From positions 1 to 25,307 of the IMG/VR virus record IMGVR_UViG_3300022874_000043: a stretch of DNA of 25,307 nucleotides. One strand, given 5' to 3'. Origin of the DNA: a virus. Every line of letters begins with the position of its first letter. Position 1 is the stretch's first letter. Below, piece by piece: positions 1 to 25,307 of this stretch. Position numbers and translations under genes: made by a program. The notes under the pieces were generated by a model. It was not told the origin of the DNA, did not search any database, and worked only from the letters and a program-made list of their open reading frames with translations.

Positions 1-577
1 CATTCGCGCATGCGAACATATTATAGCCATTGATATAACATGTCCAATAAGCAATAATGCCTGATCTGTTTCCTACCAGCTTAACATAGGGACCGACATA
101 GATACCCTTACCTAATTCTACGTTTAAATCACCAGATTCAAAACCTATGCAATGCGCCCAGTTTGAATCGCTTACTGCAAAAGCTGTGGGAAATGCGTTC
201 CCTACATTATTGTCTATCAGCGATGTATAAAAATAAATATTTGCTGTTCCATTTTGTATTCTCTTAACTACGGACCCCTTGTAATATGTCATTGATGTAT
301 GCCATTCGGGGATCCCTTCCTGCAGGGTATATCTCTGCTGGTAGGAATGAACATATAATGATGAATTCATATCCTCAAGGAATGGGGCCTTACTGCCGTC
401 AGATGCTGTTACACAGGCATCCTGCAATCCTGTGCTCCATGCGGCCAGATCCTGGATCGTTGCGATGTCCTTTGTGTTGACCTGCGATCCAGCTGCTTTT
501 GAACCAAATTTCCCGAAGTATGATGCTGCTCCGGTCTCACCGAATAATTTAAGCTGTGCCCTGGTTAAACGTGCCAT
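1..577 (-). CDS. Tail fibre / receptor-binding protein, N-terminal part (3' end off window)
   Basis: The reading frame is open from the ATG at 577 to the left edge, giving 192 residues of a longer protein. It starts MARLTRAQLKLFGETGAASY and then has a region with the pattern of phage fibre N-termini that dock on the baseplate (GSKAAGS, ATIQDLAAW, LQEGIPEWHTSMTYYKGSVV). The gene follows the J-like baseplate gene directly, where contractile phages usually put fibres. An AGGAG lies 7 bases before the ATG and overlaps the stop of the upstream gene, so the two are probably translationally coupled. The receptor-binding tip is not in the window, so nothing can be said about specificity. Family assignment is by resemblance and position. 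Confidence 0.75.
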   Translation of the reverse strand, partial: MARLTRAQLKLFGETGAASYFGKFGSKAAGSQVNTKDIATIQDLAAWSTGLQDACVTASDGSKAPFLEDMNSSLYVHSYQQRYTLQEGIPEWHTSMTYYKGSVVKRIQNGTANIYFYTSLIDNNVGNAFPTAFAVSDSNWAHCIGFESGDLNVELGKGIYVGPYVKLVGNRSGIIAYWTCYINGYNMFACAN

Positions 578-587
578 GTGTACGCTC

Positions 588-1766
588 CTATGTGATCGTT
601 ATATTCGTCGACGCGACCGTGAATTTATATTGCTTTGTGCTCGTTAGTTCTGTTTCGCTATACGTTATCCCGTCGTCAGAAACGCCCAGGCTTGTCACAA
701 TACCTTCCGTTTCAATTGCCAGGATAATGCCGACCAGCTCTGATGCGATAGCCTGCTGTCCGAGCTTATAAAAGTTAGCCAGCGCAGTCGCCATCTCAGT
801 TTTTACATATGCGGTATCCGGTGTACTGCCGTCTTTTGTCGTCAGTGTAAATCGTATATAAAGCGGCGTATAAAGCGGCCGATCAAACGAGGCCGTAAAT
901 GATAAACTGTTTGGCCGGGATACGTTATATGTGCTGGACCCTTTCATCCCGCAGCCCATCGGCTTTTTCTCATAGATAACCTGGCCGATGTCCGCCTCGG
1001 CTCCGTTCTCTACGATTGCCCATATAGAATGCGCCAGGACGGTGTCCACTGTCCCGACCGTGTCGTTCACTACTACCAGCGCATCTGTCACCGAGTCTGC
1101 TGCCAGCAGGGCCGCCTGGATCGCATCTGAGCTGCCGGTCCCGGCAAGCATGAAACTTTTCAGCCTACGGATCCGCAGGTCAGCATCCGATTCGCCGTCT
1201 ATCCCCTGCACCGTAGCTCCGGCCGCATTGTTCACTGTGGATGCGCCGTCTACGACCGTGACAATGTTCGTAATCGTGTTATTCGTGATCAATACAGCGC
1301 CGATATCTTTTGATCTAAAACTGAGCGTTGCGGCCCCGGCGATGCTGAATGTGTAGGAAGCGTTCAAGTAGAACTGGTTGCCCGCGTCATCCTCTACGGT
1401 GAAAGCCGATGCAGTTGGATCCCCGTCAAGCCCTACAAGGTTCACTCCCTTCGTAACGGTCACCAGTACCCCGACGTAGGTGTATGTCGCGCCCTGCCTG
1501 GTCAGCCCATTGATCGCGGCCCGATGGTCCAGGATCGCGCCGTAGGCTGATTCCGGGTTGAATGAGTTATACGTTGCGACCAGGTTCTCCAGCATATCAG
1601 CGGCCGCCTGCGCATAAATATTGATCAGCTGGCCGTCCGGGCTGGTCGGATCTACGTTGATATCTGTCCCGTAGATTGTTTTCATTGCCTCAGTCAGTTC
1701 GTCGATTATATCGTTTGCTGTCCTTACATGAAGCCCTAATGTATCAAGCTGGTTTTGGCCGCTCAT
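588..1766 (-). CDS. Baseplate J-like wedge protein
   Basis: A 392-residue protein with the layout of the Baseplate_J family (P2 gpJ, T4 gp6-like). The N-terminal helical part (about 1-90) includes VDPTSPDGQLINIYAQAAAD, typical of the family start. A beta-rich centre follows (about 100-190), then the conserved region around GIDGESDADLRIRRLKSFML (about 188-207), and a C-terminal domain. It forms the wedge ring that ties the hub to the fibres. Its start overlaps the stop of the gp25-like gene by 4 bases, and the tail fibre gene follows 10 bases after its stop. The order gp25-like, J-like, fibre is the usual one. Confidence 0.9.
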   Translation of the reverse strand: MSGQNQLDTLGLHVRTANDIIDELTEAMKTIYGTDINVDPTSPDGQLINIYAQAAADMLENLVATYNSFNPESAYGAILDHRAAINGLTRQGATYTYVGVLVTVTKGVNLVGLDGDPTASAFTVEDDAGNQFYLNASYTFSIAGAATLSFRSKDIGAVLITNNTITNIVTVVDGASTVNNAAGATVQGIDGESDADLRIRRLKSFMLAGTGSSDAIQAALLAADSVTDALVVVNDTVGTVDTVLAHSIWAIVENGAEADIGQVIYEKKPMGCGMKGSSTYNVSRPNSLSFTASFDRPLYTPLYIRFTLTTKDGSTPDTAYVKTEMATALANFYKLGQQAIASELVGIILAIETEGIVTSLGVSDDGITYSETELTSTKQYKFTVASTNITIT

Positions 1767-2122
1767 AGTATGTTCTCCTGGGTTATGGTCGCCTGGAATG
1801 CCGTGCCATATATAGTCTCTACCGAATAGCTTATGTCCATTTGCCGGGCCGCGTCCTGCACAGCAGTCACTTCAATAACCTTGACGACCCCGTATGCCTG
1901 GATTATGTTTGATTTGATGGCCAGTTTCAGTTCCTCTTCTTTCCCTTTATCCAGCAGATACCGCCAGTCCAGGCCGTCCTGCAGGTTGAAAAAACAGTCA
2001 CCTTCCCATCCCAGTAGCCGGCTACGTATGTTCTGCGCGATCGCCAGGTCCTGTACCACATAATTATTAAGGCCCTTTCCGAATGTCCAATCGCCGCCTG
2101 AATCCAGTGCTCTTATTCTCAT
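1763..2122 (-). CDS. gp25-like baseplate wedge protein
   Basis: At 119 residues this has the size and pattern of the GPW/gp25 family. It starts MRIRALDSGGDWTFGKGLNN, then has a helical part with DLAIAQNIRSRLLGWEGDCF and a C-terminal beta part (VIEVTAVQ, ISYSVETIYG). In T4 gp25 and P2 gpW this protein nucleates sheath assembly on the baseplate. The aligned segment LDWRYLL matches where family members have a Gly-Trp/Tyr-rich loop. It overlaps the J-like gene by 4 bases and begins 2 bases after the spike gene. Confidence 0.85.
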   Translation of the reverse strand: MRIRALDSGGDWTFGKGLNNYVVQDLAIAQNIRSRLLGWEGDCFFNLQDGLDWRYLLDKGKEEELKLAIKSNIIQAYGVVKVIEVTAVQDAARQMDISYSVETIYGTAFQATITQENIL

Positions 2123-2124
2123 AA

Positions 2125-2763
2125 TTAATCCTTATACAAAAGTGCTTGAAATTCTGCTTTTTGTGCTTCCAGCGCTGCTATGGATGCGGCGTTGATTACG
2201 TGAGTGCCGGAGTCCACGGAGATGGTCTTTAAAACGTCAATAAGGCCTTCTATTAGCCCCAGCAGGCTTTTGGTGGCATTCTCTATGTTCGCCTTGTTTG
2301 ATGCCAAGGAAACGCGCACAGCGTTGTCCACAAGGCCTGTTTCGCTGGCCGCCCTGGCCGCTGGCGGGGCTACCAGGCTGTAAATGCCTACCAGCGCGAT
2401 CCCGTCCGACAGGTCGTGTGTCCGATCAGTAGCCGGTTCAGCTTCGTTCCCGTAGGTATGCCAGGTATCAATGTTTCGATCAGAGAATAGTACAATGCAA
2501 TAATCCCCTGCTGCTATTGGGAAATAAAGAGATCCTGTCCCGCCATAAGGCAAAAATACCGGGCAGTTCACTAATAATGGGTATGATACAATTCTATCGA
2601 TTGCGTTCCGTTTAACCACAATCTGTATCGAAGCGGTTGCCAGCGCTGCGCTGTATGATTTGATTTGCCCGACCTGGACGCAGTTCATTTTCTTTGAGAA
2701 TTTCTTTCTCAAGTATGTTACAAAATCGCCGAGGTCCGGCTCAGTCAGTGGTCCTTTTATCAT
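2125..2763 (-). CDS. Baseplate spike protein (Gp138-type OB domain)
   Basis: A 212-residue protein. Residues about 25-130 look like the Gp138 N-terminal OB-fold domain of small membrane-piercing spikes: an MNCVQVGQIKSYSAALATAS start, a strand rich in basic and hydrophobic residues, then FPIAAGDYCIVLFSDRNID, where the GD..ll.f..R..D pattern is diagnostic. The rest is a helical linker (NIENATKSLLGLIEGLIDVL) and a short tail. No lysozyme domain is visible. The spike sits at the tip of the tube below the hub. The gene overlaps the hub gene by 4 bases. The C-terminal part is shorter than a typical beta-helix needle, so the tip may be simple. Confidence 0.8.
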   Translation of the reverse strand: MIKGPLTEPDLGDFVTYLRKKFSKKMNCVQVGQIKSYSAALATASIQIVVKRNAIDRIVSYPLLVNCPVFLPYGGTGSLYFPIAAGDYCIVLFSDRNIDTWHTYGNEAEPATDRTHDLSDGIALVGIYSLVAPPAARAASETGLVDNAVRVSLASNKANIENATKSLLGLIEGLIDVLKTISVDSGTHVINAASIAALEAQKAEFQALLYKD

Positions 2764-3707
2764 GATTTAATTAACGGCCGGAATGGCTGGCCGTACCTAT
2801 CCCATAACATTAGCGACGTTACGAGCTCGCCGGACACAGCTCCGCTGATTGTCCCGATATGGTTCATTCCTACTATTTTAAAATCGCCGTTGCATTCTTT
2901 GACCTGGCTCTCGAGCCTTACTAATTGGCCCATCCGCAGCGATGGTTCGAATAATGTTTTGATATCAATTCGTGTGCCGAATTTCTTGGGGACCTCTAAC
3001 AGGCCAGATGACGCATCGATGACTACGGCTCCGGCATTTATGACCTCATCTTCTGTGGTCAGGAAAACTTTTTCCCGGTCAACATATACCGGGCCGTATT
3101 TGCTGCTCCAGATGTCCTCTATATACTCCCACGATTTCCCGGCGAATACCGCATGCTCCATTGTATCGGTTGTGCTCGACATATACCCCAAGCTTAGCGT
3201 TGGGCAGTCATCTATCAAATCGTTTAATATGTCCGCTACTTTTGTTCTGCGTTCATAGCTTCTGTGCGATTCGCCATACTGCATAGCAAAACTGCCGTCA
3301 TACGCGCTGATGGTTGTTTTCCATTCTGTCCCCGGCCGCTCGGAATACGCATACTCGATATTCCCTTGAAAGATAATCGTTTGTTTAGCTCCGTATCCGG
3401 CCGAGAATGTTATCGGCTTATATAGTCTGTCGCCTTCTTTATCAAGTTTATCTTTATAGATAAGATCTCTTACTGATTTATTGAGGTTCGTTATGATGAT
3501 ACTTGCTCTGTGCGCCGATGCCTTAATGGCAGTGTTGACGGTGAATTGTATGGTCAGCGGGTCCGTGATCGTGATGGTATACTTCTGCGCAGCCTCTTGA
3601 ACATTCGGCCCGGTGTAAGATCCACCCGCGAGCCCGGCCTTCCTTAGTGTTTCAAGCTGGACAGGATTTGTCTGTATTTCTATTGTGTATGTCCTATTTA
3701 ATTTCAT
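2760..3707 (-). CDS. Baseplate hub protein (gp27 / gpD-like)
   Basis: A 315-residue protein in the hub position, immediately before the spike gene and after the plug gene, with 4-base overlaps on both sides. The N-terminal half has the strand pattern of tail-tube-like domains (ITDPLTIQFTVNTAIKAS, ASIIITNLNKSVRDLIYKD, ITFSAGYG, TIIFQGNIEYAYSERPG). The TEWKTTISAYDG and YERRTKVADILNDLIDD segments resemble late control D / cyanophage Pam3-type hubs. It would form the trimeric adapter between the tube and the spike. Assignment rests on these patterns and on strict gene order. Confidence 0.8.
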   Translation of the reverse strand: MKLNRTYTIEIQTNPVQLETLRKAGLAGGSYTGPNVQEAAQKYTITITDPLTIQFTVNTAIKASAHRASIIITNLNKSVRDLIYKDKLDKEGDRLYKPITFSAGYGAKQTIIFQGNIEYAYSERPGTEWKTTISAYDGSFAMQYGESHRSYERRTKVADILNDLIDDCPTLSLGYMSSTTDTMEHAVFAGKSWEYIEDIWSSKYGPVYVDREKVFLTTEDEVINAGAVVIDASSGLLEVPKKFGTRIDIKTLFEPSLRMGQLVRLESQVKECNGDFKIVGMNHIGTISGAVSGELVTSLMLWDRYGQPFRPLIKS

Positions 3708-4054
3708 GGTGCAGGATATCCTTGTACGAACGCTGTTGCGCTTGCAAGATCAGCTGCATTCAATAAATACAATTCACTGCGCGCAGTCAAGAAATCGTCT
3801 ACTTGGAATGGCTCGACATCGTCGTTTGATACACAGGCTATCCCGAACGTGTCGAGATCCGCAAAACTCCAAAGCAAATTGGGATGGTTGGTTATAATTA
3901 TATTCGATACATTTATATTATCGCTGGTTATGTCCATTGCCCATCTTTGGATTGCCGGCATGAACCGGAGCGTTAAAGATAATGATACGCCGTCATCGCT
4001 TACCATGGCAAGCACTTGTGTTCCGTTATCCGTTAAAGAATCAATCAATCTCAT
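3704..4054 (-). CDS. Baseplate plug protein (DUF6983 / Pam3 gp18-type)
   Basis: A 116-residue, mostly beta-strand protein (LRFMPAIQRWAMDITSDN, NIIITNHPNLLW, FGIACVSNDDVEPFQVDDF, SELYLLNAADL). Size, pattern and place between the Dit-like protein and the hub match the small plug protein described for simple contractile baseplates such as cyanophage Pam3. The W.MDI motif followed by a leucine-rich strand and the Y.LL end are what I used to recognise it. It overlaps both neighbours by 4 bases, so all three are probably translated as a coupled block. Confidence 0.75.
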   Translation of the reverse strand: MRLIDSLTDNGTQVLAMVSDDGVSLSLTLRFMPAIQRWAMDITSDNINVSNIIITNHPNLLWSFADLDTFGIACVSNDDVEPFQVDDFLTARSELYLLNAADLASATAFVQGYPAP

Positions 4055-4887
4055 TGAGGAAGTCCTCCGCTTAACCGATATCCGAGGTTTAGTTTGCTGC
4101 CGAATGTTGTCGGTGTCCCTTTAATTTTACCCGCGTCAGTGGGCTCTTGCCGCTGCGGTAAAGCCAGCGCGGAAGTTGTCATTTTATTAACCGGGCTCAA
4201 TGAAACCTGAGTGACCCGTATTTCTTTCAATGATACCGTGATGCTGCTGTAAAATTTGCTATCCTCTCCCTGCTGGAACCTTATGCTTTCAATGATCATA
4301 TTGCCATCAAAATATTCGTATGGTGTTTCGACGGAACACATCTCGCGGTTCGCCCACATTTCTTTTAGTTCTCCATACGCTTTCTGTTGTGCGGTTTCTG
4401 TTGCGCCGCCGGTGAATAATCCTACTATGTTTTTTGCCCGCGCCATGTAATTGTCTATTTTATTGACGACGCTGGTCCCCTTTGATATAACCTTCTGAAT
4501 ATCCTGTAATCCTTTCGGAGTATACTTCCCGAGGTACGCCGGCACAGTTGTCAGTAAGGTTTGCGCGGTATTCAATAATCCAAGTACGCCGGACGGGTTT
4601 GTGTTGTAAACAAGCTCACCGACGAGCCCCTGTAATTTTAGGCGGATCGGTTGTATTGCTACATGGTCATGCGCGGCAAAATTATCCTCTACATAATGGT
4701 CGGTGATATCTGATTGGAATTGTGTTGTCTCCTCAAGCTGCGCATCAAATACAAAACCGTTTATCCCGCGGCCGCCCTTTGGATGTAAAATGTATTTATT
4801 GATCAGGCTGTCAGCGCCGGATCGAATATAAGAAGCGGCCCCGACCACCTTCCCTGCTCCAGATCCTACTGTTGAAAATATGGACAT
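4051..4887 (-). CDS. Dit-like baseplate/tail protein
   Basis: A 278-residue protein directly after the tape measure. Residues about 45-95 (FVFDAQLEETTQFQSDITDH through VAIQPIRLKLQGLVGEL) have the pattern of the Dit-like N-terminal domain: a short strand, SDITDH, then HV and an I.LKL.G.VG strand. The centre (about 100-175) is helical and low in conservation. The last third returns to strands (EYFDGNMIIESIRFQQGEDS, SSITVSLKEIRVTQVSLSPV), as expected for a ring at the tail end that receives the hub. It is separated from the tape measure by 9 bases and overlaps the plug gene. Confidence 0.7.
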   Translation of the reverse strand: MSIFSTVGSGAGKVVGAASYIRSGADSLINKYILHPKGGRGINGFVFDAQLEETTQFQSDITDHYVEDNFAAHDHVAIQPIRLKLQGLVGELVYNTNPSGVLGLLNTAQTLLTTVPAYLGKYTPKGLQDIQKVISKGTSVVNKIDNYMARAKNIVGLFTGGATETAQQKAYGELKEMWANREMCSVETPYEYFDGNMIIESIRFQQGEDSKFYSSITVSLKEIRVTQVSLSPVNKMTTSALALPQRQEPTDAGKIKGTPTTFGSKLNLGYRLSGGLPQ

Positions 4888-4896
4888 AGTTACCTC

Positions 4897-5904
4897 TTAT
4901 TGCTGGTCTGCCATTTCGTGCTGCAGTGCCTGTTTCGCTATAAAGGCATCTTTCGCATAATCCCCGGTCCCGTACATATTAATCGTTAATGGGCCAATCC
5001 GGGATCCAGCCACATCTGGAGTTAGACCCGCCTTATCTTTTCCCCAGTATATAGATTGTTTGTATAGGTTCGGGACGTTCTGCAATAAGTTTAAGCCAAA
5101 ACCAAGCGGAGTTGTACTTAGATACGGGCCCATCCTCGAGGAATAATATCCCGCTCTCTCAAATACAGTTCCAGCTTTACCCGATGCATCTATTATTTTT
5201 GCGTTTAATAGTCTCTCTGCTTGATGTAATACTTTTGAAAAAGTAGGGATTATCAGTGTTATAAAATCCTGCGATACCTTTCGCCATGATTGGCTTAGCG
5301 CAATCATTTCTTTGTCAAGCGCAATAGCGGATTCTCGTTGCGATTGCAACATTGACAATTCGTTCCCGCTGGGAAAAGCATCACGAAATTCCTTCCCGCG
5401 CGAATCAGGCATATTCATTAACGATCGGTCAATACGCATTGTCCCGAGCAACATTGCTGCTCGCATCGGTCGGTCGCTGTATTCGCTTGCCAATGTATCA
5501 AGTATATTTTTAAGATTGGTTGCTACATCAGCTCCCATGTCTACCCCGAGTCGCATAAATCCTTCGGGGATTTGGCCGCCTTCCCGAACACTCTCCATAG
5601 CCTCTCTTAATCCCAGAAATGATCTGGTCATTGTTTCTCTTGCTACACCATACTTTTCAGCCGCTATTTGCCACCGCTGTAACGAGTCTACGGAATCGTT
5701 CGTCACGCTATCGAAATCACGGAATGACCGGGCGCTCTCCATTGTACCCTGGAACATTCCTTTTAATGTTGTTGTGATTCCATACAGGCCGGCTACGAAG
5801 GCAGCTGATTCGATTACGCCCCTCCGCATCGCAGATGCGAACTGGTTGATTTTTTGTACCTCAGTCCTTACGCCTAAAGAAACAAACAACTCACCTATGC
5901 GCAT
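4897..5904 (-). CDS. Tail tape measure protein, short
   Basis: Position between the chaperone and the Dit-like protein identifies this 335-residue protein as the tape measure. It starts MRIGELFVSLGVRTEVQKIN, has a hydrophobic segment (residues about 34-50, AAFVAGLYGITTTLKGMF) and long helical stretches rich in Arg, Glu and Ser (about 60-235). It is much shorter than the 600 or more residues common in myophages. At the usual rule of about 0.15 nm per residue it would specify a tail near 50 nm (inference). Its SD sequence (AGGAG, 7 bases before ATG) and its first 8 bases lie inside the 3' end of the GIY-YIG gene. Confidence 0.75.
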   Translation of the reverse strand: MRIGELFVSLGVRTEVQKINQFASAMRRGVIESAAFVAGLYGITTTLKGMFQGTMESARSFRDFDSVTNDSVDSLQRWQIAAEKYGVARETMTRSFLGLREAMESVREGGQIPEGFMRLGVDMGADVATNLKNILDTLASEYSDRPMRAAMLLGTMRIDRSLMNMPDSRGKEFRDAFPSGNELSMLQSQRESAIALDKEMIALSQSWRKVSQDFITLIIPTFSKVLHQAERLLNAKIIDASGKAGTVFERAGYYSSRMGPYLSTTPLGFGLNLLQNVPNLYKQSIYWGKDKAGLTPDVAGSRIGPLTINMYGTGDYAKDAFIAKQALQHEMADQQ

Positions 5905-6566
5905 TTTAAACTCCTGCTATACCGACCTTTTTCGTTTCTTACAAGGTCAGTTCTATTTTTCGCGACTATGCTTAATTTTAATCTTGTTTCTTCTGAATGG
6001 TGCTTTCCTGCCATTGGTGCTGGAGAATTCCCTTTTTTCGATTGACTGATTTTTTCTCTTGTTTCTTCACTTCTTACTTTCCCATAGTTCCCGTGCATAG
6101 AACCTTTTATTTTAGATAGGGCTTCCCCTATTTTCTTTTTTGTTGCTTCTAAATGTTTTTTGCCGAACATCGCATTTAATTCACCGCTTAAGTGGACACC
6201 GTACATCCCATTTTTATCTCCACAATTTCTCTTATTTTCTTTCCATCTTTTCTTAGTCTTTTCTGATTGATTCCTTCCTGTCATAACAGTATTACCGCCG
6301 ATTGATTTGTTATAGACATTCTCTCTACCTAATAATTGCCTATACTTTGAGATAAAATATATCTCTGTAGTATCAATCAATTCTCTGCTAACACAATAAC
6401 ACAAAAGCGTTACGGTAAAGTTCTCCCTTCCGTATTTTTTAACAGCTACTTTTATTGAGTCGCCGCTCCCATAATAGCTTGTTTTAAATGCCCCTCTTTT
6501 TTGACCGACATATATTTTTTTATTTAGGAGATTCTTAGTTAAATAAACATATCCGTATGTTTTCAC
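5895..6566 (-). CDS. GIY-YIG homing endonuclease with NUMOD3 repeats
   Basis: A 223-residue free-standing homing endonuclease of the T4 Seg type. The GIY-YIG domain is at residues 1-95: YVYLT then IYVGQ are the two signature tripeptide regions, followed by YYGSGDSIKVAVKKYG, a Glu in the helix near TTEIYFISKY, and VYNKSIGG. The C-terminal half has several NUMOD3-type DNA-binding repeats (NAMFGKKHLEATKKKI, GNYGKVRSEETREKI, GKHHSEETRLKL). Translation appears to start at a GTG directly after the stop of the chaperone extension, with GGGG 6-7 bases before. The gene is inserted between two normally adjacent tail genes and keeps the downstream ribosome binding site inside its own end. Confidence 0.92.
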   Translation of the reverse strand: MKTYGYVYLTKNLLNKKIYVGQKRGAFKTSYYGSGDSIKVAVKKYGRENFTVTLLCYCVSRELIDTTEIYFISKYRQLLGRENVYNKSIGGNTVMTGRNQSEKTKKRWKENKRNCGDKNGMYGVHLSGELNAMFGKKHLEATKKKIGEALSKIKGSMHGNYGKVRSEETREKISQSKKGNSPAPMAGKHHSEETRLKLSIVAKNRTDLVRNEKGRYSRSLKCA

Positions 6567-7195
6567 TTAGTCCCCTTTATTCAGTTCCATGAATGCTGCC
6601 TCGTAATCTTTTATAAAAATATCGTATTCTAACATTTTCATAACCGTCGATGCGTTCATCTGCAGCACCTTCCCCGGGTCCCCGCCAGCGTATCCTGCTT
6701 TTGCCAGCCGTAAGGCTATGATCCATTCGCGGCCGATTCTTACTTCTGTTTCGGGATACCGGAATTTATCAGCCGGCTTATTTTTAACACAGAAAGAAGG
6801 TCGGCCAAAAAAGGGAGGCAGTTCACCTCGACGATCTTCGAGCAGATGGCATAGTAATCTTTCCTGGCCTGGCTGCCTACGCGCGGATCATCAAACAGCG
6901 CCGGGGTTACCCGTACATTCTCATATACCGCTTTCCCGCCACAGGCCATGATGCAAGCACGCACCACAGGCGAGGATGCTACGGAAGTTACCTTATTAAT
7001 AAATAATGAGAATACACCGGATGTCCCGCGGAATGTCTGGATTGGATCTTTTGGATCGATGTCCGTATTAAGTATGTCGTCGTTTAATTCAAGCGTCCCG
7101 ACGGCCTTGATCAATGCGTCATTTAATGCGATTGCATGCTCGAACGAGCTCTCCGTTACAGTTAGCTTCGCCCCACTTTCAAGTTTAAATTCCAT
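6567..7195 (-). CDS. Tail assembly chaperone, -1 frameshift (long) form
   Basis: Shifting back one base at 6806-6812 joins the first 130 codons of the 6740-7195 gene to a 79-codon extension, giving about 209 residues. The extension has no start codon of its own close to the junction and reads like protein: PADKFRYPETEVRIG, EWIIALRLAKAGYAGGDP, and an end FIKDYEAAFMELNKGD typical of the T-part of tail chaperones. The frame is open from about 6889 to its stop at 6567, right before the GIY-YIG gene. Many tailed phages make short and long chaperones this way (lambda G/GT). Frameshifting itself is inferred. Confidence 0.75.
6740..7195 (-). CDS. Tail assembly chaperone, short form
   Basis: A 151-residue protein between the tube gene and the tape measure, the standard place for the lambda G-type chaperone that coats the tape measure during tail assembly. 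It begins MEFKLESGAKLTVTESSFEH and continues with AIALNDALIKAVGT and a helical domain with VRACIMACGG and CLPFLADLLSVLKISRLI. An SD (GGAG) lies ahead of the ATG. The last 20 or so codons overlap a second reading frame in the -1 register that continues for 79 codons, so this is the zero-frame product of a likely frameshifting pair. Confidence 0.8.
   Translation of the reverse strand: MEFKLESGAKLTVTESSFEHAIALNDALIKAVGTLELNDDILNTDIDPKDPIQTFRGTSGVFSLFINKVTSVASSPVVRACIMACGGKAVYENVRVTPALFDDPRVGSQARKDYYAICSKIVEVNCLPFLADLLSVLKISRLINSGIPKQK
6806..6812 (-). promoter_or_regulatory. Candidate -1 slippery heptamer (T TTT TTG)
   Basis: In the zero frame of the chaperone gene the codons are CCT TTT TTG, so the heptamer T TTT TTG has the X XXY YYZ layout needed for tandem -1 slippage. 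It lies 66 bases before the zero-frame stop. Slipping here enters an open frame with a clear chaperone C-terminus. A second, weaker option is GTTAAAA near 6783-6789. No stimulatory hairpin was worked out. Confidence 0.6.
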
Positions 7196-7211
7196 TCGTT
7201 TATCTCCATTT

Positions 7212-7667
7212 CTATGCGATTACCTTCCCGGCATTGCCGAACATAATGTTGTATACTGCTACGCTCTGCTCTGTGTCGCCTTCTACGTTGCTCTTTGCGT
7301 CCACCTGGCGCTTTATCAATCCGCCGGAGCACTGATAGATTACGTCAGCGATGTTTCCTGCGCCATCCCCGGTCCGCTTTACAAACAGGCCGGTCAGTAG
7401 GATGAACTTAGAAAAGTCGTTGATCTGTTCCTGTAGCCGGCTGTGCATATATTTATCATCCGCCGAACCGATCAGCAGTCTCAGCGCAACATCTACGACC
7501 TTGCCCTGCTCATTAAAGGCATATATCATGTTGCCGTTTTTTGATGCCTTCAAGTTTGCCAGATCGTTCGGGAAGCCAAGCGTTACGGCATCCCCGTCGG
7601 CCAGGTCAGTCAGCACTCGTGAGTCGATTTGTATAACATCTGCTCCTGTTAACGATGTTGCTCCCAT
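7212..7667 (-). CDS. Tail tube protein (DUF3277-type)
   Basis: A 151-residue protein encoded right after the sheath gene and before the chaperone, the standard place for the inner tube of a contractile tail. Segments VIQIDSRVLTDLADGDAVTL, LRLLIGSADDKYM, FVKRTGDGAGNIADVIYQC and SVAVYNIMFGNAGKVIA fit the DUF3277 family, with the alternating strands of tube proteins. A good SD (AGGGAGG) precedes the ATG at 7667. It would polymerise on the hub and tape measure and be surrounded by the sheath. Confidence 0.85.
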   Translation of the reverse strand: MGATSLTGADVIQIDSRVLTDLADGDAVTLGFPNDLANLKASKNGNMIYAFNEQGKVVDVALRLLIGSADDKYMHSRLQEQINDFSKFILLTGLFVKRTGDGAGNIADVIYQCSGGLIKRQVDAKSNVEGDTEQSVAVYNIMFGNAGKVIA

Positions 7668-7684
7668 TTTAATCCTCCCTCATA

Positions 7685-8830
7685 TTATGAATTAACTGTC
7701 ACGATCACGTTGCTTGAATGTACTGCTCCGGCCGCTTTTGCGGCTATCTTTATCAGCGGTGCTTTCCGATCATCCCTGTCTGCGGTTGACTGGTCCGCTA
7801 CCGGCAGCGAGTATACGTAATATCCGACATCAGTAATGTTCCGGCGCAGATCCGTTGGGTTACCAAACGTCTCTGCTGATGTCCATGATCCCGGGGCCAG
7901 GTATCCGCAGCTTACTGCCTGCTGGCATATCTTCTGGTATGCGCCTTTGAGCCCTGTTATCCCTGGCTCAGTCTGTGGGACCTTCGTATTCGTTTGGTAC
8001 AGGTAGTTAAACCCTGCGGTCTGCAGCGCGATCTTAAACCATAACTGCTGGTATATTTCATCAAAGAAACTGTTTTCTCCGGAACTAAATACAGCCGGCA
8101 GTCCTGCGATGTTCGGGTAAATGTCTACGCCCGCGGCTTCGCATGCGGCCAGTGCGGTCTGATCCAGCACCGAATCAGCGCTTATGGTAGCCAGCGTCTT
8201 TAGGTGCATGGTCTGAGAAGTGTTACTTCCAGCAAAGTCTGTAGACAGCGCGCGGCCGGCATATGCTGCGGCCATGTATCGTGCAGCGACTGCGCTGGTT
8301 GAAAAATACAGTGTACGGGTATGTGTTTTCAGCGCGGTTCTGATATCATCCAGCGCGCCGCTTGGTGCGTAGTCGGCTGCAGTTGTCGAGGCGTAAAACA
8401 GCACCTTATCGATTGTCTGCATGTATGCCGAAAGGTTGACCAGGTCAGCTTCTATCAATGCTTCGGTAACGACGACACCAAAGAAAAACACTTGTTCTGA
8501 TACTCTGGGGATCGCGGTCTCGACCTTTTCTGTTCCGGGGCCCGTCCTCGGCACGACTACCAGATATCCGTCTGCTGTCAGTATGTTTGGGTTCTGTGAG
8601 AATATTGCTACTGCCTGCAGGTAGGTTTCTGATGTGGATCCAAAGTCAGTTGCCACCTCAGAGGGGATTTTGTAAACCTTAAAATCTTCATCACCGTATG
8701 CAACAATCGGCTCTTCGTGAGTAAACAGTCCAATGGTATTAATGTTCGGCAGCGGCAGCCCGGTCGGGGTGCTTAGTACCGTCACGTTGATTACATTGGA
8801 TAAACTCAAATTCAAATTAACAGCTGTCAT
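7685..8830 (-). CDS. Contractile tail sheath protein (DUF3383-type)
   Basis: A 381-residue protein with the DUF3383 sheath pattern. The N-terminus is VINVTVLSTPTGLPLPNINT with FTHEEP; then comes VATDFGSTSETYLQAVAIFS, where D.G..s..y..A...F is the conserved sheath motif, and GYLVVVPR. The C-terminal half has ILAPGSWTSAE-like and RNITDVGYYVYSLPVADQST segments with a final IKIAAKAAGAVHSSNVIVTV. It forms the contracting outer tube, which makes this a myovirus-type tail. AGGAGG lies 9 bases before the ATG. The tube gene follows after 17 bases. Confidence 0.92.
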   Translation of the reverse strand: MTAVNLNLSLSNVINVTVLSTPTGLPLPNINTIGLFTHEEPIVAYGDEDFKVYKIPSEVATDFGSTSETYLQAVAIFSQNPNILTADGYLVVVPRTGPGTEKVETAIPRVSEQVFFFGVVVTEALIEADLVNLSAYMQTIDKVLFYASTTAADYAPSGALDDIRTALKTHTRTLYFSTSAVAARYMAAAYAGRALSTDFAGSNTSQTMHLKTLATISADSVLDQTALAACEAAGVDIYPNIAGLPAVFSSGENSFFDEIYQQLWFKIALQTAGFNYLYQTNTKVPQTEPGITGLKGAYQKICQQAVSCGYLAPGSWTSAETFGNPTDLRRNITDVGYYVYSLPVADQSTADRDDRKAPLIKIAAKAAGAVHSSNVIVTVNS

Positions 8831-8855
8831 GAGCGTATTCCTCCTTTAATGTTTG

Positions 8856-9371
8856 CTATCTGTTTGCTACTATCGTTGGCGGTTGTGCCCTGCTGAAATC
8901 ATCGTAGTAGCCCACCGCTTTGTTTTTAGTGTAAACCGCCAGCACCGTTATTGTCATTGAAAACCTGGTCATCATTGCATGACCTTCTACCGCGGATATG
9001 TCCGTAAACTGGCCGGGTATCCTTGCTATCTGCATTTTATATGTTTCCATTTTCTGCCGGGCATAGTTGCTGTTCAATGCCATGATAACCTCTTCTTTGC
9101 GCTGCCGGGCATTTGAGTCTACGCTCATCAAATCTATTTGGATCAGTTCTTGCATTGATACTGACTGGGTTTCTGATATCCCAGTATCCTCGTCAGTCAA
9201 TTCTGCCACGTTCCCGATCGCCTTCCCGCTCACGTACCCTACTACGACATACAGCCCCGGTGTTGTCGGGGCAATTATATCTTGGTTATATATCATAATC
9301 GCCCCATCAGCGAGGCTTAGTTCGTTCTGGATAATGTCCGCCAGCACAAGTAATATATCAGTTGTTGTCAT
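8856..9371 (-). CDS. Tail terminator / neck protein
   Basis: A 171-residue protein just before the sheath gene. It starts MTTTDILLVLADIIQNELSL and has a central strand part with GLYVVVGYVSGKAIGN and MQELIQIDLMSVDSNARQRK, plus a C-terminal strand TRFSMTITVLAVYTKNK. This resembles the phage neck terminator family that caps the tube and joins it to the head. The function is inferred mainly from gene order and this pattern. Its ATG overlaps the stop of the upstream gene (TAATG). Confidence 0.65.
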   Translation of the reverse strand: MTTTDILLVLADIIQNELSLADGAIMIYNQDIIAPTTPGLYVVVGYVSGKAIGNVAELTDEDTGISETQSVSMQELIQIDLMSVDSNARQRKEEVIMALNSNYARQKMETYKMQIARIPGQFTDISAVEGHAMMTRFSMTITVLAVYTKNKAVGYYDDFSRAQPPTIVANR

Positions 9372-9706
9372 TATACCCAGTCCTGTGTGATCTCGTATTC
9401 TGAAAAACCAGCCTGTGAGTATTCGTTCTTTTGATCTACTCGGTATTTTACATTATTCTTATCTATCACAATATCGTTAACGTTCAATGCAAAACTGGTG
9501 ATCAGGTTTGACCAGCGCCAGGCCCGTTGTCCTTCCGGCTTATGCGATCGCTGCCGGGAGCTCTGCGGGTAAAGGATCCCCTGGAACGGTCTTATCTTGC
9601 TGGTCTCCACTGACTGGAAGCTGACAATTGACTTAGTAACTACTTTAAATGTGAGCGGATTTTGCCACTCTGCGAAGGCATCCTGCATGTTCGGAAAATT
9701 TCCCAT
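9371..9706 (-). CDS. Head-tail joining protein (probable stopper/neck component)
   Basis: A 111-residue protein, mostly strands, in the connector block. The segments VKTSKIRP-like near residue 35, IKP..GQRAW..W and VIDKNNVKYRVDQKNEYSQA resemble small phage proteins that follow the tail completion gene in DUF3383-type myophages. The W.NLIT and Y.VDQK patterns suggest a compact beta barrel of the stopper type. I do not recognise a named family with certainty. Both ends overlap neighbours by one base (ATG within TAATG), which supports the start. Confidence 0.55.
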   Translation of the reverse strand: MGNFPNMQDAFAEWQNPLTFKVVTKSIVSFQSVETSKIRPFQGILYPQSSRQRSHKPEGQRAWRWSNLITSFALNVNDIVIDKNNVKYRVDQKNEYSQAGFSEYEITQDWV

Positions 9707-10218
9707 TACTTTATTTCCTTTACTTTGTGCGTAACTGATAGGCGCATCTGCGCTGTGTCTACCAGAACCATACTTGTTACCTTTTTATGTTCCCGTTTCG
9801 CTTTTTTCTTGGCCGTCTTAGTCGTTTTGGCTCTGATGGTGGCTGGCTTATTGTCTGGCCAGTGGCCAAAGCCTTGCGTCTCGAATGCCTCTTGGATTTG
9901 GAACCGGCACTCTACTGCCAGATCCTCGAATACCTGCCTGTAATTGCCCTTACCGAGGTTCACAAGCGTGTTCTTGCTGATCTTCTTGAGGATCGTTCCC
10001 GCTTTTTCCATCAGCGGCATTCTTAACCAGGACCTCTTGGGAATACGATCTGAGAAAGAACCAAATTCGTGCTTGAGTCCTATGGTCGCGTTTGAGTTGC
10101 CGTCTGCCTTCCGGTGGTCCTTCTGGCCCAGGATCCCAATCTTTACGTTGTAGTTCTTATTGACGGCCTTGACGAATTTATTAAGTAGCGCAACATCTTG
10201 GATAACCTTCGCCTTCAC
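9706..10218 (-). CDS. Tail completion / virion morphogenesis protein (gp10-like)
   Basis: A 170-residue basic protein. It has the gp10/virion-morphogenesis layout: a first strand YNVKIGILG, then GLKHEFGSF, IPKRSWLRMPLMEKAG in the position of the family IP.RpFLr motif, a helix with YRQVFEDLAVECRFQIQEAF, and the closing LVDTAQMRLSVTHKVKEIK, equivalent to the conserved L.dTGqlr.Si. A Lys-rich stretch (KTTKTAKKKAKREHKK) precedes the last strand. It joins the completed tail to the head. It overlaps the DUF4054 gene by 4 bases. Confidence 0.8.
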   Translation of the reverse strand: MKAKVIQDVALLNKFVKAVNKNYNVKIGILGQKDHRKADGNSNATIGLKHEFGSFSDRIPKRSWLRMPLMEKAGTILKKISKNTLVNLGKGNYRQVFEDLAVECRFQIQEAFETQGFGHWPDNKPATIRAKTTKTAKKKAKREHKKVTSMVLVDTAQMRLSVTHKVKEIK

Positions 10219-10679
10219 GGATTCGTTGCTCCGTAGGCCGTTGCCACGTTCCCTACAATCCGAGGCATGACCAGCTGCAAATATTTTTGTCCGTATCCGG
10301 TTTTCATAAACTGATTTAAAACCGGGCTATCAATTACAGATTGAGGCAGAGCATAGCTCACTGATACCGGGCCCACGCTTTTTGATTGTATAGGTGACGT
10401 GCCTGTCGCTGCCACGCCCTGCCCTATCTGATTGGTTCCGCCTGCTGTTTGGATATTCACAGCGAGACAATGCGCCGTTAACAGATAAAACGGCGGTTTC
10501 TGGCTGGCTTCATCCGGCCAGATCGCCGTGTTAAATAATAACTCCGATTCAGTCATTGCCCTGGTTATGTCCGAATCCATGACCGTGACTGACGGGCTGT
10601 TCGCATCCGGCATTGTGCCGTACTCGAAATCCCTTACGAAGTATGATTTAAACTCTGCTAATGTTATAGGTGCGGTCAT
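10215..10679 (-). CDS. Head-tail connector protein (DUF4054-type)
   Basis: A 154-residue protein that matches the DUF4054 pattern. It opens with LAEFKSYFVRDFEYG and SVTVMDSDITRAMTESELLF, then has LLTAHCLAVNIQTAGG at the position of the family's y.l.AH.l. motif, and ends QYLQLVMPRIVGN-like. It sits in the adaptor position below the portal. The order after the capsid gene (DUF4054, completion, stopper, terminator, sheath) is the one seen in related myophages. Confidence 0.8.
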   Translation of the reverse strand: MTAPITLAEFKSYFVRDFEYGTMPDANSPSVTVMDSDITRAMTESELLFNTAIWPDEASQKPPFYLLTAHCLAVNIQTAGGTNQIGQGVAATGTSPIQSKSVGPVSVSYALPQSVIDSPVLNQFMKTGYGQKYLQLVMPRIVGNVATAYGATNP

Positions 10680-10700
10680 TGCCTGCTCCTTATACGCGCA

Positions 10701-10961
10701 TTACTTCTTTTTCTCTTCCTTTTTTCCCGGGGCAGCTGTTTTTTCTTTTTCTGTTTTCGCTACTTCCGGGGACATGGTGACTGCTGACCGGGTTGTTTTT
10801 TTTGGTTCTTTTTCCCCGATCATTTCATGGGCATTTTTTATGTCATCGTACATACCCAGTAATTTTTTCGCTTCCGCGTCAGGAACGTCCTCGAACTTCT
10901 TTGGATCAAGCCGTCCCTTAGACGTTATTACTGCACCTGCTCCATTATTGTAAATCTTCAT
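10701..10961 (-). CDS. Small Lys/Glu-rich head-region protein, function unknown
   Basis: An 86-residue protein. The first 50 residues (MKIYNNGAGAVITSKGRLDP, KKFEDVPDAEAKKLLGMYDD) could fold as a small domain. The last 35 are charged and disordered, ending KKEEKKK. Similar small proteins are seen next to the DUF4054 gene in other phages, but I cannot name a family. Its position between the signal-peptide protein and the connector suggests a minor head or neck part. Confidence 0.6.
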   Translation of the reverse strand: MKIYNNGAGAVITSKGRLDPKKFEDVPDAEAKKLLGMYDDIKNAHEMIGEKEPKKTTRSAVTMSPEVAKTEKEKTAAPGKKEEKKK

Positions 10962-10970
10962 GTTCCCTCC

Positions 10971-11429
10971 CTATCGCTTATATATTATTTGCATCGTGTC
11001 GTTGGGACAGTGTGTCGCGGTCGGGCTCGTGCTTCCGTGTCGGATATATAATTCAGGAACATTGACCATATCTGCGCCTGTCAGTACATTGCCAGTCAAA
11101 AACACACCTTCCCCGAAGAACGGATACCAGCCGATCGTCGCGGGGCAGTATATCTTACCTACCGCCGTTATTGTGTTGGTATCCCCTGCGAGCTCATACA
11201 TAAGATACGTTTCGGTTGCTGCCGTCACATGCCATATTCCCGCGCTTTGAATCTGCACCCTGGCCAGGTCGATATCCGGAGTCATCGCTCCAGCGTCAGT
11301 AACCGCATGCGTCGATACGGTTTCTGAATACCAGAGACTTTCCCCAGCGAACGCTGGCTGGAGCCCTACTGCGAGGATGCCCAGAATAAGCAGGGCAATG
11401 ACCAAGCTGAATTTTTTGTTTTTAAACAT
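10971..11429 (-). CDS. Predicted exported protein in the capsid gene cluster
   Basis: A 152-residue protein with a clear signal-peptide-like start: basic MFKNKK, a hydrophobic core of about 17 residues (LVIALLILGILAVGL), and an AFA-GE cleavage site around residue 28/29. No lipobox Cys is present. The rest is strand-rich (VHTATD-like turns, ATETYLMYELAGDTNTITAV, YPFFGEGVFLTGNVL, VPELYIRHGS), looks like a small beta barrel, and resembles decoration-type proteins. A signal peptide is odd for a virion part between capsid and connector genes. It may be an exported protein acting on the host envelope, or the N-terminus may be an anchor. SD AAGGAG precedes the ATG. Confidence 0.7.
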   Translation of the reverse strand: MFKNKKFSLVIALLILGILAVGLQPAFAGESLWYSETVSTHAVTDAGAMTPDIDLARVQIQSAGIWHVTAATETYLMYELAGDTNTITAVGKIYCPATIGWYPFFGEGVFLTGNVLTGADMVNVPELYIRHGSTSPTATHCPNDTMQIIYKR

Positions 11430-11462
11430 ATGCTTTCTCCTTTTCAGTTAATTTTTTACTAC

Positions 11463-12524
11463 TTATGCCGCATGGTCGAAATACAGAATCTCTGCTGGCC
11501 GGTATATGCTGCAGCCGGTGAACTGGCCGTATGCTACACCCTTCCAGTAGAAGTTGTCTGCTGTGCCCGGTGCTGCGATCGCAAAATCTACCGGGATATC
11601 CATCCGGCAGGTTTCTGCGTTGTTGTTATAGAGACAGTATCTCTGTAACCCATCTGCACCCAGTGCGGTGCTGCGGCCGGCATTGAATGTCGATTGGCAG
11701 TAGGCAAGCCCTTTGATCTTAAAGCCTGCGTTGCCTGTGATCTCTTTGAATGCCTTGAGCAAATACTCCAGCTTTGAATTCATCGGATACGCTGCCGAGG
11801 CCGCTGCTGCCATGCCCAGGTAATCATTCATCGGCATCAGGAACGTGTTCGGCATCTCTGTGCCGTTACTGTTCGTGAAGTATGCGCCGAGTAATGCTGC
11901 CACCAGTGTCTGGAAATCATTCGCGCTTAATCCAGAGATATTCGCGGTGATGTTCGTGGTGTCCTTGGTTACGTTCGTGTTCGTCAGCAAGCCCGGTACG
12001 GAAGCCTGTAGTGAACGGCTGCCGAGGAATGCCATATCCTGGATACCCAGGTCCCAGTTCTTTTTCAGTGCTTCTACTTTCGCGGCCACAGCGTCCCAGT
12101 TGTTCGATGCGAGCGCTTTCTGTATCTCGGGGATGCTCCACATGTAACCCTTTGCCCACGTCAGGATCGTGCTGTCCTGGGTGGTTATGCCAGCGTCCAC
12201 CAGGTCAAGCTCGGTGTTACCTTTACCTACATTGATAACGCCCGTCTCAAACTGACCAGCAACATTATACTGAATGTTCTGGGTGATTTTTTCCATCCAT
12301 GCGCCGTTTCCTACCTCGACAGACATAAAGTCTGCGGGTGGTACGGTATAAAACTTCTGGCTGATCACGTTCGCGCGGATGAACGTTGTGGTCCGGATTG
12401 CGTAATCAAACCCGAGCCCGCTGGGGTCTACATCGCCGTTGGCATTTTGAAGTGCCATACCGGGCATCCAGCCGCCGGAGTTTCGGATTTCTCTTCCTTT
12501 TAAATCAAGTATTGGTTTTCTCAT
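11463..12524 (-). CDS. Major capsid protein (DUF2184-type, HK97 fold)
   Basis: A 353-residue protein of the DUF2184 / encapsulin-like capsid family. It has RTTTFIRANVISQKFYTVPP near the start, VINVGKGNTELDLVDAGI in the E-loop area, WAKGYMWSIPEIQKALASNN in the spine-helix region, MAFLGSRSLQASVPGLLTNT, where the family has the conserved f.G....GL.n, and a C-terminal VDFAIAAPGTADNFYWKGVA P-domain/A-domain stretch. It forms the icosahedral shell. It lies after the decoration-like gene, with an AAGGAG SD before the ATG. Confidence 0.9.
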   Translation of the reverse strand: MRKPILDLKGREIRNSGGWMPGMALQNANGDVDPSGLGFDYAIRTTTFIRANVISQKFYTVPPADFMSVEVGNGAWMEKITQNIQYNVAGQFETGVINVGKGNTELDLVDAGITTQDSTILTWAKGYMWSIPEIQKALASNNWDAVAAKVEALKKNWDLGIQDMAFLGSRSLQASVPGLLTNTNVTKDTTNITANISGLSANDFQTLVAALLGAYFTNSNGTEMPNTFLMPMNDYLGMAAAASAAYPMNSKLEYLLKAFKEITGNAGFKIKGLAYCQSTFNAGRSTALGADGLQRYCLYNNNAETCRMDIPVDFAIAAPGTADNFYWKGVAYGQFTGCSIYRPAEILYFDHAA

Positions 12525-12555
12525 TGATATGCTCCTTTCCCTTATAGGTTATTTT

Positions 12556-13014
12556 TTAGACATCAAAAGTCGGCTTAGTAATAATGACCCGAACCAGCTG
12601 GCCTGCAGCCGACGCGCCATCAAGAGCTACACCTAACTGTTTTCCTGCGGTGAAAAGCTGCACAGTTATGTTCGCTGCGTTTGCCAGCTCGACCTGTACG
12701 CCAGCGGTTATTGCCGCGGCCGATTCCATCCACACTACTGGTCCACCACAGAATGCGACCTCGCATGCGTCGTTCTCTACCATGGTAGATTTCCGCGCAT
12801 TATAAATGATCACACCGAATGGCTCTTCCGACGTGCTGCAGGGAGTAAATGTTGGGATCGGCTTATTGTACGCACCGGTCCCGAGCTTTACAGGATCACC
12901 AGGAAAAGCTGCAGCGGTAACAACACCAGCAACTACTCCGCCGTTTAAGTCTTTTGCAAGCTGGCCTTTGATCGGGGCCATTGAGAATTGGTTTACGTTG
13001 ATTGTATCAGTCAT
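12556..13014 (-). CDS. Capsid decoration / cement-like protein
   Basis: A 152-residue, Ala- and Val-rich, strand-forming protein just before the major capsid gene, where DUF2190-like cement proteins often lie. Segments NGGVVAGVVTAAAFPGDPVK, EPFGVIIYNARKSTMVENDA, CEVAFCGGPVVWMESAAAI, TAGKQLGVALDGASAAGQLV and VRVIITKP fit this beta-barrel type (G..v..a..aG..V, then l....G vA). It probably binds the outside of the shell. SD AAGGAGG precedes the ATG. Confidence 0.7.
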   Translation of the reverse strand: MTDTINVNQFSMAPIKGQLAKDLNGGVVAGVVTAAAFPGDPVKLGTGAYNKPIPTFTPCSTSEEPFGVIIYNARKSTMVENDACEVAFCGGPVVWMESAAAITAGVQVELANAANITVQLFTAGKQLGVALDGASAAGQLVRVIITKPTFDV

Positions 13015-13026
13015 TGTGTTCCCTCC

Positions 13027-13560
13027 TTATATGGTTTCAGAACCGTATTTTTTTTTGCCTGCCGCCCGCCGTTCTTCTTTTGTTACCATAGGCGATGTGA
13101 CCTGCCCTGGCCGGGACGCTGCCTTGTTCTTCATTTCATCAAAATGCTTTTGATCTGCGTCCGCTTTTTCCTTATCGGCGAGCAGCGCATTCTTTTTTTC
13201 CTCATCCTTCTTTTTTTCTTCTGCATCTTCGTTCTCTTTTTCCTTTTTCAGCTTATCGGCAGCGTCGGCATCAGCGTTCTTTTTCTCGTCTTCTGCCTTT
13301 TTCTTTTCATCATCTTCTTTTTTCTTTTCGTCCTCGGCATTCTTTTTTTCTTTCCCCTCAAGCTCAAGCCGCTTTTTCTTCTCCTCATCGGTTTCACCAG
13401 CATCTTCATTCTTGATATCATTCAATAACGAGATGAGTGAATCGAGCCGCTGCACCACATCGGCTTCTTTACCCGCAGCTGCTTTCTGAGGATCCTTGCC
13501 GAACATTTCATTTATCGCGTTTTTTAGTTCGGACAGGGCCTTGCTCACTTTTTCTTTCAT
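13027..13560 (-). CDS. Scaffold protein from an internal start in the protease gene
   Basis: In frame inside the protease gene, at codon 183, there is an ATG (13560) preceded by AGGAGG with a 7-base spacer (13568-13573). This is a better ribosome binding site than most real starts nearby. It would give a 177-residue protein starting MKEKVSKALSELKNAINEMF and consisting mostly of charged helix. Mu gene I/Z and lambda C/Nu3 make their scaffold the same way, from an in-frame internal start of the protease gene. The signal is visible in the sequence; the product is inferred. Confidence 0.7.
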   Translation of the reverse strand: MKEKVSKALSELKNAINEMFGKDPQKAAAGKEADVVQRLDSLISLLNDIKNEDAGETDEEKKKRLELEGKEKKNAEDEKKKEDDEKKKAEDEKKNADADAADKLKKEKENEDAEEKKKDEEKKNALLADKEKADADQKHFDEMKNKAASRPGQVTSPMVTKEERRAAGKKKYGSETI

Positions 13561-14106
13561 GACATTTCCTCCTGTTTTTGAGTTTATGAATATTTTAGCA
13601 CCGTTATATCGTGGGTTCTCCACAATCGCAAGGTGAGTATATTCTCCGTTTTTTACCTCCATGTCGTAGTTTATGTTATTGTAAATTCCACCATCGGTGT
13701 TAGTATCAGTTGGAATGTATGCGCAGGATACCGAGTATTTCCCGCTTAGAATTCCAGCCTTGGTTGCGTCATCCCATATAAAAAACTTTGCATGATACCA
13801 GCCATTATTTGCGTTGTAGTAAACTTCGTTGACCAGCCCGCATGCCTGCTCTTTGAAAGTTTCCGGTGATACATCATCGTGTAACTTAAAAAGCACAGGA
13901 CATCCCTTGAACGATTGCGCCATATTGTCGAGCGCTTCCTTGCGGACCAGTGCTGTACCAGCTCCCATGTCATCGTAATTGATCAGGCCCGGCTCAATGA
14001 ACCGGCAGTCGTACTCTTTTGGCCAGTTCTTGCCGAGTGCGTTGCTGTGCGCGCCTGGGGTAAATCCGGCATCCTTTAAATTTGATATTACGATGTATTC
14101 GTCCAT
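13027..14106 (-). CDS. DUF2213 head maturation protease fused to scaffold domain
   Basis: A 359-residue protein from the ATG at 14106, which I prefer to a longer start at 14142 because AAAGGAG lies a few bases before it. Residues 1-175 match DUF2213 capsid proteases: IEPGLINYDDMGAGTALVRK, PVLFKLHDDVSPE, YHAKFFIWDD, YSVSCAYIPTD, and the THLAIVENPRYNGAKIF motif that contains the family's conserved His and Asn-Pro-Arg. From about 183 on the protein is highly charged (Lys, Glu, Asp, Ala) and probably a coiled-coil scaffold. It ends KEERRAAGKKKYGSETI. A separate internal start for the scaffold part is described at 13027-13560. Confidence 0.85.
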   Translation of the reverse strand: MDEYIVISNLKDAGFTPGAHSNALGKNWPKEYDCRFIEPGLINYDDMGAGTALVRKEALDNMAQSFKGCPVLFKLHDDVSPETFKEQACGLVNEVYYNANNGWYHAKFFIWDDATKAGILSGKYSVSCAYIPTDTNTDGGIYNNINYDMEVKNGEYTHLAIVENPRYNGAKIFINSKTGGNVMKEKVSKALSELKNAINEMFGKDPQKAAAGKEADVVQRLDSLISLLNDIKNEDAGETDEEKKKRLELEGKEKKNAEDEKKKEDDEKKKAEDEKKNADADAADKLKKEKENEDAEEKKKDEEKKNALLADKEKADADQKHFDEMKNKAASRPGQVTSPMVTKEERRAAGKKKYGSETI

Positions 14107-14119
14107 AGTAGCTCCTTTA

Positions 14120-14647
14120 TTAAACACTAATTGCAAGATCAATCCCTAGCTTAAAAGCCTTTTCTACAATTGATCTTGACATTCCATATTTTCTTGATAC
14201 TTCCAATATAGCATCACTTTCGCTTTTCCCTTGCGACATTATTTTTTTTACTTCATCGTTCGTACTTGGAGAGCCATAGTTTTTTATCTCAGTCCCGTAC
14301 CTGGCCGTGCCTGCGTTCCTGCGCTCGGCTGCGGTATGGAATGGGGATTCGTTTGTCATTGATTTCGCCATTGCCGTAGACAGCTTATCTCTATCGCCTT
14401 TGGTGAGCGTTTCTATCCCATAGGCTGTTTTGAATTTCTCTGCAATCTCTTTATTCGATTGCCCCTTTTTAAATAGGGTTACCCATTTATCAATCTGGTC
14501 AGGGGTCAGCGCGTTTTGTTTCTGCCCTGGCCCTGGCCGATCTTCGCGCCGCATCGTGCCACCGCATTTCGGGCATTTCTTATCTGTACAGTGTCCTTCG
14601 GTTTCTTCCTTGTGTCCGCATTCGATGCATTCGCAGGTTACTTTCAT
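14120..14647 (-). CDS. Zinc-ribbon and helix-turn-helix protein, function unknown
   Basis: A 175-residue protein. Residues 1-30 hold a zinc ribbon (Cys7-x2-Cys10 and Cys25-Pro-Lys-Cys28). Residues about 45-80 look like a helix-turn-helix (LTPDQIDKWVTLFKKGQSNK, EIAEKFKTAYG), and a second possible HTH lies at the C-terminus (SESDAILEVSRKYGMSRSIV). The middle has AAERRNAGTARYGTEIKNYG, similar to the C-terminus of the protease/scaffold downstream. It sits between minor head genes. A structural role or a regulator are both possible. A GGAG lies before the ATG and partly overlaps the upstream gene's end. Confidence 0.65.
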   Translation of the reverse strand: MKVTCECIECGHKEETEGHCTDKKCPKCGGTMRREDRPGPGQKQNALTPDQIDKWVTLFKKGQSNKEIAEKFKTAYGIETLTKGDRDKLSTAMAKSMTNESPFHTAAERRNAGTARYGTEIKNYGSPSTNDEVKKIMSQGKSESDAILEVSRKYGMSRSIVEKAFKLGIDLAISV

Positions 14648-14649
14648 AG

Positions 14650-14898
14650 TTACACTCCGTTGTTGTCAATGCAGATTTTCGGCCTGCTGACAAAAGTTTG
14701 TTTTTTGTTAGGCTCGGTCTCAATGAATACTGTGTCCTGCTCGTTACGTTCATACCCGGCCTGGCAGCGCGTAACCGTCGGATACTTCTTACCTTCTTTA
14801 TTGATCCCATATTTGACGATCAGCCGGCTGTTTCCAAACGGGCAGAAATCACACACTTTCCCTTCGTACATCGACATTATCTCTTTTGGCATTCTCAT
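14650..14898 (-). CDS. Small cysteine-containing protein, function unknown
   Basis: An 82-residue protein from the ATG at 14898, chosen because it overlaps the TGA of the upstream gene as ATGA and has GGAG about 8 bases before. Four cysteines could bind a metal (Cys16-x2-Cys19, Cys45, Cys76). Segments VCDFCPFGNSRLIVKYGINK and RCQAGYERNEQDTVFIETEP recall small phage proteins next to the Mu gpF-like gene. I cannot name a family. Confidence 0.6.
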   Translation of the reverse strand: MRMPKEIMSMYEGKVCDFCPFGNSRLIVKYGINKEGKKYPTVTRCQAGYERNEQDTVFIETEPNKKQTFVSRPKICIDNNGV

Positions 14899-15881
14899 GC
14901 GGCTTGCTCCATTATAGGGATATCTACGCATCGGCAGCCGAATGCCTGCCCTGGCAGACCCCTTGTTCCCTTCGCTTTATCTATGATCGGTGGATCAGTA
15001 TAATAAAATACGCGGCCGTGTAGGTCTTTGTGCTCGTCACGGACCCGGCTGTCCCTGGTTGCACTCCATCTGAATTTCTTGACACCGGACCCGGTCAGCT
15101 GCTCTTTGCGGTAACTTGCCATGAATAACGATGTCTCTTGCCTGGCTATAAATTTGGCTTTTTTCTTTGTGGTCCCGTACCGCTTCTGTATCTTAATGGC
15201 CAGGTGGTCGGCACGATACCCTGCTCTCGCGTTGTCCGATACGTCCTGGCGCAGACGTAGGATCTCGTCATCTACCCATCCCTTGATCGTTGGCTTGATA
15301 TTTGCACCGTAGTTCTTTGCCATTGATTCAAGAAATTCTGGGCTATTCTGTGCCTGCACTTCTACGCCTTCGTATAACTTTTTGAAATCATCAGTGACGC
15401 GCTTCATGGTCTTATCAAATTTGAATGGGGTTGTTTCGATGATATCCGGCATACTCTCCTGGATTCGGTCTAACTGTTTAAGCACCCGCTCACTGGTTTG
15501 CTGTACCTTCGTCTTGCGAACGGTCGCTATGGCGCGGATGCCCGGAGGCACCATGGACAGCTTTAGCCGGAAAACTTTCGATTGCCGGTCCCACTGCGCG
15601 CCCAGTTTCCGGAGCTCCCTACCAAGAGCTGCATTAAATCTGCCTGCAAATACCCCGATGAATGTGCCGCGATGCATATCAGCATTGTATATTATCTGCC
15701 CGCGCGTGATCGCCTTCTCGACGATACTCTGTTTATCGCTATTCGTAATAGTGTTGTTCATTGAGTCTTTCATGATATCCTTCAGCGGTTCGTAAACAAG
15801 CGTATAAATAAACCAGCGGAGCTGCGCTTCGAGCGGCTCCGTGTACTTGTCATGCATCGGCTGGGGCTTGAGCGGTTTCAC
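14895..15881 (-). CDS. Minor head protein (Mu gpF-like, SPP1 gp7-type)
   Basis: A 328-residue protein. The N-terminal two thirds are helical and carry many charged residues. The C-terminal domain (about 235-325) is the phage Mu protein F domain: ARQETSLFMASYRKEQLTGS, FRWSATRDSRVRDEHKDLHG and LPGQAFGCRCVDIPI, with the family's R..R..H..l.G and PG....CrC motifs intact. Such proteins sit inside the head by the portal and may help eject or organise the DNA. The gene follows the portal and a small gene in a tight cluster. Confidence 0.9.
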   Translation of the reverse strand: MKPLKPQPMHDKYTEPLEAQLRWFIYTLVYEPLKDIMKDSMNNTITNSDKQSIVEKAITRGQIIYNADMHRGTFIGVFAGRFNAALGRELRKLGAQWDRQSKVFRLKLSMVPPGIRAIATVRKTKVQQTSERVLKQLDRIQESMPDIIETTPFKFDKTMKRVTDDFKKLYEGVEVQAQNSPEFLESMAKNYGANIKPTIKGWVDDEILRLRQDVSDNARAGYRADHLAIKIQKRYGTTKKKAKFIARQETSLFMASYRKEQLTGSGVKKFRWSATRDSRVRDEHKDLHGRVFYYTDPPIIDKAKGTRGLPGQAFGCRCVDIPIMEQAA

Positions 15882-15882
15882 T

Positions 15883-16113
15883 TTAAAATCCTATTTTTTT
15901 CTTTCCGCCGGATGTCACCGACAGCTGAAGATCAAAATCGCCGCCGAGCGCGTTCTCAATGCTGCGCTGTACGGCAGATACGTTATATTCTCCGCTGGGA
16001 CACATGGCTGTTCCTGAAATGCGGAAAACATCAAATTCCATAAATCCTGCATTTTTCATAGCGTTCTTCATTTCCTGCGTTGGTGCGAGTGTGTGCGGTG
16101 CGATAGGGTTCAT
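15883..16113 (-). CDS. Small protein between portal and minor head genes, unknown
   Basis: A 76-residue protein whose ATG overlaps the portal stop by 4 bases. It includes FMEFDVFRISGTAMCPSGEY, NVSAVQRSIENALGGDFDLQ and a basic end GGKKKIGF. The strand-helix-strand pattern could be a small alpha/beta domain. No family is recognised. Coupling to the portal gene suggests a virion or assembly role. Confidence 0.55.
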   Translation of the reverse strand: MNPIAPHTLAPTQEMKNAMKNAGFMEFDVFRISGTAMCPSGEYNVSAVQRSIENALGGDFDLQLSVTSGGKKKIGF

Positions 16114-17561
16114 TTCTTGGGTTCTCCTTGGGCTGGTTTTTTTTCTTTCGCTGTGGCTGGATTCTTTGGATTGCCTGCGTCGCCCGGCTTACCATCCTTT
16201 CCGGCATTATCGGGGTCTTTGTCGCCATCCTGCGTGGCCTGCTGCTCGATCAGTTCATCCTGCCGTGTCTGTGCTGGATAATCCTCAATGGTCGATGCTT
16301 CTACCTTGACCGGCATCAGGTCTCTGGTTTGCAGCGATTCGATCACTTCCGGGCCGGTCATGAGCTGGGTCTGGTGCAGCTGGATCATGCGGTTCTGGAA
16401 TGAGCTGTTTACTGTCTCTTCCTGGACAGCATCCATGACCCGGAGCGGTTTAAACTTAAACTGAAAATCTGGCACATAGCCGAATTCCATTCGGGCAGTG
16501 ACCCGCAGCAGTTCGTTCAATGGGTGGCGCATGCGGTCCCGGATCTCGGATTCAATCATTGCATTGTAATTCTCCAGGTCCTCTTGCCCGCTGTTAAACC
16601 CTGATGCAGACAGACCGAATAGTTTGGTCATTGGCATACGCAGGGCTGTTGCGATCCCGATCCGTATCTCGCGCAGCATTTCAGACAGGCCGCCGAATGT
16701 CATGGTTTTTTGGTCGTAGTCATCTTCCTTGTCCATGACCACCGCACTGTGATAGCTTTTTAGCTGGTTTGACATCTGGATTCTGCGGCGGATCAGCTCG
16801 GTTCCTTCGCTGGTGATGAGTGAATTGTTAAACCCGTTTATTTTCCATACGTCCACTTTCGCTTCATCGAGCAATTCGAATACAAGGTTGTTATGCTTCA
16901 GGTACATATTCAGCTCGCGGACCACGTGTTCGCATTCGCTCATACCCCATCCGGCCAGCTGCGGCCGCACAATCGCCGGGGCTGCTTTGCCGTTTATCGT
17001 AAGCACACGGCTGCGGTGTATCTTCACATTGTAGAACGTAAAAAATTCATTGATTCTGTTCGGTGCGGATAATTCCCAGCGGTCGGCCGGGTAAAATTCT
17101 ACCTCTGCGCCTTTTTTTATTGATTCGATTTTGAAAGGTTTCGCCGGGTCCTCATGTGCATTAATGATTGTGCCTGCGCCGCCAAACAAGCGCGCCCAGC
17201 ATACAGTCTCTTTAAAAACAGATAGCACGTTATCGCGCTGCAGGGATTCTTGCCATCCTTTTATATCTTCGCCATCAATTTCATCACTGGTGATCTCAAT
17301 GCCGCCGCGCAGTGCATCAGATACCGGCTGATCAATTAATGACTGGATCAGTCCGTGCTCCATGTAAAGATAATTTAAAACGATGCGCTGGATTGTAAGC
17401 GGGCTGTAACGGTTATTCGTGTATAAAGTTTCGAGATTATTAAGCTGCTGCGTGTTCCAGACGCTATGGGGAACCAGCTCTGATAAAGTGTTTTTAAATT
17501 CGGTAGGGATTTTTTTATCAGCGGGGATTGAGTTTTTTATGGTCCGTGTTTTCTTTTTCAA
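16110..17561 (-). CDS. Portal protein (DUF1073 / Acb1-like portal family)
   Basis: A 483-residue protein of the DUF1073 portal family. It has TIQRIVLNYLYMEHGLIQSL and DQPVSDALRGGIEITSDEID near the start, CWARLFGGAGTIINAHEDP (about 121-139), which is the conserved a...GGa.i motif, a wing with YHSAVVMDKEDDYDQ, then ATALRMPMTKLFGLSASGFN and SGQEDLENYNAMIESEIRDR in the stem/crown region. The last 45 residues are a disordered Pro/Gly/Lys tail. Its start is not an ATG: TTG at 17561, or CTG 6 bases earlier, with GAGG upstream. It forms the dodecameric DNA gate bound by the terminase. Confidence 0.88.
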   Translation of the reverse strand: MKKKTRTIKNSIPADKKIPTEFKNTLSELVPHSVWNTQQLNNLETLYTNNRYSPLTIQRIVLNYLYMEHGLIQSLIDQPVSDALRGGIEITSDEIDGEDIKGWQESLQRDNVLSVFKETVCWARLFGGAGTIINAHEDPAKPFKIESIKKGAEVEFYPADRWELSAPNRINEFFTFYNVKIHRSRVLTINGKAAPAIVRPQLAGWGMSECEHVVRELNMYLKHNNLVFELLDEAKVDVWKINGFNNSLITSEGTELIRRRIQMSNQLKSYHSAVVMDKEDDYDQKTMTFGGLSEMLREIRIGIATALRMPMTKLFGLSASGFNSGQEDLENYNAMIESEIRDRMRHPLNELLRVTARMEFGYVPDFQFKFKPLRVMDAVQEETVNSSFQNRMIQLHQTQLMTGPEVIESLQTRDLMPVKVEASTIEDYPAQTRQDELIEQQATQDGDKDPDNAGKDGKPGDAGNPKNPATAKEKKPAQGEPKK

Positions 17562-17601
17562 GGCCAGGAGTACCTCGCTTATGGATGAACCTTCTTTTTT
17601 T

Positions 17602-17631
17602 ATTAAACATTATTTAAAACACTTTTGTCAA
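17602..17631 (-). promoter_or_regulatory. Candidate promoter before the portal gene
   Basis: The 80-base gap between terminase and portal is the longest in the window. It holds TTGACA (17631-17626), an 18-base spacer and TTTAAT (17607-17602). Transcription would begin about 35 bases before the portal start codon. Hexamers are good but the region is very AT-rich, so chance is possible. Confidence 0.4.
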
Positions 17632-17641
17632 CAATAATCTT

Positions 17642-20626
17642 TTAACCGACATAGTCGAGTGTCTTGTTTGATTGTGATAATTCGGTGAGTCCCCATACGC
17701 AATTATGTACTAATATTCCGTTTGCAAAGTATTCAGGGATATCTTTCACTTCAAGGTTATAGACTGGGTTTCCGCTGTCTATTTGGTCGGTGGCGAGGTG
17801 GGCGTTTAGCTTCGTTATGCTTATTAACACAACGTCGTGAACAGAACCTTGCGATTTCAAGATATGATTTGAATTCGCTTCCGCACAAGATACATTTTTT
17901 TTCGTATTCTGCTTTTCTGTTTTTCCATGACAATTTTCCGAGTTTCTTATGCCATGCAATTCCGGCGGGTGATCCATGCCATTTTGATGCAAGGGGTCTG
18001 ATTTTATTTGCCCATGATCTTCGCTGCTCGGTGTATTTCTCTTTATGCTTTTGTGCGTGTTCTTTTTTAGTGAGGCATTCAAGGTTAACGATTGAATTAT
18101 TTTTTTTATTACCGTCGATATGGTGTATATCGTGTCCTTTAGGAATTTCTCCATGATGCCTTCGCCATACTTCCCTATGTTCTGTGTCTTTCCCTGTCCA
18201 GTTATATGTTCCCATGTCCCTATTATATCATATCCCCATACCACTGTGTCAAGTGAAATAAATCCTCGGTTGATTGTATAGATTGGATGGTTCGGCGTTG
18301 CTGTTAGTGTCGCCCCGTTTGAGAATGTCGCAGTGATAACTTTTGCATTTGGATTCGTAATCCCTGCGTTTAACACTTCGCGGGGACCATATCTTGTAAT
18401 AACATAATCCCCTGGGGATATACAAGATATCGGCATTTCCCCGTTAACAGTTTTTATCATAGTTCCTGCTGTGAAACAGGCATCCATCCTATCGGGGCTC
18501 TTTTCACCTGGGACATAGTTACACATTTGATCTTCAAGCTCGGGGAAACATCCTACGTGGTGTACCTTACAGTTATGCACTAAGATATTATTAGCAAAAT
18601 ATTCGTGACAATCAGCTACTTCAAGATTATATACATTTTCAATACTGCTTTTTTTTACGGTTTCTATTCCAGTAACTTGTGTTGCAAGGCGGCGAGCAGA
18701 ATCTAACCCTTGTTGCTCTTGTTTTAAATTTTCTCTTACATTCATCACATTGGTGAAACGTCTCTCTTCTTTTTTTCCACCATTCTTTATGCGAGATAGA
18801 ATTTTTCTTCCGAACTTCCGATGTCCCCAACGCAAGAGATCGTTCTTTAGTGTGTTTAAAAAAATGCTTCGTTGGTGTAATTGGAACAAGGTTTTCAATT
18901 TTATTATTGCTTGAATCCCCATCGATATGATGAATATGTATACCATCGTCGATTTTCCCGTTATAGTGTTCCCAAACACTTCTGTGCAAAAGCTCATTCC
19001 CTGACGACCTACCGGCTCTCCAGTACCCATCGATTTGTTTATAGTATCTTTTTTTATTAAACTCGACATATTCCCTTTTTGGCTGCCTTGTTTTCCATCT
19101 TTCCGTGGCTGCACAAGACTTACATCTAGCATTTTTTCTTGATACCCCTGTTTTACAATCGAGACATTTGTATTTTTTTCGCTTTTGCATATTTCATTAC
19201 CTCCTACAAGTATTATATCACTTATAGGAACAACAAGTCCAGCACTTTTAAAGATGTTTTTGTTAACTGTATAGATTGGATGGTTTCTTGTGCATTTTAA
19301 AGTATTCTTTCCTGCTTTTATTTCAATCGTTTCCTTAACCCCTGTTTTCCCAGACCATAATACTTTTTTTAGCCCTCTTCTTGTCCATACCCGTTCACCT
19401 ATAACAATTTCTTTTATTGGCTTTTTACAAAATTCAGCATGAATCATTGTTCCTTCGGCAACACACTGTTCATAAAGTGCGCTGATTGGTTCAGCTCTTG
19501 TCAGCTTGCCGCGGCTTGCACGTACTGCGCGATAGTTAACCGTGTTGTCTGTGTTGCGTATAACAGATTCTACCAGGTCGCCACCGTTATTTACCTCGCC
19601 GATTATTTTATCCGCAAAGTAATCGTGGTATAAATTGATCGCTGCGGCTGCCCATACATTCGGGGTGGACCGCATTGACCGATCGCGCATAACGTAAAAA
19701 TGTCGATCGATCCCCATCCCTGTTACAATGATTCCAGTTTCCGAGCTATCCTCTTCGCAAGTCACGGCCGGGTCTATTGAAACTACGATCCGGATCAGTT
19801 TCGGCGCGACCCTGACGCGGTATTTCTCGATTAGCGCCTGGTTCCACAGTGCGCCCTGGCGGTCCTCGAGTATTTCGCCGGACAGTTCCTGCCGGCCCAG
19901 CCGTGTGCCATCGTACTTGTTATAAATGCGCTCAATGAATTTTGCCGAAAGGTTGATCAGGTTGTCTTTTGTGCGGCCTCGGGTTACTACGGTATCCGGG
20001 TCCTTAACCAGACCACGGATGATCGGGATGGGTCGTGGCGTAGTGGTTACGATAACTTTCGGGTCAGGGCCTATCCTGAGCCCCATTTCCATGTTATCCC
20101 AAGTATCATCGGGGTACATATATTTGGCCAGTTCGTCTACCCAGGCCGTGTCGTGCTGCGGGCCGCGGAGCTGGCCTGGTTCGTCGCCGCTGTATATCGT
20201 GGCTACCGCCCCGTTGGGCCACACGATCCTGCGCTTGCTGGGCTGGTAGTCCGGCATAAACCATGGCGGGCTGCATTTGAGGATTGAGCTTTCGCCGATC
20301 TCGACCATCGTATCCCGGACATCGGCCTTACTCTGGCCAATCAGCGCGATGTACTTGCTGCCGGTCCTGGCTCGTTCTATGATGAATTCACTGCCGGTCC
20401 TGGTTTTGCCGTAACCCCGGCCGCTTAACAGTAGCCATACTGTCCATGCGACCTTTGGCGGGATCTGCTCTTTACGTGCCCAGAACTTCCAGTCATAGAT
20501 TAGTGCTTGGCATTCCTGGTCACTTAGATTTGCGAGGATCCTTGACCGCTCCGAGCTTGGCAGCGATGCCAGAGATCTGGCTGGCGAGTCGTTCTCTTGG
20601 GCTTGTCGTTTCAATGGGGCCGCCAT
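17642..20626 (-). CDS. Terminase large subunit precursor with two inteins
   Basis: A 994-residue precursor. Removing residues 388-685 and 717-975 leaves a 437-residue protein, the usual TerL size. ATPase motifs: Walker A-type SGRGYGKTRTG (about 68-78), Walker B AWVDE (161-165), coupling TTTP (194-197). Nuclease: Asp285 in SIDP, an acidic pair near 344-350, and the last conserved Asp residues in SPDRMDA (711-716). After splicing, the extein reads LYEQ-CKVHHVG and SPDRMDA-CVWGLTEL, a normal family match. It packages phage DNA into the head through the portal. The start overlaps the small subunit gene by 107 bases. Without splicing, the nuclease site would be broken, so splicing should be essential. 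Confidence 0.93.
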   Translation of the reverse strand: MAAPLKRQAQENDSPARSLASLPSSERSRILANLSDQECQALIYDWKFWARKEQIPPKVAWTVWLLLSGRGYGKTRTGSEFIIERARTGSKYIALIGQSKADVRDTMVEIGESSILKCSPPWFMPDYQPSKRRIVWPNGAVATIYSGDEPGQLRGPQHDTAWVDELAKYMYPDDTWDNMEMGLRIGPDPKVIVTTTPRPIPIIRGLVKDPDTVVTRGRTKDNLINLSAKFIERIYNKYDGTRLGRQELSGEILEDRQGALWNQALIEKYRVRVAPKLIRIVVSIDPAVTCEEDSSETGIIVTGMGIDRHFYVMRDRSMRSTPNVWAAAAINLYHDYFADKIIGEVNNGGDLVESVIRNTDNTVNYRAVRASRGKLTRAEPISALYEQCVAEGTMIHAEFCKKPIKEIVIGERVWTRRGLKKVLWSGKTGVKETIEIKAGKNTLKCTRNHPIYTVNKNIFKSAGLVVPISDIILVGGNEICKSEKNTNVSIVKQGYQEKMLDVSLVQPRKDGKQGSQKGNMSSLIKKDTINKSMGTGEPVGRQGMSFCTEVFGNTITGKSTMVYIFIISMGIQAIIKLKTLFQLHQRSIFLNTLKNDLLRWGHRKFGRKILSRIKNGGKKEERRFTNVMNVRENLKQEQQGLDSARRLATQVTGIETVKKSSIENVYNLEVADCHEYFANNILVHNCKVHHVGCFPELEDQMCNYVPGEKSPDRMDACFTAGTMIKTVNGEMPISCISPGDYVITRYGPREVLNAGITNPNAKVITATFSNGATLTATPNHPIYTINRGFISLDTVVWGYDIIGTWEHITGQGKTQNIGKYGEGIMEKFLKDTIYTISTVIKKIIQSLTLNASLKKNTHKSIKRNTPSSEDHGQIKSDPLHQNGMDHPPELHGIRNSENCHGKTEKQNTKKNVSCAEANSNHILKSQGSVHDVVLISITKLNAHLATDQIDSGNPVYNLEVKDIPEYFANGILVHNCVWGLTELSQSNKTLDYVG
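17757..18215 (-). CDS. HNH homing endonuclease nested out of frame in intein 2
   Basis: A 152-residue protein in the -1 frame relative to the terminase and wholly inside intein 2. The HNH core is HREVWRRHHGEIPKGHDIHH then IDGNKKNNSIVNLECLTKKE. It is followed by a Cys4 zinc-binding tail (KKCILCGSEFKSYLEIARFC, SRRC). Start at 18215: AGGG directly before ATG gives only a weak ribosome site, but a TATAAT ends 6 bases before the ATG. Its TAA stop is formed by the codons of the block F Tyr-Asn (VYNLEV). It would cut intein-free terminase genes and drive homing. No in-frame link to the intein exists. Confidence 0.88.
   Translation of the reverse strand: MGTYNWTGKDTEHREVWRRHHGEIPKGHDIHHIDGNKKNNSIVNLECLTKKEHAQKHKEKYTEQRRSWANKIRPLASKWHGSPAGIAWHKKLGKLSWKNRKAEYEKKCILCGSEFKSYLEIARFCSRRCVNKHNEAKRPPRHRPNRQRKPSL
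18222..18252 (-). promoter_or_regulatory. Candidate promoter for the nested HNH gene in intein 2
   Basis: TTGACA (18252-18247), a 19-base spacer and TATAAT (18227-18222) with an extended TGn before it. The ATG of the HNH ORF follows 6 bases after the -10, so a transcript would start at or near the start codon. The spacer is 2 bases longer than ideal. The same DNA codes for the end of the intein N-terminal block, so the match may be partly protein-driven. Confidence 0.45.
18639..19190 (-). CDS. HNH homing endonuclease nested out of frame in intein 1
   Basis: A 183-residue protein in the -1 frame relative to the terminase, inside intein 1. The N-terminus has a zinc finger (YKCLDCKTGVSRKNARCKSC). 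The HNH core is LLHRSVWEHYNGKIDDGIHI then HHIDGDSSNNKIENLVPITP. A Cys4 tail follows (HQCDECKRKFKTRATRVRFC, SPPC). It begins at an ATG with a perfect AGGAGG 9 bases upstream, itself coding Gly-Gly in the intein frame. The last dozen codons overlap the conserved start of the intein C-terminal splicing block. The second nested HNH has the same HNH-plus-Cys4 layout. Confidence 0.9.
   Translation of the reverse strand: MQKRKKYKCLDCKTGVSRKNARCKSCAATERWKTRQPKREYVEFNKKRYYKQIDGYWRAGRSSGNELLHRSVWEHYNGKIDDGIHIHHIDGDSSNNKIENLVPITPTKHFFKHTKERSLALGTSEVRKKNSISHKEWWKKRRETFHQCDECKRKFKTRATRVRFCSPPCNTSYWNRNRKKKQY
19200..19217 (-). promoter_or_regulatory. Start signals of the nested HNH gene in intein 1
   Basis: AGGAGG (19205-19200) lies 9 bases before the ATG at 19190 and is the best ribosome binding site in this gene region. 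Just upstream is TATAAT (19217-19212) with TG one base before it, an extended -10 form. The 10-mer TGATATAATA is identical before both nested HNH genes. No good -35 is seen here. Confidence 0.6.
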
Positions 20627-21137
20627 CCTTCCCGGTGATTTCGGTTTTGTCGGTAAACATTTTTAAGTGTCTGCCAAGTAATTCAAGCGCCCTGACCTTA
20701 TCATTCATCTTTACTTTTTTCGTGTATCCGATTTTTTCCTTTTCTTCCCCAGTGCCTTCATACAGTTCATTAACTTCAATCTGTGATATAGCATGTGCAA
20801 GGTCATCAGGGATATCAGTTAAATCTTTCATCATCCCCTGTTCCGTGAAGGCCCCGCGCACATCCATCATAGCAATTTTCATCAATTCTCTGACCACATC
20901 GTCGGCTTTTATGAGGGTGCGGTCTTCCTGTGAATGTATCTGTTTTACGATTTCATCCTTCACCTTTGCGATTCTTAATAAACAAGATGCCTGAACCTCA
21001 GCGTTTTTTGCGCTGTATCCCGCTCTTATCGCTGCATTTGTTCCGTGTTTGTCGATTAGATATTCAAGGCAGAATTGCTTCTGTTTGACGGTGAGTTTGG
21101 GGCTAGGTGATCGTTTTTCAGCTTTTTTATTCTTCAT
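20520..21137 (-). CDS. Terminase small subunit
   Basis: A 205-residue protein of the Terminase_2 family. The N-terminal DNA-binding part is LTVKQKQFCLEYLIDKHGTN then AAIRAGYSAKNAEVQASCLL, matching the conserved L..kq..F..eYl.d.n.t.AairAGYs.k.a. A central helical part with DDVVRELMKIAMMDVRGAF follows, and KVKMNDKVRALELLGRHLKM near the end is another family feature. It recognises the packaging site and recruits the large subunit. Its 3' end overlaps the large subunit gene by 107 bases in another frame. Confidence 0.92.
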   Translation of the reverse strand: MKNKKAEKRSPSPKLTVKQKQFCLEYLIDKHGTNAAIRAGYSAKNAEVQASCLLRIAKVKDEIVKQIHSQEDRTLIKADDVVRELMKIAMMDVRGAFTEQGMMKDLTDIPDDLAHAISQIEVNELYEGTGEEKEKIGYTKKVKMNDKVRALELLGRHLKMFTDKTEITGKDGGPIETTSPRERLASQISGIAAKLGAVKDPRKSK

Positions 21138-21148
21138 AATACCCTTAA

Positions 21149-21177
21149 AGTATACCAGCTTTGCCGCTTGGTGTCAA
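21149..21177 (-). promoter_or_regulatory. Strong candidate promoter for the terminase/late genes
   Basis: TTGACA (21177-21172), exactly 17 bases, then TATACT (21154-21149), in the only non-coding stretch upstream of the terminase small subunit (21138-21189). The ATG lies 11 bases after the -10, so the leader would be only about 5 bases and the AAGGG near the start may lie at the transcript end. The same TTGACA-N17-TATACT layout occurs at 24257-24285. Confidence 0.6.
21162..21177 (-). repeat. 16-bp direct repeat, copy 1
   Basis: TTGACACCAAGCGGCA on the minus strand. It matches copy 2 at 21553-21568 in 15 of 16 positions. This copy forms the -35 and the start of the spacer of the terminase promoter. 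Confidence 0.6.
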
Positions 21178-21189
21178 TCAAATGGCTAG

Positions 21190-21330
21190 TTAAAACGTAA
21201 CCACTGTTGTCAGCGCAGCGGCCGCAAGCCAATAAATAGTTTTTCTCCAGTCGTGTCCAGTAGCCCAAACGATTGCTGATGCGATATCCAGCACGATCAA
21301 AATTGTCGGGAATATCTGGTATCTATTCAT
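21190..21330 (-). CDS. Small two-helix membrane protein, unknown
   Basis: A 46-residue protein starting MNRYQIFPTILIVLDIASAI. Two hydrophobic segments (about 6-23 and 31-45) are joined by a short polar turn with GHDWRK. Its ATG overlaps the stop of the upstream gene as ATGA, and AAGGCGG lies before it. Size and two-helix layout could fit a holin-like or accessory membrane protein, but no lysis enzyme is visible nearby, so the role is open. Confidence 0.5.
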   Translation of the reverse strand: MNRYQIFPTILIVLDIASAIVWATGHDWRKTIYWLAAAALTTVVTF

Positions 21331-21470
21331 GGTCTGTCCCGCCTTCTGGGGTTGTCAATGGTCGCGATCCCTCGATCAAAACACCATAGGCATGTCAGGA
21401 ATCCGAGCGCGAACCATACCGGCGCACCGGTGCAAAATCCGCCCAGGTAAATAGTAATAAATTCGTTCAT
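21327..21470 (-). CDS. Small membrane protein, truncated paralogue of the 21565-22065 product
   Basis: A 47-residue protein starting MNEFITIYLGGFCTGAPVWF. It is nearly the same as the N-terminus of the product of 21565-22065 (MKEFITVYIGGFCTGAPVWF) and continues with ALGF and a Cys-Trp-Cys-like stretch. One membrane helix is likely (about 5-30). It ends in a basic tail (NPRRRDRP). It overlaps the upstream stop as TAATG and the next gene as ATGA. The gene appears to be a short duplicate of its neighbour. Confidence 0.6.
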   Translation of the reverse strand: MNEFITIYLGGFCTGAPVWFALGFLTCLWCFDRGIATIDNPRRRDRP

Positions 21471-21568
21471 TAAGCCACCGCCGTGAAAGCAAAGAACCAG
21501 TCAATTAGTCGGTAAAGAAAATAGCTCCAGATAATTACGCCTATTGTTCCCCTGCCGCTTTGTGTCAA
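21470..21568 (-). CDS. Possible 32-residue membrane peptide (TTG start)
   Basis: An open frame from a TTG overlapping the TGA of the 21565-22065 gene, ending in a TAA that overlaps the next ATG. It would read MTQSGRGTIGVIIWSYFLYR and continue LIDWFFAFTAVA, one hydrophobic helix. There is no clear ribosome binding site, so it depends on translational coupling. It is the only use of this stretch I can see. Confidence 0.35.
   Translation of the reverse strand: MTQSGRGTIGVIIWSYFLYRLIDWFFAFTAVA
21553..21568 (-). repeat. 16-bp direct repeat, copy 2
   Basis: TTGACACAAAGCGGCA on the minus strand, one mismatch from copy 1 at 21162-21177. It overlaps the end of the 21565-22065 gene and has no -10 at a suitable distance. 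The two copies bracket the block holding the duplicated short membrane protein gene. Confidence 0.55.
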
Positions 21569-22065
21569 GTTATGGGCAGTTTACGCACTGGATGCGGCAC
21601 AGGCTTTGGCGGGGCTTTCTTTTTTTTCAGCTCTTCTCTTATGCAATCTTCGCATCCGCCCTTGCTTCCGCCTGATCCGCAGCGAACATGTTCCGGCGAC
21701 CAATCGTCATAGTGTGTCAGAAGCTCTTTTATTTCATGCATAAAATCGCTTGCGGAATCATATTCCTGGCTGCTCCCAATACCGAAGATCCTTTCTATAT
21801 CACGTAAAATCCTTTTTGCCGGAGACAGTTCAGGAGGATCCCATTTACTGACCTTTTTCCCGCCGGCAGATGGATCATCGACGCACCTGCAGTCTAAATG
21901 TTGTGGCGGGGCCCATTTTACTTTTTTCTTGCTTGCCCGTTCGGTCGCGATAAACCCTTTAACAAAACACCAGCAGCTGAATGCAAATCCCAGCGCGAAC
22001 CACACCGGGGCTCCGGTACAGAAGCCGCCTATATATACTGTTATAAATTCTTTCATTTCATCCAT
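21565..22065 (-). CDS. Membrane-anchored cysteine-rich protein, unknown
   Basis: A 166-residue protein. One membrane helix is likely at residues about 8-33 (ITVYIGGFCTGAPVWFALGF, then AFSCWCFVKGF). The rest is soluble, with two Cys-rich patches (HLDCRCVDD; RCGSGGSKGGCEDC) and a basic, Pro-rich end. Start at 22065 is supported by GGGGG 7 bases before. The N-terminal 35 residues are duplicated in the gene at 21327-21470. No family is recognised. Confidence 0.6.
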   Translation of the reverse strand: MDEMKEFITVYIGGFCTGAPVWFALGFAFSCWCFVKGFIATERASKKKVKWAPPQHLDCRCVDDPSAGGKKVSKWDPPELSPAKRILRDIERIFGIGSSQEYDSASDFMHEIKELLTHYDDWSPEHVRCGSGGSKGGCEDCIREELKKKKAPPKPVPHPVRKLPIT

Positions 22066-22318
22066 TGTCAGCCCCCTTGATATTCTTAATCATCTGCTCT
22101 CGGCAGTCGTTCGAGGCACCAACTGCGTAATCCTCATACTGTAGACAATACTTCTTTTTCTCCGGCACACACGATAAAGCGTATTTCTCTGCCCATTGGA
22201 TGACTTCTGGTAACATAGCCTCAAGCAATACAGAGTCTAACTCTTTGTTTTCATTCTCTTTAGTACAATATGCCCTTGCCAATGCTCCCCTCAACTCCCC
22301 CCTCAGTTCATCGTTCAT
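22058..22318 (-). CDS. Small helical protein, unknown
   Basis: An 86-residue protein starting MNDELRGELRGALARAYCTK. It is mainly helical (ELDSVLLEAMLPEVIQWAEK) with a C-terminal YEDYAVGASNDCREQMIKNI. Two or three Cys are present. A GGAGG lies 7-8 bases before the ATG. It overlaps the downstream gene by 8 bases. No family is recognised. Confidence 0.6.
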   Translation of the reverse strand: MNDELRGELRGALARAYCTKENENKELDSVLLEAMLPEVIQWAEKYALSCVPEKKKYCLQYEDYAVGASNDCREQMIKNIKGADNG

Positions 22319-22489
22319 TTAATCCTCCAAACTATTAAATTGCAATATAATTCCTTCTTTGTTACGTTTTATCGTTACTTTATGCGTTAAACCACAATCA
22401 CAACACTTAAAGTTAAAACAACGGCTACGTTTGGTTATCATTAAGCTATCACCTTCCTTCAGCTGGATATACGTCCTTTTCTTTTTCAC
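22319..22489 (-). CDS. Small zinc-ribbon-like protein (GTG start)
   Basis: A 56-residue protein from a GTG at 22489 with GGAGG 5 bases before. It begins MKKKRTYIQLKEGDSLMITK, then RCFNFKCCDCGLTHKVTIKR, and ends with a strand and LQFNSLED. The C..C pair and following strand resemble a short phage zinc ribbon. The start overlaps the stop of the upstream gene, and the stop is followed at once by the next ATG. Confidence 0.6.
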   Translation of the reverse strand: MKKKRTYIQLKEGDSLMITKRSRCFNFKCCDCGLTHKVTIKRNKEGIILQFNSLED

Positions 22490-22933
22490 TCACCCCTCCA
22501 ATCGTTTCAGCATGGCGTTGCGGATTAGATTTATTATTGTTTTTGCTACACATTCATCAGTATTATGTGTCTTTTCAACACCCATCAAATTTACTATTGA
22601 TTTTATTAATTCATTTCCCCCCGTACACTCCTCAATGATACGCCTGAGGGTGTCTCTTTCCTCCTCGATCATTCGTTTGACGCAAGACTCGTGGTAGTCT
22701 CTCCATAGGTCACAGGCTTTATCGTGAGTTTCGCAAACAAGGCGTATATCTTGAATAAGCCTGGCTGGACCCTCCTCAATTTCCATTATATTTTTCCGAG
22801 AAACGTATTTCTCGTACTCCTCAATAGTTATATTACGGACACACTCGCAACACCCTTTCTGTGTTCTGTCTATGTAGCAAGATATTCCATTGTGCTTATG
22901 CCATCTCATTGCCGGTTTTTTATATTTAATCAT
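22490..22933 (-). CDS. Cysteine-rich protein, paralogue of next gene, unknown
   Basis: A 147-residue protein. I chose the ATG at 22933 (MIKYKKPAMRWH) because a run of seven G lies just before it and the upstream gene stops at 22926. It has GCCEC in a region GISCYIDRTQKGCCECVRNI, a long helical centre (IEEGPARLIQDIRLVCETHD and following), and the C-terminus IINLIRNAMLKRLEG. The C-terminus and the CCxC region resemble those of the 22926-23267 product. The function is unknown. Confidence 0.6.
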   Translation of the reverse strand: MIKYKKPAMRWHKHNGISCYIDRTQKGCCECVRNITIEEYEKYVSRKNIMEIEEGPARLIQDIRLVCETHDKACDLWRDYHESCVKRMIEEERDTLRRIIEECTGGNELIKSIVNLMGVEKTHNTDECVAKTIINLIRNAMLKRLEG

Positions 22934-23267
22934 CATTCCCCCCCAATTTCTTGAGCATGGCGTTGCGGATTGCTTTTGCAATTTCTCTTTCCGCAGATAA
23001 TGTCGCCTTTTGCAACCGTGCTATTACCGGCGGGTTGTCATCAATATGGTCATCAACTAACTCTAAAAAAATATCACTTGTGTATTCCACGATCATTTGT
23101 TTGATATAGGCTTCCCATTCATCACAGAGCCTATTGTGAAAGAAACAGTCGCAACAATCTGGTTCATTATCAGCATCTTTATGAACACAAACTTCTCTCT
23201 CAGGCTTCCGTATTTTATCCATTGTTGCCCCCATCCAGTTGTCAATTTCTGTTCCTCTCATTGTCAT
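22926..23267 (-). CDS. Cysteine-rich protein, paralogue of previous gene, unknown
   Basis: A 113-residue protein. The start may be the ATG at 23267, which follows a GGGGGAG, or MDKIRKPE at 23222, which has GGGGG before it and aligns with the start of its paralogue. It has DCCDCFFHNRLCDEWEAYIK, then a helical part, and ends AKAIRNAMLKKLGG. The downstream paralogue ends LIRNAMLKRLEG. No family is recognised. Confidence 0.55.
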   Translation of the reverse strand: MTMRGTEIDNWMGATMDKIRKPEREVCVHKDADNEPDCCDCFFHNRLCDEWEAYIKQMIVEYTSDIFLELVDDHIDDNPPVIARLQKATLSAEREIAKAIRNAMLKKLGGNDD

Positions 23268-23275
23268 CACTCCCC

Positions 23276-23419
23276 CTATTCATTATTATGTTCCGCGTAT
23301 CCACAATCAGGTGTCCAGCAGCCTGAACATGCACACGGAAATCCGGGCTCATCTTCAAATTGCTGTCCACATATTGCACAACATTCTCCGTCAAGTATTG
23401 CATCTGCCATTTGTCCCAT
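23276..23419 (-). CDS. Very small cysteine-rich protein, unknown
   Basis: A 47-residue protein starting MGQMADAILDGECCAICGQQ. Seven Cys in 30 residues (CC..C, C.C..C, C) suggest one or two metal sites. GAGGGGG lies 7 bases before the ATG. It fits between two other small genes with only a few bases to spare on each side. Confidence 0.6.
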   Translation of the reverse strand: MGQMADAILDGECCAICGQQFEDEPGFPCACSGCWTPDCGYAEHNNE

Positions 23420-23421
23420 AA

Positions 23422-23691
23422 TTATTCCCCCTCAACAAATAGCGGCTTCAGCTCTTTGAGCAGCACCGCGTCGCCCACCCCATTCTCGTTGCCGTCAATA
23501 GCGTCGTATGCGTCTAAATACTCGATACGTTGCCAATCATGCTTACGCACCGCTTGTTTTATTTCGCTTACTAAATCATAAAGTTTACCTTTATTTTTCA
23601 TTAAATCGTGTTCGCAAACACCCATTCCATTAACCATTCTCGTAGCTATCTCATCATCGAGCGTCTGTTCCGGCGTTTTCTCTGTAGGCAT
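23422..23691 (-). CDS. Small acidic helical protein, unknown
   Basis: An 89-residue protein starting MPTEKTPEQTLDDEIATRMV. Helical in the centre (KLYDLVSEIKQAVRKHDWQR) and acidic at the end (LKELKPLFVEGE). GGAGG lies before the ATG. No family is recognised. It precedes the small Cys-rich gene by two bases. Confidence 0.6.
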   Translation of the reverse strand: MPTEKTPEQTLDDEIATRMVNGMGVCEHDLMKNKGKLYDLVSEIKQAVRKHDWQRIEYLDAYDAIDGNENGVGDAVLLKELKPLFVEGE

Positions 23692-23703
23692 TATTCCTCC
23701 CCT

Positions 23704-24174
23704 TTATGCTATTTTCCTTTCTCTATGATATCTTTTAACATTTTCTATGTGTTCAATATACCTACAATTTTTAATATCATAATCCCCATCGTTATTTATC
23801 CTGTCAATGCTTGGCGTTTTCATTAGATATGCTTTGTCTCTAAGCCATAAAGTTCTAAAATCTTCTTTTGTCATTAAAAACTTTCTGTTTTTTTTAACAT
23901 AACCTCCATTACCACTGCACCTATATTTTGCACAATAGTATGAATAAAGCCATGGATATTTCTTGTAATATTCACTACACCTTTTAATGTGGCTTTCACG
24001 ATTATTCTTTCTGTATAAATCATTCAGTTTTTTTATTTTTCCTTTATTATTTTCTCTATAAATTTTATTTTTTACCTTTAGTTTTGCCTTGCCATTACAT
24101 TTCCAATTTCTCCAATTCCACCACCTTTTCTTTTTTAGGTCTACCGCCCTTCCTGCCATTAAGTCTTGAAGCAT
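23704..24174 (-). CDS. Free-standing HNH endonuclease
   Basis: About 156 residues from the ATG at 24174, chosen because GGAG lies 8 bases before it. The N-terminal part is very basic (Lys/Arg/Asn-rich). The C-terminal domain has YYCAKYRCSGNGGYVKKNRK, FLMTKEDFRTLWLRDKAY and PSIDRINNDGDYDIKNCRYI, the typical phage HNH pattern with SIDRI and a following NCR. The gene overlaps the GRKGGRPKK protein gene by 80 bases in another frame. This is a likely homing element, AT-richer than the structural genes. Confidence 0.8.
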   Translation of the reverse strand: MLQDLMAGRAVDLKKKRWWNWRNWKCNGKAKLKVKNKIYRENNKGKIKKLNDLYRKNNRESHIKRCSEYYKKYPWLYSYYCAKYRCSGNGGYVKKNRKFLMTKEDFRTLWLRDKAYLMKTPSIDRINNDGDYDIKNCRYIEHIENVKRYHRERKIA

Positions 24175-24289
24175 GGGTTTTTCTCCTTGATTTAACAGAC
24201 CCGCCCTTCCTGCCAATCTCTGCTAAATACTTTTTAATTTCTTTACTCATGCTCTTAGTATACCTAATCGGCTTAGCCTTGTCAACCAT
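24095..24289 (-). CDS. Small basic AT-hook-like protein, unknown
   Basis: A 64-residue protein from the ATG at 24289 (AGGGGG 8 bases before). It has EIGRKGGSVKSRRKTHASRL and NGRKGGRPKKEK: two GRKGG repeats, the second an AT-hook-like GRPKK core. It may bind DNA. A start at 24250 (MSKEIKK) is also possible and lies 6 bases after a promoter-like -10. Confidence 0.6.
   Translation of the reverse strand: MVDKAKPIRYTKSMSKEIKKYLAEIGRKGGSVKSRRKTHASRLNGRKGGRPKKEKVVELEKLEM
24257..24285 (-). promoter_or_regulatory. Candidate promoter inside the GRKGG gene
   Basis: TTGACA (24285-24280), exactly 17 bases, TATACT (24262-24257), then 6 bases to an in-frame ATG (24250). It has the same hexamers and spacing as the terminase promoter. 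It overlaps the first codons of the gene chosen at 24289. Confidence 0.45.
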
Positions 24290-24300
24290 TTGTTTTCCCC

Positions 24301-24603
24301 CTATTCCGATTGTCCAAACAACCTCAACCATTTTCTAATCTTTCCGTATGCATCATTTAGGCTACATGCTCTCAAATGTATTTCAATGTTACCATCGGTA
24401 ATCACATACTCCTGCTCTCCGCGGAGAATATTCAATAACACATTCGCCTCTGCCCTGCCCTCAGCCTCTAACCCTTCAGGCACACTCACACGGATATGAT
24501 TATTGTACCCGTCCGGCACGCTGAACTGGATACGCCCGTTTTCGTGTATCTCGGTTATACTTGGCGGGGCCAGGAGCATTGTGCAGAGTAGTAGTGTTTT
24601 CAT
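24301..24603 (-). CDS. Small protein with hydrophobic N-terminus, unknown
   Basis: A 100-residue protein starting MKTLLLCTMLLAPPSITEIH, with a weak signal-like start, then strands (GRIQFSVPDG, IRVSVPEGLEAEG) and a helical end. AAGG lies 6-7 bases before the ATG. It overlaps the upstream gene by 104 bases, more than its neighbours do. No family is recognised. Confidence 0.5.
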   Translation of the reverse strand: MKTLLLCTMLLAPPSITEIHENGRIQFSVPDGYNNHIRVSVPEGLEAEGRAEANVLLNILRGEQEYVITDGNIEIHLRACSLNDAYGKIRKWLRLFGQSE

Positions 24604-24769
24604 GTCTTTTCCTTTTTCTCCCAGATACCTTCAGCGATCGATAGTATCGCACATTGTTTTTGACCCTTAACCCACAATGCACAAGCCGACATAACCAGTA
24701 CGTATTGTCTGTGTTCTGATGCACAACCTGATGTTTCGAGCACCACAATCTTGCTTTTTTATCTTTCAT
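24500..24769 (-). CDS. Small basic protein with C/H cluster, unknown
   Basis: An 89-residue protein starting MKDKKARLWCSKHQVVHQNT. WLCRLVHCG completes a possible Cys/His metal site. The last third is Arg/Lys-rich. A strong AGGAG lies 7 bases before the ATG and overlaps the stop of the upstream gene. Its C-terminal third overlaps the next gene in another frame. Confidence 0.5.
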   Translation of the reverse strand: MKDKKARLWCSKHQVVHQNTDNTYWLCRLVHCGLRVKNNVRYYRSLKVSGRKRKRHENTTTLHNAPGPAKYNRDTRKRAYPVQRAGRVQ

Positions 24770-24771
24770 AT

Positions 24772-24918
24772 TTAACTCCTATACCAAATCTCACCCTTAC
24801 CGTCGCAATCGCCGCATTTCACCATACCGTCCTCGCCCTTGATCTCACCCTCCCCCTTGCAGGTGTCGCATACCTCGGTATGTTCTTCTATCGGTCTTGC
24901 CATGTGGTTGTTAATCAT
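24772..24918 (-). CDS. Very small DnaJ-like zinc-finger protein
   Basis: A 48-residue protein with two CxxCxGxG repeats (VCDTCKGEGE and KCGDCDGKGE), as in the DnaJ zinc domain. No J-domain is present. The start is uncertain: ATG at 24918 overlaps the upstream stop, and ATG at 24903 (MARPIEEH) is in the same frame. Such lone CxxCxGxG peptides are common in phages and their role is unknown. Confidence 0.6.
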   Translation of the reverse strand: MINNHMARPIEEHTEVCDTCKGEGEIKGEDGMVKCGDCDGKGEIWYRS

Positions 24919-25114
24919 GGCTGGTCTCTCTGTGCTTTCTCCATGTCCCAGCGTCCGGGCAGGTTGCGAAATGACTAATCATATTCTTGCCTGAGTCAAA
25001 CACAGTCGCGTTTTCGTCAAGAATGCTTTCCCTGTCTACCGGGATGCTTTTGCCCGTTTTCGTTTTCAGCCATACAATCTCTGCCCCGCAACTTCTGCAT
25101 TTACTTGTTTTCAT
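24911..25114 (-). CDS. Small zinc-ribbon protein
   Basis: A 67-residue protein starting MKTSKCRSCGAEIVWLKTKT, with a CxxC followed by GKSIPVDRE, and a C-terminal ISHFATCPDAGTWRKH. This layout (CRSC...HFATCP) is common in small phage proteins. GGAG lies before the ATG, which overlaps the end of the upstream 51-residue gene. Confidence 0.7.
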   Translation of the reverse strand: MKTSKCRSCGAEIVWLKTKTGKSIPVDRESILDENATVFDSGKNMISHFATCPDAGTWRKHRETSHD

Positions 25115-25256
25115 TTTTATACTCCTTAACCCGCATCATCCGCCCACACCCGCATAACGCTGATGTCTCGCCATGATACGGGATCTCGTTCCCGCATTTC
25201 GGGCATACCCATAATTTCGGGTACTGTGCTGTGATCTGCTCTATGAATTTTTCCAT
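25101..25256 (-). CDS. Very small zinc-ribbon protein
   Basis: A 51-residue protein from the ATG at 25256, with GGGGGTGA 7 bases before. It reads VCPKCGNEIPYHGE and LCGCGRMM, a CxxC...CxC metal site. It overlaps the next gene's start by 14 bases. Upstream of 25256 only 51 bases remain in the window and no gene can be judged there. Confidence 0.6.
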   Translation of the reverse strand: MEKFIEQITAQYPKLWVCPKCGNEIPYHGETSALCGCGRMMRVKEYKNENK

Positions 25257-25307
25257 TGAATGTCACCCCCAGTCATTTTATTATCTTCTCGAAAGTAGTC
25301 ATTTACT

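Follow-up and report, generated by a model that had tools for sequence, protein, structure and literature searches.

The terminase large subunit gene in the window (the whole 25,307-nucleotide stretch of IMG/VR virus record IMGVR_UViG_3300022874_000043 analyzed here) contains two complete inteins, and each of them has an HNH endonuclease ORF of the -1 frame nested within it. In relatives, strong purifying selection acts on the HNH frame, and selection switches frame at the HNH borders. Each insert is probably a two-product mobile intein, that is, a mini-intein hosting an independently translated HNH homing endonuclease gene. The usual picture of a mobile intein is a single polypeptide in which a splicing domain is fused to an endonuclease.

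Anatomy of the terminase gene and its inserts

The terminase large subunit ORF runs from 20626 to 17642 on the minus strand and encodes 994 aa in 994 codons free of stops. Its parts, and the features that lie within them, are as follows.

19466..20626, minus strand: terminase large subunit N-extein, 387 aa; Pfam Terminase_6N 1.7e-20 and Terminase_6C 1.5e-6; intein-free homologues are L013 (75% identical) and L014 (57% identical)
19465-18572, minus strand: intein 1, terminase residues 388-685, 298 aa, Cys1 to Asn298 and then Cys+1 (junction HN/C); Pfam Intein_splicing 1.2e-13
19211..19465, minus strand: N-terminal Hint half of intein 1, about residues 1-85, including the TxxH block B; AlphaFold2 pLDDT mostly 80-97
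19212..19217, minus strand: TATAAT with TG ahead (extended -10-like) upstream of HNH1, a candidate promoter of its own that also encodes Hint residues
19200..19205, minus strand: putative HNH1 ribosome-binding site AGGAGG in the sequence, 9 nt before the HNH1 ATG
18639..19190, minus strand: HNH1 endonuclease ORF, 183 aa, in the -1 (= +2) frame of the terminase, nested in intein 1; Pfam HNH_3 3.8e-14
18639..18667, minus strand: overlap of HNH1 with the C-terminal Hint half, the last ~10 HNH1 codons lying over the first strand of the Hint block (intein residues 267-283, AlphaFold2)
18572..18667, minus strand: C-terminal Hint half of intein 1, residues 267-298, ..VYNLEV..HEYFANNILVHN; AlphaFold2 model
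18479..18571, minus strand: middle extein, 31 aa, CKVHHVG..SPDRMDA
17702..18478, minus strand: intein 2, terminase residues 717-975, 259 aa, Cys1 to Asn259 and then Cys+1; Pfam
17757..18215, minus strand: HNH2 endonuclease ORF, 152 aa, in the -1 frame, nested in intein 2; Pfam HNH_3 3.1e-18
17642..17701, minus strand: terminase C-extein, 19 aa plus stop

Removal of both inteins leaves a 437-residue terminase. Both insertion sites have the attributes of an intein: an ORF continuous with the host, a nucleophile at position 1, a block B TxxH, a terminal Asn and a Cys at +1. The Pfam matches in the terminase frame are to terminase, Intein_splicing and Hint domains only, and the scan detected no endonuclease domain in that frame. 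The original prediction, which gave intein 1 complete splicing blocks without an endonuclease in the terminase frame, is borne out by this result. A canonical full-length mobile intein carries its endonuclease in frame between the Hint halves, whereas the HNH here is in the -1 frame. AlphaFold2 models intein 1, read in the terminase frame, as a confident two-half Hint domain with a disordered middle, and Foldseek matches this fold to several inteins, such as gp41-1 and Mtu RecA, with a probability of 1.00. The GC content of intein 1 is 35.6% compared to 54.7% in the N-extein, which fits acquisition.

HNH1 agrees in coordinates, frame and spacing of AGGAGG with the 183-residue protein that had been predicted from the letters. 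It has the HNH catalytic motif and the zinc-binding cysteines, and two stops lie in its own frame directly 5' of the ATG. The AlphaFold2 model has a mean pLDDT of 86, with values >90 over most of residues 41-180, and its best PDB match is I-HmuI (probability 1.00 with a modest E of 2.3e-3). HNH2 is 31% identical to HNH1 and has a weak ribosome-binding site.

Two kinds of terminase alleles bear on the locus. A second contig, IMGVR_3300023297_000231, has a terminase N-extein, an HNH1 and an HNH2 that are all 100% identical to those of the window, and its terminase ORF is likewise uninterrupted. The homologues L013 and L014 are intein-free members of the same terminase family. Their residues at the two insertion points are Gly and Leu, in place of the Cys+1 that the window has and that an intein of this type requires. 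The intein-free terminases of this family have no nested HNH in that gene.

Recurrence and frame-specific selection

Scans of viral contigs, bacterial genome contigs and isolated phages for relatives yielded 158 loci, and a profile made from their HNHs retrieved 170 HNH ORFs. An HNH ORF was scored as nested if it lay inside a longer ORF on the same strand, in another frame, that matched the Hint profile. Nested ORFs made up 88 of the 170 (77 in the -1 frame and 11 in the +1 frame), a share that is not a population estimate because the sample was drawn from matches to nested queries, and 75 were free-standing. The telling number is that of in-frame Hint-HNH fusions, which is zero among the 170. 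The arrangement in intein 1 is not unique, since it recurs in intein 2, for which the original prediction does not mention it, in the 88 nested cases and in a brucellaphage case described in 2015 (PMC4422536).

All nested hosts that could be identified are terminases, and the N-exteins point to the large subunit, with matches to Terminase_6N in 46 and to Terminase_3 in 32 of the 71 that were scannable. Nested cases also occur in bacterial genome contigs of several phyla and in three isolated phages, Tetrasphaera phage TJE1, Acinetobacter phage Highwayman and Rhodobacteraceae phage LS06-2018-MD07. The annotations of these three phages list only the terminase at the locus and lack the nested HNH. 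Free-standing members of the HNH family adjoin terL in other cultured phages, in the opposite orientation in Shemara. P0002 had no match in the phage collection.

Both sets of catalytic residues are conserved. The HNH residues and zinc cysteines are present in 63-64 of 64 sequences, the intein Cys1 and the block B His each in 45 of 45, and the terminal Asn of the intein in all 44 rows having that column. The HNH ORF usually ends just 5' of the VYNLxV strand, with its stop 12-26 codons short of the last intein Asn. At the other end, reading upstream from the first ATG in the HNH frame, a stop is reached after a median of 6 codons, which indicates that HNH initiation is its own. Shine-Dalgarno-like motifs of ≥4 nt precede 31 of 74 distinct nested HNH starts compared to 10.9 ± 2.8 in shuffled sequences. 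TATAAT with ≤1 mismatch was found upstream of 43 of the 74 compared to 23.9 ± 3.7 in shuffles, and a promoter scan found promoter-like sites to be no commoner than in shuffles. A promoter belonging to the HNH gene is possible, and the TATAAT bases also serve to encode Hint residues.

The host frame has no stops in the 14,679 codons that span 82 distinct nested HNH regions, and stops make up 8.2% of the third forward frame. Because nesting was itself defined by an open host frame, the proper control is the free-standing HNH genes. None of 55 such genes has an open alternative frame on the same strand, and stops make up 3.5% of their +1 frame and 9.4% of their +2 frame. These controls reject a chance open frame.

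Selection was measured in 17 pairs of relatives, the only near copy of the window locus being identical to it. Amino acid changes in each frame were compared to those expected when the same substitutions were placed at random while avoiding stops. Within the HNH region there were 734 changes in the HNH frame compared to 1275.5 expected (0.58) and 1284 in the host frame compared to 1251.6 expected (1.03). The pattern is inverted in the Hint-N region, with 491 changes in the host frame compared to 784.9 expected (0.63) and 819 in the HNH frame compared to 785.5 expected (1.04). The pairs share members, and these totals are not independent counts. The HNH-frame deficit appears in 16 of 17 pairs, and the one exception has only two substitutions. 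The original prediction had looked to homologues for constraint on the -1 frame, and that is the frame in which it was found.

At the 3' border, the last ten HNH codons have observed/expected ratios of 0.54 in the host frame and 0.82 in the HNH frame, and past the HNH stop the host frame ratio is 0.55 and then 0.22 (7-8 pairs with small counts throughout). Across the body of the HNH gene the terminase frame is constrained only to remain without stops, and its amino acids drift freely. Selection by frame thus resolves the long overlap into an HNH gene lying over a spacer that needs only to be open, with a short stretch of true dual coding at the 3' end. The dual coding proposed at the outset for the last dozen HNH codons holds for the last ~10; over the rest of the overlap, the terminase frame only stays stop-free. 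The proposal that splicing domain and endonuclease are separate products of overlapping frames gains support from the purifying selection on the HNH frame.

A quick HNH tree (n = 128) interleaves nested and free-standing members, and parsimony requires at least 19 state changes, of which the starred branches force only 2-3. The two nested frames require 2 changes on the tree, and 8 of 9 +1 members group together, the exception being one very long branch. HNH1 and HNH2 occupy separate positions. Many branches are weakly supported, which leaves the number of invasions uncertain, and the direction of invasion cannot be read from the HNH tree.

Proposed two-product mobile inteins and competing explanations

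From these features of the sequences we infer splicing, HNH translation, cleavage, homing and a direction of evolution as follows. The terminase frame would encode a mini-intein, in which a long unstructured linker connects the two halves of a continuous Hint domain. This mini-intein would excise itself by splicing and so restore an intact terminase. Exactly between the Hint halves, the -1 frame would carry an HNH gene that has its own start and belongs to the free-standing phage homing endonuclease type, and the terminase-frame reading of that gene would be a stop-free spacer only. The HNH protein would cleave terminase alleles lacking the intein, close to the site of insertion, and recombination repair would then copy the whole intein together with the HNH gene into the cut allele. 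The likely origin is that HNH genes located beside terminase genes invaded mini-inteins sitting at their targets.

The HNH protein could instead be a partner of the terminase in DNA packaging, as proposed for HNH proteins of the HK97 gp74 type, and be nested for the sake of co-expression rather than homing. The brucellaphage authors raise this role in their passage on the out-of-frame HNH (PMC4422536), and the packaging and homing views are not mutually exclusive (PMC10448857). Hosts that are terminase large subunits and free-standing relatives that adjoin terL would both be expected of such a partner. What it leaves unexplained is why one terminase gene should have a different HNH in each of its two inteins. 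Also weighing against a packaging role, which we consider unlikely, are related terminases of the family that have neither inteins nor a nested HNH in that gene, the placement of the gene precisely inside an element predicted to remove itself, in two different frames, and a best structural match to a homing enzyme.

The predominance of the -1 frame (77 of the 88 nested genes) would suit a programmed -1 frameshift that makes the HNH as part of the intein, in effect as an in-frame domain. This is very unlikely given the 11 cases in the +1 frame, the enrichment of Shine-Dalgarno motifs at HNH starts, the short median distance to the upstream stop and the pair of stops before the HNH1 ATG; the stops directly upstream of HNH starts led to its rejection. 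Phage group I introns commonly carry HNH genes of this fold, and the insert could on that ground be an intron removed at the RNA level. The ORF is continuous, the Hint motifs are complete and the Hint fold is present, and with no Rfam intron match in 17400-20800 the group I intron was rejected as having a negligible probability. A sequencing or assembly error, or the decay of an intein whose HNH domain was formerly in frame, would be in keeping with the existence of in-frame HNH_3 inteins (PMC6293099). This is extremely unlikely because the HNH frame is under selection, the host frame is stop-free in all 82 distinct cases and the same layout is found in bacterial genome contigs. The identical second contig and the three isolated phage genomes reject sequencing error, which the original prediction had named as something that might hide an in-frame HNH.

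Two-product mobile inteins thus remain the preferred reading of the window. Whether they extend to a widespread, separate class is an evenly balanced question; in such a class, free-standing HNH genes adjacent to terminase genes would have repeatedly invaded mini-inteins in both available frames without ever fusing, and the same DNA would give rise to homing and splicing as separately evolving proteins. The first entry of an endonuclease gene into a splicing element is an old question. Here, a single host gene offers a large natural series, in which one HNH family occurs as a neighbour of the terminase gene and also within the intein of that gene, in either of two frames. Because selection passes abruptly from one frame to the other at the borders, the two-product model is testable.

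Relationship to known systems

The window inteins are new examples of a kind already glimpsed in brucellaphages. A passage in PMC4422536 (2015) reports that every annotated brucellaphage genome published by then has an HNH encoded out of frame within an intein of the large terminase gene. The likeness, a terminase intein with an out-of-frame HNH ORF in it, is drawn from the published description. That passage is confined to brucellaphages and reports neither a second intein nor a test of which frame is under selection. The literature searched appears not to describe how widespread the arrangement is, that it uses two frames and lacks in-frame fusions, or that selection is frame-specific; a preprint on non-canonical actinophage inteins (10.1101/2025.01.02.630785), cited in PMC11855218, may already describe the layout.

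The ShiLan domain, an out-of-frame HNH in an insertion in a phage methylase (Arsenault, Gosselin, and Gogarten 2025, PMC11855218), resembles the window in having an HNH with zinc fingers out of frame within an insertion that is stop-free in the host frame. It differs in lacking splicing motifs, and so is not an intein, and in having a GTG start without a detectable ribosome-binding site (PMC11855218). The window HNH is flanked by a complete Hint domain, with both splicing motifs and the Hint fold present. The intein in the dCTP deaminase of cyanophage CL131, for which self-excision was shown in E. coli, is also a phage intein that combines a Hint domain with an HNH_3 endonuclease, but there the HNH_3 is inserted in frame in the canonical layout (PMC6293099). 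The window arrangement is therefore a distinct architecture and not the only one for HNH inteins.

Two further comparisons concern the HNH protein itself. The free-standing HNH genes adjacent to terL in Pseudomonas phage PAE1, Lactobacillus phage CL2, Exiguobacterium phage EauM-23 and others belong to the same family and are about 33-47% identical to the nested members, but each is a separate gene with no intein. I-HmuI (PDB 1u3e), the solved structure closest to HNH1, is the HNH homing endonuclease of a group I intron. It differs from HNH1 in being carried by an RNA intron, and the two align over ~118 columns with 24% identity.

Second nested endonuclease and upstream motifs

The terminase gene has a second nested HNH reading frame, HNH2, located in intein 2 and, like HNH1 of intein 1, in the -1 frame relative to the terminase.

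17757-18215, minus strand: HNH2, second nested HNH of the window's terminase, in intein 2

HNH1 and HNH2 share an identity of only 31%. Promoter-like motifs are present 5' of both. Directly upstream of HNH2 (about 18220-18257, minus strand), TTGACA is followed by TG-A-TATAAT with a 19-nt spacer. The -10 motif ends 6 nt upstream of the ATG, so any transcript from this candidate -10 would be leaderless. TG-A-TATAAT likewise appears upstream of HNH1 (19212-19217).

HNH relatives at other loci

The intein at L061:5339-7771 holds a partial, weak HNH match in its +1 frame. No terminase domain was found in the host ORF, a possible non-terminase host. Selenomonadales/Quinella contigs (L142:2474-6586, L139 and L136) contain several HNH ORFs of the same family as HNH1 and HNH2; these encode 135-484 aa and form tandem arrays on a single strand. 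In Brevundimonas phage Poludnitsa, an HNH gene that is missing from the annotation (L158:2893-3465) is flanked by terL and portal.

DUF3383 protein

Elsewhere in the window, a DUF3383 protein (7685-8830, minus strand) matches the C-terminal half only of the family profile (219-493 of 493), and its residues 1 to ~115 do not align to the profile.
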